Source: an uncultured Arenicella sp. (lineage in GTDB: Bacteria; Pseudomonadota; Gammaproteobacteria; Arenicellales; Arenicellaceae). From it: a stretch of 64,000 bases of DNA. The notes beneath the pieces were generated by a model, which ran no database searches, had not been told where the DNA came from, and worked only from the letters and a program-made list of their open reading frames with translations. The DNA lies in contig CALAKU010000022.1 in NCBI GenBank assembly GCA_937922925.1, forward strand, positions 42,041-106,040. The letters are read 5' to 3'. Numbering within the stretch: position 1 is the first letter of the stretch; each line of letters opens with the position of its first letter. The position numbers and the translations under genes were made by a program. This document shows positions 1 through 64,000 of the stretch, one piece after another.

Positions 1-2169
1 TGTGAGTGCTTTGCGCGCGGTGCCGCGGCGAATTACGTCTCGCATCATACTCACGGTTAAATAATTATTGGCGTGCGTCATGACGCGGGGCGCCACATAA
101 CTTGACGGCGCGGTTTCAGGTTTGGTGTCCTCATCGATTGGCGCTTCCAGCAATTCATCGTCTGGTTCGTCTTGTGCTGGCGAGGTTTGATCTTCTTTTA
201 ACTGAGCCTCAAGCCAAGTCGGATCTGGCTCAGGTTTTGGCAAATACTCAGCGATGCATTCGTCACAAAATTCTGGTTGCGGTGCCTTGAAGAGTAAGTC
301 GCCGCTGCGGTTTGTGATCTTCTCGATAAAGTAAGGTTGTATTTTGTAACCACCGTTGGCCAGAACACTGTAAGCATTGACCATTTCCATTGGAGTCGTG
401 CCGCCTGAGCCAAGAGCCATGGTGAGCGATGCGGAAAAGCGATTCACGTCGATACCGAATCGTTGCACATATTCTCGAGCGAACGGAATGCCAATAGCTC
501 TTAACAGCCGAATAGACACAAGGTTCATTGACTTGCCTAAGGCTTCGCGCATGCGAGTTGGGCCATAGAATCGGCCGCTATAGTTTTCGGGCCGCCATAG
601 AGTGCCGTGAGCTGGATCGGTTATCACAATGGGCGCGCCGCTGATCAAACTGGCGGGCGTAAAGTTTTGCTCGAGTGCGGCTGAGTAGATAAAAGGCTTG
701 ATGTTCGAGCCTGGCTGTCTTATCGATTGCGTAGCTCGATTGTATTTGTTCAGAAAGAAGTCATAACCGCCGACCAATGATAAGACTTGGCCGGTAGAGG
801 GATTAAGTGAGATCAGCGATCCGCCTACTGCTGGAATTTGAGAAAGTTGCCAAACTGTTTTCTCTGTTTCGTTCTCAAGCGCTTGTTCAGCTTGACTCAA
901 TGGTTTGACATAGACAATGTCTCCGGGGTTTAAAAGGGCGGCTAAAGACTCAGGCCGATCTCCTCTTAGGTCGGCTGTTTTATGGCGACGAGCCCATTTG
1001 GCGTGCTCGAGTTTCAATTCGATGCCGGCGAAGTCACGTGTCCATAGCAGAGCAACGTCGGTATCGGCCTGCATGACTATTGCTGGTCGTTGTTCTCGGC
1101 TATTCGGATAGATGGCTAGCGCGTCTTCGAGTGCGGATTCCCACTCCGATTCGTCGGCCGACTCATATCGCTTTCGTAAGGCTGTCAAATCAATGTTACC
1201 CGCTGCACCGCGATAGCCATGACGGTGATCATAGGCTTGTAGGCCTTTTCTTAAAGCTGCTTGGGCGGTTGTTTGTTGGTCTGACAATATGGTGGTGTAC
1301 ACATTCAAACCTTGCCAATATATGTCTTCGCCGTATTGATCGATCAATTGTTGGCGCACCATTTCGGCAATATGAGGGGCGTCTAGGCCATCGGTTCGGT
1401 CATGCTTTTTAGCGCTGATTGGTTCATCGACGGCGGCTTGATGCTGCTCTGAATTGATTTTTCCAAGTTCTAGTAAGCGCCCGAGAACGTAGTTGCGTCG
1501 AACTCGGGCACGCTCTGGGTTGCGTAGGGGGTTGAACGCTGAGGGGGCTTTAGGCAGCCCGGCTAGCATGGCTGTTTGCGCGATGCTTAATTCGCCTAAA
1601 TTGGTGCCATAATAGGTTTGCGCCGCCGCACCAAAGCCATAGGATCGATGACCCAGAAAAATCTTGTTTAAATACAAAGACAATATTTCTTGTTTGCTTA
1701 GAATTTGCTCTAGTCTGAAAGCCAGCAATATCTCTTTGATCTTGCGAGTGTAAGTTTTGTCGCGGGTTAGAAAGAAGTTGCGTGCCACCTGCATTGTGAT
1801 CGTGCTGGCGCCCTGGCCAGAGCTGCCACTTAAGGTATTCGACAAAGCTGCTCTTACTAAGCCTTTGACATCAATACCAAGATGGTCAAAGAAGCCGTCG
1901 TCTTCAGCGGCTAATACCGCGTCGATAATAGATTGTGGCGTCTGTGCGTAATCGAGAGGAATGCGTCGTTCGTTACCGAATTCGGAAATCAGTACGCCGT
2001 CGGCTGAGAAAACTCGTAGGGGAACTTTTAGATTAACGCTGCGAATGCTCTGGGCATCAGGTAATTCGCGGCTGAATTGGACCAATAAAAAGGTCGCCAG
2101 CACTACCGCCAACATTACTGCGCTGCTCAGCAAAATAAGTAAACGAAACCAGAATTGAGAAGTTTTCAA
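1..2169 (-). CDS. mrcA: Penicillin-binding protein 1A (bifunctional transglycosylase/transpeptidase), 3' part cut by window edge
   Basis: I translated the open minus-strand frame by hand because it has no stop inside the window and is absent from the ORF track. A single N-terminal membrane anchor (about residues 11-30) is followed by a GT51 glycosyltransferase domain with the EDDGFFDH catalytic-Glu motif, then a transpeptidase domain with PGSNIKPF (the SxxK serine) and KSMN (SxN). The KTG motif would lie off the left edge. The protein polymerises and cross-links peptidoglycan at the inner membrane. The only start upstream of the anchor in this frame is a TTG at 2169, with a weak AGG before it; an ATG at codon 19 would cut into the anchor. 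It is divergent from pilM, the ponA-pil order of Pseudomonas. An inserted acidic stretch rich in E, D and P lies near the visible C-terminal end. Confidence 0.93.
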   Translation of the reverse strand, partial: MKTSQFWFRLLILLSSAVMLAVVLATFLLVQFSRELPDAQSIRSVNLKVPLRVFSADGVLISEFGNERRIPLDYAQTPQSIIDAVLAAEDDGFFDHLGIDVKGLVRAALSNTLSGSSGQGASTITMQVARNFFLTRDKTYTRKIKEILLAFRLEQILSKQEILSLYLNKIFLGHRSYGFGAAAQTYYGTNLGELSIAQTAMLAGLPKAPSAFNPLRNPERARVRRNYVLGRLLELGKINSEQHQAAVDEPISAKKHDRTDGLDAPHIAEMVRQQLIDQYGEDIYWQGLNVYTTILSDQQTTAQAALRKGLQAYDHRHGYRGAAGNIDLTALRKRYESADESEWESALEDALAIYPNSREQRPAIVMQADTDVALLWTRDFAGIELKLEHAKWARRHKTADLRGDRPESLAALLNPGDIVYVKPLSQAEQALENETEKTVWQLSQIPAVGGSLISLNPSTGQVLSLVGGYDFFLNKYNRATQSIRQPGSNIKPFIYSAALEQNFTPASLISGAPIVITDPAHGTLWRPENYSGRFYGPTRMREALGKSMNLVSIRLLRAIGIPFAREYVQRFGIDVNRFSASLTMALGSGGTTPMEMVNAYSVLANGGYKIQPYFIEKITNRSGDLLFKAPQPEFCDECIAEYLPKPEPDPTWLEAQLKEDQTSPAQDEPDDELLEAPIDEDTKPETAPSSYVAPRVMTHANNYLTVSMMRDVIRRGTARKALT

Positions 2170-2256
2170 AATGCCTACACGCGCACGTTTTGAGCCAAGG
2201 GACTATATATTAATTGTTGGATTTCCTAAATAGAAGTGTGGCATTATTGTTTGGGG

Positions 2257-2286
2257 TTGAGTAGAATTTAAGGTAACAAGTAATAA
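2257..2286 (+). promoter_or_regulatory. Candidate sigma-70 promoter for the pil operon
   Basis: TTGAGT and TAATAA are separated by 18 bases, about 35 bases upstream of the pilM start in the mrcA/pilM divergent gap. It was found by eye and is only a moderate match to consensus. Confidence 0.35.
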
Positions 2287-2320
2287 TAATGAGCTAAATA
2301 GCGGTTTTTATGGAGGTTTC

Positions 2321-3370
2321 TTGAAGCTTTTTGCCCAAAAAACAAAGGCAGTCATCGGTATCGATATCGGTAGCCACTCGATCAAGCTGGTTGAGCTAAC
2401 AGGGTCAAGAAACAGTCCTAAGGTGGTCGCTTGGGGTGTGGCTCCGTTGCCATCGGGCGCATTTGCTGAAAATTCAATTGCTAACGCTGAGTTAGTTGCT
2501 GAAACCTTAAACAGTTTAATCATTAAATCGGGCGCCAAGACAGATGGCGCTGCTGTTGCCGTTTCCTCATCGCACGCGATTACCAAGGTGTTGGGGATGC
2601 CGACCGATTTGAGTGATATTGAGTTAGAAGAGCAGGTGAGTATCGAAGCCTTGCACTTTATTCCTTACCCCATCGATGAAGTAAACCTAGATTTTGAAGT
2701 GATTGGCCCTTCGACCATTAATGAGCTAGAGAACGATGTTCTATTGGTGGCGTGTCGACGCAGTATCGTCGATGATTACATCGATTTGGTGGAAGATTCA
2801 GAGTTGGATTTGCGCTATGTTGATATTGATACTTACGCTTTAGAGCGTGTTTATCGATCACAGAACAGTCTCAGCTCGTCGTCGGATCAGCCCGTAGCGC
2901 TCTTTGATATTGGCTCTTCTAGCAGCCACCTTATGGTCATGAATCATGAGCGCGTGCTGTATTCACGGCATCAAAATTTTGGTGCAGGCCAATTGATCAA
3001 GCTAATTCGTAAAGAGTATGGTGTTAGTGCTGAGGAAGCCGATGAGATTTTGGCGTCCTCACAGCCGCCTGCTGATTTTGTGACCGCGGTTCAAGATCCG
3101 TTTGTTGAGATGCTGCGCCAAGAAGTGAGTAGGGCACTGCAGTTCTTTTATTCGTCTAGCTCTTACTCCAATATCGACAGTGTTGTTTTATCAGGCGCTT
3201 GCTGTGCTCTTGCTGGGCTTGCCGGCGACCTTGAAGTGAAACTAAGAACCAAGGTATCGATACTTAATCCGTTGAGTAATGCTTCGGTGCAGTCACGACG
3301 CGAGGCGGCGGCGGTGGCCGCGCCAGGCCTGTCTGTTGCTTATGGTTTGTCATTAAGAGGTCTACATTAA
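2321..3370 (+). CDS. pilM: Type IV pilus assembly protein PilM
   Basis: PilM is the cytoplasmic actin-like ATP-binding protein that docks on the N-terminus of PilN and links the pilus motor to the alignment complex. The sequence has the ASKHA phosphate-1 motif GIDIGSHSIKLVEL near the N-terminus, the phosphate-2 motif LFDIGSSSSHL near residue 196 and a C-terminal LSGACC region corresponding to the adenosine motif. The length of 349 residues is normal. The start is TTG, preceded by a strong GGAGGT. The nearest upstream ATG (2310) opens only a four-codon frame ending on the TTG. It is the first gene of pilMNOPQ, with one base to pilN. Confidence 0.95.
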   Translation: MKLFAQKTKAVIGIDIGSHSIKLVELTGSRNSPKVVAWGVAPLPSGAFAENSIANAELVAETLNSLIIKSGAKTDGAAVAVSSSHAITKVLGMPTDLSDIELEEQVSIEALHFIPYPIDEVNLDFEVIGPSTINELENDVLLVACRRSIVDDYIDLVEDSELDLRYVDIDTYALERVYRSQNSLSSSSDQPVALFDIGSSSSHLMVMNHERVLYSRHQNFGAGQLIKLIRKEYGVSAEEADEILASSQPPADFVTAVQDPFVEMLRQEVSRALQFFYSSSSYSNIDSVVLSGACCALAGLAGDLEVKLRTKVSILNPLSNASVQSRREAAAVAAPGLSVAYGLSLRGLH

Positions 3371-3371
3371 G

Positions 3372-3947
3372 ATGGCGAATATCAACTTATTGCCTTGGCG
3401 CGATGCGCAAAGACGAGATCGAAATCGAGTTACCTTGGTTATCTGCATTGGCATGTGGCTTATTGCTTGCCTTGCTGTGTTAGCGGGAAAAATGGTGATG
3501 GACTTTCGAATTGATCATCAAAAAGCCCGAAATGCGTACCTTCAAAGCGAAATTGATGCCTTGTCAAAAGTGATTGCAGAAATCGAAGATTTGAAGAAAA
3601 AACGCGATGAATTGATTGCGCGTATGGATGTGATTCAAAATCTGCAACGCAATCGCTCGCAGGTAGTGCATGTGTTTGATGACTTGGTAAGAAAACAACC
3701 GAAAGGTGTCTTTTACGATTCCATCGAAAAGCGCGACAATAGCTTATCCATAAAGGGCAAAGCTCAATCGAATAATCGTATTTCAAGTTTGATGCGCAGC
3801 GTCGACAGTTCTGAATGGCTCAATGTTGCGGATTTAAAAGATGTTGGTGTCGTTGAGCAAAACGCAGTATCGGTAAGCCAATTCGATTTGGTTGTAAATC
3901 AACAAGGTACAGAAGACGAAGAGCCAAATGACGGTCAGATTCGCTGA
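3372..3947 (+). CDS. pilN: Type IV pilus inner-membrane assembly protein PilN
   Basis: PilN is a bitopic inner-membrane protein of the PilMNOP alignment complex. The N-terminus MANINLLPWRDAQRR carries the conserved INLLPWR motif that binds the PilM groove. A membrane segment lies at about residues 21-44, followed by a charged coiled coil (about 50-90, rich in E, K and D) and a periplasmic ferredoxin-like domain. The 191 residues fit the family. It starts one base after the pilM stop and is followed 23 bases later by pilO, so it is co-transcribed. Confidence 0.95.
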   Translation: MANINLLPWRDAQRRDRNRVTLVICIGMWLIACLAVLAGKMVMDFRIDHQKARNAYLQSEIDALSKVIAEIEDLKKKRDELIARMDVIQNLQRNRSQVVHVFDDLVRKQPKGVFYDSIEKRDNSLSIKGKAQSNNRISSLMRSVDSSEWLNVADLKDVGVVEQNAVSVSQFDLVVNQQGTEDEEPNDGQIR

Positions 3948-3970
3948 TCGGTTTAGATGAGAATAATCAT

Positions 3971-4582
3971 ATGACCTTATTTGAAGAGTTAAGCAGTATA
4001 GACGTCAACGACATTGGGTCGTGGACGCGTCGTGTCAAGGTAGTGTTTGCTGCGCTCTTGTGTGTTCTGATCTTGGGGTTGGGGTACAAATTTGTTATCG
4101 AGCCGATGTTAGAGACGCTTGAGACAGTTAAAAAGAAAGAACCAGGCTTAAAACAAACTTACCTAGAGAAAAAAGAACTCGCGATTAACCTCGAAGAATA
4201 TAAAAAGCAAAAAGTCGAAGCGCAAGAAACTTTCAATTTATTAAAAGAAGTTTTGCCCAACGAGAGCGAGATTCCGGATCTGCTGCGCGATATGACCCAA
4301 GTGGGTTTGTCGCAAGGTCTGCAGTTCGAACGATTTAAGCCAGGCTCTAAAATCACGCATGATTTTTACGCAGAGAAAAACGTCGACATTGTTGCTAATG
4401 GAACTTACTTTCAGATCGCGAGCTTTGTCAGCGAGATTGCAGCGTTGCCGAGGATTATTAATTTCGCCAACTTTACGTTGCGCCGTGAAGGCGGTGACTC
4501 GAATAATTTGAAGTTTACAGCGGTTACCAAGACTTACCATTACCTAGATGAAGAAGGCAGTGAAAATGCGCCATCACAATAG
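3971..4582 (+). CDS. pilO: Type IV pilus inner-membrane assembly protein PilO
   Basis: PilO pairs with PilN in the periplasm to bridge the inner-membrane platform and the PilP/PilQ complex. Visible features are a short cytoplasmic N-terminus, one membrane segment at about residues 26-47, a long lysine- and glutamate-rich coiled coil (about 50-90) and a C-terminal periplasmic domain. The length of 203 residues is typical. Its 3' end overlaps the start of pilP, which suggests translational coupling. Confidence 0.94.
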   Translation: MTLFEELSSIDVNDIGSWTRRVKVVFAALLCVLILGLGYKFVIEPMLETLETVKKKEPGLKQTYLEKKELAINLEEYKKQKVEAQETFNLLKEVLPNESEIPDLLRDMTQVGLSQGLQFERFKPGSKITHDFYAEKNVDIVANGTYFQIASFVSEIAALPRIINFANFTLRREGGDSNNLKFTAVTKTYHYLDEEGSENAPSQ

Positions 4583-5141
4583 TCGCCCATTAGTGCGGGT
4601 TGAAATTTTGCAACACAAAGCATTGCGTTCTCTAGTGATGCTGTTGTCACTCGTATGGTTGTCCGCCTGCGGCGACAGCGGTATGTCTGACTTGAGAGAG
4701 TTTGTGGAAACGGCCTACCAAGACGAAAAGCCCGAGATTGATCCTCTGCCGCCATTCGAGCCTTATAAGGCTTATAAGTATTCCCCAGAAGAGAACAGCG
4801 ATCCATTTAGTTTGAGCAATATAATTACCAATTTGGATTCCGATGGAGCCACTATCGGTCAGCGTCCAGATGCTGATCGTGACAAAGAGCCTTTGGAAGA
4901 CTTTCCATTAGACGCTCTCAGCATGGTGGGTACTATGAGCCAAAAAGGGGTTCCTTGGGTGATTGTACAAACTAATAATGGCACCGCACATTTGGCCACT
5001 ATTGGGAATTATCTGGGCCAGAACGACGGCAAAATCACCAATATATTCCCAGAAGAAGAGCGGGTTGAGTTAGTCGAAACCGTGCCCGACCCATCAGGCC
5101 GTTGGGTTAAACGCGATATCGAACTCACCATCGACGAATAA
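4566..5141 (+). CDS. pilP: Type IV pilus lipoprotein PilP
   Basis: PilP is an inner-membrane lipoprotein whose C-terminal beta domain contacts the periplasmic N0 domain of the PilQ secretin. The lipobox LSAC follows a hydrophobic stretch, then comes a proline-rich disordered linker and a C-terminal domain with the family-like MVGTMSQKG and WVIVQTNNGTAHLATIGNYLGQN strings. The ORF track starts at 4548. I prefer the ATG at 4566 because AAGG lies 8 bases upstream, while the 4548 ATG has no visible ribosome binding site. The preferred start overlaps pilO by 17 bases. Even so, the n-region before the lipobox is long. Confidence 0.9.
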   Translation: MRHHNSRPLVRVEILQHKALRSLVMLLSLVWLSACGDSGMSDLREFVETAYQDEKPEIDPLPPFEPYKAYKYSPEENSDPFSLSNIITNLDSDGATIGQRPDADRDKEPLEDFPLDALSMVGTMSQKGVPWVIVQTNNGTAHLATIGNYLGQNDGKITNIFPEEERVELVETVPDPSGRWVKRDIELTIDE

Positions 5142-5174
5142 AAATTAGATAAATAAACACTAGGAAGCAACATC

Positions 5175-7469
5175 ATGACTGCAAGCTCAATACCGACGCC
5201 TTTGCGCGCACGCTTCTCAAAATCCGTTGCTCTTGTTGCAGCATTTTTGATCGGGTTTACAGCGCATGGCTTAGGTCACGCGCAAAGCGGAGCCAACTTA
5301 ACCGACGTTCTCTACAGTAAGTTACCCGGTGATGATATCCAGATTAATATTGTTACCGATGCTGAGTTAGACGAACCTGGCAGTTTCAGTACTGATTCGC
5401 CGGCCAGAATAGCGCTTGATTTTTTTGGGTTAAAAAATCAGTTGGCAAACCCGCGAACGCTTGTCCAAGCCGGTAAAGTTGAGAGTGTGCTGGCGGTTGA
5501 AACGGCTGATAGAACTAGGCTGGTTATCAATCTCTACGACAGCGCTCGCTATTCCTTAACGCCAACCGACGATGGCTATGCGATTACGGTTTTCAACACC
5601 AGAATTAACGAAAGTGACGTTGGCGCGCCGAAGCCGTTTGCTCAACGCCCCGATATTTTGCCCGACAATGCGGTAACCAATGTCGATTTCCGCCGATCTG
5701 AAGCAGGCGGCGGTAAGATGGTTGTCGATTTAAGCAATGATGGTGTCACCGTCGATACCCGTGAGCGTGATGGCGAAATTGTTGTCGATCTATTAGGGGC
5801 TTCTTTGCCTTCTGAACTAGAGCGGCGATTGGATGTGACTGACTTTGCCACACCAGTGCAGACTATCGATGCATTTCAAAATGGTGATAACGTTCGCATG
5901 GTGATAGTGCCGCAAGGTAAGTCTCAACATATCTCCTTTCAATCGGGCAAACGGTTCACTCTCGTGGTTGATCCAATCATTGTGACCGAAGAGGATCTTC
6001 GCAACGCCGAAGATGTGGCGCTTGGTTTTGAAGGTGAGAGACTCTCCATTAATTTTCAGAAAATCGATGTGAGATCGGCCTTGGCCGTCATTGCCGATTT
6101 CACCGGTATTAATTTTGTAACCAGCGATTCAGTGCAAGGCGAAGTCACCTTAAACTTAAAAGACGTGCCTTGGGATCAGGCACTAGACGTTATCTTAAGA
6201 ACCAAAGGTCTAAGTCAACGACGAACCGGTGACATTATTTGGATTGCGCCCAGCGATGAGATTCGTGAGTTCGAAGAGAAAGAGCTTCGGGCTAATGCGG
6301 TTGTGGCTGAGTTTGCCCCCCTATCGACGGAAGTCATACAAGTAAACTACGCAAAAGCCGAGGATATCTCAGAAGTTATTAAATCGGTAAGAGTCGTGCG
6401 TCAGGGGTCTGTCCCGTCAGGTGCGGACGTATCAAATCTTGGAGGCGCAGCGTTCAATACAACCGAAACAGACACCAACTCTATTTTGAGTGCCAGAGGT
6501 AGCGTTACCGTTGATGAGCGAACTAATAGCTTGTTAGTGCAAGACGTACCGGAAAAAATCAAAGCACTTAGAGAAGTTGTAGCCAAGCTTGATAAGCCCG
6601 TACGACAAGTTCTAATTGAAACGAGAATCGTTGAAGCCAACGACTCGTTTAGCCGTGAACTCGGTGCTCGCTTAGGTTTTCAACGCATCACCGAAAATGC
6701 ACGATTCCCGGGCGTCAATGACTCTAATATTGGAGACGTGGTCACCAGTGGCACAACGGAAGGCTTAACGGTAATTCAAGATTCAAGGTCCGATGATGAG
6801 CCCGGTCTTATTTTCGATAACTCTCGCGGCACACCGGGCGGTTTGGCTGTTGATCTAGGCGCTAATGCGATTGGAACGCAAAACCCGTCTTCATTCGCAT
6901 TCGATATTTTTCGTACGGGTCGCGGATTTGCTCACTTGATTACGCTGGAGTTGAGTGCACTAGAAGCCGACGGTCGCGGTCGTGTTGTTGCAAGTCCGCG
7001 ATTAGTCACAGCCAATCAAAATGAAGCGATGATTAGCCAAGGTCAAGAGATAACCGCAGTAGCGGACGTTGTTGCCGGTGGCGGTGGTGGTGGCGCGGCC
7101 GGCGGCGGCGGCGGTTTCACTGAAACCATCGAAGCCGAATTGACCTTGCGAGTTACCCCTCAAATCACGCCGGATGATCGTGTGATCATGGACGTTTCCA
7201 TTGAGCAAGACACCATTATCGGTCTCGCCCCTATTGTTCTGGGCACGCAAGAAATCGATACGCAGGTATTGGCTGACAACGGCGAAACCGTGGTGATTGG
7301 CGGCATTTACCAAGAAACAGACAACATAGATGTTGTCAAAGTGCCTCTATTAGGCGATTTGCCAATTATTGGAAATTTGTTCAAGCAACGCTCGGTGCAA
7401 AAGAATCGAACCGAACTTCTTATCTTTTTAACACCAAAAATTATCAGTCCTAAGTTGAATCTGGGATAA
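5175..7469 (+). CDS. pilQ: Type IV pilus outer-membrane secretin PilQ
   Basis: PilQ forms the multimeric outer-membrane channel for the pilus. In order: signal peptide (about 1-37, ending HAQS), two AMIN domains (about 44-140 and 165-270) expected to bind peptidoglycan, an STN/N0 domain (LSINFQKIDVRSALAVIADFTG, about 290-350), a secretin N domain with the repeated-family VNYAKAEDI string, and the C-terminal secretin domain ending in the signature PLLGDLPIIGNLFKQRS...LLIFLTPKII. The 764 residues are normal. Unusual is a glycine tract (residues 635-647, six Gly, two Ala, five Gly) in the secretin domain. It is the last pil gene, followed by a strong terminator. Confidence 0.96.
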   Translation: MTASSIPTPLRARFSKSVALVAAFLIGFTAHGLGHAQSGANLTDVLYSKLPGDDIQINIVTDAELDEPGSFSTDSPARIALDFFGLKNQLANPRTLVQAGKVESVLAVETADRTRLVINLYDSARYSLTPTDDGYAITVFNTRINESDVGAPKPFAQRPDILPDNAVTNVDFRRSEAGGGKMVVDLSNDGVTVDTRERDGEIVVDLLGASLPSELERRLDVTDFATPVQTIDAFQNGDNVRMVIVPQGKSQHISFQSGKRFTLVVDPIIVTEEDLRNAEDVALGFEGERLSINFQKIDVRSALAVIADFTGINFVTSDSVQGEVTLNLKDVPWDQALDVILRTKGLSQRRTGDIIWIAPSDEIREFEEKELRANAVVAEFAPLSTEVIQVNYAKAEDISEVIKSVRVVRQGSVPSGADVSNLGGAAFNTTETDTNSILSARGSVTVDERTNSLLVQDVPEKIKALREVVAKLDKPVRQVLIETRIVEANDSFSRELGARLGFQRITENARFPGVNDSNIGDVVTSGTTEGLTVIQDSRSDDEPGLIFDNSRGTPGGLAVDLGANAIGTQNPSSFAFDIFRTGRGFAHLITLELSALEADGRGRVVASPRLVTANQNEAMISQGQEITAVADVVAGGGGGGAAGGGGGFTETIEAELTLRVTPQITPDDRVIMDVSIEQDTIIGLAPIVLGTQEIDTQVLADNGETVVIGGIYQETDNIDVVKVPLLGDLPIIGNLFKQRSVQKNRTELLIFLTPKIISPKLNLG

Positions 7470-7487
7470 TAACCCCCACACTACTCA

Positions 7488-7519
7488 CAAAAGCAGGCTC
7501 TAACCTGCTTTTGTTTTTT
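7488..7519 (+). terminator. Rho-independent terminator after pilQ
   Basis: A perfect 10-bp stem, CAAAAGCAGG / CCTGCTTTTG, with a 6-base loop is followed by TTTTTT. It closes the pil operon before aroK. Confidence 0.9.
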
Positions 7520-7611
7520 GTAACGTTCTCCGTAGATGGGTATTAACCATTTTATGTTGACTCAGTTGCTCTGGGCGCAAAGCTTAGAGAACTTAATAAA
7601 TAAATAACAAT

Positions 7612-8115
7612 ATGCAAAACGTAATACTGATTGGTCCTATGGGATCGGGTAAAACAACGGTAGGAAAACAATTAGCGAAACGCTTGAGGATGGACTTCGT
7701 TGATTCGGATCACATGATTGAAGATCGCTGTGGCGTGTCTATTTCCACCATTTTCGATATCGAAGGTGAAGATGGGTTTCGTAAACGCGAGACCAAAATG
7801 TTGCAAGAGCTGTGTGATCGCTCAGGCATTGTGCTTGCCACTGGCGGTGGCGCTATCGTTTCGCAAGAGAATCGCAAATTATTGCGCAAAGGCTACGTCG
7901 TATATTTACGAACTTCGATCGAGACTCAGCTCGCAAGAACACAGAAAAACCAAAATAGACCTTTGTTAGAAAATGTGGATGCAGAAACCAAGCTCAAGGA
8001 GCTAATGGACGAGCGTGGCACTTTGTATGAGCAAGAAGCTGATCTAATTGTTACCTCTGGTGATCGCGTTGTGTCCAAGGTGGTTGACGAAGTCTGCGAG
8101 GCTATGGGTCGCTAA
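7612..8115 (+). CDS. aroK: Shikimate kinase
   Basis: The enzyme phosphorylates shikimate at the 3-hydroxyl with ATP in the chorismate pathway. The Walker A motif is GPMGSGKTTVGK (residues 7-18). Also visible are the shikimate-binding Asp in DSDHMIEDR, the FRKRET segment, and the LATGGGAIV glycine loop. The 167 residues match the family. It lies downstream of pilQ as in Pseudomonas, but a terminator lies between them, so it probably has its own promoter. aroB, its usual downstream partner, is not next to it in this window. Confidence 0.96.
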   Translation: MQNVILIGPMGSGKTTVGKQLAKRLRMDFVDSDHMIEDRCGVSISTIFDIEGEDGFRKRETKMLQELCDRSGIVLATGGGAIVSQENRKLLRKGYVVYLRTSIETQLARTQKNQNRPLLENVDAETKLKELMDERGTLYEQEADLIVTSGDRVVSKVVDEVCEAMGR

Positions 8116-8481
8116 TTAAGGCTCAATAGGCAATAGCGAGAGTAAGCAAGGAAGCCGCTAAGAACACAAATATCGAGCGCAGAGGCGGTGACAAACGAAG
8201 GTCGCTGGAGTATACTTCGCGTCCTTTTTCGCTTGGCGAATAGACATTTGCACAAACCTGATTCTAGAAGTTACCCAGCACGGAAAAACTAGAAGACGTT
8301 TGAATAGATAGGAATACGGCTCCCTTGTTTGGGGCAATATTTACCGACATTCTTATTTTCGGTTACCGCCGCCTAGCCGGCGATTCCCATCTAGATAGAC
8401 TTAACTTTATACAGGTTTAACTTTACCTTTTTGATTGTTTTTGTGAAGACAGTTTTTTTTTGTAAAGACAAAGACAGGCAG

Positions 8482-8509
8482 TTGAAAAACTAACGAATCG
8501 AAGTAAATT
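8482..8509 (+). promoter_or_regulatory. Possible sigma-70 promoter for gltB
   Basis: TTGAAA and TAAATT are spaced 16 bases apart, about 140 bases upstream of gltB. This is a weak by-eye match only. Confidence 0.25.
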
Positions 8510-8584
8510 GCAAGTGCGCCTTAATTACACGTAAATCGATTTTCGTGGCAATTTGGCTTTTGTCTAGCTAAGCGTACATCGGGG

Positions 8585-8628
8585 GTGTCGACACTGATCA
8601 CACTTCTTCATAGCGTGAGCATGCTCAC
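8585..8628. promoter_or_regulatory. Palindrome cluster upstream of gltB
   Basis: Perfect palindromes GTGTCGACAC (8585-8594) and GTGAGCATGCTCAC (8615-8628) lie just before the gltB start, with TGATCA between them. They could be an operator for a dimeric regulator or a hairpin in the mRNA leader. No regulator can be assigned from sequence alone. Confidence 0.4.
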
Positions 8629-8649
8629 AAACATGACCGAGATTGCACT

Positions 8650-11600
8650 GTGACGAAAATGTACCACAAGGCTGGCGGACTTTACCGCCCTGAATTTGAG
8701 CGAGATAACTGCGGCTTTGGCTTGATTGCACATATGGATGGCAAACCGAGTCATCGCCTCATTAATACCGCAATTAGCGCGCTTGCTAGATTGACTCACC
8801 GTGGTGCGGTCGCCGCAGATGGTAAAACTGGTGACGGATGCGGGATTTTGATGGCCATGCCGGACGCGTTTATGCGCAGTGTCGCGGCTGAGGCGCAAAT
8901 CAAGTTACACGGCCTATATGCCACGGGTTTAGTTTTCCTGAGTCACGACTCAGATCGCCAAGGCGATACGATTGAAGTGATCAACCAAGCGATCAAAGAC
9001 AATGGTTTGTCTTTGGCTGGCTGGCGAGATGTACCGTTAGATGACTCAGCCTTAGGTGAGCAAGCTAAAGCCTCAGTGCCGTGTATTAAACAAGTGTTTA
9101 TCAATTGCGCTGAGCAAATTAACGATCACGATTTCGAGCGGCGTTTATTTATGACTCGCCGAGTTGCCGAGAAGCAATTGAACTCGGTTGATGAAGATTT
9201 CTATATTCCCAGCCTTTCTTGCAAAGTTATTCTTTACAAGGGCTTGGTTATGCCAGAATTTTTACCGGTGTTTTATAGGGACTTACAACACCATGCAATG
9301 GCCTCGTCACTGTGTTTGTTTCACCAGCGGTTTTCAACTAATACCTTGCCTCAATGGCGGTTAGCGCAGCCCTTTCGCTATCTAGCTCACAACGGTGAAA
9401 TTAACACAATCCAAGGCAATCGAAATTGGGCGATAGCAAGGGGAGCCAAGTTACGATCGAGTTGGTTCCCTAACTTGAGCGATGCCGCGCCATTTGTTGA
9501 TACTCATGGTTCAGATTCAATGAGTCTCGATAATATGCTTGAGGTCTTATTGATGGGCGGCATGGATTTGTTTAAAGCAGCCCAAACGCTGGTTCCTCCC
9601 GCCTGGCAGAATGCGGAACACATCGATCCAGATTTGAAGGCTTTTTATCGCTTTCAAGCAATTCACGCCGAACCTTGGGACGGCCCAGCGGGCCTCGTGC
9701 TTACTGATGGTCGCTATGCCAGTTGCGCGTTAGATCGCAATGGTTTAAGGCCTGCGCGGTATGTGATTACCAAGGATAGGATTATTACGCTTGCTTCAGA
9801 GGTTGGTGTTTACGACTACAACGAAGCCGATGTCGTTGATAAAGGCCGATTGAAGCCAGGCCAGATGCTGGCTGTTGATACGCATACCGGCCAGCTAATT
9901 CAGCCAAACGATATTCATGAGCGCCTGAAGAACGAACATCCATATAAAGATTGGCTTCGTGACAATGTGGTGCGTTTGAAATCGGGTTTAGAAGATCAAG
10001 AGTCGCAAGTAAATCTAAATGCCGCCTCGTTAAAGATTTACCAGAAGCTATTTCAGATCACCAACGAAGAACGTGATGACGTTATTCGAGTGTTAGCCGA
10101 GTCAGCGCAAGAGGCGACGGGCTCTATGGGCGACGATACGCCAATGGCTGTGCTGTCTTTGCGACACCGCATGCTCAGCGATTACTTCCGTCAACAATTT
10201 GCGCAGGTAACCAATCCGCCGATTGACCCTTTGCGTGAGCAAATTGTGATGTCGCTCGAAACCTATTTTGGCACCGAGAGCAGCTTGTTTGAACCTCATG
10301 AGGGCATGGCGAAAGCCGTGGTGGTTGATTCGCCGGTATTGTCGACCGCTAAATACCAAAGCCTTTTGGGAATGGCCGACCAAGATTTTTCGCATCAGGT
10401 TATTGATGCCACCTTTGGCATTAATGAGTCGCTGGTTGAGCGTGTTCAAGCCATTGCCGACGAGGCCGAGCAGGCAGTGAAAAACGGCGTGCGCATCATC
10501 GTTGTTTCGGATCGACGTATCTCTAAAGATCGCGCACCAGTTCAGGCCCTGTTGGCGACCGGTGCCGTCCATCATCGACTGACCCAAACCGGTTTGCGTT
10601 GCAACGCCAATATCGTGGTTGATACCGCCACCGCCAGAGACTCTCATCAATACGCTGTGTTGATCGGCTATGGTGCCACGGCCATCCATCCATACTTGGC
10701 CTATGAAAGCATTGTTGAAATGCAGCGTCGCGATCAAATAAAAGGCGACACTAATATTCTGCTTCGCCAGTATCGAAAAGGCATAAACAAAGGCCTGTAT
10801 AAAATCATCTCGAAAATGGGTATCTCAACTATCCATAGTTATCGAGGGGCTCAATTGTTTGAAGCAGTCGGCTTGCAATCCGAGGTGGTCGACTTTTGCT
10901 TCAATGGCACGACCAGTCGCATTGCGGGTGCCGGTTTTACTGAACTTGAAAATGATCAACGTGTTCTAGCTGCCTTTGCCTGGGATGCCCAAACCGGACT
11001 AGAACAAGGCGGGCTATTGAAGTTTATCCACGGCGGCGAATACCACGCCTATAACCCTGACGTAGTACGAACCATGCACGCAGCGGTAGAGAGTGGCGAC
11101 TACGATTTGTATCGTGATTACGCTGACACCGTGAATAATCGTAAACCGATGGTGTTACGTGACTTGCTCACCTTCAAAAAAGATATTACGGCAATCAATG
11201 TCGATGAGGTTGAGAGTTGGCAAGACATCGTTCTGCGCTTTGATAGCGCTGGTATGTCGCTCGGCGCTCTGTCACCAGAGGCACATGAGTCTCTGGCTGA
11301 GGCAATGAACGAGCTAGGAGGGCGGTCAAACTCAGGCGAGGGCGGCGAAGACGCTGTGCGTTATGGCACGCCCAAAATGTCTAAAATCAAGCAGGTTGCG
11401 TCTGGACGTTTTGGCGTTACCCCTCATTATTTGGTCAATGCCGAGGTCTTGCAAATCAAAGTTGCGCAAGGCGCCAAGCCTGGCGAAGGCGGGCAGCTGC
11501 CGGGGCACAAAGTCAATGAGTTAATAGCTCGCCTGCGTCATTCTCGACCTGGCGTTGCCTTGATTTCACCGCCACCACATCATGATATTTATTCGATTGA

Positions 11601-13113
11601 AGATTTGGCTCAGCTAATTTTTGACTTGAAACAAGTTAACCCTAGCGCGCTCGTTTCAGTGAAATTAGTTGCCGAAGCCGGCGTTGGCACGGTGGCCGCG
11701 GGGGTCGCGAAAGCTTATGCAGATCTAATTACCATCTCCGGCTACGACGGTGGAACCGGAGCTAGCCCGCTCACTTCGGTGCGCTATGCGGGCTCGCCTT
11801 GGGAGTTAGGCCTAACCGAAGCTCATCAGACTTTACGCGCCAATGATTTGCGCGACAAAGTTCGTTTGCAAACAGATGGTGGTTTAAAAACCGGATTAGA
11901 TGTGGTCAAAGCGGCAATCCTCGGTGCAGAAAGCTTCGGGTTTGGTACCGGGCCGATGGTCGCTCTGGGTTGTAAGTATCTGCGAATTTGTCATCTGAAT
12001 AATTGCGCAACTGGCGTGGCAACACAGCACAATGTGCTGCGTAAAAAGCATTACGTAGGCACGGTAGAGAGAGCGGTTAATTATTTTAAATTTATCGCTA
12101 TGGAAACCCGCGAGTGGATGGCCATTTTAGGGGTTCGTCGCTTGACCGATTTGATTGGGCGAACCGATTTACTCGATGTGATCGAAGGTGAAACGCCAAA
12201 ACAGCAAAAGCTGGATCTCTCGGAAATTTTGTCGGACGGTGGTGTACCCAAAGATAAGCCGCAATTTTGCTTGGAACCTAAAAATGCCCCATACGACAAA
12301 GGCGAGCTTGCTGAGCAGATGGTTGGTGAACTATTGCCGAGCATTATTGCCAAGTCAGGTGGTGAGTTCAGCTACCAAGTAAAGAATATTCATCGCTCGA
12401 TTGGCGCGCGTATCTCAGGTGAAATTGCCAAAGCGCATGGTCATGCCGGCTTGCAAGACAATCCGGTAACCTTGCATCTTAAAGGCACCGCTGGGCAAAG
12501 CTTTGGTGTTTGGAATGCCAACGGTTTAAACATGAACCTAGAGGGCGATGCGAATGACTACGTTGCTAAGGGCATGTCTGGCGGTAAGATATCAATTTAT
12601 CCTGCGAGCGACGCGAAGTTCCTAGCGCATGATTCAACCATTATCGGTAATACCTGTTTATACGGAGCGACCGGTGGCGAGCTATATGCTGCGGGTAAAG
12701 CGGGCGAACGTTTTGCGGTGCGCAACTCAGGCGCTATCGCCGTCGTCGAGGGCTTGGGCGATCATGGTTGTGAATACATGACTGGTGGCGCCGTTTGCGT
12801 GCTGGGCGAAACTGGTGTGAATTTTGGCGCTGGTATGACTGGTGGTGTGGCCTTTGTGCTTGATCAAGATCGACGTTTTATCGACCGTTATAATCACGAG
12901 TTGATCGACAGCTATCGCTTGATGCCCGAAGCCATGGAATCCTATGCTTTGTATTTGCAAACCTTAATCGAGAAGCACCATGCGGCAACTAACAGTGCTC
13001 GCGCCAAAGAAATTCTGCAAGACTTTGCCGATTTTCTACCTAAGTTTTGGATGATAAAACCCAAAGCCAGCGATCTCGAAACCTTGATTGATTCACTCAA
13101 AGCCGCGGCCTAG
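8650..13113 (+). CDS. gltB: Glutamate synthase (NADPH) large subunit
   Basis: GltB transfers the amide nitrogen of glutamine to 2-oxoglutarate, giving two glutamates, and so completes ammonium assimilation with glutamine synthetase. Cys21 in DNCGFGLIAHMDG is the Ntn-type nucleophile, so a 20-residue propeptide should be removed. In order follow the GATase2 domain (21 to about 430), central domain, FMN-binding synthase domain (about 830-1200, with LPGHKVN and GYDGGTGASPL), the 3Fe-4S cysteines in CKYLRICHLNNC, and the GXGXG beta-helix domain at the C-terminus. The length of 1487 residues is standard. The start is GTG at 8650; an ATG at 8659 is the alternative. gltD follows after 21 bases. Confidence 0.97.
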   Translation: MTKMYHKAGGLYRPEFERDNCGFGLIAHMDGKPSHRLINTAISALARLTHRGAVAADGKTGDGCGILMAMPDAFMRSVAAEAQIKLHGLYATGLVFLSHDSDRQGDTIEVINQAIKDNGLSLAGWRDVPLDDSALGEQAKASVPCIKQVFINCAEQINDHDFERRLFMTRRVAEKQLNSVDEDFYIPSLSCKVILYKGLVMPEFLPVFYRDLQHHAMASSLCLFHQRFSTNTLPQWRLAQPFRYLAHNGEINTIQGNRNWAIARGAKLRSSWFPNLSDAAPFVDTHGSDSMSLDNMLEVLLMGGMDLFKAAQTLVPPAWQNAEHIDPDLKAFYRFQAIHAEPWDGPAGLVLTDGRYASCALDRNGLRPARYVITKDRIITLASEVGVYDYNEADVVDKGRLKPGQMLAVDTHTGQLIQPNDIHERLKNEHPYKDWLRDNVVRLKSGLEDQESQVNLNAASLKIYQKLFQITNEERDDVIRVLAESAQEATGSMGDDTPMAVLSLRHRMLSDYFRQQFAQVTNPPIDPLREQIVMSLETYFGTESSLFEPHEGMAKAVVVDSPVLSTAKYQSLLGMADQDFSHQVIDATFGINESLVERVQAIADEAEQAVKNGVRIIVVSDRRISKDRAPVQALLATGAVHHRLTQTGLRCNANIVVDTATARDSHQYAVLIGYGATAIHPYLAYESIVEMQRRDQIKGDTNILLRQYRKGINKGLYKIISKMGISTIHSYRGAQLFEAVGLQSEVVDFCFNGTTSRIAGAGFTELENDQRVLAAFAWDAQTGLEQGGLLKFIHGGEYHAYNPDVVRTMHAAVESGDYDLYRDYADTVNNRKPMVLRDLLTFKKDITAINVDEVESWQDIVLRFDSAGMSLGALSPEAHESLAEAMNELGGRSNSGEGGEDAVRYGTPKMSKIKQVASGRFGVTPHYLVNAEVLQIKVAQGAKPGEGGQLPGHKVNELIARLRHSRPGVALISPPPHHDIYSIEDLAQLIFDLKQVNPSALVSVKLVAEAGVGTVAAGVAKAYADLITISGYDGGTGASPLTSVRYAGSPWELGLTEAHQTLRANDLRDKVRLQTDGGLKTGLDVVKAAILGAESFGFGTGPMVALGCKYLRICHLNNCATGVATQHNVLRKKHYVGTVERAVNYFKFIAMETREWMAILGVRRLTDLIGRTDLLDVIEGETPKQQKLDLSEILSDGGVPKDKPQFCLEPKNAPYDKGELAEQMVGELLPSIIAKSGGEFSYQVKNIHRSIGARISGEIAKAHGHAGLQDNPVTLHLKGTAGQSFGVWNANGLNMNLEGDANDYVAKGMSGGKISIYPASDAKFLAHDSTIIGNTCLYGATGGELYAAGKAGERFAVRNSGAIAVVEGLGDHGCEYMTGGAVCVLGETGVNFGAGMTGGVAFVLDQDRRFIDRYNHELIDSYRLMPEAMESYALYLQTLIEKHHAATNSARAKEILQDFADFLPKFWMIKPKASDLETLIDSLKAAA

Positions 13114-14547
<1,434 letters not shown>

Positions 14548-14550
14548 GCT

Positions 14551-14624
14551 CGAACGGCGTTTAGGGCGAGCGAGCCGTTCGTTGGCGTGATCAAGGTCGC
14601 TGATAAAATACCTGCGATCTTGAT
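14551..14624. terminator. Two adjacent stem-loops between convergent gltD and gabD-like gene
   Basis: CGAACGGC / GCCGTTCG (14551-14581) is followed by ATCAAGGTCGC / GCGATCTTGAT (14590-14624, one G-T wobble). There is no clear T tract on either strand, so these may act as a transcript-stabilising or Rho-assisted end rather than a classic intrinsic terminator. Confidence 0.35.
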
Positions 14625-14641
14625 GCCTTGATTTTGACCAA

Positions 14642-16099
14642 CTATTTATCGATGCCGCCCATGCACAGATATTTGATTTCAAGATAGTCTTCCAAACCGT
14701 ATTTAGACCCTTCACGGCCATTTCCTGATTGTTTAACGCCACCGAATGGGGCCATTTCATTGGAAATAATGCCCTCATTAATCCCGACCATGCCGTATTC
14801 TAACGCTTCGGCAACCCGCCAAACCCGCCCAATATCGCGCGTATAAACGTAGGAGGCTAATCCCACCTCCGTGTCGTTTGCCAACTCAATGACTTGCTCC
14901 TCGCTGGTGAATTCGATCATCGGTGCCACCGGGCCAAAAATTTCTTCTTGGGCCAACTTCATCGCTGAATCAACTCCAGTGACAACCATGGGTCTCATGT
15001 AGCAAGCACCGTCTGGCATCGCTTGCTTGGATTCTCGAACTTGCGCGCCTTGTTGTACCGCATCGTCGATCAGCGCCTGTACTGATTTAACCGCCTCTTC
15101 GTTGATCATTGGGCCAATTGAAACTCCGTCGTCTTGGCCATTACCAATGCTTAGCGTTTGCAAGGCATCATTAAGTTTGTTAGCAAATTCAGTGTAAATA
15201 CCAGATTGCGCATAAATGCGATTGGTGCAAACACAGGTTTGTCCTGCGTTGCGAAACTTCGACGCAATCGCACCTTGAACAGCCGCATCGAGATCGGCGT
15301 CATCAAACACAATGAATGGGGCATTGCCGCCAAGTTCCATTGATGTTTTTTTGACCGTCGATGCGCATTGCTTTAGTAATAGTCGGCCGACTTGGGTTGA
15401 GCCAGTGAAAGAGAATTTGGCAATTCGTGGGTCTTGCGTGAGTACTTTACCAATATCGCTGGACGATTTGCCGACCACGACATTAAAAACACCAGCAGGA
15501 ATTCCAGCCTGCTCAGCCAGTTCTGCCAATGCCAAAGCTGAGAGCGGTGTTTCAGCTGCGGCTTTGACAATAAATGTGCAGCCCGCCGCCAATGCTGGAG
15601 CGGCCTTGCGAGCTAGCATGGCGTTTGGAAAATTCCATGGTGTGATCGCCGAGACAATACCAACACCTTGTTTAATCACAATAATCCGAGAATTCGACGA
15701 GGCACCTGGGATGGTGTCGCCATAGATTCGTTTGGCCTCCTCGGCAAACCACTCTACGTAATTTGCGCCATAGGCAATTTCACCTCGGGCTTCGACCAGT
15801 GGTTTACCTTGTTCGGTGGTCAGTAAAACAGCGAGATCCTCTTGGTTTTGCATGATTAACTCATACCAACGCCGCAAAACAGATGATCGTTGTTTGGCCG
15901 TCTTTGCGCGCCAGGCTGGCAAAGCTGCGGCGGCTGCGTCGACAGCCAACTTCGCATCCTCGGCACCAGCATCGGCGACTTCGCAGATCACTGCACCATT
16001 TGCTGGGTTAGTGATTTCAAATTCTTGGCCGGGGTTGGCGTGCCACTGGCCGTTGATATAGCTTGATTGGCGCAGCAAGTCTGCGTTTAGATTTTTCAT
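14642..16099 (-). CDS. gabD: NAD(P)-dependent succinate-semialdehyde dehydrogenase-like aldehyde dehydrogenase
   Basis: The protein belongs to the aldehyde dehydrogenase superfamily and is closest in style to GabD, which oxidises succinate semialdehyde to succinate in GABA breakdown. Visible are the Rossmann-fold TPWNFP segment, the general base Glu in MELGGNAPF, and the nucleophile Cys in NAGQTCVCTNR. The C-terminal GLEDYLEIKYLC also fits. I chose the ATG at 16099 (MKNLNADLLRQ, like known GabD starts; 485 residues); the ORF track begins four codons upstream at a TTG. No gabT is adjacent, so the substrate is inferred from family resemblance only. Confidence 0.85.
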   Translation of the reverse strand: MKNLNADLLRQSSYINGQWHANPGQEFEITNPANGAVICEVADAGAEDAKLAVDAAAAALPAWRAKTAKQRSSVLRRWYELIMQNQEDLAVLLTTEQGKPLVEARGEIAYGANYVEWFAEEAKRIYGDTIPGASSNSRIIVIKQGVGIVSAITPWNFPNAMLARKAAPALAAGCTFIVKAAAETPLSALALAELAEQAGIPAGVFNVVVGKSSSDIGKVLTQDPRIAKFSFTGSTQVGRLLLKQCASTVKKTSMELGGNAPFIVFDDADLDAAVQGAIASKFRNAGQTCVCTNRIYAQSGIYTEFANKLNDALQTLSIGNGQDDGVSIGPMINEEAVKSVQALIDDAVQQGAQVRESKQAMPDGACYMRPMVVTGVDSAMKLAQEEIFGPVAPMIEFTSEEQVIELANDTEVGLASYVYTRDIGRVWRVAEALEYGMVGINEGIISNEMAPFGGVKQSGNGREGSKYGLEDYLEIKYLCMGGIDK

Positions 16100-16410
16100 T
16101 GCGGAAACCAACTGTTGTGTTTGTTTTTCTTAGGATCTCGCCATTATAGGGGATTGAGTAATCGCTCGATCAAAATCGTAGCAATATCCGAGGTAGAAAT
16201 AATGTGCTCAACTGTCTTTTAGATTTTATACATTCACCAACCGATTAATTGACCCTTATGCGTATTCCGTTATTATTCGGGTTTGCTGGCTTCGATACTG
16301 ACTCGCGCAACTAACTCGCGCGATAAGCCGACTCGGTCACAGATCAAAACAGTGGCTCATTCGCTGGCCGTTACATTCATCAACGTAAAACCACTAATAT
16401 AAATTGAACC
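16100..16410. other. 311-base divergent gap between gabD-like gene and ferredoxin
   Basis: No gene is seen. It must contain outward promoters for both flanking genes; a good match toward the ferredoxin is listed separately. Confidence 0.5.
16249..16276 (+). promoter_or_regulatory. Candidate sigma-70 promoter for the ferredoxin gene
   Basis: TTGACC and TATTAT are spaced 16 bases apart, each matching five of six consensus bases, 135 bases upstream of the ferredoxin ATG. Confidence 0.4.
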
Positions 16411-16731
16411 ATGTCTAAAATTACTTTCATCGACTATCAAGGCAACCAAACCGAAGTTGAGGCCACTAATGGTGACTCAGTAATGGAAGCGGCAACACAA
16501 AATGATGTGCCCGGCATCGATGCCGATTGCGGTGGCGCTTGCGCCTGCGCGACTTGCCATGTTTATGTCGACGCTGAGTGGATGGATAAAGTTGGTAAGC
16601 CCGGCGATCTGGAAGCCGATATGCTGGAAGTCGCCGACGGCGTTCAAGATAATTCGCGTCTGTCGTGCCAGATAAGTATGAGCGATGACTTAGACGGCCT
16701 TGTTGTCAGCACACCAGAAAGCCAGTACTAG
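16411..16731 (+). CDS. Adrenodoxin-type 2Fe-2S ferredoxin
   Basis: This is a small soluble electron carrier. Ligand cysteines Cys40, Cys46, Cys49 and Cys86 give the C-x5-C-x2-C-x36-C spacing of adrenodoxin/putidaredoxin/ISC-Fdx proteins (DADCGGACACATCHVYV, RLSCQIS). The 106 residues are normal. An FAD reductase gene begins 34 bases after its stop, so the two form an electron transfer pair. No cytochrome P450 or iron-sulfur assembly gene is near, so its partner is unknown. Confidence 0.92.
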   Translation: MSKITFIDYQGNQTEVEATNGDSVMEAATQNDVPGIDADCGGACACATCHVYVDAEWMDKVGKPGDLEADMLEVADGVQDNSRLSCQISMSDDLDGLVVSTPESQY

Positions 16732-16765
16732 ATCTGCTGCGGGTAGGGGCGGCTTTAAGATCGAT

Positions 16766-17941
16766 ATGGGTAATACGGGAAATGTCGTCATTATTGGTGC
16801 CAGTCATGCGGCAGCCGAAGCGATATCGACTCTTCGACGAGCCGGTTGGCCGGGTCAAATAACGCTCATTGGCGACGAGCTCGAGCTTCCTTATCAGCGC
16901 CCCCCTTTATCTAAGGCCTATTTTAAAGGTGAACTCGAATTCGCCAAGTTATTGTTAAAGAACGAGGCCTTTTACGACAAGGCTCAAGTAAATGTGTTGC
17001 TAGGCAAACGCGCTACAAAACTTGATCGTCAGCAACAATCCGTAATGCTAGATAATGGCGAATCAGTCTTTTACAGCCATTTGATTTTGGCCACCGGAAC
17101 GCGCGCTCGTCATTTACCCGTTGCCGGCCACGATTTGCCGCAAATCAAAGTATTGCGAACTCGTGCCGATGTCGATGACATTAAGTCGGCCTTGCCTCAA
17201 GGAGGCAAACTATTAATCGTAGGCGCTGGATACATCGGTTTAGAAGTTGCCGCCTCGGCCATTAAAAACAACATTGATGTCACGGTGCTAGAAGCACAAG
17301 AACGCGTTTTGTCGCGTGTTACCGGCGAACATGTCTCCGGTTTTTTTCAAAAGCGACATGCCAAAGAAGGTGTCGATATTCGTCTTGGCGCATCACTGCA
17401 ATCGTTTGTTAACCAAGGTGCCAAGGCCTATGCGAAATTGGGAACCGGCGAAGACATTCCCTTCGATTGTGCGATTGTCGGCATCGGTGTGGTGCCCAAT
17501 GTGGAGCTTGCCCAAGACGCAGGTTTAGCCTGTGATAATGGCATTTTAGTTGACGAATATGCTCGCACCAACGATGCAAACATCTTTGCAGTTGGTGACT
17601 GCGCCAACCATTTTAGTGCTCTTTACCGCAATAGAATTCGCCTAGAGTCGGTACCCAATGCCGTGGCTCAGGCTAAAACAGCCGCGCTATTTATTTGTGG
17701 AAAGCCGCAGCCCTACAATCAATTGCCGTGGTTTTGGTCAGACCAATACGATATCAAGTTGCAAACGGCGGGCTTGCTCAGCGGGTATGATCGGAGCGAG
17801 ATTCAAGGTGATCCTGATGAGGCTAAGTTCACTGTATCGTACTATAAGCAAGATAAGCTCATCGCCTTGGATGCGATAAATGCCCCAGCCGAATTTATGA
17901 AGGCAAAAAAAGCGATTATCGAAGCCTTGAGTGCCAATTAG
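16766..17941 (+). CDS. FAD-dependent ferredoxin reductase (rhodocoxin/putidaredoxin reductase type)
   Basis: The enzyme likely moves electrons from NAD(P)H through FAD to the adjacent ferredoxin. The N-terminus VVIIGASHAAAEAISTLR carries the FAD Rossmann motif, with the LPYQRPPLSKAYF string typical of this subfamily. The NAD-binding motif is LLIVGAGYIGLEVA and the second FAD contact is IFAVGDCANH. The C-terminal reductase domain includes PWFWSDQYDIKLQ. The ORF track starts at a TTG (16700) inside the ferredoxin gene; I prefer the ATG at 16766, which starts right before the FAD motif (391 residues). Confidence 0.9.
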   Translation: MGNTGNVVIIGASHAAAEAISTLRRAGWPGQITLIGDELELPYQRPPLSKAYFKGELEFAKLLLKNEAFYDKAQVNVLLGKRATKLDRQQQSVMLDNGESVFYSHLILATGTRARHLPVAGHDLPQIKVLRTRADVDDIKSALPQGGKLLIVGAGYIGLEVAASAIKNNIDVTVLEAQERVLSRVTGEHVSGFFQKRHAKEGVDIRLGASLQSFVNQGAKAYAKLGTGEDIPFDCAIVGIGVVPNVELAQDAGLACDNGILVDEYARTNDANIFAVGDCANHFSALYRNRIRLESVPNAVAQAKTAALFICGKPQPYNQLPWFWSDQYDIKLQTAGLLSGYDRSEIQGDPDEAKFTVSYYKQDKLIALDAINAPAEFMKAKKAIIEALSAN

Positions 17942-18149
17942 GCCAAATCTTAGTTATGCGAACCAAGCACTCTGCGCAAACTGATAAATTTTGTAAAATC
18001 GCAATGTAGCCTCACTGTGAAGCTGATAATTCTAAGCAACACGTGGGCGTTTTTGAGTATAGTTAATTGTATACAACAAAGCGCAGAATGCGCTCCAAAC
18101 TATCCATGCCAACAAACCAATCGATGCCCAAAAGAGACCCTCGCTCGTC

Positions 18150-19220
18150 ATGAACAATGCTGAAAATGATTTATACCTGCGTGCTTTGCGTGGCGAAACG
18201 GTTGAGCGTACTCCGATTTGGGTAATGCGTCAGGCAGGTCGATATCTTCCTGAATATCGAGCGGTGCGAGCCCAAGCGGGAGACTTTCTGACCTTGTGTA
18301 AGACTCCTGAGCTGGCTTGCGAAGTTACCATGCAACCCATCGATCGCTTTGGTTTAGACGCGGCGATTTTGTTTTCTGACATTCTCACTATTCCTGATGC
18401 CATGGGGCTGGAGCTGGTTCTAGAAGAAGGTGTCGGCCCGGTATTCAATAAGCCAGTTCGGTCAGCGGCCGATATTAGCAAGCTTTCCGTACCTGACATG
18501 CACCAAGACTTAGGCTATGTGATGGATGCGGTTGGCGTCATTCGCAAAGAACTTAATGGTCGAGTACCACTAATTGGCTTTACTGGCAGCCCTTGGACGC
18601 TAGCGAGTTATATGGTCGAAGGCAGTGGCAGTAAAGATTTTCGCCGCATTAAGGGCTTGATGTTTGAAAGCCCCGACGACGCGCACGCACTACTGCAAGT
18701 TGTAACCACGTCTGTTATCCAGTATTTGGATGCACAAGTGAAAGCCGGTGCGCAATCGTTAATGGTATTCGATACTTGGGGCGGTATGCTATCGACCACA
18801 AATTATCAGTATTTCTCTTTGGCGTATATGCAGCAAATTGTCGACGCCAGCAAGGCCGCCCATCCAGACGTGCCTATTGTTTTGTTTACTAAAGGCGGTG
18901 GTCAGTGGTTAGAAATGATGGCGGCAACCGGTTGTGATGGCCTCGGTTTAGATTGGACGGTGGATATCGCTGCCGCGCGAAAACGCGTTGGCGAGCAAGT
19001 TGTCCTGCAAGGTAATATGGACCCGGTAGTCATGAATACGGGTACTCAACAAGTTCAAGATGAAGCGGCGAAAGTACTTGCGGCGTATGGCCACCATTCA
19101 GAAAGCGATAAAGGCCACATTTTTAATCTTGGTCATGGCATTCAACCATTCGCCGAGCCTGAGAATATGGCGGCCTTGGTGGACACCGTTAAACAACAAA
19201 GCCAGCAATATCATTCGTAA
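18150..19220 (+). CDS. hemE: Uroporphyrinogen decarboxylase
   Basis: HemE removes four carboxyl groups from uroporphyrinogen III to give coproporphyrinogen III in heme synthesis. The [16 protein letters not shown] motif near residue 22 carries the substrate-binding arginines. [23 protein letters not shown] and LGLDWTVD are all family hallmarks. The 356 residues are standard. hemE lies downstream of gltD in pseudomonads; here about 3.6 kb of other genes separates them. Its TAA overlaps the next gene's ATG by one base. Confidence 0.97.
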
Positions 19221-19702
19221 TGATTAATTTTGGGCGGGTAGACAAAAACATCTTTGTCGGCAATGCGCCGCAAACGTCAGTGGATGTCGCCCGCTTGCAG
19301 CAAATGAAAATCACCTCGGTTGTCTCTTTGCAAAGCGATGACGATATTATCAGTCATCAAATTGATTGGCCCAAACTCAAGCGTGCCTATGACTATAATA
19401 ATATTGTGGTGCACCGTTTCCCGATCATCGATTTTGATGAGCACGATTTAGGCCAACGGCTGCCAGACCCTGTGACCATGCTGGATAAACTATTGTCAGT
19501 TGAGCACAGAGTTTATGTTCACTGCAATGCCGGAGTCTGCCGCGCTCCTGCCACGGTTTTAACGTATTTATGCCACTATCAAGGTCTGAGTCTTGAGCAA
19601 GGCTTGGACAAAATCAGGTCAGAACGACCGCAGGCCAACCCATACATTGGCGCGGTTGAACGCGCTCTAAATGAACTCGGATCGAAAACTGAAGAGCACT
19701 AA
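19220..19702 (+). CDS. Dual-specificity protein phosphatase-like protein
   Basis: This 160-residue soluble protein carries the cysteine-phosphatase P-loop HCNAGVCRAP (H-C-x5-R) at about residues 97-106, with the acidic IDFDEHDLG loop upstream positioned to hold the general-acid aspartate. The N-terminus NFGRVDKNIFVGNAP is typical of DSP domains. Its substrate may be a phosphoprotein, nucleotide or polysaccharide phosphate and cannot be told from sequence. It overlaps hemE by one base (TAATG), so it is probably translated by coupling to hemE. Confidence 0.8.
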   Translation: MINFGRVDKNIFVGNAPQTSVDVARLQQMKITSVVSLQSDDDIISHQIDWPKLKRAYDYNNIVVHRFPIIDFDEHDLGQRLPDPVTMLDKLLSVEHRVYVHCNAGVCRAPATVLTYLCHYQGLSLEQGLDKIRSERPQANPYIGAVERALNELGSKTEEH

Positions 19703-19835
19703 GCCGCTGGTGTTTCGTTAACACGCGTTTTGACAATGAGTCATGCTGGTCTCATCGCTCGCCTTTTTTACCATTCCCTTTAGGTGGTTGCTTGAGCTGG
19801 TTTTATAGCTCACTTTTATGGCTAAGTCGTATAGC

Positions 19836-20516
19836 TCAGTCGCCTAATTCAATCAAACCTTGCTCACGCAAAAAATCGATAACGATATCACGCACGATCG
19901 GCTGAGTGATTTCGGTCGGATGCAAGCCATCCTCTTGAATATACCCTGGCGTGCTAACGAATTCTTCTCGATAAAAATCCAGCAAAGCCAGTTGGTGCTC
20001 ATCGGCTAATTCTTTATAAACCCCTCTAAATTGGTCGATGTACCTTGGCCCATAGCTCGCGGGCAGGGAGATGCCACCAAGGATTACATGAACATCGGCC
20101 GCCTTGGCTTGTTTAATCATGGCGTCCAAGTTGTCTCTTAAATTTTTGATGGGCAAGCCTTGTAAACCATCATTGGCGCCGAGTTCTAAGATCATGATAT
20201 CTGGCTTGAATTCTTCCAGCGTAATACCTAAGCGAGCGCGACCACGTGCTGAGGTATCTCCGGAAATACTTGCATTGCTTACCTTAAAGTTTGGTTCTAG
20301 CGCGATTCCTAATAAGTTAACCCATGCTCGGTCTAAATCCATACCATAGCCCGCACTCAAGCTGTCGCCATAGACAACAATGTGTTTTCGTTGATCATCA
20401 GGGGATGCAATGGCCGTCATCGACACAGTAAACCCCAGCATCAATAGTAAGAATGATCTTAGAAAACGCACAGAAATTGCCTGTGTGAACTTGAATTTCG
20501 CGGAATTGGTTATCAT
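19836..20516 (-). CDS. tesA: Acyl-CoA thioesterase I / lysophospholipase L1 / arylesterase TesA
   Basis: This is a periplasmic SGNH-family hydrolase acting on thioesters, esters and lysophospholipids. A signal peptide (about residues 1-38, hydrophobic FLLLMLGFTVSM, AIAS end) precedes block I YGDSLSAGYG with the catalytic Ser, block III ELGANDGLQG with the oxyanion Asn, and block V DGLHPTE with the catalytic Asp and His. The 226 residues fit. It is divergent from ybbAP, the conserved enterobacterial and pseudomonad arrangement. Confidence 0.94.
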   Translation of the reverse strand: MITNSAKFKFTQAISVRFLRSFLLLMLGFTVSMTAIASPDDQRKHIVVYGDSLSAGYGMDLDRAWVNLLGIALEPNFKVSNASISGDTSARGRARLGITLEEFKPDIMILELGANDGLQGLPIKNLRDNLDAMIKQAKAADVHVILGGISLPASYGPRYIDQFRGVYKELADEHQLALLDFYREEFVSTPGYIQEDGLHPTEITQPIVRDIVIDFLREQGLIELGD

Positions 20517-20661
20517 CTACACTATTGAACTTTGGTTTATGTTTTACTACTGGGTTTTGTATATAAAACCTTCGATGCCTCTATTGTAAGCGATACGTAA
20601 AAACTAAATGAATCTTCGTTCACTCACCTTTCCGTTATTGTAATCTTAGGTTAATAAAGCC

Positions 20662-21333
20662 ATGCCAGCACCGATCATTCGTGCGCATCAATTGAGTAAG
20701 ACGGTGCGCACAGCCGATCATTCTCTGTCTATTCTTGAGGATGTGTCGATAGAAATTCAAGCCGGGGAGAGCCTCGCAATTGTTGGGCCATCGGGAGCGG
20801 GGAAGTCAACCTTGCTCGGTTTGCTCGCCGGTTTAGATACGCCGACAGGCGGGCAAATATATCTGGCTGACTACAATATTACCGAGATGGACGAAGAAGG
20901 CCGTGCCCGGGTTAGAGCAGAACTTGTCGGTTTCGTATTCCAGACGTTTCAGCTACTTGAAAGTTTAACCGCGCTCGAAAATGTTGCCTTGCCCATGGAA
21001 CTTCAAGGCGAGCCCGAGGCTACGGATCGCGCGCGCGAATTTTTGGGCAAGGTCGGTCTGGCTGAACGCTTGAGTCATTATCCAAAGCAACTGTCAGGCG
21101 GAGAACAACAGCGTGTGGCGCTAGCGCGGGCCTTTGCCTGCCAACCCAAAATTCTTTTTGCCGACGAACCCACAGGTAATCTAGACAGCATTACCGGTGG
21201 CAAAGTCAGCGATTTATTGTTTGAGCTGAATCAACAAAGCGGCACAACCTTAATTTTAGTCACGCATGAACAGCGCCTCGCCGATCGCTGTGATCGCCAA
21301 CTCGTGATCGACAGCGGTCATTTACAAAACTGA
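20662..21333 (+). CDS. ybbA: ABC transporter ATP-binding protein YbbA
   Basis: This is the ATPase subunit of a MacB/LolD-like type VII ABC system. Walker A is [12 protein letters not shown], the Q-loop lies in [11 protein letters not shown], the signature is [14 protein letters not shown], Walker B is [12 protein letters not shown] and the switch His is in LVTHEQ. The 223 residues are normal. It is two bases from the permease gene and divergent from tesA. The cargo of YbbAP is not established from sequence; a mechanotransmission or lipid-related role is plausible. Confidence 0.94.
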
Positions 21334-21334
21334 T

Positions 21335-23851
21335 ATGTTAGTCACAGACCTTAAGCTTTTATGGCGAGATTGGCGCGGCGGGCAGCTGAGTTTAGTAATT
21401 TCTGCATTGGTTTTGGCGGTCACGGTAGTCACGGCTGTTAGCCTATTTGCCGATCGGGTCGAGCGTGGCCTAAACGCGCAGATATCCAGCTTCTTGGCGT
21501 CAGATTTGGCCGTGCGCTCGGGCCTTGTGATTGACGATCGTTTTTATCAGCAAGCTGAGCAGCTCAATCTACAAACTGCCGATATCGCAAGCTTTCGATC
21601 AATGGTCTTTGCTGGTGACAATAATCATTTGGCGTCGGTTAAGGTGGTGAGCTCAGGCTATCCATTGCGAGGTGTGGTTGAGCTTAGTGCCGATCTTAAT
21701 GGTAATGTCGTTGAGAACCGCTCAACTGGGCCACTGTCCGGCGAGGCTTGGGTTGAGGCACGATTATTTAATTTACTCGATATTAAGATCGGTGACGAAA
21801 TCGATGTTGGTTATGCCCGTCTTAAGGTCACTCGTTTGATTCTGAATGAACCTGATAGAGGCACCGGATTTGGCGCTGCTGGGGCACGCGTATTGATGAG
21901 TTGGGACGACCTGGAGCGTTCCCAGTTGGTGCGCCCTGGCAGTCGTATTCGCTACTCCTTGTTGATGCAAGGTGATGACAGTCAAATTCAAGAGTATCAA
22001 GATTGGTACGCGGCTCAAGATGCTGGAGACGACCAGCATCATTCATTGGTCACACCTGAGAACGCCGAAGAACAATTGGCCGAAGCCTTGCAACGCGGGC
22101 GGGGTTTTCTTCTATTAAGCGGCACTATCGGAGTATTGCTTGCTGGTTTAGCGATGGCGCTTGCTAGTCAACGTTACGCCAGCCGATTAACCGATCAAGT
22201 TGCTCTTATGAAAGCGTGGGGCGTATCGAGTAATGCAGTGCGCCGTAGCCAGTTTGTGCGCTTGACGGTGATTGCATTGGTGTCTACCGCTATTGGCATT
22301 TTACTCGGTTGGGCGGGCCATACCTTTTTACTTGAGTTGGCGCGCGGTCTATTAAACATAGAGTTGCCGGCGCCCGGTCTTAGGCCGTTTTTAGTTGCCG
22401 GTTTAACTGGTGTTATTTGTGTTCTGGGATTTGCCTTGCCAGCATTATGGCACTTACCCGGCATTGCACCGCTGCGAGTATTGCGTCGCGACATTCAAGG
22501 CTCATTACTTGGTGAAGGCAAGCGTTGGTTGATCGGCGTTACCGCACTTTTACTATTGGCCTATTGGTACAGTCAAAGTTTTATCACCGCCGTTTTGTTT
22601 CTGGTAGCTCTGTTTGTGCTATTTGGTGTTTGCGCGCTGATCGCGCTACAGGTTTTACGGCTAGTAAAACAGCTTGGCCATTGGCGGGGCAGCGTCGTGC
22701 GCTTAGGTTTGGCGAATCTTTGGCGCCGTCGGAATCAAACTTTGATTCAACTGGTGGGTTTTTCGGCAACCTTAATGTTGCTCTTGGTAGTGACCGGGAT
22801 GCGCACTAGTCTTATAGCCGAGTGGGAAGCTCAACTGCCAGACGATACACCAAGCCACTTTTTGTTTAATGTCGCGACCCCCGAGGTTGAGCCGATTAAG
22901 GCTCTTCTGAGTCAAGAAGGCGCGACCACTACGCAATGGTTCCCAATGGTTCGCGGCCGGGTTGTGAGTATCAACGGTGATGCTATTACGCCCGAGCAGT
23001 TTGCCAAGGCCGAAGGCTTGCGCCGCGAAGTTAACTTTACTCAATCAGATATCTTGCCTGATTCAAACGAAATTGTTGACGGGCAATGGTGGCAGCAAGC
23101 GCCGAGCACCATCGAATTCTCCTTAGAGCAAGAGGTTGCCGCCGAGATTGGGATCAGCGTCGGCGACGTCATGGAGTTTAGTATTGGCGGGATTAAATTT
23201 GATGCGCGCTTGGCCAGTATTCGTACAGTTAGCTGGCAAAGCATGAATCCTAACTTCTATGTCATTTTTTACCCCGGTGCCTTAGACCGATTTGCGCCGA
23301 ATTGGGTTACTGCGGTCAGGGCAAAAGAAGACGCCGCGAGCGAGCAAGAAAGTCTTTTAAAACAAGCGAGCTTTGTTCCCAAAGTCGTTAGAGAATACCC
23401 CACCGCTGTGGTTTTAGAATTAAACGATGTGGTCGCGCGCATACGCGACGTTATCAGCCGAGTTACCCAAGGCTTGGAAGTCATCTTACTGCTGGTTTTG
23501 GCGTGCGGCGTAATGGTGTTGTTCGCCGCGATTGGCGTTAGCTATGACGAACGTCTGAGAGAAAATGCTATCTTAAGAACCTTAGGTAGTTCGCGTAAAA
23601 TGGTGCTGGGAGCCTTAGCCGTTGAGTACGCAGGGCTCGGCGCTATAGCCGGGTTTATCGCCGGATTAGGTGCGGAAGTGATTTTATATTTTGTGCAATT
23701 GATGGTATTCAACCTAGACCCTCAATGGCATCCAATGCTGTGGTTGCTCGGTATCGTCAGCGGTACCGTTGTGATTACAGTGCTGGGGCTATGGCGCAGT
23801 CGAGACATTATCAGTGTTCCACCACTGCAATCGTTAAGACAACTTGCTTAA
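21335..23851 (+). CDS. ybbP: ABC transporter permease YbbP (FtsX-like, two permease domains)
   Basis: This 838-residue inner-membrane protein has an N-terminal membrane helix (about 18-40), a large periplasmic region, a cluster of FtsX-type helices around residues 250-440 and a second periplasmic region. A C-terminal FtsX domain occupies about 705-838, with the ENAILRTLGSSRKMVLGALAVEY string typical of MacB/FtsX permeases. The size matches YbbP of E. coli. It forms one unit with ybbA. Confidence 0.92.
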   Translation: MLVTDLKLLWRDWRGGQLSLVISALVLAVTVVTAVSLFADRVERGLNAQISSFLASDLAVRSGLVIDDRFYQQAEQLNLQTADIASFRSMVFAGDNNHLASVKVVSSGYPLRGVVELSADLNGNVVENRSTGPLSGEAWVEARLFNLLDIKIGDEIDVGYARLKVTRLILNEPDRGTGFGAAGARVLMSWDDLERSQLVRPGSRIRYSLLMQGDDSQIQEYQDWYAAQDAGDDQHHSLVTPENAEEQLAEALQRGRGFLLLSGTIGVLLAGLAMALASQRYASRLTDQVALMKAWGVSSNAVRRSQFVRLTVIALVSTAIGILLGWAGHTFLLELARGLLNIELPAPGLRPFLVAGLTGVICVLGFALPALWHLPGIAPLRVLRRDIQGSLLGEGKRWLIGVTALLLLAYWYSQSFITAVLFLVALFVLFGVCALIALQVLRLVKQLGHWRGSVVRLGLANLWRRRNQTLIQLVGFSATLMLLLVVTGMRTSLIAEWEAQLPDDTPSHFLFNVATPEVEPIKALLSQEGATTTQWFPMVRGRVVSINGDAITPEQFAKAEGLRREVNFTQSDILPDSNEIVDGQWWQQAPSTIEFSLEQEVAAEIGISVGDVMEFSIGGIKFDARLASIRTVSWQSMNPNFYVIFYPGALDRFAPNWVTAVRAKEDAASEQESLLKQASFVPKVVREYPTAVVLELNDVVARIRDVISRVTQGLEVILLLVLACGVMVLFAAIGVSYDERLRENAILRTLGSSRKMVLGALAVEYAGLGAIAGFIAGLGAEVILYFVQLMVFNLDPQWHPMLWLLGIVSGTVVITVLGLWRSRDIISVPPLQSLRQLA

Positions 23852-23901
23852 CTTGCTGCTTGCCTTAGACTGGGGCGAAAAATAATCATAAAAAGGCCGG
23901 T

Positions 23902-25194
23902 ATGAAGCAAGGTTTTGGTGTCTGGACCCTAGTAGCGTTGGTGGTTGGTAATGCCGTTGGTGCAGGCATTTATACTACCTCCGGATTCGCGCTTGGAGAT
24001 TTAGGTTCGCCAGAATGGGTCGTGTTGGCTTGGTTGGTTGCGGGTTTGATCGCGCTGATGGGCGCGCTCAGTTATGGGATGCTCGTCAGAGACATCACGG
24101 AATCGGGCGGTGAGTACCTATATTTGTCACGCTCCATTCATCCGATTGCTGGATTTGTGGCCGGTTGGATTTCCTTACTTGCCGGCTTTCCCGGTGCGAT
24201 TGCTTTTTCAGCGACGGCGTTTGAATCCTATGCGCGAGCTGCAGTTGCCTCTTTCGAGCAAGTACCGCAAGACGTTTTAGCCGTTGTCGTGATTGTGATC
24301 GCAGGGGGCATTCATATTGGCCGAGTTCGATTTGGAGCACGCATCCATGAATGGATTGTCCTGCTGATGCTCGCATTGCTGGCGATACTGATCGCCGCAG
24401 CCCTAGCCGCGTTTTGGGCTAGTCCAGATCTGCCCGTGCAAAGTAAAGCTGAGCTAGCCCCATTTAGTTTATTGGCATTTGCGAATACGTTGGTGTGGAT
24501 TTCCCTGAGCTACTCAGGATTCAACGCAGCGGCCTATGTGGCCGGCGAAGTCGATAATGCCAAGCGAGTCGTACCTAAAGGCATGATTATCGGCACGTTG
24601 TTGACCATGGTGTTGTGCGTATTCGTCAACGCCATTATTGTCTATTCGACGCAGAGCGATGTATTGCAAGGGCAGGCCGACGTAACCGCGCGAGCCGCCG
24701 AGGCGATTGGCGGCTTGAGCGGTAGACGAGTAGCCGAGTGGGTTATTGCGATCTCACTTTTAACGTCCATCACGGCGATGGTGTTAGCTGGCCCCCGCGT
24801 GTATGCCAAAATGGCAGAAGACGGCGCCTTACCGAGTGTTTTTAGAATGCGGGCTGGCCAACCACCGAGAGCCTCAATTGCCTTGCAAGTGGTCACCGCT
24901 GTGGTGCTTGTATTGATTGCGGATTTACGTGAACTACTAAATTATTTAGGCTTAACGCTATCTTTGTGCCTTGCTCTGGCGGTCAGTAGTTTGTTTGTAC
25001 AGCATTGGCGATCGGGTAAGCGCCCAAGTTCAAAGTGGTATCCGCTAGCGCCTTTAGCCTTTGTAAGTTGTACTGTGCTTTTCGCAGTGCTAACGGCTTT
25101 TCGGGAGCCAATTCAATTTTTGGCGGCCGTACCAACCTTGGTGCTGGGCGCCGTTGTTTATTTAGGATTGCAATTATGGAAACAAAGAAAGTAA
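23902..25194 (+). CDS. APC-family amino acid permease
   Basis: This is a polytopic inner-membrane transporter with about 12 hydrophobic segments over 430 residues. The N-terminal VVGNAVGAGIYTTSGFALGDLGS is the unwound helix-1 GxGxG substrate-binding signature of the APC superfamily. The FISLSYSGFNAAAYVAGEV-like segment around residue 200 matches helix 6. Substrates are probably amino acids or related amines; specificity is not visible. Its last codons overlap the start of the YceI-like gene. Confidence 0.85.
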   Translation: MKQGFGVWTLVALVVGNAVGAGIYTTSGFALGDLGSPEWVVLAWLVAGLIALMGALSYGMLVRDITESGGEYLYLSRSIHPIAGFVAGWISLLAGFPGAIAFSATAFESYARAAVASFEQVPQDVLAVVVIVIAGGIHIGRVRFGARIHEWIVLLMLALLAILIAAALAAFWASPDLPVQSKAELAPFSLLAFANTLVWISLSYSGFNAAAYVAGEVDNAKRVVPKGMIIGTLLTMVLCVFVNAIIVYSTQSDVLQGQADVTARAAEAIGGLSGRRVAEWVIAISLLTSITAMVLAGPRVYAKMAEDGALPSVFRMRAGQPPRASIALQVVTAVVLVLIADLRELLNYLGLTLSLCLALAVSSLFVQHWRSGKRPSSKWYPLAPLAFVSCTVLFAVLTAFREPIQFLAAVPTLVLGAVVYLGLQLWKQRK

Positions 25195-25844
25195 AGATTC
25201 TCATACGGCATCGCCAGTTTAAGCAGATCAATGCAAGCCTTAAATCGTTGTTGATCCTGATGCTGGTTTTTTCTGTTTCGGCCTGCATAAGCTTACTAAC
25301 CCCAAAGGTAGAATCCAATTTCACTGAGCTTAAGGCTGGAGCCTATGAATTAGATACCAGCCATGCGCGGCTCTTATTCAAAGTTCGCCACTTAGGTTTG
25401 TCGACCTATGTTGGGCGTTTTAACACGTTTGAGGCGACTCTGGACTTCGACCCGCAAAACATGGCGCAGGCAAAATTGGAAGCAATCATCGATATGCGGT
25501 CTGTTGATTTGAACGACGAAGGCTTAGAAGACACCATCAAAGGTGGCAGTTGGTTAGACACACGCCGCTTTCCACAGGCAAAGTTTACCTCGACAAAAGT
25601 GACCCCAATCGACGCGAATCGGTTTGAATTTGTGGGCCAGCTCGAGTGGCGCGAACAGGCGCGTGAGATCAAGGTTCAAGCAACCTTTGAGGGCGGCGCT
25701 TTTGATGTGCTTACGCAACGTTATAAATTAGGTTTTTCAGCGACCACGGTTTTTAAGCGCTCAGACTTTTCAGTCGACGCCTTTATTCCCTTAGTCGGCG
25801 ACGAGATTGAACTTGAAGCCTACGTTGAGTTTAAGCGGAACTAA
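25176..25844 (+). CDS. YceI-family lipoprotein
   Basis: The YceI domain is a lipocalin-like beta barrel that binds isoprenoid or other amphiphilic ligands in the periplasm. The domain begins YELDTSHARLLFKVRHLGLSTYVGRF and ends EIELEAYVEFKRN. A hydrophobic segment with lipobox SVSAC points to lipid anchoring. The ORF track starts at 25035 deep inside the permease gene; the ATG at 25176 (METKKVKIL, 222 residues) is far more likely and overlaps the permease stop by 19 bases. Confidence 0.88.
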   Translation: METKKVKILIRHRQFKQINASLKSLLILMLVFSVSACISLLTPKVESNFTELKAGAYELDTSHARLLFKVRHLGLSTYVGRFNTFEATLDFDPQNMAQAKLEAIIDMRSVDLNDEGLEDTIKGGSWLDTRRFPQAKFTSTKVTPIDANRFEFVGQLEWREQAREIKVQATFEGGAFDVLTQRYKLGFSATTVFKRSDFSVDAFIPLVGDEIELEAYVEFKRN

Positions 25845-25878
25845 GTTCTACTGAAATACTATTTGATCAAGCGTGTCA

Positions 25879-25906
25879 GCGCGACAACGACGGCCGTATG
25901 TCGCGC
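25879..25906. terminator. Stem-loop between convergent yceI-like and NSS transporter genes
   Basis: GCGCGAC / GTCGCGC is a 7-bp perfect stem with a 14-base loop. There is no T tract, so terminator function is uncertain. Confidence 0.3.
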
Positions 25907-25950
25907 CAAAACGAATTTTCCTGGACGCCAACTTGAAGGTCTAAGACGCT

Positions 25951-27300
25951 CTAAAAGTATTTGTCAGAAATACCCGAGATCATAATAATCAGAATCATCA
26001 AAGGCGCAATAAAGCGAATCATCACCATTAAAAACGAAGTAAGAACCGGAGAGTCTTCTTGTAATTGCTCTGCAATCACGGCTTTATCAAGCCGCCATCC
26101 GGTAAAGGTCACCACCAGCAGTGCCGACAGTGGTAACAGAATAGGCGCGGTTAAACCTACGTCCAAAAAGTCCATAAATTCGATGCTGTACAACGAGCCC
26201 AAGCCAAACACGATGGCCGCAACGCCAATCATGATGGCCGATTTGGCTTTGGAGATACCAAATTGCTCGGTCACATAGGCCGCCGCCGGTTCTAGAAAAG
26301 CCACAGCCGTCGTCAATGCCGCGAAGAAAGCCATTGAGAAAAAAGCCGCACCAATCCACATGCCACCAGTGGTTTCGACCAATGCCGTTGGTAGCGTTTT
26401 AAAGAACAAACCTGCGCCCGCTTGGAAATCCAGCCCAAAGGTAAACACAATTGGGAAGATCGCAAAGCCGGCAATCAACGCCACCGATGTATCGCAAATG
26501 CCGATAATGACGGCCGACTGAGGAATATTTACATTGCGTGGCAGATAACTGCCATAGGTGGCAATCATCGCCATGCCAATGCCTAAGGAGAAGAATGCTT
26601 GGCCCAAGGCGCTCACGGCCACCTGAGGGGTTAGCTTGCTAATGTCAGGGCTGAACATAAAGCTAATGGCTTGCTGGGTTCCGCCCGACGACCAACCTTT
26701 AATAACGCTGATCAAACTCAAGAGCACGAGTAAAAAGAAAAAGGTTGGCATCAAAATCTTGGCGGCCATTTCAATGCCTCGATTTACTCCGCGCGAGACA
26801 AGCCAAATCGTCAAACCACAAATCAACAAAAACCACGGCATCAACGCGCTGGGGCTCGCGATTAAGGTATCGAACTGCCCGGAAATTTCCAGAGGCGTTT
26901 GCCCGGCGAATGCGCCGGTTAAGAATTTGGGAATGTAGGCTAATACCCAAGCCGCCACCACCGCATAGAAACTCAAAATCAAAAAGCTGCTGATCACGCC
27001 TAACCAAATACCGAGGCTCCATGCCTTAGAAACACCGCTGCGCTCAGCCAGGTCTTCGGCGCTTTTAATTGCGCTGGTTGCGCGCCCAGCACGCCCAATT
27101 AGTAGCTCGGCCATAATAATGGGGATGCCGATAAATGCCACGCAGATCAAATAAACCGCGATAAATGCCGCGCCGCCATTCTCTCCGGCTTCGGCGGAAA
27201 AACGCCATAAATTACCCAGCCCGACGGCGCTGCCGACAGCGGCCAAGATGAACGCGAAACGCGATGACCAGTTAGCGGTTTGGTGTGAAGATGATTGCAT
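25951..27300 (-). CDS. Sodium-dependent transporter of the neurotransmitter:sodium symporter family
   Basis: This LeuT-fold inner-membrane transporter is probably for an amino acid or amine, driven by Na+. The N-terminal FILAAVGSAVGLGNLWRFSAEAGENGGAAFIAVYL is the helix-1 NSS signature that holds the Na+ and substrate sites. About 11 hydrophobic segments are seen in 449 residues. A strong AGGAGA lies upstream of the ATG. It is divergent from a LysR regulator that precedes a catabolic operon, so it may import that operon's substrate (inference). Confidence 0.9.
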   Translation of the reverse strand: MQSSSHQTANWSSRFAFILAAVGSAVGLGNLWRFSAEAGENGGAAFIAVYLICVAFIGIPIIMAELLIGRAGRATSAIKSAEDLAERSGVSKAWSLGIWLGVISSFLILSFYAVVAAWVLAYIPKFLTGAFAGQTPLEISGQFDTLIASPSALMPWFLLICGLTIWLVSRGVNRGIEMAAKILMPTFFFLLVLLSLISVIKGWSSGGTQQAISFMFSPDISKLTPQVAVSALGQAFFSLGIGMAMIATYGSYLPRNVNIPQSAVIIGICDTSVALIAGFAIFPIVFTFGLDFQAGAGLFFKTLPTALVETTGGMWIGAAFFSMAFFAALTTAVAFLEPAAAYVTEQFGISKAKSAIMIGVAAIVFGLGSLYSIEFMDFLDVGLTAPILLPLSALLVVTFTGWRLDKAVIAEQLQEDSPVLTSFLMVMIRFIAPLMILIIMISGISDKYF

Positions 27301-27427
27301 ACCTTTGTTCTCCTAATTGTTGGCTCGGTGGCCAGTCGTCGCTCTAAGGTGGCGAATTTTTGATAAGTAAAATTAATGCTAAAATGCCAAAAGTGTCACA
27401 ATTATTTATGAGGTTTGGCTGTAACGC

Positions 27428-28339
27428 ATGAAGTTTAACCTGAAACAGCTTGAGACGTTTATTTGGGTTGCCGATTTGGGCAGTTTTCGTCAAGCGGCTT
27501 TGCGTTTGCACACCACGCAACCGAATATCAGTGCACGCATTGCCTCCCTAGAAACCACCTTAGGCGTGACATTGATGGAGCGTGACGCCGGCTCGGTGCG
27601 GCTCACGCAACGCGGTAGTGAGTTACTTCAATATGCCCGTAAGGTGCTCAATGCGATCGACGAATTCACCGAAGCCGCTGATAACCCAAGTTTGTTCGGC
27701 GGCGTATTACGTTTGGGCGTAACGGAAATGATTGTTCATTCTTGGCTAAGCGAATTTTTGGTCGAATTTAAGCATCAGTTTCCCAACACCGATGTCGAAC
27801 TCAAGGTTGATTTGTCGCAAAACCTCGAAAACGACTTGCTCAATCATGCCATCGATTTGGCATTCCAAAGTGGGCCATTTGCGGTTCAATCATCAGGGCA
27901 ATTAGAACTCGGTGAGTTTCCAATGATTTGGGTTGCCAGCCCTGATATTGCAAAATCCATGCCCAAGAAAATCGCGACCGAAGACTTACTAAGTTATTCG
28001 ATTTTCACTCATGCTCGCAATACCCGCCCGTACGAGGAGCTGCTTAGCTATTTTTCGCAGTGGCAGCGCCGCGGCCTGCGCTTGGTGCCGTCCAGCTCTC
28101 TCGCGCCTTGTGTCCAAATGGTGATCGATGGCTTGGGCGTTGCGCCTTTGTCTTTGCCCTTGGTAGAGAAACAACTAGCGCAGGGTAAGCTCGAGAGTTT
28201 TGACTACTCTTGGGCGCCAAGCAATCTGGCATTTTATGCTCGATACGATAAGCGAATCGCAAATCATGTGGTTGGTCAAGCCGCTGAGTTAGCGGCGCGT
28301 ATTGCTTTACCTTATTGCGAAGGTCTGCATAGCACCTAG
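27428..28339 (+). CDS. LysR-family transcriptional regulator
   Basis: The N-terminal winged HTH (LKQLETFIWVADLGSFRQAALRLHTTQPNISARIASLE, residues 4-42) is a clear LysR DNA-binding domain. It is followed by a periplasmic-binding-fold effector domain (about 90-290). The 303 residues are normal. Flanked by a divergent NSS transporter and a co-directed hydantoinase-type operon, it is the obvious candidate regulator for both. A palindrome in front of the operon is a possible binding site. Confidence 0.92.
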   Translation: MKFNLKQLETFIWVADLGSFRQAALRLHTTQPNISARIASLETTLGVTLMERDAGSVRLTQRGSELLQYARKVLNAIDEFTEAADNPSLFGGVLRLGVTEMIVHSWLSEFLVEFKHQFPNTDVELKVDLSQNLENDLLNHAIDLAFQSGPFAVQSSGQLELGEFPMIWVASPDIAKSMPKKIATEDLLSYSIFTHARNTRPYEELLSYFSQWQRRGLRLVPSSSLAPCVQMVIDGLGVAPLSLPLVEKQLAQGKLESFDYSWAPSNLAFYARYDKRIANHVVGQAAELAARIALPYCEGLHST

Positions 28340-28361
28340 AGCAATAGTTAAAATTTCACGT

Positions 28362-28404
28362 CTGAGCATCTAATCTGAGCATCTAATTTAATGATGAATT
28401 AGAT
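28362..28404. promoter_or_regulatory. Tandem repeat and inverted-repeat operator candidate upstream of the hyu-type operon
   Basis: CTGAGCATCTAAT is perfectly duplicated in tandem (28362-28387). The second copy supplies the left arm of ATCTAATT-N8-AATTAGAT (28381-28404), a perfect 8-bp inverted repeat containing a T-N11-A style LysR core. It lies 77 bases before the hyuA ATG. Confidence 0.45.
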
Positions 28405-28480
28405 CACTTAAAATAATTAGGATTGATGCTTTATGGCCTCTACACTTCCTAATTACATCATGGCTACGCAAGGCTAATAA

Positions 28481-30577
28481 ATGCGCGAAAACAGTAATCG
28501 ACTCGGAGTAGATATCGGAGGCACATTTACCGATGTGGTGTTGGAGGCACGAGGGCAAACGTATTCAACCAAAGTGTTAACGACCTATGCCGCCCCCGAG
28601 GACGCCATCATTGAAGGCATGCACCAAGTCTGCGATGCCGCGAAAATTGCCCCATCGGATTTAGATCAAATCATTCATGGCACGACCTTAGCCACCAATG
28701 CGCTAATCGAACGCCGTGGTGCGAAAACAGCCTTGGTTACCACCGAAGGTTTTCGCGACGTGATTGAAATGCGTACCGAATCGAGGTTCGAGCAATACGA
28801 TCTCAATCTAGTCTTACCCGAGCCATTACTGCCTCGTCATCAACGCTATACCTTGACCGAGCGCATCGACGCTAAAGGCCAAGCATTGCGAGAGCTTGAC
28901 GACAATCAGATAGAGACTTTAGTTGATCAGCTTGAGCAGGCGGCCTACGAAAGTGTCGCGATTGGATTTTTGCATTCGTATCTAAATCCCGATCACGAAC
29001 GCCGGGTTCGCGATGCCATCGTTAAACGCTTGCCCGACGTTTCGGTGTCTCTTTCTTGCGAAGTCTCTCCTCAGATGCGCGAATACGAGCGCTTTAATAC
29101 CACGGTCGCAAATGCCTATATTAAGCCCTTGATGCACAGCTATTTAGTGCGGCTAGAGTCGCGCTTGGCAGATCACGGAGCGGGTTGCGATGTGTTTTTA
29201 GTGCACTCAGGTGGTGGCATCATCTCTCTGGATTCGGCGGCAGAGTTCCCCGTGCGATTGGTGGAATCTGGGCCAGCTGGTGGCGCGGTCTTCGCAGCCC
29301 ATATCGCCGGTCAATATGGGCTAGACAAAGTGCTTTCTTTTGACATGGGCGGCACCACGGCCAAGATTTGTTTGATCAACGACCAAGCTCCACAAACCAG
29401 TCGGGTATTTGAAGTGGCGCGCAGTTATCGATTCAAAAAAGGCTCTGGTATGCCCATATCAATCCCGGTGATCGATATGGTTGAAATCGGCGCAGGTGGC
29501 GGTTCTCTTGCTCACGTCGACAGCTTACAGCAAATTCGAGTTGGCCCTGAATCCGCCGGTTCTGAGCCGGGCCCCGCCTGCTATGCGCGAGGTGGTGAAA
29601 AACCCGCGGTCACCGATGCTGATCTTGTGCTTGGGCGATTAGACCCAGACAATTTTGCTGGTGGGTCTATCAAGTTAAATCTCGATGAGTCAAAAGTCGC
29701 CCTAGAGCGCCACATCGGTGAGCATTTGAAGATGGACGCTCAAACAGCCGCTTACGGCGTCGTTGAAGTTGTTGATGAAAACATGGCCAATGCAGCGCGC
29801 GTTCACGCGGTTGAAAACGGTGAAGACCTAGCCGATTACACCATGATTGCGTTTGGCGGTGCGGCCCCCTTGCACGCCGGTCGACTGTGCGAGAAACTGG
29901 GGATCGACCGCGTATTAGTGCCAACCGGTGCAGGCGTCGGCTCGGCTATTGGTTTCCTGCGCGCGCCGTTTAGCTTTGAAGCAAACCGCAGTGTCTACAT
30001 GCGGCTATCCGAGTTTGAACCGAATAAAATTACAGCGCTTTTAAGTGAGCTAGAAAACGAAGCCACCGACTTCGTTAAGCGTTGCGATTCAAATGCTGAG
30101 ATTCTCAAAGAAGTAAAAGTGTATATGCGTTATTGCGGTCAAGGCTGGGAAATCCCAATTAGCTTATCTGCCGAACAAGCGACGCATCCCGACGCGGCTA
30201 CCTTTCTCGACTTATTTGAGCGCGATTATCGAAATTTATTTGGTCGCACCGTAGATGGCATGGATGTTGAGATTACGGTTTGGTCTGTCAACGCCACAAC
30301 CCCACCGACAAGCGTGAAACCCGTGACGATGTCGACTGACGCTAGGTCGATCTCAAGCCAAGTAAAACGCCCACTGTTCGATCCAGCCTTAGGTGAGGTA
30401 GTTCAAGCGCCAGAGCTTAGGCGTGACGAGATGAAGGCCGGTGATTGTTTGAGCGGGCCAGCCACTGTTGTCGAATTGGAAACTACCGTGATTGTGCCGA
30501 GCAGCAAAGAAGCGCATATGCAGGGCGATGGTTGTTTGGTGTTACAAAATCGTGGTCAACAAAGGTTGGGAGCATAG
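28481..30577 (+). CDS. hyuA: Hydantoinase/oxoprolinase family protein, A subunit
   Basis: This is an ATP-dependent ring-opening amidohydrolase subunit of the family that includes N-methylhydantoinase A, the 5-oxoprolinase N-terminal part and the acetone carboxylase beta subunit. The N-terminus LGVDIGGTFTDVVLE is the ASKHA phosphate motif, and DMGGTTAKICLI at about residue 290 is the second. The central HGTTLATNALIER is a family hallmark. The 698 residues are typical. The B subunit gene begins two bases after its stop. The substrate is not determined by the sequence. Confidence 0.9.
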   Translation: MRENSNRLGVDIGGTFTDVVLEARGQTYSTKVLTTYAAPEDAIIEGMHQVCDAAKIAPSDLDQIIHGTTLATNALIERRGAKTALVTTEGFRDVIEMRTESRFEQYDLNLVLPEPLLPRHQRYTLTERIDAKGQALRELDDNQIETLVDQLEQAAYESVAIGFLHSYLNPDHERRVRDAIVKRLPDVSVSLSCEVSPQMREYERFNTTVANAYIKPLMHSYLVRLESRLADHGAGCDVFLVHSGGGIISLDSAAEFPVRLVESGPAGGAVFAAHIAGQYGLDKVLSFDMGGTTAKICLINDQAPQTSRVFEVARSYRFKKGSGMPISIPVIDMVEIGAGGGSLAHVDSLQQIRVGPESAGSEPGPACYARGGEKPAVTDADLVLGRLDPDNFAGGSIKLNLDESKVALERHIGEHLKMDAQTAAYGVVEVVDENMANAARVHAVENGEDLADYTMIAFGGAAPLHAGRLCEKLGIDRVLVPTGAGVGSAIGFLRAPFSFEANRSVYMRLSEFEPNKITALLSELENEATDFVKRCDSNAEILKEVKVYMRYCGQGWEIPISLSAEQATHPDAATFLDLFERDYRNLFGRTVDGMDVEITVWSVNATTPPTSVKPVTMSTDARSISSQVKRPLFDPALGEVVQAPELRRDEMKAGDCLSGPATVVELETTVIVPSSKEAHMQGDGCLVLQNRGQQRLGA

Positions 30578-30578
30578 T

Positions 30579-32282
30579 ATGGCAATAAACACAGTTGTCC
30601 ACCAAGTAATGTGGAATCGCCTAATTTCCGTGGTCGAAGAGCAAGCCCAGGCGCTGATTCGAACTGCGTTCTCAACATCGGTTCGTGAGGCTGGCGACTT
30701 ATCCGCCGGGGTGTATGACACCAATGGGCAAATGCTGGCGCAAGCCGTTACCGGCACGCCCGGGCATGTTAATTCCATGGCAGCAGCGGTGGCGCATTTT
30801 ATTCGACGGATAGGCCGAGAAAACATCTACGATGGCGATGTGTACATCACTAATGACCCATGGGAAGGCACTGGCCACTTGCATGACATCACCGTCGTTA
30901 GCCCGTCATTTTACAACAGCGAGTTAATCGGTTTTTTTGCGTGTACCGCGCACGTAGTCGATATTGGTGGGCGTGGTTTTACCGCCGATGCAAACTCAGT
31001 GTTTGAAGAAGGTTTATACATTCCAATAATGAAACTCTTTGAGCGCGCTGAAGTTGACAAGGCATTCATTAATATTGTGCGCGCGAATGTGCGTGAACCC
31101 GACCAAGTCGTTGGTGATATCTATGCGCTTGCTAATTGCAATCAAACCGGCCACAGACGGCTTTTGGAGATGATGCAGGAGTTTGATTTGACCGATTTAT
31201 CAGGTATCGCAGACTTCATTCTTGAACACTCGCATCGTGCCACGGTCGACAAGATAGCCGCGCTTAAAAAAGGCCAAGCCCAAGGCGATATGAGTATTGA
31301 CGGCTATCATAAGCCAATCCATTTAAAGGTATCCGTTGCCATCGAAGACGAAAGAATTATTTGCGATTTCACAGGTACCTCTGGTGTGGACAAGCAAGGC
31401 ATCAACGTGCCTTTGGTCTATACCCAAGCCTATGCTTGCTACGCGTTGAAATGCGCGGTTGCACCAGAAATCCCTAACAATGCCGCATCCTTGGCGCCTT
31501 TTGAAGTCACTGCGCCGCTTGGCAGCATTTTGAATGCGCCGCATCCAGCGCCTGTGGCACTGCGCCACGTGATAGGGCACATGATTCCCGACACGGTTTA
31601 CAACGCCCTCGATAAAATTTTACCAGACACGGTTCCAGCCGAAGGAGCCGGCGCGTTATGTAATTTTCAAATGTCGGTGCGCCCGAGGACCGACGAGCAA
31701 GCGCCGAGCGAAGCACGCCGAGCCGAAGTGTTAACCTTTAATTCTGGTGGTGCAGGCGCGCGACCGCATTTGGATGGCATGGATGCAACGGCGTTTCCCT
31801 CAGGCGTGATGACCATGCCAGTTGAAGCCACCGAACATGCAGGGCCAGTGATTATTTGGCGTAAAGAAATTCGCCCCGACAGCGGCGGGGCAGGCCAATA
31901 CCGAGGCGGCCTAGGGCAATGTATGGAAGTCAGCGCTACCGAGGGGCATGAGTTTGATTTCTCCGCCATGTTCGATCGTCTCGATCATCCCGCTCGTGGC
32001 CGACGAGGCGGCGGCAATGGAGCACCAACGATATTGAAACGCAGTGACGGCACGACAATGCAAGGCAAAGGCAAACAATTCGTGCCGCATGGTCAGCATG
32101 TACAATTGTTCTTTCCTGGCGGCGCAGGCTATGGTAAGCCAAAGCTTCGCCCAAAGGCGCAAGTAAAAAAAGATGTGGCGCGTGGCTTTATCTCTGGTGA
32201 ATCCGCACAACAAGACTACGGCCTAAGTCAGCAAGAAGTGCAAGGCGTACTAGATGATGTTGCCAATGGCAAAGCGAGTTAA
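30579..32282 (+). CDS. hyuB: Hydantoinase/oxoprolinase family protein, B subunit
   Basis: This is the partner of the preceding A subunit in an ATP-dependent N-methylhydantoinase or oxoprolinase-type complex. Family strings include NRLISVVEEQAQALIRTAFSTSVREAGDLSAGVYD near the N-terminus, YITNDPWEGTGHLHDITVVSP and the C-terminal GGAGYGKP. The ORF track starts at 30492 inside hyuA; the ATG at 30579 (MAINTVVHQVMW) gives 567 residues and natural spacing. It is followed by an oxidase gene after three bases. Confidence 0.9.
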   Translation: MAINTVVHQVMWNRLISVVEEQAQALIRTAFSTSVREAGDLSAGVYDTNGQMLAQAVTGTPGHVNSMAAAVAHFIRRIGRENIYDGDVYITNDPWEGTGHLHDITVVSPSFYNSELIGFFACTAHVVDIGGRGFTADANSVFEEGLYIPIMKLFERAEVDKAFINIVRANVREPDQVVGDIYALANCNQTGHRRLLEMMQEFDLTDLSGIADFILEHSHRATVDKIAALKKGQAQGDMSIDGYHKPIHLKVSVAIEDERIICDFTGTSGVDKQGINVPLVYTQAYACYALKCAVAPEIPNNAASLAPFEVTAPLGSILNAPHPAPVALRHVIGHMIPDTVYNALDKILPDTVPAEGAGALCNFQMSVRPRTDEQAPSEARRAEVLTFNSGGAGARPHLDGMDATAFPSGVMTMPVEATEHAGPVIIWRKEIRPDSGGAGQYRGGLGQCMEVSATEGHEFDFSAMFDRLDHPARGRRGGGNGAPTILKRSDGTTMQGKGKQFVPHGQHVQLFFPGGAGYGKPKLRPKAQVKKDVARGFISGESAQQDYGLSQQEVQGVLDDVANGKAS

Positions 32283-32285
32283 TGA

Positions 32286-33500
32286 ATGGTGAAAAATAAT
32301 ACGACCCCCGCTCACTCGTTCTACGACGTAGTGATCGTCGGCGGCGCAAAAATCGGTTCATCGATCGCTTGGTTTTTAAGCCAAAACTCGGATTTCGACG
32401 GTTCAATTTTGGTGGTCGAAAAAGACATGAGCTATGCCAATTCAGCAACGGCGCACACCAACAGCTGCATGCGCCAGCAGTTCTCGAACGAAATTAACAT
32501 ACGCATTTCTCAATTTGCCGCCGAGTTTGTGACCGAATTCCAACGGTTTTTCAATCACGATCCTCGGGTTCCAACGGTGCATTTTCAATCCTATGGCTAT
32601 ATGTATCTAGCCGATAACCAAGAATTTGCCGACAGCTTAAAAGAAGCCCAAAAGCTGCAAGAGGCGTGCGGGGCTGGAACTAAAATCATGTCGGCTAAGG
32701 ACATCGCTCAGGCCTACCCCTTCTATTACCTTGATGACATTGTTTGCGGCAGCCACAACTTGATCAACGAGGGCTACTATGATGGCAATACTGTCTTTGA
32801 TTGGTGGCGTCGCTCAGCTAAAGAGCACGGCAGTGAATACATCGAAAATGAAGTCGTGGGCATTCAGGTAGATCAAGATCAAACCCAGGTTGAGTCTGTT
32901 CAATTAGCCACTGGCGAGCGCATACAATGTGGCGCCATCGTCAATGCCTCCGGCACACGGGCTTCTGGTATCGCCGCTATGCTTGGTATCGATTTGCCGG
33001 TTGAGGCGCGCAAACGATATACCTATATTTTCAAGGCAGCCAAGCCCTTAGATCGCGACTTACCGTTAACGATTGACCCCAGTGGTGTGCACATGCGCTC
33101 TGATGGGGAGTATTATTTAGCGGGCTGCCCACCGGAACACGACCCTGCAGTTGAGGTTGATGACTTTGTCGAAGACGAAAGCCTGTGGACTGAAAAAGCG
33201 TGGCCCGCCATTGCTCAGCGCGTCCCACAGTTTGAATCTGTTAAGTTAATTAACTCGTGGGTTGGCCATTATGATTTTAATACGCTGGATCAAAATGCCA
33301 TTCTGGGGCCGCATCATCAGATACCTAATTTTTATTTCGCCAATGGCTTTTCAGGCCATGGTTTCCAACAAGCGCCAGCGGTCGGGCGAGGCTTGAGTGA
33401 GTTAATTGTTTATGGCGAATTCAAAAGCCTTGATCTTAGCCCCTTTAGTTATGAGCGCGTGGTACTGGATCAACCCTTTATTGAACGCGCGGTAATCTGA
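32286..33500 (+). CDS. DAO-family FAD-dependent oxidoreductase
   Basis: The protein is a D-amino-acid oxidase/sarcosine oxidase-type flavoenzyme. The N-terminal YDVVIVGGAKIGSSIAWFL is the FAD dinucleotide motif in the GGAxxG form seen in this family. YTYIFKAAKPL and the C-terminal NFYFANGFSGHGFQQAPAVGRGLSELI complete the FAD-binding fold. The 404 residues are normal. Its place between a hydantoinase pair and an aminotransferase suggests oxidation of an amino acid or N-methyl amino acid released by ring opening (inference). Confidence 0.87.
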   Translation: MVKNNTTPAHSFYDVVIVGGAKIGSSIAWFLSQNSDFDGSILVVEKDMSYANSATAHTNSCMRQQFSNEINIRISQFAAEFVTEFQRFFNHDPRVPTVHFQSYGYMYLADNQEFADSLKEAQKLQEACGAGTKIMSAKDIAQAYPFYYLDDIVCGSHNLINEGYYDGNTVFDWWRRSAKEHGSEYIENEVVGIQVDQDQTQVESVQLATGERIQCGAIVNASGTRASGIAAMLGIDLPVEARKRYTYIFKAAKPLDRDLPLTIDPSGVHMRSDGEYYLAGCPPEHDPAVEVDDFVEDESLWTEKAWPAIAQRVPQFESVKLINSWVGHYDFNTLDQNAILGPHHQIPNFYFANGFSGHGFQQAPAVGRGLSELIVYGEFKSLDLSPFSYERVVLDQPFIERAVI

Positions 33501-33504
33501 GCAG

Positions 33505-34713
33505 ATGAGCGAACTACTTGCCTCTCGACTTGCTCCCGTAAAACCAAGCGCATCCGCGTGGGTTAGCCAAGCGGCACGTAAGCTTAGGCAAGAAGGCAAA
33601 GACATTATCGACCTTGGTTTGGGCGAGCCTGATTTCGCTACGCCAGCGCACATTATCGATGCTGCACACAAAGCGGCGTTGGATGGCCAAACCAAATACC
33701 CGCCTAACGACGGCACAGCCGAATTGAAACGCGCAGTGCAAACGAAGTTTAAGCGGGACAATAATTTGGATTTTTCAGCAAATGAAATCCTAATCAGCAA
33801 CGGCGCCAAGCAAGTTATTTTTAACGCACTGATGGCGACGCTAGAACCGCAATCGCAAGTGTTATTGTGCGCTCCGTATTTTGGTCAGTATCAAGATATG
33901 GTGGCAGTGGTTGGTGGCCAAAGCCTTTCATTGCGGTGTGAAAAAGAAAATGACTTTCTACTCAGCCCCAAGGCTTTGGAAGACGTAATCAATGCTGATA
34001 CCAAATGGTTAATTTTAAATTCGCCTTCCAATCCGGCGGGGGCCACCTATAGTAAACAGCAACTACAAGCACTAGGTCGGGTACTCGAGAAGCATCGTCA
34101 TGTGTTGGTTATGGCCGACGAGATTTACGAGCACATTTTGTTTGACGATCAAGAGTTCACTTCCTTCGCAAGCGCAAACCCTCAGTTAAGAGAGCGGACT
34201 TTAGTGGTCAACGGTGTCTCTAAAGCCTATGCCATGACAGGCTGGCGCATTGGTTTCGGAGCTGGCCCGGCCGCACTAATAGGCGCGATGAATACGGTGC
34301 AATCGCAAATTTCATCAGGCGCATGCAGTATTGCTCAAGCGGCGGCGGCTGAAGCACTGTCAGGCCCGCAAGATTGTGTGAAAGATTTTTGCCGCGCTTT
34401 TCAATCTCGGCGAGACCTTGTAGTTGAAGCAATTAATGCGATCCCCGGGCTTGAATTAAAGACACCGCGCGGTGCTTTTTATGCCTTTGTAGCCTGCGAT
34501 GATTTAATTGGAAGCTACACGCCAGATGGGCAACACATAAGCAACGATATTCAGTTCACTGAATACCTACTCAACGAAGCCGGCATAGCCGCTGTGCCGG
34601 GTTCGGCCTATGGTATCTCGCCGTTCTTTCGTCTTTCTACAGCAACTTCTGAAACTGTTTTAACGACAGCAATGGCTCGTATAGAAGCCGCCGTTGCAAA
34701 ACTAAAACGTTAA
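33505..34713 (+). CDS. PLP-dependent aminotransferase, class I/II (aspartate aminotransferase-like)
   Basis: This is a fold type I transaminase. LNSPSNPAGATYS contains the conserved Asn that contacts PLP, MADEIYEHILFD holds the conserved Asp and Tyr, and NGVSKAYAMTGWRIGFG carries the PLP-binding Lys. The C-terminal FFRLSTATS has the carboxylate-binding Arg. The 402 residues are normal. It is four bases downstream of the oxidase gene. Substrate specificity cannot be read from sequence. Confidence 0.9.
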   Translation: MSELLASRLAPVKPSASAWVSQAARKLRQEGKDIIDLGLGEPDFATPAHIIDAAHKAALDGQTKYPPNDGTAELKRAVQTKFKRDNNLDFSANEILISNGAKQVIFNALMATLEPQSQVLLCAPYFGQYQDMVAVVGGQSLSLRCEKENDFLLSPKALEDVINADTKWLILNSPSNPAGATYSKQQLQALGRVLEKHRHVLVMADEIYEHILFDDQEFTSFASANPQLRERTLVVNGVSKAYAMTGWRIGFGAGPAALIGAMNTVQSQISSGACSIAQAAAAEALSGPQDCVKDFCRAFQSRRDLVVEAINAIPGLELKTPRGAFYAFVACDDLIGSYTPDGQHISNDIQFTEYLLNEAGIAAVPGSAYGISPFFRLSTATSETVLTTAMARIEAAVAKLKR

Positions 34714-34728
34714 TTAAAAGTGAAACCT

Positions 34729-35568
34729 ATGCTAAATAAAATTGTACTCACCGGTGCTGCCGGCCGACTCGGTTCTTACTTACGCGAGCCATTGAGCCAT
34801 CTAGCAACGGAACTTGTTAGCACAGACTTGGTCGATGATTTAGGTAAGCTTTACCCCGGCGAGCGCTACCAAAAAGCAGACTTGGCTAGTTTGGAGCAAA
34901 TGTTAGAGATTGTTGATGGCGCTGACATGGTTGTGCATTTTGGTGCCATTGGCGACGAAGCACCATTTGATGACATCCTGCAAGCCAATATTATAGGAGC
35001 CTATAACGTTTGGGAGGCCGCTTATCGAAACGGTGTTCGGCGAGTGGTTTATGCCAGTTCGGTACACGCCATCGGCATGCATGATCGCACTGCCGGAATC
35101 GGTCTCGACGCACCACATAAGCCTGATACCTACTACGGCCTCGCCAAGTGTTTTGCTGAAGACCTAGCTAGCCTGTATTGGGATAAACGCGGTGTTGAAG
35201 CCGTGTGCTTACGAATTTTTTCCTGCGCGCAAGTCACTAATGCCCGAGCTTTGGGAACTTGGTTATCGTACGACGATCTTATTCATTTAGTCGAACAATC
35301 AATCACTACTCCAGTGACCAAATTTACCGTGGTCTGGGGTATTTCCAATAATGACCGCTGCCCGGTAGACAATAGTAAAGCCAAGTTTTTGGGATATCGC
35401 CCCAAAGATAACGCGGAGCAATTTGCCGCCGAAATCTTAGCTCAAACGCCACCACTCGATTTACATGATCCAGAGCACCTTTATCTTGGCGGGCCATTTG
35501 CATCCGTTGAATTGGGTAATAGCGGGGTTGCGACCATGAATATTATTGATGACACCAAATCTAACTAA
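34729..35568 (+). CDS. NAD(P)-dependent oxidoreductase, uronate dehydrogenase-like extended SDR
   Basis: The N-terminal IVLTGAAGRLGSYL is the TGxxGxxG NAD motif of extended short-chain dehydrogenases. The catalytic YYGLAK (Y-x3-K) and the YASSVHAIGMHDR Ser-containing strand are present. Overall it resembles uronate dehydrogenase, which oxidises uronates to aldarolactones. The ORF track uses a GTG at 34720; the ATG at 34729 sits directly before the Rossmann strand (279 residues). It closes the five-gene operon, where a sugar-acid role would be odd, so another alcohol or hydroxy-acid substrate is possible. Confidence 0.82.
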   Translation: MLNKIVLTGAAGRLGSYLREPLSHLATELVSTDLVDDLGKLYPGERYQKADLASLEQMLEIVDGADMVVHFGAIGDEAPFDDILQANIIGAYNVWEAAYRNGVRRVVYASSVHAIGMHDRTAGIGLDAPHKPDTYYGLAKCFAEDLASLYWDKRGVEAVCLRIFSCAQVTNARALGTWLSYDDLIHLVEQSITTPVTKFTVVWGISNNDRCPVDNSKAKFLGYRPKDNAEQFAAEILAQTPPLDLHDPEHLYLGGPFASVELGNSGVATMNIIDDTKSN

Positions 35569-35597
35569 GTTGGTGATCGTCAATCCGTTGTCAAATG

Positions 35598-35614
35598 TTG
35601 GCACGATTTCTGCT
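35598..35614 (+). promoter_or_regulatory. Sigma-54 promoter for nasT
   Basis: TTGGCACGATTTCTGCT matches the -24/-12 consensus with GG and GC exactly 10 bases apart. It is 47 bases upstream of the nasT ATG. Confidence 0.7.
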
Positions 35615-35660
35615 GTGTTTTTACCACGAGACTTCTTTTACCATCGTGTTGTGTTGAACA

Positions 35661-36248
35661 ATGGCAGAAAATCAACCACCGCTTTTACTGGCGAGTTTTT
35701 ATCAACATGCATCGCTCGACAGTTTTATTCGCGAACTCAGCGATGCTAACTTTTTAGTTGAACATATTTCGCTTGCCGAAGCCGATTGGGCAGACCGCAT
35801 CTTGTCCTTGCCCGAAGCAACCCTGGTACTACTGGTGAGCGAGCTTCAAGCTCACCATCTAACAGCGATCGAATCCATTCATGGTCAACGCTCGGTGGCG
35901 ATTGTGGTTATCGCTTGCTCACACACGCTGGCTGTAAGCGATATTGTTGCTGCGGGCGTGCACGCCTACCTTGACGAACCTGTACGCCCAGATAAGTTGC
36001 CATTAATCGCGAGTTTAGCTGACGCACGCTTCAAAATGTGGCGATCATTAAGCTCGGAACTCAAGCTAAGCCAACAAAAACTGTCAGAACGTAAGCTGAT
36101 CGAGAAAGCCAAGGGCGTGCTTATGGAGCAAAAAAAGATCAGCGAACAACAAGCCTACGACCAGCTGCGCCGAACGGCCATGAACCAAGGGCAGACCATG
36201 GCGGTACTCGCCAGCCGCATTGTCTCAGTGGTGGAAATCTTTGATTGA
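35661..36248 (+). CDS. nasT: ANTAR-domain response regulator NasT (nitrate-responsive antiterminator)
   Basis: The 195-residue protein has an N-terminal receiver-like domain (about 5-120). A C-terminal ANTAR RNA-binding domain (about 135-195) shows ERKLIEKAKGVLMEQKKISEQQAYDQLRRTAMNQGQTM, the hallmark of NasT/AmiR. The receiver part does not show an obvious standard phospho-acceptor set, as in other NasT proteins, which respond by protein-protein control. NasT promotes read-through of terminators in nitrate gene leaders. It lies directly before nrtA, whose leader is structured. The usual sensor partner NasS is not next to it. Confidence 0.9.
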   Translation: MAENQPPLLLASFYQHASLDSFIRELSDANFLVEHISLAEADWADRILSLPEATLVLLVSELQAHHLTAIESIHGQRSVAIVVIACSHTLAVSDIVAAGVHAYLDEPVRPDKLPLIASLADARFKMWRSLSSELKLSQQKLSERKLIEKAKGVLMEQKKISEQQAYDQLRRTAMNQGQTMAVLASRIVSVVEIFD

Positions 36249-36340
36249 GCTTTTGCCAATGATGGTGATGGCTCAACGACTAAAACACAGCTGATTTAAT
36301 TTAAACGCGTTGCACAAAAATGATCAGTACTCCGATGTGT

Positions 36341-36357
36341 TGCACCGAGCCAGTGCG
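36341..36357. promoter_or_regulatory. NtrC-like enhancer site upstream of nrtA
   Basis: TGCACCGAGCCAGTGCG is an imperfect palindrome close to the NtrC consensus TGCACC-N5-GGTGCA. It lies about 45 bases upstream of the sigma-54 -24 box. A weaker half site, TGCACAAAAA, sits at 36311. Confidence 0.5.
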
Positions 36358-36397
36358 TTGAATTTGATTGAGGCGTTTAATTTATTCGATTTCTAAC

Positions 36398-36415
36398 TTG
36401 GCACACTTCCTGCTT
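36398..36415 (+). promoter_or_regulatory. Sigma-54 promoter for the nitrate assimilation operon
   Basis: CTTGGCACACTTCCTGCTT has GG at 36400 and GC at 36412, exactly 10 bases between. Transcription would start near 36425, leaving a leader of about 235 bases before nrtA. Confidence 0.75.
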
Positions 36416-36424
36416 TGACTAATT

Positions 36425-36658
36425 CGAGCACTATTGGAATGCGGGCTTAGCGCTTCGCTTGTCTTGCATTCACCGATTCGTTCAATGAGCAGAATGATCA
36501 ATAGTGGGCAACCTTAGATCTCACGCACGATGCAGCGATGAGGGATATGCAAAACCACAACGGCGTTGTTTTGTCATTAGAAGCAAAGATGGCTTCATTA
36601 AGAAAAAGTGCGCTTAGCGCCCAATTTCACTTTTTGACAAAAACGAATTGAGGTTTTT
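36425..36658 (+). promoter_or_regulatory. Structured 5' leader of nrtA, probable NasT (ANTAR) antitermination element
   Basis: Starting four bases after the predicted +1, CACTATTG (36429-36436) pairs perfectly with CAATAGTG (36499-36506). Immediately inside it GAATGC (36437-36442) pairs with GCATTC (36466-36471). A further stem CTCACGC / GCG-A-TGAG lies at 36520-36542 and CAAAA...CAAC / GTTG...TTTTG at 36550-36573. Before the ribosome binding site AAAAAGTG / CACTTTTT (36603-36635) encloses GCGC-TTA-GCGC and ends in five Ts, like a terminator. I could not assign the canonical ANTAR hexaloops with certainty. Confidence 0.5.
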
Positions 36659-38026
36659 ATGTTTCGCAGTTTACGAAATGCCGTTGGCATTGTTCTATTG
36701 TCGATTTCTTGTATTTCTTTCAACAGTCTCGCGGTGGCCGAGATTGGAGAGCCAGAAAAAGACGAACTCAAATTTGGCTTTATTAAGCTGACCGATATGG
36801 CGCCCATCGCCATCGCTTACGAGAATGGTTACTTTGAAGACGAGGGTCTCTACGTCACTATTGAGGCGCAAGCCAACTGGAAGGTGCTGCTTGATGGCGT
36901 GATTGATGGCACTTTAGATGGTGCGCATATGCTGGCTGGTCAGCCGCTCGCAGCTACGATTGGTTATGGCACTGAGGCGCATATCGTGACGCCGTTTTCT
37001 ATGGATTTAAATGGCAATGGAATCACAGTCTCCAATGACATTTGGGCAAAAATGAAAGAACACGTGCCAGTTGAAGATGGCAAGCCAGTGCATCCCATCA
37101 AGGCCGATTACCTCAAGCCGGTTGTCGACTCATTTAAAGCCGAAGGCAAGCCCTTTAAAATGGGCATGGTGTTTCCAGTATCGACGCACAATTATGAATT
37201 ACGTTATTGGTTAGCCGCGGGCGGAATTCATCCGGGCTACTATGCGCCGCACAAGGGCGATACCGCGGGTACCATCGATGCTGATGCATTGTTATCAGTA
37301 ACACCACCACCGCAAATGCCAGCAACCTTGGAGGCGGGCACGATTTATGGATATTGCGTTGGAGAGCCTTGGAACCAGCAAGCCGTTTTCAAAGGCATCG
37401 GTGTGCCGGTGATTACCGACTATGAAATCTGGAAGAACAACCCAGAAAAAGTATTCGGAATGACCAAGGAGTTCACTGAAAAATACCCCAACACCACCGT
37501 AAGAGTGGTTAAGGCGCTATTGCGGGCAGCTAAATGGTTAGACGAAAACAACAATGCTAATCGGCCCGCCGCGGTAAAAATCCTAGCGCAATCAAATTAT
37601 GTTGGCGCGGACTACGACGTGATTGCCAATTCCATGACTGGCACTTTTGAGTATGAGAAAGGCGATAAACGTGATGTGCCAGACTTTAACGTTTTCTTTC
37701 GGTACAACGCGACCTATCCCTATTATTCCGATGCGATTTGGTATCTCACTCAGATGCGTCGCTGGGGGCAAATCTCAGAGCCGCAAAGCGATGATTGGTA
37801 TAAGCAAGTCGCAGCTGATGTATACAAGCCTGAGATTTACGCCATGGCGGCAAAGGAGTTGATCGCCGAGGATCTGATGAGCGCGACTGACTTCCCTGAT
37901 TTTGAAACTGAGACCGGTTTTAAGCCGGAACAGACCGAATTCATCGATGGCGTGTCATACGACGGCAGTCAACCTAACGCCTATCTCAAGAAGTTTGATA
38001 TCGGTCTAAAAGACGAAACCTTGTAA
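36659..38026 (+). CDS. nrtA: Nitrate/nitrite ABC transporter substrate-binding protein NrtA
   Basis: NrtA is the periplasmic nitrate-binding component of the NrtABC importer (CmpA/NrtA/NasF family). A signal peptide (about residues 1-29, ending AVA) precedes family strings [48 protein letters not shown] and [13 protein letters not shown]. The 455 residues are normal. The signal peptide shows it is the secreted transporter component and not the related cytoplasmic sensor NasS. An AGG lies before the ATG. It is first in the sigma-54-driven nitrate operon. Confidence 0.94.
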
Positions 38027-38052
38027 GTGAAAATCACCAGAGAGAGACGATC

Positions 38053-39051
38053 ATGAGCGCGACTTCTGAGCCGACTCAAATAGGTAAGTTAGAGCAAGGC
38101 CTACATCAATTAACTCGAGCCCTATTCTCGATAGATTTGAGAAATATGTTGTTGCCGCTCTTGGGCATAATCGCCTTTCTCGCTCTGTGGAGCGCGGCCG
38201 CGAGTCGAATCGATACCTCTCTCGGGCAATTCCCTGGGCCGAGCAAAGTTTACCAGCAAGCGGGCACACTGTGGGAAGAGCACCAGCAAGAACGCGACAA
38301 AGCGACCGCCTTTTATGAACGCCAAGAGCAGCGTAACGCAAAAAAGTTAGCCAAAAACCCAGAAGCGAACATTAAGATTCGCAAGTACACCGGCAAAGAA
38401 ACCTACTTCGATCAAATCGCGACCAGTTTAAAAACGGTGATGTTCGGTTTTTTAATTGCGTCCTTGATCGCTATCCCGTTGGGCTTGGCTTGTGGATTAA
38501 GCGATTCGATCTACAAAGCCGTGAATCCGCTGATACAGGTGTTCAAACCGGTATCGCCACTGGCCTGGTTGCCGCTGATCACCATGGTGGTCTCTGCCGT
38601 TTATGTGAGCGACGATCCGATGTTTGAAAAGTCATTTTTAAACTCGGCTTTCACTGTGACCTTATGTTGCTTGTGGCCAACCTTAATTAACACGGCTGTT
38701 GGCGTGGCGAACGTCGATAAAGACTTACTTAATGTTAGCCGAGTCATCAAGTTACCCACCTTTAAACACATACAAAAAATTGTATTGCCGGCATCAGTGC
38801 CGATGGTGTTTACCGGTTTAAGACTCTCGTTGGCGACTGGCTGGATGGTACTAATCGCCGCTGAAATGCTTTCGCAAAACCCGGGGCTCGGTAAGTTCGT
38901 GTGGGATGAATTTCAAAATGGGTCTTCTAATTCTCTTGCCCGCATCATGGTGGCTGTGGTCACCATCGGAGTGATCGGTTTTGTACTAGATCGCCTCATT
39001 TTAGTGCTACAAAAATCGCTTAGCTGGGACAAGAACGCGGTGCTGCGTTAA
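38053..39051 (+). CDS. nrtB: Nitrate ABC transporter permease NrtB
   Basis: This inner-membrane permease subunit is of the SsuC/TauC/NrtB type. A first membrane segment (about residues 32-52) is followed by a charged, lysine- and glutamate-rich stretch (about 65-115) and then the five-helix BPD_transp core from residue 120. The EAA-type loop appears around LNVSRVIKLPTFKHIQKIVLPASVPMVFTGLRLSLATGW. The 332 residues are longer than cyanobacterial NrtB because of the hydrophilic stretch, as is common in proteobacteria. Confidence 0.93.
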   Translation: MSATSEPTQIGKLEQGLHQLTRALFSIDLRNMLLPLLGIIAFLALWSAAASRIDTSLGQFPGPSKVYQQAGTLWEEHQQERDKATAFYERQEQRNAKKLAKNPEANIKIRKYTGKETYFDQIATSLKTVMFGFLIASLIAIPLGLACGLSDSIYKAVNPLIQVFKPVSPLAWLPLITMVVSAVYVSDDPMFEKSFLNSAFTVTLCCLWPTLINTAVGVANVDKDLLNVSRVIKLPTFKHIQKIVLPASVPMVFTGLRLSLATGWMVLIAAEMLSQNPGLGKFVWDEFQNGSSNSLARIMVAVVTIGVIGFVLDRLILVLQKSLSWDKNAVLR

Positions 39052-39101
39052 CAGCTTATCGTTTTCAACACAATGACTACACAGATGACGGAAGCCTCAT
39101 T

Positions 39102-39968
39102 ATGACAACGACTCCAGATAAATTTTTAGAAATCTCTAAAGTGGGCATCGACTTCCCCACCGCGAATGGGCCTTATACGGCACTTAAAGACGTCAATTTT
39201 TTTATTCGCGAAGGAGAGTTTGCATCAATCATCGGCCACTCTGGCTGCGGTAAATCTACGGTATTAAATATTATTGCCGGGCTTTATCAGGCGACGTCCG
39301 GCGGCGTCATTCTAGATGGTCGAGAAGTGAAAGACCCCGGGCCAGATCGCGCTGTGGTATTCCAAAGTCACGCGCTGATGCCGTGGTTAAGTGTGTTCGA
39401 CAATGTGGGGCTGGCCGTCGAGCAAGTATTTAGAGATTCTAAAACCAAGGCTGAACGCAGAGAGTGGATAGAACATAATTTGCGTTTGGTGAAAATGGAG
39501 CACGCCATGCGCAAAATGCCCCATGAAATCTCAGGCGGCATGAAGCAACGTGTGGGCATTGCCAGATGCTTGGCTATGCAGCCCAAGGTAATGCTGATGG
39601 ATGAACCTTTTGGTGCGCTCGATGCGCTGACCAGAGCGAACTTGCAAGATTCAGTAATGGAGATTCAAAAGGAACTCAACACCACCATTATTTTAATCAC
39701 GCATGATGTGGATGAAGCCGTATTGATGTCCGACAAAATTGTGATGATGTCTAACGGCCCAGCGGCCAAAGTCGGCGAATTGCTTGAAGTCGACCTACCT
39801 CGCCCAAGAGAGCGAGTCGCGCTCTCGAAAGACGACCAATTTAACCACTACCGACAACAAGTCTTATCGTTTTTATACGAGAAAAAAGGTGTGGTGGATT
39901 TTGATTCGGCCAAACGCAAAGCCAAAGAATCAAGCGAGCCAAGCATCGCTGCAGAGAAAGTGAGCTAG
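39102..39968 (+). CDS. nrtC: Nitrate ABC transporter ATP-binding protein
   Basis: This is the ATPase subunit of the nitrate importer. Walker A is IGHSGCGKSTVLN, the Q-loop lies in VVFQSHALMPW, the signature is ISGGMKQRVGIARCLA, Walker B is VMLMDEPFGALD and the switch His is in LITHDVDEAV. The 288 residues correspond to an NrtD-like single domain without the NrtA-like C-terminal extension of cyanobacterial NrtC. The symbol nrtC follows proteobacterial use. Confidence 0.93.
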   Translation: MTTTPDKFLEISKVGIDFPTANGPYTALKDVNFFIREGEFASIIGHSGCGKSTVLNIIAGLYQATSGGVILDGREVKDPGPDRAVVFQSHALMPWLSVFDNVGLAVEQVFRDSKTKAERREWIEHNLRLVKMEHAMRKMPHEISGGMKQRVGIARCLAMQPKVMLMDEPFGALDALTRANLQDSVMEIQKELNTTIILITHDVDEAVLMSDKIVMMSNGPAAKVGELLEVDLPRPRERVALSKDDQFNHYRQQVLSFLYEKKGVVDFDSAKRKAKESSEPSIAAEKVS

Positions 39969-40098
39969 TTGACAAGCTAATTAGCCAAAACGAATTAACA
40001 GGTGAGTTCAACGGCGAGCCACCGCTTTTTACAAATTGCCCCCTAGCGACGAGGCTTGAGTGAGCGGTTTGTAAGAGTCAAGAAGCGGAGAAAATTAA

Positions 40099-41337
40099 AT
40101 GAAAAACCTACTTAGAAACCAAATATCAAATTTAGTGTCAGTAACACAGATCGTATTGGCGGCAGTCGTAATCACGGCTCTAAATGCCTCTTTCTCTTAT
40201 GCTCAGCAAGCAGAGCCGAGCGCGAGTAAGGCCAACTATGGAAAGGTCTACGGCGACCTGCGCTTGCGATACGAGACTGTGAGTCAAGACAATCCATTGC
40301 CCGACGCGGATGGGCTAACTCTGCGAACACAACTTGGTTATAAATCACCAGAGCTGAATGGTTTTTCTGGCGTTATCGAGGTCGAGAATTCAGTCAGTTT
40401 AGTTGACGATTTTTCTGTGCCGCCCACCGGAGATCGAGTTGGTGAGTTTTCCGTAATTGCCGACCCCGACCATACGGAACTTGATCAAGCGTTTGTCCAA
40501 TACAAGTCTGATTCACTTACCGCAAAACTGGGTCGCCAGGTTTTCACTTTGGACGGGCACCGCTTCGTTGGTCACGTTGGATGGCGACAAGATCGCCAAA
40601 CCTTTGATGGCTTAGTCGTTAATTACAAGCCATTGGACAATTTCGAAATCAATGCCTCATACATAGCTCAACGTAATCGTATTTTTGCGGAAGACGCCGA
40701 CCTTGATAGCGAAGACATGATTTTGAATTCGTCGTATCAGACGCCTTACGGTAAGTTGGTCACCTATGCGTACTTTCTAGAGGTCGATAATGGCACGTCG
40801 AATTCGCTCGATACGATTGGTGCGAGTTTCGCGGGTAAGCAAAAGCTAGGCGAGACAGCCGTCTTATACACCGCCGAATTTGCTACTCAAGAATTAAACG
40901 ACACGTTTGATAGCGACTATCTTTTTGTTGAAGCCGGCGTCAGTCAATTTGGAATCACGGCTAAGCTTGGCTATGAAACCTTGGGTTCAGATCAAGGCAA
41001 TGCCAGTTTTCAAACGCCATTAGCCACACTTCACAAGTTTAACGGCTGGGCGGATCTCTTTTTGGTCACGCCAGCTCAAGGTTTGGAAGATGTGTATCTC
41101 AGCCTGTCAGGGAAGTTGGCAGGCGGTAAATGGGTTGCGGTTTACCATGATTTTTCTTCTGACATCGTTGTGGATGGCAACTCCGACCTAGGCGATGAAA
41201 TCAATCTTCTTTATACCCGAAAATTCACTGACCAATTCTCTGGCGGCTTGAAGTATGCCGACTACTCAGCTGGCGACCAAGCATTCAATCGAGTGGATAC
41301 TGAGCGCCTATGGGTTTGGGGCGGATTCAAATTTTGA
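40099..41337 (+). CDS. Outer-membrane beta-barrel porin (alginate-export-like) in the nitrate operon
   Basis: A signal peptide (about residues 1-36, ending SYAQQA) is followed by alternating hydrophobic and polar strands typical of a beta barrel. VYGDLRLRYETVSQDN comes first, AFVQYKSDSLTAKLGRQVFTLDGHRFVGHVGWRQDRQTFDG is an AlgE/alginate-export-like region, and the C-terminus GGFKF ends in the aromatic residue needed for BAM recognition. The 412 residues fit a 16-18 strand porin. It lies between the nitrate importer and nirB in the same direction, so it may let nitrate or nitrite across the outer membrane (inference). Confidence 0.78.
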   Translation: MKNLLRNQISNLVSVTQIVLAAVVITALNASFSYAQQAEPSASKANYGKVYGDLRLRYETVSQDNPLPDADGLTLRTQLGYKSPELNGFSGVIEVENSVSLVDDFSVPPTGDRVGEFSVIADPDHTELDQAFVQYKSDSLTAKLGRQVFTLDGHRFVGHVGWRQDRQTFDGLVVNYKPLDNFEINASYIAQRNRIFAEDADLDSEDMILNSSYQTPYGKLVTYAYFLEVDNGTSNSLDTIGASFAGKQKLGETAVLYTAEFATQELNDTFDSDYLFVEAGVSQFGITAKLGYETLGSDQGNASFQTPLATLHKFNGWADLFLVTPAQGLEDVYLSLSGKLAGGKWVAVYHDFSSDIVVDGNSDLGDEINLLYTRKFTDQFSGGLKYADYSAGDQAFNRVDTERLWVWGGFKF

Positions 41338-41380
41338 TAATGAGCACAGCCACAAAATTAAGCACAAGAGCGAGTTCAAT

Positions 41381-43909
41381 ATGAGTCAAATTAAGGTCGT
41401 AGTCGTTGGAAACGGGATGGTGGGCCATCATTACGTAAGCACTTTAGCGGCCAGTGATATCGATGCGCAAATCACAGTTATCGGCGGTGAGCCGCGCCCG
41501 GCTTACGATCGTGTGCATTTGTCCGAGGTCTTTGATGGCAAAGAGCCGAGCGATCTCGGCTTGGTTACGCGTGAGGAGTATGTTGCGCTTGGTGTTGATG
41601 CGCACTTCGGTGATTTCGTAGACAAGATTGATCGATCAGCGATGCAAGTCATTACCAGAGGAGGGCAGGTGTTTGACTACGACAAACTTGTCTTGGCCAC
41701 CGGCTCCTACCCGTTTGTGCCGCCCATTCCCGGGAACGATTTACCTCACTGTTTGGCGTACAGAACCATTGATGATCTCGGTGAAATCAAAGCATCCGCC
41801 CAAGGTCAAAAGGTTGGAGTCGTGGTTGGCGGTGGGCTGCTCGGTCTAGAATGTGCCAATGCCCTAAAAAATCTGGGTTTAGAAGCGCATGTTGTTGAGT
41901 TTGCACCGGGCTTAATGGGCGTGCAACTTGACGATGGTGGCAGCCAAATGTTGCGCCGGCAAATCGAAGCCCTAGACGTGAAGGTACATACAAGCAAAGC
42001 GACTCAGAAAATTCGCGAAGGCGATGAGCATCGACTGAAAATGGAATTTGCCGACGGTTCTGAATTAGAAACTGACCTCATCGTTTTTTCTGCTGGCATT
42101 CGTCCCTACGATGAATTAGCTCGTCAAGCCGATCTTAAAGTGGGCGAGCGTGGTGGCATTGTCATCGACTATCAATGCAAGACATCAGACGAAAACATTT
42201 TTGCGATCGGCGAATGCGCTGTGCAGGGCAACTTTATCTATGGACTCGTTGCGCCAGGATATCGCATGGCCGAAGCGGCCGTCTCCCAGCTTAGTAGTGA
42301 ACCTCAGAGTTTTACCGGTGCCGACATGAGTACCAAGCTCAAGCTATTGGGCGTCGAAGTTGGTTCGATTGGTGACTCTAAAGGCCAAGCCGATGGCAGC
42401 TTGGCTTTCGTTTTTAGCGACGAGCGCGACGCAGTGTATAAACGCTTGAACGTGTCGGCGGATGGCAGGCGAGTCTTGGGCGCAACCTTGGTTGGTGATA
42501 CCAGTGATTACGACACGCTCTTGCAATACTATTTAAATGAGATAGACCTTCCAGATGCGCCAGAAAATTTAGTTCTGCCTGCTCTCGATGGTCAAGCACC
42601 AACTTTGGGCGCTGATGCCTTACCGCTGAGTGCCACAATTTGCTCTTGTCATAATGTGAGTAAGGGCGATTTAGTCACGGCAATCGATGGTGGCTGCACT
42701 AGCCTAGCTGATGTCAAAGGCTGTACTCAAGCCGCGACTGGCTGCGGAGGTTGTGCCGCGCTACTAAAAAATGTGGTGGATGCCGAGCTGGCTGCACGTG
42801 GCATGGAAGTGGATACCCGACTATGTGAACACTTCAAACAATCGCGCCAAGAGCTATTTATCATTATTCAAGCAACCCAAATTCGCGATTTTAAAACCTT
42901 AGTGAATAAATATGGATGTGGTCAGGGCTGTGATGTCTGTAAGCCCGCGGTGGCATCTATCTTTGCCTCGCTGTGGAACGAGCATGTTCTAGATGCAGAT
43001 TTAGTGCCCCTGCAAGACACCAACGACACCTTTATGGCCAACATGCAAAAAGACGGCACGTATTCGGTGGTACCGCGTGTGCCAGGTGGCGAAATCTTGC
43101 CTGAGCAATTAATCGTGTTAGGTTCTGTCGCCAAAAAGTATGGTCTGTATTCAAAAATTACCGGTGGTCAACGTGTCGACTTATTTGGTGCAAAACTGAA
43201 TGACCTTCCCAATATTTGGCAGGAGTTAATCGATGCCGGTATGGAAACTGGCCACGCTTATGCCAAGTCATTGCGCACGGTTAAGTCTTGCGTGGGCAGC
43301 ACATGGTGTCGCTATGGAGTGCAAGACTCGGCCGGGCAGGCCATCGATTTAGAAAATCGCTATAAAGGTCTGCGCTCACCGCACAAATTAAAAATGGCCG
43401 TCTCGGGCTGCACGCGCGAATGCGCTGAAGCTCAAAGCAAAGACGTTGGTGTGATTGCAACCGAAAACGGCTGGAACCTCTATGTTTGTGGAAACGGCGG
43501 AATGAAACCTCGGCATGCCGATTTATTTGCTGTTGATCTCGATACCCCAACTCTGATTCGAACCATCGATCGGTTTCTTATGTTCTATGTGCGCACCGCC
43601 GATCGCCTGCAACGCACGTCTGTTTGGCTGGAAAACTTAGAAGGCGGTTTGGACTACCTAAAGGCCGTTATTTTGGAAGATTCTTTAGGCATTGCCGATG
43701 AGCTAGAGCAACAAATGCAGCATGTCGTTGACACCTACCAATGTGAGTGGCGCACCGCCATTAATGATCAGGAAAAGCTCAAACGCTTCCGCCAATTTAT
43801 TAATTCAAACAGCTCAGATCCGAACGTAGCCTTTGTTCAAGAGCGTGGTCAGCCGCGCCCGGCAACCAGTGCTGAGAAGCGCCGTCAGCAACTTAAAGCT
43901 GTGGTCTAA
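41381..43909 (+). CDS. nirB: Assimilatory nitrite reductase [NAD(P)H] large subunit
   Basis: NirB reduces nitrite to ammonium with six electrons from NAD(P)H. The N-terminal FAD domain begins VVVVGNGMVGHHYV, and the NAD motif is VGVVVGGGLLGLECA. A BFD-like 2Fe-2S domain has CSCHNVSKGD and CTQAATGCGGC, with a second CxxC-type segment GCGQGCDVC. The sulfite/nitrite reductase domain carries the siroheme-4Fe-4S ligands SCVGSTWC and GCTREC. The ORF track starts at 41255 inside the porin gene; the ATG at 41381 (MSQIKVVVVGN) gives 842 residues, the family size. nirD follows after three bases. Confidence 0.96.
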   Translation: MSQIKVVVVGNGMVGHHYVSTLAASDIDAQITVIGGEPRPAYDRVHLSEVFDGKEPSDLGLVTREEYVALGVDAHFGDFVDKIDRSAMQVITRGGQVFDYDKLVLATGSYPFVPPIPGNDLPHCLAYRTIDDLGEIKASAQGQKVGVVVGGGLLGLECANALKNLGLEAHVVEFAPGLMGVQLDDGGSQMLRRQIEALDVKVHTSKATQKIREGDEHRLKMEFADGSELETDLIVFSAGIRPYDELARQADLKVGERGGIVIDYQCKTSDENIFAIGECAVQGNFIYGLVAPGYRMAEAAVSQLSSEPQSFTGADMSTKLKLLGVEVGSIGDSKGQADGSLAFVFSDERDAVYKRLNVSADGRRVLGATLVGDTSDYDTLLQYYLNEIDLPDAPENLVLPALDGQAPTLGADALPLSATICSCHNVSKGDLVTAIDGGCTSLADVKGCTQAATGCGGCAALLKNVVDAELAARGMEVDTRLCEHFKQSRQELFIIIQATQIRDFKTLVNKYGCGQGCDVCKPAVASIFASLWNEHVLDADLVPLQDTNDTFMANMQKDGTYSVVPRVPGGEILPEQLIVLGSVAKKYGLYSKITGGQRVDLFGAKLNDLPNIWQELIDAGMETGHAYAKSLRTVKSCVGSTWCRYGVQDSAGQAIDLENRYKGLRSPHKLKMAVSGCTRECAEAQSKDVGVIATENGWNLYVCGNGGMKPRHADLFAVDLDTPTLIRTIDRFLMFYVRTADRLQRTSVWLENLEGGLDYLKAVILEDSLGIADELEQQMQHVVDTYQCEWRTAINDQEKLKRFRQFINSNSSDPNVAFVQERGQPRPATSAEKRRQQLKAVV

Positions 43910-43912
43910 GCC

Positions 43913-44230
43913 ATGACCATTTTATGTAAACGGAGTGACTTGATCGCCAATAGCGGTGTCTGTGCATTACACAACAACGAACAAGTGGCCATCTTCTATT
44001 TGCCAGACACTGAACAAAAAGTATTTGCCGTTTCAAATTGGGATCCCATCGGTGAAGCCAATGTGATCTCACGCGGCATAGTCGGCAGCGTTGAAGATCG
44101 CTTAGTGGTTGCGTCGCCCTTGTATAAGCAACACTTTTGCCTGATTACTGGTGAATGTTTAGAGCAGTCTGCTCAGTTGACGGTTTATCCGGTGGCGCTA
44201 GACGGTGAGCACCTTGTGCTCGCCGCGTAA
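43913..44230 (+). CDS. nirD: Nitrite reductase [NAD(P)H] small subunit
   Basis: NirD is a small Rieske-fold subunit that assists NirB. FAVSNWDPIGEANVISRGIVG and VASPLYKQHFCLITGECLE match the family. The Rieske cluster ligands are absent, as is normal for NirD. The 105 residues are standard. It is three bases after nirB and 29 bases before nasA. Confidence 0.94.
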   Translation: MTILCKRSDLIANSGVCALHNNEQVAIFYLPDTEQKVFAVSNWDPIGEANVISRGIVGSVEDRLVVASPLYKQHFCLITGECLEQSAQLTVYPVALDGEHLVLAA

Positions 44231-44259
44231 TCTGCGAATGCGTTTGGGCCGTTAGTTTT

Positions 44260-46935
44260 ATGTCAAACAATACGGTATCAACGACTTGCCCATACTGCGG
44301 TGTCGGCTGCGGCCTTGTCGTGACAAAAAAAGCGGCGTCTAAAAACCAACAACAAAGCTTCAGTGTTCAGGCAGATGCCAATCATCCAGCAAACCTTGGT
44401 CGCTTTTGCAGTAAAGGAGCGGCGCTGGCCGAAACCTTGGAGGCAAAACACGAACCACCGCGATTAGACTCGCCAATGATTAATGGCAAAGTGAGTTCTT
44501 GGCAACACGCGACCCACGAAATTGCCTCGCGAATTAATTCGCTTAGCGAAAATTATGGTGCCGACTCCATCGCGTTTTATCTCTCTGGGCAACTTCTTAC
44601 CGAAGACTACTATGTTGCCAATAAATTTATGAAGGGCTTTATTGGCTCGGCGAATGTTGATACGAATTCGCGCCTTTGTATGTCGTCTGCGGTGGCCGCG
44701 TATAAGCGAGCCTTTGGTTCAGACACTGTGCCATGCGACTATCAAGATATAGATGCCTGTGACTTGATCGTTTTGATTGGCTCAAACGCTGCGTGGACCC
44801 ATCCAGTGTTGTATCAACGCATAATGGCTGCCAAGCAGCGACGGCCCGATTTAAAAATTGTTGTTATCGATCCGCGTGAAACGCCAACAGCGCAAAGCGC
44901 CGATTTGCATCTTAAGATTACTCCCAGCAGCGATGCATTTATCTTCCAAGGCTTATTGCGTTTCTTGATTGAGAAAGATGCGATCGATCAAAATTACATC
45001 GACGCATCAACCGAACACTTTGAGAGCGCTAAAGCCGCCTGCTATGAGCTAAGCCAAGACCAGGTAGTTAAGGCCAGCGGGGTCAGCGCTGAATCGCTCA
45101 GTACTTTTTATAGATGGTTTGCCACTACCAAAAAAACCATCAGTTTTTACTCGCAAGGCATCAATCAATCCGCCAGCGGCACAGACAAAGCCAACGCGAT
45201 TATCAATTGCCATCTTGCCACCGCAAAACTCGGTTTTGCCGGCGCCGGGCCGTTTTCTATCACCGGGCAACCCAACGCCATGGGCGGTCGCGAAGTAGGC
45301 GGTTTGGCCAATATGTTGGCCGCGCATATGGATTTTAACGAGCAAGATTGCGATCGCGTACAACGCTTTTGGCGATCGCCAGTGATCGCGCGGCAGCCCG
45401 GTTTAAAAGCGGTAGACTTGTTTCAAGCGATGCATCGCGGCGAGATTAAGTTTGTGTGGATTATGGCAACCAACCCGGCCGTGAGCTTGCCTGACTCTAA
45501 CTTTGTTCGAGAAGCTTTGGCCAAGTGCGAAACGGTTGTGGTATCCGACGTGACGCATACTGATACCACTGCTTTCGCAGACATTGTTCTGCCAGCTCTG
45601 GCCTGGGGCGAAAAAGACGGCACGGTGACCAATTCCGAACGCTGCATCTCAAGACAGCGAGCCTTTAAGTCTGGCCCAGAGCTGGCGCGTGCTGACTGGC
45701 AAGCCATTGCCGAGGTCGCCTGCCAGTTAGGGTTCAAAGAAAGCTTTGACTATAAAAACTCTCGCGAGGTGTTTATCGAACACGCAGCGCTATCCGATTT
45801 CGAAAATGAGGGCCAACGGGATTTTGATATTGGCGTGCTCGCACAATTAAGTCTTGGGGATTATGAGGCTCTTAAACCCAGCCAATGGCCTTTGCCAAAA
45901 ACACCAAGCTCTGATCGATTATTCTCCGATGGGCGCTTTTATACGACGAGTAAGAAGGCTCAATTTGTACCGATAAAAGCCGAGTTGGCGATAGCGCTGA
46001 ACGAAATTAAGTCTGCTCAGCAAAAATCTAAGTGCGAATACATTTTGAATAGTGGTCGCGTTCGCGATCAATGGCACACCATGAGTCGCACCGGTTTTGC
46101 GCCCGCCTTGACCCTGCATGCGGCAATGCCTGAGGTGACTATTCATCCAAGCGATGCTAAGGCTGAGGGCTTACGAGACCGCCAAATTATTTGCGTAAGC
46201 AATGAGTTTGGTAGTGTCATGGCTCAAGTCAAACAAAGCGCAGAAGTAAGTGTTGGCGAATTATTTCTTCCAATGCATTGGTCAAACCAATTTTCTAAAC
46301 AAGGCCTGGTCAATGCTTTGACGCCGCAGCGTGTTGATCCAATCTCTGGTCAACCGGAATTGAAAGCCTCGAAAGTTACCTTAAGACCTCTCAAGAAACT
46401 CACCTGGTTGCGACTAATAAGTAATGCCAAGCTCGAAAGTAAGCCGTCTTTTATGGTTTGGAATACGCATTACGTCGGGCAGGCATGGGTCACCACGATC
46501 GGTATAGAAAAGCGTACGCCTCCTCACACCGTTAATCATTCGTACATCGACGCTTTGTTTGCTGACGAGCTTGATCTTAAACCGGGCCAATCTTTTTATA
46601 ACCCACTAAAGTCGGTGGGTATTGAAATACTGGTGACTGATGAGGGCCTGTTTGGGATTCTGGCTAAAAGCGACGAGAGTGATGCCTTGCCTAGCGAGTT
46701 ATGGCTTAAAAGTTCGTTTGAATCAACGGATTGGTCGAGAGCGATTCGTGGAGAGCAAGAAGAATATGATGAGCTCGTTTGTGCTTGTTTTTCAACCACT
46801 AAGAATCAGCTTCGCCAACTCGTGAGCAATGGAATGAATACATTAGAAGCTTTATCCGCCAATGCCGGTTGCGGATCGAAATGTGGGAGTTGTCGGCCGG
46901 AGTTAACGCAGTTAATAAACGCACATACACAATAA
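44260..46935 (+). CDS. nasA: Assimilatory nitrate reductase catalytic subunit
   Basis: NasA is a cytoplasmic molybdopterin enzyme reducing nitrate to nitrite. The N-terminal 4Fe-4S motif is CPYCGVGCGLVV with the fourth Cys in GRFCSKGAAL. The MGD-binding domains follow, with NSRLCMSSAV, WIMATNPAVSLPD and the C-terminal molydopterin dinucleotide domain (RDQWHTMSRTG). A BFD-like 2Fe-2S domain at the end (CACFSTTKNQL...CGSKCGSC) is typical of proteobacterial NasA. The 891 residues are normal. It is the last gene of the operon; no terminator is seen after it. Confidence 0.96.
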   Translation: MSNNTVSTTCPYCGVGCGLVVTKKAASKNQQQSFSVQADANHPANLGRFCSKGAALAETLEAKHEPPRLDSPMINGKVSSWQHATHEIASRINSLSENYGADSIAFYLSGQLLTEDYYVANKFMKGFIGSANVDTNSRLCMSSAVAAYKRAFGSDTVPCDYQDIDACDLIVLIGSNAAWTHPVLYQRIMAAKQRRPDLKIVVIDPRETPTAQSADLHLKITPSSDAFIFQGLLRFLIEKDAIDQNYIDASTEHFESAKAACYELSQDQVVKASGVSAESLSTFYRWFATTKKTISFYSQGINQSASGTDKANAIINCHLATAKLGFAGAGPFSITGQPNAMGGREVGGLANMLAAHMDFNEQDCDRVQRFWRSPVIARQPGLKAVDLFQAMHRGEIKFVWIMATNPAVSLPDSNFVREALAKCETVVVSDVTHTDTTAFADIVLPALAWGEKDGTVTNSERCISRQRAFKSGPELARADWQAIAEVACQLGFKESFDYKNSREVFIEHAALSDFENEGQRDFDIGVLAQLSLGDYEALKPSQWPLPKTPSSDRLFSDGRFYTTSKKAQFVPIKAELAIALNEIKSAQQKSKCEYILNSGRVRDQWHTMSRTGFAPALTLHAAMPEVTIHPSDAKAEGLRDRQIICVSNEFGSVMAQVKQSAEVSVGELFLPMHWSNQFSKQGLVNALTPQRVDPISGQPELKASKVTLRPLKKLTWLRLISNAKLESKPSFMVWNTHYVGQAWVTTIGIEKRTPPHTVNHSYIDALFADELDLKPGQSFYNPLKSVGIEILVTDEGLFGILAKSDESDALPSELWLKSSFESTDWSRAIRGEQEEYDELVCACFSTTKNQLRQLVSNGMNTLEALSANAGCGSKCGSCRPELTQLINAHTQ

Positions 46936-47034
46936 GGTCTTTTATACGCTGAATTTGGGGTAGTCGGGCGGGAAGACAGACTGTTCCAACCTACGTGCTA
47001 GTCTACCAATGCCTAATCTAATTATTCTTTTGTT

Positions 47035-47790
47035 TTGACGACTGAGACATTATTTAATGACAAATCGGATTTGTACGCGATATCTAGGCCACGATATCCC
47101 GTGCAGATTTATGAATTTTTAAAAGAGATAAGCAAACATACTGGTATGGCTTGGGATTGTGCCTGCGGCAACGGCCAAGTTGCTCAAGATTTGGTTAATG
47201 TGTTCAGTCAAGTGATCGCCACGGACGTTAGCGAGGAGCAAGTAAAGCACGCGACTCAGCATGAGCGAATTAATTATATAGTAAGCCCAGCCGAGCACAC
47301 CAGCTTTGATGACGAGATTTTTGATTGTGTTTGCGTGGCTCAAGCTTTGCATTGGTTTGACCATGAACATTATTGGGCAGAGCTTGATCGAGTGTTGAAG
47401 CCGGGCGGTGTTTTTGCCTACTGGGGTTACAATTTTCCCAGTGTTAGTGATGAGGTGAATGCCGAGCTAGATACTTATTTATACCCAGTCATTAATGATT
47501 ATTGGGCCACGGAAAATCAACTTTTGTGGGATCAGTACCAAAATATCGATGCGCCGTATGCGCCCATCGAAACGCCGCGTATTGATTTAGTCTTCGACTG
47601 TAATTTACCGCAATTTATAAACTATCTTCATACGTGGTCGGCTGTAAGGCGCTGCATGGATGTGCAAGGTGATGCGTTTTTTGTGGAGCTTGCGAATCGC
47701 TTAGCTCGCCATTGGCCTATAGAGCAAGTGAAAAAAGTGGATTTAGGATTGTGTTTTTTTGCCCGCAGGAAGCCGCTAAGCAAAAGTTAG
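47035..47790 (+). CDS. Class I SAM-dependent methyltransferase
   Basis: The motif I region MAWDCACGNGQVAQDL (about residues 38-53) binds S-adenosylmethionine. DVSEEQ is the acidic motif after strand 2, and FDCVCVAQALHWFDHEHYWAELDRVLKPGGVFAYW matches motifs II and III of the methyltransferase-11/25 type. The 251 residues fit this group. The start is a TTG at 47035; no upstream ATG exists in frame. The substrate is unknown. It stands alone after the nitrate operon and faces the nuclease gene tail to tail. Confidence 0.82.
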   Translation: MTTETLFNDKSDLYAISRPRYPVQIYEFLKEISKHTGMAWDCACGNGQVAQDLVNVFSQVIATDVSEEQVKHATQHERINYIVSPAEHTSFDDEIFDCVCVAQALHWFDHEHYWAELDRVLKPGGVFAYWGYNFPSVSDEVNAELDTYLYPVINDYWATENQLLWDQYQNIDAPYAPIETPRIDLVFDCNLPQFINYLHTWSAVRRCMDVQGDAFFVELANRLARHWPIEQVKKVDLGLCFFARRKPLSKS

Positions 47791-47822
47791 GCGGGCGCTT
47801 TTAAATTTTCCATTGAGTGTGT

Positions 47823-49955
47823 TTATCGTGCGTCGTGAATCAATCGCAGCAGGTTGGCGGTTGCGCGCGCGTCGTTAAGAGCGCGATGATGGCCATTGAG
47901 GTCGATATCAAAATGCTCGCTCAGTGCTCCGAGGCTATACGACTTTAACCCCGGAAAAGCCTTGCGCGCCATTCTCACAGTACAGCACTTGGGGCGCTTA
48001 AAACGTCGGCCAATATTCTCGTAAGCGGCTTGAATGAATCCATAGTCAAAGCCCACATTGTGCGCAACAAAGATACTGCCATTAAGCTCTTTATCTAAGT
48101 CATCGGCGACTTCCGCAAAGCTAGGTGCGTCGGCCACCATCGAGTTATCAATGCCGGTTAATTGTGTGATGTGTCGTGGAATAGGGCGGCCTGGGTTAAG
48201 CAACGTACTCCATTCGCGTATCACTTCTTGGTTGCGTAATGTTACCACCGCGATTTCAGTAATGGCATTGCCGCCGCGGCGCCCGCCGGTAGTTTCGATA
48301 TCGACGACGCTATAACTTTGCTCTGGGTTTACGGCCCATTCGAGCTGAGTGATTTGAGCCGAGATATCGGCGTTACGTAGCCTTTGCAAGGCCACTAACT
48401 GGTTTGGCCTTAATTGATCTCCCGGCGCCTTCACTTCTTCAAAACGAAACTCGTTTTGTTCGATCACCAGCAAATCAGGGTAGCCGTCTTTAGCGTAACG
48501 ATATTGTTTGGCCATCTCGCGAACCACTGAAGCCAGTTGCGGCGCATTCGTGCATTGCAGTGCTTGATTTATGGCGTCTAGCATTCCCGCCCGCCAGCGA
48601 AAGACCCCATTGCTCTGCCCATAGAATTGAGCGGCGCGTCGAGCGAGTTGCTTGTTTAGATGTCTTGGATCTGAAAAAGCAGCAAGCTCTCTTTCGATTT
48701 CGTCTCGATGCTTAGAGTAAAAATCGCCGTCACGCAGCCGTATGGGCAAACGATCAAATTCACTGTGTTGTGAGCGCGAGTCGCCCCACAAAATTGGCCA
48801 CAGGCTTAAACCGAACAACACGCGCCAAAACTGGTTTTCCGTGAAAAATGCCTCCAAGCCAAATTGCCGATAATGTTCGAGCAAGCCTTGCTCTGCATTA
48901 TTGATAAAAACCTCGTCTAAGCTAACGACTCGATCATTTTGACGCATTATGTCGGTGTAAACCGAGGTACGCTTTCCTATGAATTTTCGTTGATAAAAGT
49001 CGGCAACAAATATTTGTGCAGTTGGTTCCAATGTTTGGTTTTGCAGGTGTTCCAATTCCTGCTGTAGATCCGCTTTATGGCCATATTTGTATTGCTGGCG
49101 TATTCGAAGTTCCAGAGCTTTAGGGTGCCCGCTTTGCCGCCAAAGATTGATCGCGGTTTGAGAATCAACCTTTGCATTTTCGCCGAGTGCCAATTGCTTT
49201 TCGCCGAGCTTTAGCAAGGCTTGATCGCGACATTCTAAGGCAGCTACGCCCACAGCTTGGTGTGCCAGAGTTGTTTGGATCAGCCCAGGTAAATGGTGAA
49301 TATCTGTTTGTTTAAGCTCACGCAACACGCAATGCAATTCAAAGCAAGATTGCGCTTGCTCGTACGATTCAAAACGGGGTTTAACTAGGCTTGATTGCTG
49401 AGTCTTTAAGACGCCGAGATCGCGCATCACAAATTTTTGGAATTGATTATTCAAATTACCAAAAAACAAAAAGAACAAATAATCGACTACTCGCTTCTGA
49501 CGCCGCGCGACGAATGTGTGGGCAAGCGCTTGGCCGTGCTCAAATTTTACATGGGTCTTTGCTAGGGCCAGTAACTCGCCCTTATTCATGGTGCTTAAAC
49601 TGCCAATGCCTCGCTGTATAAGTAATTCACTTAATTGAGCTTTGCTTAAGGTTTCTATCAAATTTGGCCAGTCTCGTGGCAACGGTCGGCTCAATAGCTT
49701 TATATCAATGCACGCCTGTAAGGCTTCTTGTGGGGCCTTGATTTCCTCGTAATTGAGGCTGCTCTGTTGTAGTAATAACGGCTTGCGCGCCAAACATCGA
49801 ACTAATAAACACTGAGCATTTTCAGCTAAGGAATCAAAGGCGTCTAAGTAGCTTGCGGTGGCCACGTCAATTAAGTGAGCATTATGATTACGAACATGCG
49901 CGAAAAGTTCTTTGGCATGGTGGAGATAATATTTTTTTGGGAGTTCGGCAAGCAT
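47823..49955 (-). CDS. FAN1-like VRR-NUC nuclease fused to a DEDDh (DnaQ-like) 3'-5' exonuclease
   Basis: The N-terminal about 545 residues look like bacterial FAN1. There is a SAP-like segment (about 101-135, LSKAQLSELLIQRGI), a helical middle region, the FTENQFWRVLFGLSLWPILW segment with the conserved catalytic Glu373, and the VRR-NUC core with PD at 493-494 and E-V-K at 507-509. The last about 160 residues are a complete DEDDh exonuclease: D552 and E554 in DIETTG, D637 in HNVGFDYGF, H690 and D695 in HHRALNDA. FAN1 cuts flap and cross-linked DNA; the added domain would trim 3' ends. The fused size is 710 residues against about 560 for Pseudomonas FAN1. Confidence 0.88.
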   Translation of the reverse strand: MLAELPKKYYLHHAKELFAHVRNHNAHLIDVATASYLDAFDSLAENAQCLLVRCLARKPLLLQQSSLNYEEIKAPQEALQACIDIKLLSRPLPRDWPNLIETLSKAQLSELLIQRGIGSLSTMNKGELLALAKTHVKFEHGQALAHTFVARRQKRVVDYLFFLFFGNLNNQFQKFVMRDLGVLKTQQSSLVKPRFESYEQAQSCFELHCVLRELKQTDIHHLPGLIQTTLAHQAVGVAALECRDQALLKLGEKQLALGENAKVDSQTAINLWRQSGHPKALELRIRQQYKYGHKADLQQELEHLQNQTLEPTAQIFVADFYQRKFIGKRTSVYTDIMRQNDRVVSLDEVFINNAEQGLLEHYRQFGLEAFFTENQFWRVLFGLSLWPILWGDSRSQHSEFDRLPIRLRDGDFYSKHRDEIERELAAFSDPRHLNKQLARRAAQFYGQSNGVFRWRAGMLDAINQALQCTNAPQLASVVREMAKQYRYAKDGYPDLLVIEQNEFRFEEVKAPGDQLRPNQLVALQRLRNADISAQITQLEWAVNPEQSYSVVDIETTGGRRGGNAITEIAVVTLRNQEVIREWSTLLNPGRPIPRHITQLTGIDNSMVADAPSFAEVADDLDKELNGSIFVAHNVGFDYGFIQAAYENIGRRFKRPKCCTVRMARKAFPGLKSYSLGALSEHFDIDLNGHHRALNDARATANLLRLIHDAR

Positions 49956-50095
49956 TGCTAAATACTATAAATATATACAGTTGTTGGCAAGCGCAGACGA
50001 GACTGTTCGGCGAGCGCCTGATGCCGATGCTACAATCTTGATTTCTTACTGCCGACATCTGCCATCTGCCGATTCCCTCTAGTTCAATAAAAACA

Positions 50096-51022
50096 ATGCC
50101 GCCCGCAGACCACAGCAATCAACGCCAGGCCCTCTTTTTGGGTTTGATGACGGTTTTGTGCTGGTCGACTGTCGCGACTGCATTCAAACTGAGCTTGGCA
50201 GTGCTTTCGCCTGTGCAGCTAATCTTGATCGCTACCGCGACGTCATTAACTTTCTTACTCGCCTTATTGTGGTGGCAAGGCCGTATCGGCCTACTATTTA
50301 GTTTGTCACCGAATCAATGGCTCTGGTCTCTGTTGTTTGGTTTTATGAACCCGGCGCTGTATTACTGGTTACTCTTTTCAGCCTACGATGCCTTACCGGC
50401 TCAAGAGGCACAGGCGATCAATTATTCGTGGGCGATTGTGATGAGTCTCTTGGCGGTGCCACTATTGGGGCATCGTTTGTCACGCTTCGATTTAATCGCA
50501 GCGGTACTTTGCTACTTTGGCGTCTTGGTGATTGCGACAAAAGGGCAGCCACTGAGTTTGCAATTTGAAAACCTAAGCGGCGTGATGTGGGCCTTAGCAA
50601 GTACCGTTGTGTGGTCCTTATACTGGATTCTTAATCGGCGCGATACACGCGATCCTTTGATTGGTCTAGCCTTGAATTTTTTGTTTGCGCTGCCACTCAT
50701 CATAGGCTTCGCTTGGGTCACAGGTGAGCTGAATACCTTACCAAACTCGGTGAGCGTTGGCTTGGCTGGTGGCGTATACATCGGTTTATTTGAGATGGGT
50801 TTGGCTTTTGTTCTATGGCTGCGAGCCATGAAACTGGCTAGCAATACATCCCAGTTAGCGAATCTTATTTTTATCTCCCCATTTTTGTCTTTGATTTTTA
50901 TAAGCCTGATTCTCAAAGAAACCATTCTAGCAAGCACACTGCTGGGCCTAGTATTAATCGTTGCAGGCTTGATTGTGCAACAGCGATTTTCCAATACAGT
51001 TGAAAACCAACATGACGTATAA
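50096..51022 (+). CDS. DMT-superfamily EamA transporter
   Basis: This inner-membrane protein has about ten hydrophobic helices in two EamA repeats (about 10-145 and 160-295). MTVLCWSTVATAFKLSLAVLSPVQLI at the start and the SGVMWALASTVVWSLYWILNRR opening of repeat 2 are typical. Such proteins usually export amino acids or metabolites. Its stop lies inside the start of the cystathionine beta-lyase gene (11-base overlap), so it may export a sulfur amino acid or related thiol (inference). Confidence 0.88.
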   Translation: MPPADHSNQRQALFLGLMTVLCWSTVATAFKLSLAVLSPVQLILIATATSLTFLLALLWWQGRIGLLFSLSPNQWLWSLLFGFMNPALYYWLLFSAYDALPAQEAQAINYSWAIVMSLLAVPLLGHRLSRFDLIAAVLCYFGVLVIATKGQPLSLQFENLSGVMWALASTVVWSLYWILNRRDTRDPLIGLALNFLFALPLIIGFAWVTGELNTLPNSVSVGLAGGVYIGLFEMGLAFVLWLRAMKLASNTSQLANLIFISPFLSLIFISLILKETILASTLLGLVLIVAGLIVQQRFSNTVENQHDV

Positions 51023-52190
51023 AAAAGACACCACTTTAGTTCACGCAGGGCGGCGCAAAGCTTATACCGGTAATCTCGTAAACCCTATGGTGGCGCGTGC
51101 CTCGACGATCGTATTTGATTCGATTGCCGCACAACAAAACGCTGAACAGCACCGCAATGAATACGTAGACTCTTATGGTCGGCGTGGGACCACAACGAGC
51201 TATGCGTTTAAAGAGGCCATGTGTGAACTTGAAGGTGCGGCGGCGTGCTATCTCTATCCGTGCGGAACGGCTGCAATCACGTCGTGCTTATTGGTGTTTG
51301 CCAGCGCAGGTGACCATATCCTAGTTGTCGATTCGGTGTATCAGCCCACGCGTTTTTTTTGTGATGGCACTTTGTCGCGCATGGGCGTTGAGGTTGAGTA
51401 CTACGACCCGCTGATTGGCGAAAATATAAGTAGTTTGATTCGCCACAATACTCGGCTCATTTTTTTGGAGTCGCCCGGCAGCCTTACGATGGAGGTGCAA
51501 GACATCCCAGCCATAGTAAAAGCCGCTCAGCAGCATGAGGTGATTACCATGATAGATAACACCTATGCGTCACCATTGAATTTGCGGCCACTCGACTTTG
51601 GTATTGATATTTCCATCCATTCGGCGACTAAATACTTGAACGGGCATTCTGACATTATGTTGGGCGTGGCCAGCGCTAATGAACAGCACGCGACTCAATT
51701 AATCGACGGCAGTTACGAGTTAGGCCATTGCGCTTCGCCTGATGATGTATATACCACCTTGCGCGGTTTACGTACGCTCAGCGTGCGCATGCGTCATCAA
51801 GCCGAGGCAGCTTTGGATATTGCCCAGTGGTTAGAGCGACATGAATTGGTAGACCATGTGCGCCATCCGGCTTTGGCGAGCTGCCCGGGATCAACAGAGT
51901 TTTTGCGTGACTATCAAGGCAATAGCAGCCTGTTTTCGTTTGTCTTGAATGCCGATAGTCAAAACGCTTTAGCTGCCATGATCGATAACATGGAGCATTT
52001 CGCCTTGGGCTATTCTTGGGGCGGTTATGAAAGTCTGATTTTGGCCAATCGACACTTCGAAGACAAACGCACAACTGTGCCATGGCAAGCCGCTGGCCCG
52101 GTGATTCGAGTTAGCATCGGTCTTGAAGATGTCGATGATTTAAAACAAGATCTGAGCCTCGGCTTACAACGTTATAAGGAGAATCTCTAA
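51012..52190 (+). CDS. metC: Cystathionine beta-lyase (Cys/Met metabolism PLP enzyme)
   Basis: This is a fold type I PLP enzyme of the trans-sulfuration family. SYGRRGTTTSYAFKEAMCELEGAAACYLYPCGTAAI contains the PLP phosphate-binding region, MIDNTYASPLNLRPLDFGIDISIHSATKYLNGHSD carries the PLP Asp and Lys, and the spacing of SLGGYES-like SWGGYESL fits MetC. It would cleave cystathionine to homocysteine, pyruvate and ammonia; other lyase activities in the family are possible. The ORF track start (50973) is replaced by the ATG at 51012 (MTYKKDTTLVHAGRR, 392 residues). Confidence 0.9.
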   Translation: MTYKKDTTLVHAGRRKAYTGNLVNPMVARASTIVFDSIAAQQNAEQHRNEYVDSYGRRGTTTSYAFKEAMCELEGAAACYLYPCGTAAITSCLLVFASAGDHILVVDSVYQPTRFFCDGTLSRMGVEVEYYDPLIGENISSLIRHNTRLIFLESPGSLTMEVQDIPAIVKAAQQHEVITMIDNTYASPLNLRPLDFGIDISIHSATKYLNGHSDIMLGVASANEQHATQLIDGSYELGHCASPDDVYTTLRGLRTLSVRMRHQAEAALDIAQWLERHELVDHVRHPALASCPGSTEFLRDYQGNSSLFSFVLNADSQNALAAMIDNMEHFALGYSWGGYESLILANRHFEDKRTTVPWQAAGPVIRVSIGLEDVDDLKQDLSLGLQRYKENL

Positions 52191-53596
52191 TGCAAGGATG
52201 GATGACGTTATTGCCCGCAGCGGCGGCGATAGGTTTTATTTTTTGGCGTAAGGAAGTCATAACCGCCTTGATTCTAGGCTTATTCGTAAGTGAATGCCTA
52301 TTAAGTATTAGCACGGGCGCAAGCATTTGGGGCGGCTTTATCGGCGCTGGTTTTTTGGCGAGCATCGAACGATTGATCGCCGTGCTGACCGATGCAGGCA
52401 ATGCGAGGCTACTTCTGTTCAGCATTTTGATCGGCGCGGTATTGGCATTTATGCAGTATTCAGGTGGTGTTGCCGCCTTGGTAAAAAAACTAGTGGATTC
52501 CAGTTTCGCCAGCACGCCGCGCCGCGCCGGTCTATTGACTTATCTAACTGGTATTGTGATTTTTATTGAATCGAATTTGAGTGTCCTAACCGCTGGGATT
52601 TTATCGCGAGGCCTGTTCGATCGATTTAAAATGAGCCGTGCTCGTTTGGCCTATATTGTCGATAGTACATCTGCCCCTATTTGTATTTTGATTCTGCTCA
52701 ATGGATGGGGCGCATTTGTGCTGGGCATCATTCAGGACTTTTCTGTATCGCAATCGGCCGTCAGTATTTTGATCGGTACTATTCCTTTGAATGTCTACGC
52801 GTTAACGACCTTGGCCGTTACCTTTTACACGGTATGGACTGGCCGCGTGCATGGCAGTTTGGCCCATTATGAACAGCAATACGCTACCCAATTGGAGCAA
52901 GCGTCTAAAACTGAATCTAGTGGTGACGGTCAAGCGGGCCGAGTGCGCGACATGTTAGTGCCTCTATTGGTGCTAGTGAGCAGCATGTTGTTTTTTATGT
53001 GGTGGACTGGGCAGGGCGATATGATGGCCGGTTCGGGTTCTAAATCGGTTTTATACGCGACGATTCTCTCGATTTTGGTAGGCTTCTTTTTGCTCGTTCA
53101 GCAGCCACGCTTTGAGTTAAAGCAAGTGGTTGATATGGGCTTTAAAGGCGTGAGTGACGTCTTGCCCTTGGTGGCCATTTTGTTTTTATCGATTGGCTTG
53201 GGAGCCAGTGTTCGTGAGTTAGGAACCGGCGTATTTATCTCAGGCTTAGTCGCCGACTATCTGCCATTGTTTATGGTGCCGGCGATGGTGTTCTTAGCGG
53301 GGGCGTTTGCCGCGTTTACGACCGGCACTTCGTGGGGAACGTTTGCATTGCTAGTGCCCATTGCCATGCCGATTGCGATTGAACTAAATTTGCCACCGTC
53401 GTTGGTGTTAGCCGCCGTGCTCGGCGGCGGGATTTTTGGTGACCACAGCTCGCCGGTTTCGGATACCACGGCGGTGTCGTCTTTAGCTGCAGGCTGTGAC
53501 TTGCTTGATCACGTAAAAACTCAATTGCCCTACGCTTTGGCTTGTGGGGCGCTTAGTTTTGTTGCGTATCTTGTGTTAGGCGCGATCTTTATCTAG
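52190..53596 (+). CDS. NhaC-family Na+/H+ antiporter-like transporter
   Basis: This polytopic inner-membrane protein of 468 residues has about 11 helices. LLPAAAAIGFIFWRKEVITALILGLFVSE opens it, and AFTTGTSWGTFALLVPIAMPIA and LGGGIFGDHSSPVSDTTAVSSLAAGCDLLDHVKTQLPYAL are clear NhaC-family signatures. Its ATG overlaps the metC TAA by one base. NhaC-type proteins linked to methionine genes have been proposed to be methionine transporters (MetT), so that role is a fair guess here; sodium/proton exchange of another cargo is the alternative. Confidence 0.85.
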   Translation: MQGWMTLLPAAAAIGFIFWRKEVITALILGLFVSECLLSISTGASIWGGFIGAGFLASIERLIAVLTDAGNARLLLFSILIGAVLAFMQYSGGVAALVKKLVDSSFASTPRRAGLLTYLTGIVIFIESNLSVLTAGILSRGLFDRFKMSRARLAYIVDSTSAPICILILLNGWGAFVLGIIQDFSVSQSAVSILIGTIPLNVYALTTLAVTFYTVWTGRVHGSLAHYEQQYATQLEQASKTESSGDGQAGRVRDMLVPLLVLVSSMLFFMWWTGQGDMMAGSGSKSVLYATILSILVGFFLLVQQPRFELKQVVDMGFKGVSDVLPLVAILFLSIGLGASVRELGTGVFISGLVADYLPLFMVPAMVFLAGAFAAFTTGTSWGTFALLVPIAMPIAIELNLPPSLVLAAVLGGGIFGDHSSPVSDTTAVSSLAAGCDLLDHVKTQLPYALACGALSFVAYLVLGAIFI

Positions 53597-53610
53597 ACCG
53601 TCAGGGCTGA

Positions 53611-54333
53611 CTAAGCCTGAACGTGATCTTCTTGTTGAGCATTTACAATGGTGTCCAAAGCGGCCTGCATGAGTTCGCGAGCTGAGGTTTCTGCCTCTTG
53701 GGCATTGCCTGCCAAGATAGCATCGTAGATGCGCTTGTGATCGTCATGGCTTCCAGCGCGCACACCAGTGCGCATGTTGGTGAAGCGAATGCTGACTCTC
53801 AGCGTGGTGTCGATAATGCGGCCTAATTGACCGAAAAAACGATTCTCGCTCGCGTCGAGTACACTTAGGTGAAAGGCAATGTCTGACTCAAGTGGGTCGT
53901 CCAAACCGCTCTCTGCACTGTTCATGCGCTCTAAGGCTTCGCCGATTGAGGCAATCTTGGCGGTGTTTTGGCGGGCCGCTGCGAGCATTGCGGCTTCTGG
54001 CTCAATCGCGACTCGCAATTCGGTAAACTCTCTAAGCAATTGAATCGACGGATTGGAATCGCGCATCCATCTCAGTACATCGGCATCAAAGAGGTTCCAT
54101 TCCGATTCGGCTAATACGCGAATGCCTTGGCGTGCGCGTGAGGTGATCAAGCCTTTAGCCGCGAGGGATTTCACCGCTTCGCGGGCAGCGCTGCGGCTTA
54201 CTTGCATTTGCTCGCACAGAGCCGCTTCGCTGGGTACAGGATTGTGCGCACCGTAGTCGCCATTGACGATGGCTTTGCCCAACGAGTCAGCAACTTGTTG
54301 GGTTAGATTCATGCCTCTTTCTGGGCGATTCAT
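53611..54333 (-). CDS. GntR-family (FadR/FCD subfamily) transcriptional regulator
   Basis: The N-terminal winged HTH (about residues 10-75, VPSEAALCEQMQVSRSAAREAVKSLAAKGLITSRARQGIRVL) is a GntR DNA-binding domain. The C-terminal all-helical FCD effector domain follows (about 90-225). FCD regulators usually bind carboxylic or sugar acids. It is divergent from the alpha-galactosidase gene across a 209-base gap and probably controls it. The 240 residues are normal. Confidence 0.92.
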   Translation of the reverse strand: MNRPERGMNLTQQVADSLGKAIVNGDYGAHNPVPSEAALCEQMQVSRSAAREAVKSLAAKGLITSRARQGIRVLAESEWNLFDADVLRWMRDSNPSIQLLREFTELRVAIEPEAAMLAAARQNTAKIASIGEALERMNSAESGLDDPLESDIAFHLSVLDASENRFFGQLGRIIDTTLRVSIRFTNMRTGVRAGSHDDHKRIYDAILAGNAQEAETSARELMQAALDTIVNAQQEDHVQA

Positions 54334-54380
54334 CCAGTATTCCCCTTTAGTATCTCCGAATCCTGCTGAGTGTACATAAA

Positions 54381-54441
54381 TATGATAAATCCGGCAATTT
54401 CACTATCACACACGACTTTTAATGTCTGATTTATATGATAA
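54381..54441. promoter_or_regulatory. Repeated TATGATAA elements between gntR and alpha-galactosidase
   Basis: TATGATAA occurs at 54381 and 54434 in the same orientation, 53 bases apart (about five helical turns). ATAAATC / GATTTAT also forms an inverted repeat across the interval. They may be regulator sites or overlapping -10 boxes. Confidence 0.35.
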
Positions 54442-54542
54442 TATCGCACGCGAATTTGGTCATGATTCGCTACCCCATCGGCAGTACAATGGCCTTAAAA
54501 TAACAATAAATTCAGCTTAGGTTTGTTTCGAGGTTTTTGCTC

Positions 54543-56753
54543 ATGCCAGCGTTTATTAAGGTCTCTGAGGACCGTATCTTCCATCTCGGGAATGGTCGTA
54601 TTTCTTATGTTCTGAATGTATCAGCGGAAGGAGTTGTTGAGCACAAGCATTTTGGGCAAGCGATAACACGAGTTGATAATCTGCCTCGAACCGAGAAACG
54701 TGTTCATCGTTCTTGTGTGCTTCATCATCAAGACGTGCCGAATTACAACTTAAATGATGTGGCGCAAGAATTCCCATTATTTGGTACCAGTGATCAACGT
54801 GAGCCCGCGCTGCACATTGTTAATGACGACGGCAACACCACGCAGGTTTTTCGGTATGTCTCGCACGAAGTCAGTGAAGCCAAACCTGCGCTCAGCGGCT
54901 TACCGAGCGCTCGCGGTGACGACAGCCAGAGCCTAATACTCACATTGCACGACGATGTCGTTAATTTGAGCTTGGAACTCAGCTACACCGTTTACGCAGA
55001 TCACGATGTGGTTACGCGCTCGGCACGCTTGATAAACAATAGCGATGTCGCGGTGTCCATCGACAAAATCGCCAGTACTTGTTTGGATTTGCCAGCCGAC
55101 GATTATGATCTCTTGCACCTTAAAGGTACATGGGCACGCGAACTCAATGAAGACCGCTTTGCCTTGCCCAAAGGCCGCTTTAGTATTGATTCGGCGACCG
55201 GCACCAGTGGCAATGTGCATAATCCATTTATGGCGATTATGGATCGCAGCACCAATGAACACCAAGGCCGAGTGGTTGGTTTGGCATTAATGTACAGCGG
55301 TAATTTTGCCATCACTGCCGAGCTTGGTGAATTCGATTCGGTCCGCGTATTGGCGGGTATTAATCCCTTCAATTTTTCTTGGCATTTACCCGCCGGTGAC
55401 AGCTTTACCACGCCTGAGGCCGTGCAAGTTTTTAGTGCCGAGGGTTTGAATGGCATGAGCCAAGTTTGGCATGGCTTTGTTAAAAACCACATCAGCCCAC
55501 CGCAATTCGCCAACCAGGCTCGCCCCACTTATTTGAATTCTTGGGAAGCGGCTTATTTTGATATCAACGAAGACGTCGTGCTCGAACTCGCCGATCGCAC
55601 CAAAGACCTTGGGCTGGACATGTTAGTGGTCGACGACGGCTGGTTTGAGGGTCGAGATGACGATACCACTTCTTTAGGTGACTGGTTTTCAGATACGCGT
55701 AAATTCCCGAATGGGATAGAACACGTCGGAGCTTTAGTCAAAGAGAAGGGCCTCAAATTCGGTTTGTGGTTTGAGCCTGAAATGGTCAACCCCAAAAGCC
55801 AATTGTTTGCAGCGCATCCGGATTGGATTATCCATGTGCCGAATCGAGTGAGCACCACTGGGCGGCACCAACAGACCTTAGACTTGTCACGCCAAGACGT
55901 TCAAGACTACTTGTTCGAGCGCATCGATTCGTTTTTAAGTTCTGGGCACATCGATTACGTGAAGTGGGATATGAATCGTAATATGTCTGAGATTGGCAGC
56001 GCCGGTTTGGCCAAAGACCAGCAGCGCGAAACAGCGCATCGATATATGTTGGGCTTGTACGCATTGCTCGAAAAGATTGTCACAAAGCATCCGAATGTCT
56101 TGTTTGAAAATTGCGCCTCAGGCGGCAATCGTTTTGATCTGGGTATGCTGCGTTTTATGTCGCAAAGCTGGGTTAGCGACATGTCGGAGCCGATTGGCCG
56201 TTTGCCGATCATCAATGGCGCTTCTTATGTCTACCCAATCAGCGTGATGGCGTCGTATATCTGCCCGGTGCCGAGTCATCTAAACGGTCGGCAAGTGTCG
56301 CTCAAAACCCGCGCCGAAGTCGGATTTTTCTGCGCGGCTCGCGGTTTGTCTTTGAACGCTGAAGACGTAGATGCCGACAAAGAAGCGCTCAAAGACATCG
56401 CGGTTAGCTATAAAGCCACGGCCGATGATTTAGTTAACGGGGCTTTCTATCGAGTTAAAAATGTCGAGCAAGAAGTTTGTTGGCAGCTTAATTCCCAGAG
56501 CGGGCAGCATGTTTATTTGGGCTATTTTCATATTCTCTCAGCGGCAAATCTGCCGTCGCGACATATACGGATGGTGGCCTTGGAACCCACAGCAGACTAC
56601 CGCCTGCAAGGCACAGATCAGGTCTATAGTGGCGACGCCTTAATGCACATGGGCTTGGATATGCCTTATGTCTCGGCTATGCAAACCACTGACGACGAGT
56701 TTATGGAAGCCGGAGATTTTGCCAGCCGTTTATTCGTTTTCGAGCGAGTCTAG
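54543..56753 (+). CDS. Alpha-galactosidase, glycoside hydrolase family 36
   Basis: The enzyme hydrolyses alpha-1,6-galactosides such as melibiose and raffinose by a retaining mechanism. The N-terminal beta-sandwich (about 1-310) precedes the TIM barrel with NSWEAAYFDINE, LVVDDGWFEGRDDD, GLWFEPEMVNPKS, the nucleophile Asp in YVKWDMNR, ENCASGGNRFD, and the acid/base Asp in WVSDMSEPIGRL. A short C-terminal beta domain ends it. There is no signal peptide, so it is cytoplasmic. I use the ATG at 54543 (MPAFIKVSEDRIF, 736 residues) over the TTG two codons earlier. No galactoside transporter is adjacent. Confidence 0.93.
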   Translation: MPAFIKVSEDRIFHLGNGRISYVLNVSAEGVVEHKHFGQAITRVDNLPRTEKRVHRSCVLHHQDVPNYNLNDVAQEFPLFGTSDQREPALHIVNDDGNTTQVFRYVSHEVSEAKPALSGLPSARGDDSQSLILTLHDDVVNLSLELSYTVYADHDVVTRSARLINNSDVAVSIDKIASTCLDLPADDYDLLHLKGTWARELNEDRFALPKGRFSIDSATGTSGNVHNPFMAIMDRSTNEHQGRVVGLALMYSGNFAITAELGEFDSVRVLAGINPFNFSWHLPAGDSFTTPEAVQVFSAEGLNGMSQVWHGFVKNHISPPQFANQARPTYLNSWEAAYFDINEDVVLELADRTKDLGLDMLVVDDGWFEGRDDDTTSLGDWFSDTRKFPNGIEHVGALVKEKGLKFGLWFEPEMVNPKSQLFAAHPDWIIHVPNRVSTTGRHQQTLDLSRQDVQDYLFERIDSFLSSGHIDYVKWDMNRNMSEIGSAGLAKDQQRETAHRYMLGLYALLEKIVTKHPNVLFENCASGGNRFDLGMLRFMSQSWVSDMSEPIGRLPIINGASYVYPISVMASYICPVPSHLNGRQVSLKTRAEVGFFCAARGLSLNAEDVDADKEALKDIAVSYKATADDLVNGAFYRVKNVEQEVCWQLNSQSGQHVYLGYFHILSAANLPSRHIRMVALEPTADYRLQGTDQVYSGDALMHMGLDMPYVSAMQTTDDEFMEAGDFASRLFVFERV

Positions 56754-58055
56754 CTTCTTAGCTGAAACCGAATCGCTGCGCAGAAAGCGCAGCCCAAGCC
56801 CCCAACGATCTGCAAAGCCCGGCCACGGTGTTTGATCTTTGCTTTGGAGGGCCTGTTCGCGCTCAGGCAAATAGCGACAGGCTTGCTCCTTTTTTTGGAC
56901 GTAGCAATCAAGGAAGGCGAGTAAAAAATGTTGATTGATGTAGGCGATTTGGCGCGCGTCCCAAGCTGGCTCAAAATAGTGGCCAAGGTCTAGCTCAAGC
57001 GCGTTAGCCGCCTCAGGCGCAGGATGACCGGCGATGTTATGGCGCGCGTTTTCATAAATCAGAAAGGCTTTGTTTTTGCTTCCAATCGCTTCATAAAGCG
57101 GCAGCATTCCATTTTCAAAACCCGAGACATCGTCGTACTCGCCACCAACAAATAGAGTTGGTAGGTTGATATTTTCAAGTGAGGCTAAATCATGTGCTCC
57201 GCTGGTGCCGCCCCAAGGCGCCATGGCCACCATGGCTTGCCATCTCGGATCCACTTTATCGCGGCCCGCTCGGCATTGATTAATGGCGTTTAGCAGTGCT
57301 TGGGCCGCGTCGCTTTCATATCCAGCTTGCTCAATAAAGGCACTGGCAATGCGGTGACAGCCCCCGACGGTGTTCAGCGCTCCGTATCCGCCCATTGAAT
57401 AACCCACCAGCGCTGCTTTAGGTGCTAAGGCCGGGCCGAATAAAGCATGCTCGAACAGAGCGCCTAGTGCAAACGCCTGGTCGCGGCTTCGGTTTAATAA
57501 AGTACTGGGCCATCCTGAACCCGGCGATGTTGCAAAGTCGACATCCTTATTCGTTGAGTCGCTATGATCAATGCTGGCGACCACGTAACCATGGCTGGCT
57601 AAATGCTCGGCTAAATGAAAGAACAGGCTGCGATAGCCTGTATACCCGTGCGAGAAAATCACCAAAGGGTAGGTGCGTTCCCCAAAGCTTAACGAGGCAT
57701 CACGAAACGCCTTGCCCTTTACGCTAAATGCTTGGCCGCTGCGAGTTTGGTCGTTATAGATGGCCTGGGTTTTCTTTTTCGGTTCTTCGATGAGTGGATA
57801 CCAAACCTCAAGTTCCAGAATTCGGTCAGCGGTCGAGAGCGGGTTTGACGCTAGCATCTGATCTTTGTTCGTCAACTCAATCGTCGTCACTCCTATGGCA
57901 AATGAGCCGGGCTCACTCAAGGCTGGGCGGGTTTCAATGCTTGGCAAGTTTTCGGGGAACAAATTTTCCTTTGCGAAGGCAATACTCGTTTGATTTACTA
58001 TGGCAATGCTGACTGAGGCCGATAACACTATGTGGCGTATTTTTAGGTGGCGCAT
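56730..58055 (-). CDS. Secreted alpha/beta hydrolase (PAF-acetylhydrolase/dienelactone hydrolase-like)
   Basis: A signal peptide (about residues 1-28, ending IAFA) points to the periplasm. The alpha/beta fold shows LVIFSHGYTGYRSLFFHLAEHLASHGYVVASIDHSDS with the oxyanion HG, and GYSMGGYGAL with the nucleophile Ser. VGGEYDDVS is the likely Asp region and YENARHNIAGHP supplies the His. The 441 residues resemble platelet-activating factor acetylhydrolase-like lipases; the substrate is unknown. Its 3' end overlaps the alpha-galactosidase 3' end by 24 bases. Confidence 0.82.
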   Translation of the reverse strand: MRHLKIRHIVLSASVSIAIVNQTSIAFAKENLFPENLPSIETRPALSEPGSFAIGVTTIELTNKDQMLASNPLSTADRILELEVWYPLIEEPKKKTQAIYNDQTRSGQAFSVKGKAFRDASLSFGERTYPLVIFSHGYTGYRSLFFHLAEHLASHGYVVASIDHSDSTNKDVDFATSPGSGWPSTLLNRSRDQAFALGALFEHALFGPALAPKAALVGYSMGGYGALNTVGGCHRIASAFIEQAGYESDAAQALLNAINQCRAGRDKVDPRWQAMVAMAPWGGTSGAHDLASLENINLPTLFVGGEYDDVSGFENGMLPLYEAIGSKNKAFLIYENARHNIAGHPAPEAANALELDLGHYFEPAWDARQIAYINQHFLLAFLDCYVQKKEQACRYLPEREQALQSKDQTPWPGFADRWGLGLRFLRSDSVSAKKLDSLENE

Positions 58056-58206
58056 TTTTCGAATCTCTGTGGGGCTGGGCGAATAGATCTTCTTTATAGT
58101 AACGCACTGACAGTGATCGAGATTTTTCTCTAAATGTTTTCTTTATCGAGCATGAGCTATGCGATGATTCTGGCCCTAGGCTAAAGTTGGATGATTGTTG
58201 CACGGC

Positions 58207-59565
58207 ATGTTTTTAAACGAAGTAAAAGCACTGGTTAAACTGGCGGCACCTGTGTCGCTGGCGCAGCTATGCCTTGTCGGAATGTCAGCCACCGACGTAT
58301 TGATCGCAGGGCATGCGGGCACCAAAGAGTTGGCCGGGATGAACCTTGGCTCCAACACCTGGAATATGGTCATTCTCTTTTTCATGGGCATCGGCTTTGC
58401 CACACAGCCTTTGGTCGCCAATGAATTTGGAAAAAAAGATAATCAAGGCGTAAAACGCCAGCTGCATCAAAGTATTTGGATGTGCCTAGCCTTGGGGCTT
58501 ATTGCCACGGTGATTGTTTGGCTCACTGCATTGGGTATTTACTTAGCGCCTTTTGAAGCCGATTTAAAACGCATCGCTGTAGACTATTTACTGGTGATTA
58601 GTTTTTGCGCGATCCCAATGAGTTTAATTCCCGCAATGCGCGGCACCTTAGAAGGCATGAGCCTGACGCGAGAAGTCTTCGCCATTAATTTTATTGTATT
58701 TCTGCTGAATATCCCGCTGGACTACATTTTTGTTCATGGCTTATTTGGGATGCCAAAACTTGGCGGTGTGGGTTGCGCCTTAGCCACCGTGTTTTTAATG
58801 TGGATCGCGATTGGCTGTTTCGCGTTAGTGCTAAAACGGCATCGGCGTTTGCAATCAAAACAATTGCTAAGCGAATTTCAAAGGCCCAACCGTGAGCAGA
58901 TAGAACGCACGTTTCGGCTAGGCTTGCCGATCGGTTTTTCGATTGTGATTGAACTCAGTATGTTTGCCGGGGCAGGCATGTTGATCGCTTTTTTTGGTGT
59001 CATCGAGGTGGGCGCGCACGCGGTGGCCATCATTGTCGCGTCCATGAGTTTTATGCTCTACATGGGCTTAGCTCAAGGCGTGACAATTCGCGCCTCCCAA
59101 TTTTTAGGGGCGGGCCAAGCAGATCGAGCGTGGTACACCATTAAAGCGGGCACGGCGTTTAATATGATGATCGCGTGTTTGTTTTGCGTGGCGTTTATCG
59201 TTTATACCGAGCCCTTGATTAGTTTGTTTAGCAACGACCCGGCGGTGATTAAGCTCGCCGTGGTTTTGTTGTACTTCGGCGCGGCATTTCAACTGGTTGA
59301 TTGCTTACAGATCGCCGTTATTTGTGCTCTGCGCGCCTATCAAGATACCGCTAGCCCACCTAAGTACCAAGTAGTGGCTTTTCTGATATTTGGTATGCCC
59401 TTGGGGGTCGGTTTGTCATTCTATGAATGGTGGCCAGGGCTAGAAGGGGCTAAAGGGATGTGGACAGCCATGCTGGTCAGTTTAAGCTTGGTAGGTGTGT
59501 TGCTGAGCTGGCGTTTGTGGCAACATCGGCGTAACGAAAACGCCATTGCGATGCTGCGCACATAA
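58207..59565 (+). CDS. MATE-family multidrug efflux transporter (NorM-like)
   Basis: This is an inner-membrane cation-coupled exporter. Twelve hydrophobic helices lie in two repeats over 452 residues. The N-terminus LVKLAAPVSLAQLCLVGMSATDVLIAGHAGTKELAGMNLG is the MATE signature, and the second repeat opens TFRLGLPIGFSIVIELSMFAGAGMLI. The ORF track begins at a TTG four codons earlier; the ATG at 58207 is preferred. A small membrane protein gene follows after six bases. Confidence 0.92.
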   Translation: MFLNEVKALVKLAAPVSLAQLCLVGMSATDVLIAGHAGTKELAGMNLGSNTWNMVILFFMGIGFATQPLVANEFGKKDNQGVKRQLHQSIWMCLALGLIATVIVWLTALGIYLAPFEADLKRIAVDYLLVISFCAIPMSLIPAMRGTLEGMSLTREVFAINFIVFLLNIPLDYIFVHGLFGMPKLGGVGCALATVFLMWIAIGCFALVLKRHRRLQSKQLLSEFQRPNREQIERTFRLGLPIGFSIVIELSMFAGAGMLIAFFGVIEVGAHAVAIIVASMSFMLYMGLAQGVTIRASQFLGAGQADRAWYTIKAGTAFNMMIACLFCVAFIVYTEPLISLFSNDPAVIKLAVVLLYFGAAFQLVDCLQIAVICALRAYQDTASPPKYQVVAFLIFGMPLGVGLSFYEWWPGLEGAKGMWTAMLVSLSLVGVLLSWRLWQHRRNENAIAMLRT

Positions 59566-59571
59566 TTTTCT

Positions 59572-59943
59572 ATGGGTATTGTTGTTAGTCTAAGTATGTT
59601 GTTGTTGCTAACGGTGCTGCGGCCTAGCCCATGGAATGGCGAGATCAAAGATCAGAGTTCGGCTCGGTATTTTGCTGTGGCGATTACCGCTGGCTTTGTC
59701 TTCGGCGCGTGGAACGCCTTTTACGGCGTGCGTCATTTGAGTGAGTTTTGGGGTTTGGCGGCCTTGGTCTCTGGCTTGTTGATGTTGGTGTCGGCGCTCG
59801 TTTTATTGCTCGAGCGTATTCAAGGGTATTCGCCAGCGGCTTTGCCAAGAGCGCTGCTGGTAGCTGGCCTTGTTGTTTGTTTTTTGCTTTACGTGATTAC
59901 CATTATTCAAATCAATTTGGGCTTGCCTTATCTCTATCAATAA
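59572..59943 (+). CDS. Small membrane protein of unknown function (four predicted helices)
   Basis: I do not recognise a family. The 123 residues contain four hydrophobic segments (about 3-16, 33-50, 57-80 and 92-116), with short polar loops such as RPSPWNGEIKDQSS and ERIQGYSPAALPR. It starts six bases after the MATE gene and ends just before a strong terminator, so it is probably co-transcribed with the exporter. Confidence 0.7.
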   Translation: MGIVVSLSMLLLLTVLRPSPWNGEIKDQSSARYFAVAITAGFVFGAWNAFYGVRHLSEFWGLAALVSGLLMLVSALVLLLERIQGYSPAALPRALLVAGLVVCFLLYVITIIQINLGLPYLYQ

Positions 59944-59993
59944 GGTTCTGGCATTGATAGCCCTTTAAATAAATGCCTTAGAAATAAGGCAAT

Positions 59994-60033
59994 TAAAAAA
60001 AGCCAGTCACTCTAGAAAGTGCTGGCTTTTTTT
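59994..60033. terminator. Bidirectional terminator after the MATE unit and DUF885 gene
   Basis: AAAAAAGCCAG...CTGGCTTTTTTT forms a long stem (with inner CACT / AGTG) ending in T runs on both strands, between convergent genes. A separate GCCTTA-GAAA-TAAGGC hairpin with a GNRA loop sits just upstream at 59975-59990. Confidence 0.92.
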
Positions 60034-60064
60034 GTGGCACACGTTGGTGCTGCTCAAAGGCTAT

Positions 60065-61954
60065 TTAACTGGATTGCTTAGCGGCGACCCATGCATCTAC
60101 CTTAGCTTCCACCACATTCAATGGCAGTGGACCATATTTTAGAACCTCGTCGTGATACTCACGAATATCAAATTGCTCGCCTAAGGCTGCTTTGGCCTTT
60201 TCGCGCAACTCAATAATCTTTAACATGCCGATTTTGTAGGCCGTCGCCTGAGACGGCATCACAACGTGACGTTCAACCATTTTGACGGCGTCCGATTCTG
60301 CGTTAGGCGTGTTATTAACGTAATAATCAATGCCTTGCTGGCGCGTCCACTTTTTAGTGTGGATGCCGGTGTCGACCACTAAACGGCAGGCGCGCCAAAG
60401 CTCCATTGCTAAACGGCCAAAGTCGGAATACGGGTTTTCATAGAAACCAAATTCCTTAGGCAAGAACTCAGAGTACAAACCCCAGCCTTCAATGTAGGCC
60501 GTGTAACCGCCAAAGCGTCGGAATTTTGGAATGCCTTGAAGTTCTTGTTGAATCGCCAATTGCATGTGATGACCGGGGATGCCTTCGTGATACGCCAGCG
60601 CCTCCATTTGATACACGGGCATGGCTTTCATGTCGTAAAGGTTTGCGTAATACAAACCGGGCCGTGTACCGTCTTCACTAGGGCGTTGGTAGAACGCTTT
60701 GCCTGCTGACTGCTCACGGAAGGGCTCGACGGCTTTTACTTTGAGATCCGCCTTGGGCTTGGTGATGAACATCTCATCGGTTTTGCCCTTAATGGTTTCG
60801 ATCAGATCGGTGGCTTCCTGAAGATAACGGGCTTTGCCTTCTTCGGTATTGGCATAGTAAAACTGATCGTCTTCACGCATGAATTGCATGAACGCTTTGA
60901 GATCACCGTCGAAGTTCACTTTGTCTTTGATGGCGCGCATTTCGTTATGAATACGCTCTACTTCTTTTAAGCCAATTTCATGAATTTCGTTAGAGCTAAG
61001 TTCAGTCGTCGTGGTGCGTTTTAAAGCGACATTAAAAAATTCATCGCCGTCTTTCCATTTCCAAACGCCGTCGTCGGTAGTGGCTTGTTTTTCAAGCTCC
61101 ACCAAATGATCAATGAGCTTTTGATAAGCAGGCTGCATAGAATTACTCAGCGCTGCCGTTGCTTGCTCGATTAGTGTATCGCGCTGAGCGTCATTAACAG
61201 CCTCATCTTTTTCCGCTAAGGCCGTTACCTTTTTAGTAAAGTCGGCGAGCAGGGCACTCGGTTCGCCATCATCAAACGGCGCGCCAGTGATGATGTTTTT
61301 ACTGTCTCGAATCACGTGCGGAAATACAAACTTTGGCGGAATGATGTTGGCCGCAGTGCGAGCCTCAATGCCTTCAATAAGTTGATCAAAATAGGGGCCG
61401 ATTTTGTTTAGGCGGGCAATGTAGTTCTCTGCGTCTTGTACGCTATTAATGCGATGTTGGTTAATCAACAAGGAAACGACGCCACTGTGGCGACCAAACA
61501 TTTGATTTACCGGGTAGTTATATAAACGCCAGCGAGCGTCTTCTATGTCTTCTTCCAAGCTTTGTTTGAATAGGTCGTAACTGAGTTGCGTTGCTTCGTC
61601 GAGCTTGGCTCGATCTATGCTGCCCAAGTCGGCCAGATATTGTTTGTTAAGCTCTAACGATTCATCATCAAAGGCTTTACTCAAATCATTCCACTCGTCT
61701 TGGCGTTCTTTACGGCCCAAAAAGGTCAAGCTCTCGGGGCTTCGAGCAACGGACTCTTCAAACGCGCGCTCAAACAGCGCATTCGCTTTTTCAGATTCGC
61801 TCATCTGCGGCGTTTGGGCCGCTGCTTTATCTGTATTACTAGCCGGTGTTGAAGAGGATGAATTGGAGTCGGGCTGGCAGGCGGCAAGGCCAAGTGTTAG
61901 GGCAGCGAAGCCTATTGCCACGGCGATAGGCTTGATTCGAGCAAAAAGAGTCAT
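60065..61954 (-). CDS. DUF885 family lipoprotein (probable metallopeptidase-like)
   Basis: The signal peptide with lipobox LAAC (Cys at about residue 26) predicts lipid anchoring, followed by a serine- and alanine-rich linker. The DUF885 domain contains the hallmark YHEGIPGHHMQLA at about residue 455, a His-Glu-x-x-x-His-His motif suggestive of metal binding, and RLAMELWRACRLVVDTGIHTKKW. The 629 residues are normal. DUF885 proteins are thought to be peptidase-like, but the activity is not established here. It is transcribed alone between two terminators. Confidence 0.85.
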   Translation of the reverse strand: MTLFARIKPIAVAIGFAALTLGLAACQPDSNSSSSTPASNTDKAAAQTPQMSESEKANALFERAFEESVARSPESLTFLGRKERQDEWNDLSKAFDDESLELNKQYLADLGSIDRAKLDEATQLSYDLFKQSLEEDIEDARWRLYNYPVNQMFGRHSGVVSLLINQHRINSVQDAENYIARLNKIGPYFDQLIEGIEARTAANIIPPKFVFPHVIRDSKNIITGAPFDDGEPSALLADFTKKVTALAEKDEAVNDAQRDTLIEQATAALSNSMQPAYQKLIDHLVELEKQATTDDGVWKWKDGDEFFNVALKRTTTTELSSNEIHEIGLKEVERIHNEMRAIKDKVNFDGDLKAFMQFMREDDQFYYANTEEGKARYLQEATDLIETIKGKTDEMFITKPKADLKVKAVEPFREQSAGKAFYQRPSEDGTRPGLYYANLYDMKAMPVYQMEALAYHEGIPGHHMQLAIQQELQGIPKFRRFGGYTAYIEGWGLYSEFLPKEFGFYENPYSDFGRLAMELWRACRLVVDTGIHTKKWTRQQGIDYYVNNTPNAESDAVKMVERHVVMPSQATAYKIGMLKIIELREKAKAALGEQFDIREYHDEVLKYGPLPLNVVEAKVDAWVAAKQSS

Positions 61955-62011
61955 GAGTTTCTCCAGAGGATCATTTTTCTAAAGTGTAACAAACCGAGAT
62001 GCATAACTGCG

Positions 62012-62043
62012 CAAAAAGGTCGCACTAATTGCGCGACCTTTTG
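62012..62043 (-). terminator. Rho-independent terminator after the DUF2855 gene
   Basis: AAAAGGTCGC / GCGACCTTTT is a 10-bp perfect stem. Read on the minus strand it ends in TTTTT, closing the DUF2855 unit. Confidence 0.82.
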
Positions 62044-62088
62044 AATGCGATGATCGTTCGATAATGCTGATTGTTTCGATGCGCGAGT

Positions 62089-63171
62089 TTACATTTTGAT
62101 GACCAGGCCTTCACTTGGGTCATTTTTGCCGGAACAGACGCTTTCGTACACTGACTCCAGGCCAGCCAAACCGTGCAGTTCTTTGATGCGCAGCCAGTCT
62201 CGGCTTTTAGCGATGGTCTGGCCTACGTAAGAGAATGAGCGTTTATCCCATTCAGATTGGCCCAGGTCTTGGATGCCTTTTTGGATAACGGATGGCGCAA
62301 AAAACATTTTACTGCGCTCGCGAATAATACCCTCGCCATCGCGAGGTTGATCCCAGTGAGTTAAGCCAACATTGCTCGTGAATTTCATATTGTTGCCCAA
62401 ATGTTGATGTAGGCGGCTGAGCAAGGGAATATTGCCGGACATGTCCACAATCACAGTGGGTTTGCTAGCATCAATTGAGTCGATATTGTCGTAGTCATAG
62501 GCTTGATCATAAGCGCCCATGGTGTTCACCAGCTCAAGATTTCCTTTGCTGGTGAGGCCGATGGCCGTCGGCGCATTTGCGTCATTAAGAAGGCCAAAAC
62601 CCAAACCTGAACTGGTTTTGGATGAAGCCGATACTACGATAACTTGCTCAGCCCCAAACCAATCGTTGTCTTGCAACATGGTTTGAATGCAAAACGCGGT
62701 AAGGTGCAAAACAAAGAGCAATATGCGCTCATCGTCTTGCGCGCGCGAATAACCGGGTTCGTTCAGTACACGGCGATAAATATTGTAGCCAATCGGTAAT
62801 TCGGCACGATGTGCGCTGCCATCAATAAACATGGCGTCGTTGGTTTTTGCCGGTCGCATGATGAGTTCTTGCGACGGCAGAAAGTAACCAAATAGACGGT
62901 CGCCGACAGGGATATCAGGGTGCTTCGATTCGCTAACATCCGCAAAGCCCCATACTGGAATAATGCCCCAAGCCTCTGGCTCGTCGCCTTGCGCAGGAAA
63001 GAACTCCCAATAGCGAATCTGATCGCCGGCAACCGCGTAGGTAATATTATTGGCGGTAAAGGCAAAGCGATCGATCTTTGCTCGAACCTCACCGTCGTTT
63101 AGATCTCGAGGTTGCACATCCACTAGGCGATGCTGATGAAAATTGCGCTTGCTGGTTTGGAATTCTTGCAT
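62089..63171 (-). CDS. DUF2855 family protein (MDR-like oxidoreductase fold)
   Basis: The 360 residues resemble DUF2855 proteins, related to medium-chain quinone oxidoreductases. The N-terminal part has a GroES-like stretch with VGDRLFGYFLPSQEL. A Rossmann-like region follows with EQVIVVSASSKTSSGLGFGLLNDANAPTAIGLTSKGNLELV and PTVIVDMSGN. The typical zinc ligands of alcohol dehydrogenases are not obvious. It lies 25 bases after an FAD/NAD(P)-binding-type gene on the same strand, so the two probably act together. Confidence 0.82.
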   Translation of the reverse strand: MQEFQTSKRNFHQHRLVDVQPRDLNDGEVRAKIDRFAFTANNITYAVAGDQIRYWEFFPAQGDEPEAWGIIPVWGFADVSESKHPDIPVGDRLFGYFLPSQELIMRPAKTNDAMFIDGSAHRAELPIGYNIYRRVLNEPGYSRAQDDERILLFVLHLTAFCIQTMLQDNDWFGAEQVIVVSASSKTSSGLGFGLLNDANAPTAIGLTSKGNLELVNTMGAYDQAYDYDNIDSIDASKPTVIVDMSGNIPLLSRLHQHLGNNMKFTSNVGLTHWDQPRDGEGIIRERSKMFFAPSVIQKGIQDLGQSEWDKRSFSYVGQTIAKSRDWLRIKELHGLAGLESVYESVCSGKNDPSEGLVIKM

Positions 63172-63196
63172 AGTGTTCTCCAGTGGCTGGCTCGGT

Positions 63197-64000
63197 TTAA
63201 GCTCCGCGCTGTTGATTTAGGGTCATAACTTGATTCATCAATTTTGGCATATTCGACTGCACACCAGGAATGGCATTTTTGATGCGGCCTAAAATTGCCA
63301 ATTCTTCAGCAGTGGTGTTTTCATCCGGGGTAACCAAGGCGGTAAAGCCATCCAAACGATTAGTACGCAGCCAATCGCGCAGCCCCGGTTCTTGCGACCA
63401 GCGTTGTTGATTGCGCATTTGCGCCGCCATCCCGATCAGCCAATCTACGTCGTGGTTTGGCAATGGCACGATTTGGCAAATATCATTTTTAGTTGCCTCG
63501 TCGTCATAGTTCGCTTCGATATGCGCGATAAAAGCCGCGCTAAACACGGGCTGATAAGAACGTACGGTTTGCACCATTATCGTATTGCCATCAAACACCG
63601 GGAAGACTTCGGTGACGGGCACCGCACGCGCTGAGCAATCAATAAATACGGTATTGTCAGGCACAGTGTAGTTTCCTTGATCAAGCGTAATTTCGCCAAC
63701 CTTGATTTCGCTCACGCGGCCGAGACGAACCACATTTTTAATGCGCTGCAGCTGCGCCAACTCATCGCGACTGACTGTGGCGCCATGGAACATACTCGGC
63801 AACACTGATTCATCAAGGCGCATCAGTACACCGCCTTGTTCGAGGCGCTCAAACAAATCAGCAACATTATTAGCCGCAGCGATGGCCTCCATTTGAGTTG
63901 CTTGCGCGCCAATACTATTGGCGAAAAAATCTCGGCTTGGTTGTGTGTTTTGGCGATCAATCCACCAGCCGTCGCGAGGCATAATCCAGTGAATCAAATC
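63197..64000 (-). CDS. FAD/NAD(P)-binding protein, C-terminal part (cut by the right window edge)
   Basis: The frame is open to the right end of the window; the ORF track start (TTG at 63997) is only the first possible codon and not the true start. The visible 268 residues include HWIMPRDGWWIDRQNTQP, GRVSEIKVGEITLDQGNYTVPDNTVFIDCSARAVP and a C-terminal helical part. These are reminiscent of NAD(P)/FAD-dependent proteins found next to DUF2855 genes. The dinucleotide-binding N-terminus lies outside the window, so the family call is tentative. Confidence 0.6.
   Translation of the reverse strand, partial: DLIHWIMPRDGWWIDRQNTQPSRDFFANSIGAQATQMEAIAAANNVADLFERLEQGGVLMRLDESVLPSMFHGATVSRDELAQLQRIKNVVRLGRVSEIKVGEITLDQGNYTVPDNTVFIDCSARAVPVTEVFPVFDGNTIMVQTVRSYQPVFSAAFIAHIEANYDDEATKNDICQIVPLPNHDVDWLIGMAAQMRNQQRWSQEPGLRDWLRTNRLDGFTALVTPDENTTAEELAILGRIKNAIPGVQSNMPKLMNQVMTLNQQRGA

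Follow-up and report, generated by a model that had tools for sequence, protein, structure and literature searches.

What is recognised in the nrtA leader by the neighbouring NasT protein, and by which step would nrtA expression then be controlled? The question is raised by positions 36425–36658 of the window, the term used here for the whole analysed stretch of 64,000 nucleotides. In the textbook view, the ANTAR leaders of Proteobacteria and Firmicutes act as antitermination switches. The preliminary description of the locus regarded the leader as a probable NasT target under nitrate-controlled antitermination and proposed that its fold could be a variant ANTAR RNA.

Gene order, NasT and the promoter

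The window host is an Arenicella-type marine gammaproteobacterium whose closest NrtA relatives among named records are Arenicella MAGs. The gene order is nasT (35661–36248), leader, nrtA (36659–38026), permease, ATPase, porin-like protein, nirB, nirD-like gene and nasA-like reductase. The features of the locus are the following:

35661–36248, + strand: nasT, ANTAR-domain RNA-binding regulator of 195 aa with a degenerate receiver-like N-terminal domain
36398–36414, + strand: sigma54-type -24/-12 promoter TTGGCACACTTCCTGCT, start predicted near 36425
36429–36506, + strand: 5' stem with a 78-base span, made of an 8-bp outer helix, a 9-bp inner helix and a side hairpin
36549–36574, + strand: P1, ANTAR hexaloop hairpin GCAAAACCAC[AACGGC]GUUGUUUUGU, loop at 36559–36564 with A1 and G4
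36575–36579, + strand: P1–P2 linker of 5 nt
36580–36596, + strand: P2, GAAGC[AAAGAU]GGCUUC, with A1 and G4, a 5-bp stem and one extra G
36603–36635, + strand: weak hairpin AAAAAGUG/CACUUUUU with a U run at its end, at best a poor terminator
36650–36653, + strand: nrtA Shine-Dalgarno GAGG, able in silico to pair with either the 5' arm of P1 or the 3' arm of P2, not above chance in this leader
36659–38026, + strand: nrtA, nitrate ABC transporter substrate-binding protein (Pfam NMT1_2, 320.7 bits), first gene of an nrt-nirB-nasA cluster with NrtD-type ATPase, NirB and NasA-like reductase downstream

The Pfam ANTAR model matched residues 138–188 of NasT with 69.8 bits. The residues contacting the hexaloop in EutV have been determined as R142, K143, K147, K149, E160, Y164, R168, M172, N173 and R175 (PMC8934654). 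Nine of these ten are identical in the window NasT, the exception being R175, which is replaced by G. Both results confirm that the adjacent nasT encodes an ANTAR protein, as proposed earlier, and the ANTAR residues were intact in all Arenicella compared. In the case of the N-terminal domain, no receiver domain was detected in the window NasT by the receiver model, which does recognise NasT from a nasT-nasS locus (50.9 bits). An alignment of 25 NasT showed the homology of this domain with its counterparts in other NasT.

All 12 Arenicella leaders have the TGGCAY-N5-TGC core at the position of the promoter. The sigma54 site would place the transcription start near 36425, in agreement with the start predicted in the preliminary description. 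The promoter type, the hairpin motif described below, its conservation and the intact ANTAR domain are supported at the level of sequence.

The twin hexaloop and the 5' stem

A textbook twin hexaloop had not been recognised in the leader before: P1 and P2 (36549–36596), which lie between the two structures that were then described, the 5' stem and the last hairpin, were overlooked. The P1 stem consists of a C-G closing pair and an A-U pair below the loop, one C-U mismatch and seven more pairs. Compared with the usual definition, an A1/G4 hexaloop on at least 3 bp, P1 has the loop and the pairs, of which strictly just 2 are consecutive before the mismatch. The linker is short, as in the E. faecalis eut genes, where it spans 5–12 nt (PMC3369931). 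P2 is not a clean hexaloop hairpin, since the MAG assembly of this one genome shows an extra base in it: G36592 may be bulged, with G36591 as the closing base, or the loop may be AAAGAUG, of 7 nt. The stability of P2 was reached by 2 of 200 shuffles (z -3.24). When folded alone, 36547–36600 gave exactly P1 and P2; in the MFE structure of the whole leader P1 was unformed.

The conservation of the motif was determined with the nrtA leaders of 12 Arenicella genomes and a further 78 leaders from other gammaproteobacterial loci; the contigs of L018 and L105/L019 are identical with those of genus members. At the position of P1, all 12 Arenicella leaders have the sequence C[AAYGNN]G. With P1 anchors placed by eye, 10 of the 12 could be aligned without gaps, and in these 6 of the 11 P1 pairs were changed on both sides. 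The fraction of pairing cells was 82.7% compared with 74.2 ± 2.5 in shuffles, and the covariation score was 0.410 compared with 0.303 ± 0.044, slid versions all being far lower. The compensatory changes that had been suggested as a check on orthologous leaders were thus found in P1, which is not among the stems first described. The spacing of P1 and P2 is 42–120 nt in most other Arenicella, compared with 26 nt in the window leader, and in several species P2 is imperfect or could not be recognised.

Upstream of nrtA, this motif was also present in most of the other Gammaproteobacteria examined. Hairpins with an ANNGNN loop were found in most leaders at least once, commonly about 65–130 nt upstream of nrtA and often with another close upstream. 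The leaders of Alteromonas, Porticoccaceae, Colwellia and others (L020–L097) carry the same P1/P2 loops at the homologous position, for example GGAAC[AACGGG]GUUCC...GAGC[AAAGGC]GCUC in L080. Some nrtA leaders (L040–L043, L050, L074, L084, L086, L096) contain three or more A1/G4 hexaloop hairpins. Neither hexaloop hairpins nor a strong terminator were detected by the scans in L034, L048, L063 and L073 of other genera, where nrtA is probably under different control.

A covariance model was built from 18 twin motifs of nrtA leaders from other genera, with linkers padded or trimmed to equal length, and contains no Arenicella sequence. In the training motifs 95% of cells pair and 54 cells are double-changed, compared with 18 in shuffles, a statistic that is partly circular because the members were chosen for pairing. 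In unfiltered scoring, 36554–36597 was the top match of the 64-kb window with 17.3 bits and an E-value of 0.012 (runner-up 12.6), and the same site ranked second in the 2.7-Mb genome with a genome-wide E-value of 0.49; both E-values are rough because the calibration was short. The sole higher match of the genome, 19.9 bits, lies antisense within guaA. Further NasT targets in the genome were considered and rejected, as this match looks like chance and the remaining ones are weak. No Rfam 15 family matched the leader, either at the gathering score or at E up to 10, and the collected nrtA leaders are already suited to building an Rfam-type family.

The conserved motif, its rank with the covariance model and the adjacent intact NasT support the earlier view of the leader as a NasT target. 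It is likely that NasT binds P1/P2 and thereby raises nrtA expression. The transcript would be started near 36425 by the sigma54 promoter, and the nascent RNA would fold into P1 and P2, offering in their loops the A1 and G4 read by ANTAR proteins. The presumed binding of NasT would then stabilise P1/P2, with a presumably positive effect on nrtA.

The proposed variant fold is not needed, since the textbook elements of a dual hexaloop, from A1, G4 and the C-G closing pair to the short linker, and an intact NasT already support the NasT-target reading. The structure behind that proposal does exist: the first bases pair over a 78-base span with a second stem stacked inside, and in the leader fold the outer helix was located at 36429–36436/36499–36506 and the inner helix at 36437–36445/36463–36471. 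The stability of 36425–36510 was moderately beyond chance (z -2.24; 3 of 200 shuffles as stable), and that of the whole 234-nt leader was not exceptional (z -1.37; 22 of 200). The stem was detected neither in 17 congeners nor at a second site of the own genome, and with no second copy a mobile or repeated element was rejected. The distance from the start to P1 is just 24–66 nt in 10 of 11 congeners, which leaves no counterpart of the stem. The 78-base stem is specific to this species, and neither it nor the last hairpin is the NasT site. Binding of the stem by NasT, which would make it a novel type of ANTAR RNA, would be in line with the moderate excess of stability, but is extremely improbable: the stem has no A1/G4 hexaloop, it is absent from all congeners, and the normal ANTAR site sits just downstream of it.

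Terminator and readout of the proposed NasT binding

A hairpin was counted as a strong terminator if its folding energy was -18 kcal/mol or lower and a T-rich tract came after it. Of the 78 leaders from other genera, 65 have such a terminator; its 5' arm overlaps a hexaloop hairpin in 62 of them, an arrangement expected under antitermination, so that P2 would exclude the terminator. In contrast, the same scan detected none in the 12 Arenicella leaders (Fisher p about 2e-8), a loss that probably represents one evolutionary event because Arenicella is one lineage. The leader is very probably a NasT target with a known RNA motif, and the unusual part is the missing terminator.

The last hairpin of the window leader has its arms at 36603–36610 and 36628–36635. 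This is the final AAAAAGTG/CACTTTTT hairpin described earlier, with a gap to the ATG at 36659 of 23 bases instead of 24. The segment 36600–36640 folds at -7.2 kcal/mol, which is at chance level (z -0.97; 35 of 200 shuffles as stable), and the hairpin was not listed by the terminator scan. Thus a hairpin is present where a terminator-like one had been described, but it is weak, is no classical terminator and does not exclude P2.

Ordinary antitermination could still operate if this hairpin stopped RNA polymerase unless NasT held P1/P2. A hairpin ended by a U run does lie between P2 and the ATG, and in L099, the congener nearest in NrtA, UUUUAUU is preceded by a hairpin of moderate strength (-11.9 kcal/mol). 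However, the window hairpin is no stronger than its shuffles, and the -18 kcal/mol attained in 65 of the 78 other leaders is not reached in any Arenicella leader. Moreover, the hairpin does not overlap P2, and its formation would therefore not be excluded by NasT. Antitermination at a weak terminator is possible but rather doubtful.

In the congeners L099, L100 and L101, which are without a strong hairpin-plus-T-tract, a downstream arm is kept whose pairing with the 3' arm of P2 exceeds that of almost every shuffle (p at most 0.003). In the window leader such anti-P2 pairing was at chance (-6.4 compared with -7.2 in shuffles, p 0.63). These results indicate that the terminator is degenerate across the genus, and most so in the window leader, in which the second hairpin is not mutually exclusive with an intrinsic terminator as in an ANTAR attenuator.

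With the strong terminator gone, the readout in Arenicella would be either weak termination or another step, for example the freeing of the Shine-Dalgarno sequence. In the latter case, the P1 5' arm (AAAACC.CAA) or the P2 3' arm (GCUUCA) would pair with the Shine-Dalgarno UUGAGGUU when NasT is absent, and NasT would free it. The P1 arms are indeed paired with the Shine-Dalgarno region in the leader MFE structure. Comparable pairings were seen in several congeners, most markedly in L102, L107 and L103. The pairing CCUCGA:UCGAGG of L102 and L107 has about -14 kcal/mol, the Shine-Dalgarno being paired at 0.98–1.00, and that of L103 has -12.7 kcal/mol. In L102 and L107, ACCUCGA, located beside and within the P1 5' arm, perfectly matches UCGAGGU, which would make P1 and the Shine-Dalgarno pairing mutually exclusive. 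Terminator-less ANTAR RNAs near ribosome-binding sites have also been described (PMC3369931; PMC8164766). The controls give this mechanism no clear support. When native arms and tails were compared with species-swapped ones, the p values for the P1 5' arm, P1 3' arm and P2 3' arm were 0.13 (0.26 without L107), 0.51 and 0.04 (uncorrected), respectively. The Shine-Dalgarno pairing did not exceed that of shuffles in most species, the window leader having 0.65 natively and 0.56 when shuffled. Translational control by this route is tentative and somewhat unlikely. As a genus-wide rule, Shine-Dalgarno sequestration was rejected, the swap and shuffle controls giving no support. A genus with the hairpins but no strong terminator offers a natural setting in which to ask whether translation is under ANTAR control outside Actinobacteria too.

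The nitrate sensor and related systems

NasS is an NrtA-like protein that keeps NasT inactive until nitrate binds (PMC3795266). The NMT1_2 model scores true NasS at 245 bits and is thus able to find it. Only NrtA was matched by this model, and no NasS was found, in the own genome (87.6% complete) and in the congeners G003, G007, G012, G013 and G015 (95–99% complete). The order nasT-nasS-leader-nrtA is present in loci of Porticoccaceae and others, and nasT-leader-nrtA in Colwellia, Psychromonas and Arenicella. The loci L041, L043, L061, L074, L084, L086 and L096 (Colwellia, Psychromonas, Oleiphilus, Thalassotalea) have the latter order with no adjacent nasS. When genomes of Colwellia, Psychromonas and Oleiphilus were searched, no further match with a score in the NasS range was detected. 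Since the leaders of these genomes keep strong terminators, the missing NasS and the missing terminator are separate traits. The term nitrate-controlled is uncertain for Arenicella because no NasS was found. The antitermination originally proposed is only partly right: the leader is very probably a NasT target, but a strong hexaloop-overlapping terminator is absent in 12 of 12 Arenicella leaders, and cytosolic NasS, the usual nitrate sensor of NasT, was not found.

The same absences could mean that the regulation is decaying: NasS lost, the terminator eroded, nrtA under sigma54/NtrC alone and the hexaloops mere remnants. The P2 hairpins that are imperfect or unrecognised in several species would fit such a decay. 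However, the P1 loop and stem are kept across 10 species with compensating changes and the NasT ANTAR residues are intact in all, and the decay is judged unlikely.

The Arenicella leader shares with the nasA leaders of the NasS-NasT systems of Paracoccus denitrificans (PMC3795266) and Azotobacter vinelandii a NasT-family ANTAR protein, a place in nitrate assimilation and the hexaloops. It differs in that no nasS and no strong terminator were found and in that the N-terminal domain of NasT is too divergent for the receiver model. The nasF leader of Klebsiella oxytoca also has an A1/G4 dual hexaloop in a nitrate-assimilation leader. Its regulator NasR has a NIT sensor domain, and its intrinsic terminator overlaps the second hairpin (PMC3369931), unlike in Arenicella. 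The eutP leader of Enterococcus faecalis and its regulator EutV have in common with Arenicella two hairpins with A1/G4 loops, a short linker and the ANTAR contact residues (PMC3369931, PMC8934654); the second eut hairpin overlaps the terminator, whereas P2 of Arenicella does not.

A genus keeping the protein and the RNA hairpins without terminator or sensor would show how such a switch is rewired. In Arenicella, a NasS-less NasT may act on a dual hexaloop uncoupled from the terminator, and nrtA may be controlled at a different step, with freeing of the ribosome-binding site as the likeliest one; such a rewired circuit is put forward with reserve as a somewhat unlikely candidate.

Two further observations concern the downstream cluster. 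The genes of the nitrate ABC transporter are separated from nirB by a gene at 40099–41337 for a porin-like protein (Alginate_exp, 47.5 bits), perhaps an outer-membrane nitrate porin. The NasA-like nitrate reductase at 44260–46935 has a NirB-like C-terminal stretch, its residues 832–890 matching TIGR02374.

Follow-up and report, generated by a model that had tools for sequence, protein, structure and literature searches.

A FAN1-like nuclease fused to a DEDDh exonuclease beneath a conserved LexA box in Arenicella and other bacteria

What might a single bacterial protein do with two complete nucleases, one of the FAN1 type and one of the DEDDh type? DEDDh domains are 3'-5' exonucleases, and in the animal cross-link pathway FAN1, XPF and SNM1A act as separate proteins. 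FAN1 enzymes cleave 5' flaps and possess 5'-3' exonuclease activity (PMC4103454), and the cellular role of bacterial FAN1 has apparently been little explored. The window, namely the whole 64 kb stretch of DNA analyzed here, encodes such a protein. An open reading frame of 710 residues lies on the minus strand exactly where an earlier note had placed it; its domains, together with the putative regulatory elements, are collected in Table 1.

Table 1 Features of the fan1-deddh locus (positions in the window, residues of the encoded protein)
Feature	Position	Strand	Details and evidence
fan1-deddh gene	47823..49955	-	710 aa; ATG start; stop 47823-47825; full-length orthologues
FAN1_HTH N-terminal domain, residues 9-86	49698..49931	-	Pfam PF21315, E 2.6e-15
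SAP-like subdomain region, residues ~91-145	49521..49685	-	PaFAN1 alignment and AF2-model helices (placement inferred)
Wedge/TPR-like helical region, residues ~146-340	48936..49520	-	AF2-model helices; Foldseek match to PaFAN1
VRR-NUC core, residues 437-535, D494/E507/K509	48351..48647	-	Pfam VRR_NUC, E 1.1e-14
Inter-domain joint, residues 541-547	48315..48335	-	AF2 model; alignment of 29 fusions
DEDDh 3'-5' exonuclease domain, residues 550-703	47847..48308	-	Pfam PF00929 (RNase_T), E 6.4e-35
LexA (SOS) box	49963..49982	.	CTGTATATATTTATAG on - strand; core 49965-49980; 1 mismatch to CTGT-N8-ACAG
Sigma-70-like promoter, TTGCCA-N17-TAGTAT, overlapping the LexA box	49962..49990	-	Consensus match only; such matches occur at near chance number

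All three Pfam domains of the window protein exceed their curated cut-offs, FAN1_HTH scoring 56.5 bits against a threshold of 27. Pfam SAP found no match in the protein, although the corresponding region aligns with the SAP region of PaFAN1, and this is the least conserved part of the fused protein. A phmmer comparison with the PDB aligned residues 8-543 with PaFAN1 (4r89) over its entire length and residues 547-705 with the S. aureus DinG exonuclease (8zef); the latter segment also matches PolC and DnaQ-type exonucleases of solved structure. The catalytic residues of PaFAN1 are E386, D507, E522 and K524 (PMC4348246), and in the alignment they correspond to E373, D494, E507 and K509, of which E373 sits just upstream of the Pfam-defined core. 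The DEDDh set spans the Exo I-III motifs (D552/E554/D637/H690/D695), and all nine catalytic residues of the two nucleases are invariant across 29 fusions. The domains of both nucleases and their catalytic residues are thus established by Pfam, by alignment with PDB entries and by the 29-fusion alignment, in agreement with the claim of the earlier note that one protein carries both complete catalytic sets.

The gene is preceded by a LexA box just before the ATG, which reads TACTATAAATATATACAGTT on the plus strand. Scored with a matrix built solely from non-Arenicella orthologues, it outscores every other site in the 64 kb (19.1 bits, the next reaching 8.0), and only 1 of 3000 simulated sequences of equal composition attains its score. 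Within 150 bp upstream, CTGT-N8-ACAG with at most one mismatch occurs before 27 of 29 gammaproteobacterial fusions (15 exact) versus 13 of 213 control upstream regions (2 exact); the rows are related rather than independent and the controls are simple ORF calls, and the contrast is nevertheless large. The alphaproteobacterial LexA motif is GTTC-N7-GTTC (PMC3323433), and an exact GAAC-N7-GAAC or GTTC-N7-GTTC precedes all 9 alphaproteobacterial fusions compared with 2 of 70 controls. Fusion genes of both classes therefore carry the LexA motif appropriate to their class, despite the difference between the motifs. Conserved LexA boxes at fusion genes are hence established, and from them we infer damage-dependent induction. 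In Arenicella, the boxes at recA are mostly exact, and those at lexA have 0-1 mismatch in most genomes. Searches for LexA and RecA gave no match in the window's own MAG (estimated completeness 87.6%), whereas both proteins are present in 6/6 relatives checked, each at least 98% complete; their absence most likely reflects missing sequence. A stretch of ~7 nt separates the -10-like hexamer of the candidate promoter from the ATG, and a Shine-Dalgarno sequence is not visible (49953-49990); the fusion mRNA may be leaderless or start from another promoter.

Exact LexA boxes also precede 6 of 32 unfused FAN1 genes, indicating that SOS control is no peculiarity of the fused genes; it probably predates the fusion or arose independently of it, as judged from these upstream sequences. 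In the sampled genomes, neither Cho nor Cho+Exo genes showed a convincing LexA box upstream; their start codons are approximate.

An AlphaFold2 model computed from a 29-row alignment (pLDDT 91.1, pTM 0.81) displays the overall FAN1 fold, including the helical solenoid and the VRR-NUC insertion, and its top Foldseek matches are PaFAN1-5' flap complexes (target TM 0.77-0.80). The DEDDh part superimposes on the S. aureus DinG exonuclease with an rmsd of 1.6 Å. In the model, a VRR-NUC strand (533-541) is followed by a five-residue turn and then by a DEDDh strand (547-555); the joint between the nucleases measures 6-7 residues and lacks indels in all 29 proteins. Mean pairwise identity reaches 63% in the DEDDh domain, the most conserved region of the alignment, versus 39% in the FAN1 part. 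This conservation, together with the indel-free joint, argues for rigid functional coupling of the exonuclease to VRR-NUC rather than for a decaying add-on.

The two parts were also placed in separate trees. Among 69 rows of the FAN1-part tree, the 36 fused proteins form one side of a single branch (support 100/100), recovered in 200/200 bootstrap trees. Repeated independent fusions are accordingly unsupported, and the pattern fits a single fusion event whose product would since have been inherited and, in some cases, passed from one class to another. A single clade of fusions is not rejected by the DEDDh-only tree (p-AU 0.425), which by itself does not resolve the point. In this tree, the DEDDh part is separated from DnaQ epsilon and groups with the exonucleases of Cho+Exo (GIY-YIG) and DinG. 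Its nearest relatives are Bacteroidota Cho+Exo proteins; the deepest branches have moderate support (90-95/67-79). Derivation from the cell's own DnaQ epsilon is disfavored by the same tree. Complementary gain and loss of the FAN1 fusion and Cho+Exo within Arenicella was considered and set aside, Cho+Exo being present in one genome only: G011, where the FAN1 fusion is missing and a protein of DEDDh-GIY-YIG (Cho+Exo) architecture is encoded (L016). By contrast, the Cho-like GIY-YIG protein of the window's genome carries no exonuclease (G000:C3:67654-68469).

For Cho+Exo, incision followed by exonucleolytic removal has been proposed (PMC1564403). By analogy with this incision-plus-exonuclease logic, the DEDDh domain of the fusion would most probably trim from the 3' end made by VRR-NUC, thereby widening the gap, and the explanation we hold to be somewhat the better bet is an SOS-inducible, structure-specific FAN1 subfamily that would cut branched or cross-linked DNA and trim from the new 3' end. 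LexA would repress the gene, and DNA damage would induce it, as the conserved box suggests. The FAN1 part, judging from PaFAN1 and human FAN1, would recognize a 5' flap, fork or cross-link and incise the strand a few nucleotides inside the duplex. The DEDDh domain would then digest 3'-5', starting either from the 3' end that incision creates or from the one located at the junction, so that the unhooked or damaged oligonucleotide is shortened and a gap is left for a polymerase. We infer the activity, substrate, order of steps and repair role from these likenesses, and a role in cross-link repair is plausible. Given the 5'-3' exonuclease activity of FAN1s (PMC4103454) and the 3'-5' polarity of DEDDh domains, it is sound to expect both exonuclease polarities in one enzyme. 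A stronger version, in which FAN1 unhooks interstrand cross-links under SOS control, DEDDh trims the 3' end of the remnant and the geometry of the active sites is fixed, is put forward tentatively, with the chances leaning against it. If true, one protein would perform the cross-link excision that animals divide among FAN1, XPF and SNM1A. Several points count against the preferred explanation: DEDDh domains may also act on RNA, the window's LexA box carries a mismatch and sits directly ahead of the ATG, the window's MAG yielded neither LexA nor RecA, conserved operon partners are missing beyond the genus, and unfused FAN1 genes can have LexA boxes as well.

The main rival to trimming of the excised strand is that the exonuclease works chiefly on the 3' end of the upstream primer at a flap junction, preparing the substrate: by resection, or by clearing a 3' end that is mismatched or blocked, it would create the gap or flap required by FAN1. 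We regard this as unlikely. The rigid placement of the exonuclease beside VRR-NUC, seen in the AF2 model and the 29-protein alignment, speaks for it, as does a fold held in common with proofreading and DinG exonucleases; against it, the exonuclease is closest to Cho+Exo repair nucleases and not to DnaQ epsilon, and the present data do not separate the two orders of action. It is considerably less probable that the DEDDh domain serves chiefly as a tether or as a clamp on DNA ends, with catalysis of little import. Pseudomonas and other unfused FAN1s do manage without it, but none of its five catalytic residues varies among the 29 proteins, and it is the slowest-evolving part of the fusion.

The neighborhood of the gene was dropped as a functional clue, as neighbors are conserved only within genera or close relatives, with no conserved operon partner outside the genus. 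Around Bradyrhizobium fusions, an SRAP gene (YedK/HMCES-type, SOS response associated peptidase) adjoins one copy, 75 bp upstream on plasmid p172_1 (L180:7167-7913), and SRAP homologues lie near two others (L162, L163). In Alteromonas-like genomes, a small DUF2805 gene directly follows the fusion, and an HNH-type gene often directly precedes it (L070, L079, L081, L082, L168, L169, L171, L172). An SOS-induced defense or mobile-element nuclease that destroys foreign branched DNA appears highly improbable: some fusion copies do reside on conjugative plasmids and DEDDh-containing PADLOC models match the exonuclease part, but those matches are limited to the generic DEDDh part, no recurrent defense genes were seen beside the fusion, and the fusion is widely kept within Arenicella. 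Assignment to a defense system was dropped on account of the generic PADLOC matches.

Returning to the repair nuclease favored above, we surveyed its distribution. The fusion is present in 14 of 18 Arenicella genomes, one copy being cut by a contig end, and the Arenicella orthologues, the window's own excepted, are 43-52% identical. A scan of GTDB genomes identified full-length fusions in Alteromonas, Aliiglaciecola, Aestuariibacter, Pseudoalteromonas, Marinifaba, Asticcacaulis and one Hyphomonadaceae MAG, and plasmid records added those of Bradyrhizobium, whose product is annotated merely as 'exonuclease domain-containing protein'. Fusions of VRR-NUC with DEDDh thus span two proteobacterial classes and are carried by many bacteria that live in the sea or as soil symbionts. 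When 399 genomes of the phylum were sampled by the FAN1 part only, ~55 had a clear FAN1; ~10 of these encode a long fused protein (at least 713 aa), and nearly all others measure 539-643 aa. Apart from the window's genome, the long proteins come from one gammaproteobacterial (f151) and two alphaproteobacterial families, and a class-wide sample agrees. That a sequence or assembly error merged two genes, a concern raised in the earlier note and by the fragmentation of the window's MAG (104 contigs), has virtually no chance of being right, since dozens of genomes assembled independently of one another, among them chromosomes in a single contig and plasmids recorded as circular, carry the same single-frame fusion at 34-52% identity.

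Two further observations concern individual copies. An Alteromonadaceae-type fusion is split after ~residue 105 by an IS3-like element (rve integrase-core transposase; L172:4262-5496, G406 contig C4), constituting a natural knock-out. One alphaproteobacterial chromosome carries two full-length copies (G452:C1:1298673-1300295 and 5689465-5691087), with an alpha-type LexA box at each.

FAN1, DEDDh and their biochemistry are already known, and DEDDh combined with an incision nuclease is already known for Cho. As to whether the fusion itself was already well characterized, which the earlier note had allowed for, no description of a FAN1/VRR-NUC and DEDDh fusion was found in the literature searched, subscription papers lying outside its reach; FAN1 plus DEDDh as a defined, SOS-boxed subfamily appears to be undescribed. 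A fused, monophyletic, SOS-boxed subfamily in culturable Pseudoalteromonas, Alteromonas and Bradyrhizobium offers a direct test of bacterial FAN1 as a damage-induced repair nuclease.

Among known systems, the stand-alone VRR-NUC resolvases psNUC and stNUC and the T6SS effectors TseV have the VRR-NUC fold in common with the window protein but lack the FAN1 N-terminal and TPR-like regions and the exonuclease (PMC4103454, PMC9635880). PaFAN1 (PDB 4R89, 4R8A, 5Y7G) and human FAN1 share the NTD/HTH, helical solenoid and VRR-NUC. PaFAN1, 22-23% identical in structural alignment, ends after VRR-NUC at ~559 aa, bearing out the claim that Pseudomonas FAN1 has no exonuclease part, whereas the window protein adds ~165 residues of DEDDh exonuclease. 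In Bacillota DinG-type DEDDh-helicases (PDB 8ZEF), the DEDDh domain is 35% identical to the window's, and its partner is an XPD-like helicase, unlike the FAN1 of the fusion. Cho+Exo and Cho-like+Exo proteins (DEDDh plus GIY-YIG; NCBIfam PRK07883) share the logic of an incision nuclease joined to an exonuclease (PMC1564403), and the DEDDh domain is ~46-57% identical to that of Bacteroidota and similar members. Their incision module is GIY-YIG, whereas that of the fusion is VRR-NUC; the exonuclease is N-terminal in Cho+Exo and C-terminal in the fusion. Pfam GIY-YIG (PF01541) has no match in the window protein, and only the DEDDh part is related to Cho+Exo. A single DEDDh lineage is thus combined with several partners that incise or unwind DNA: GIY-YIG/Cho, DinG and FAN1.
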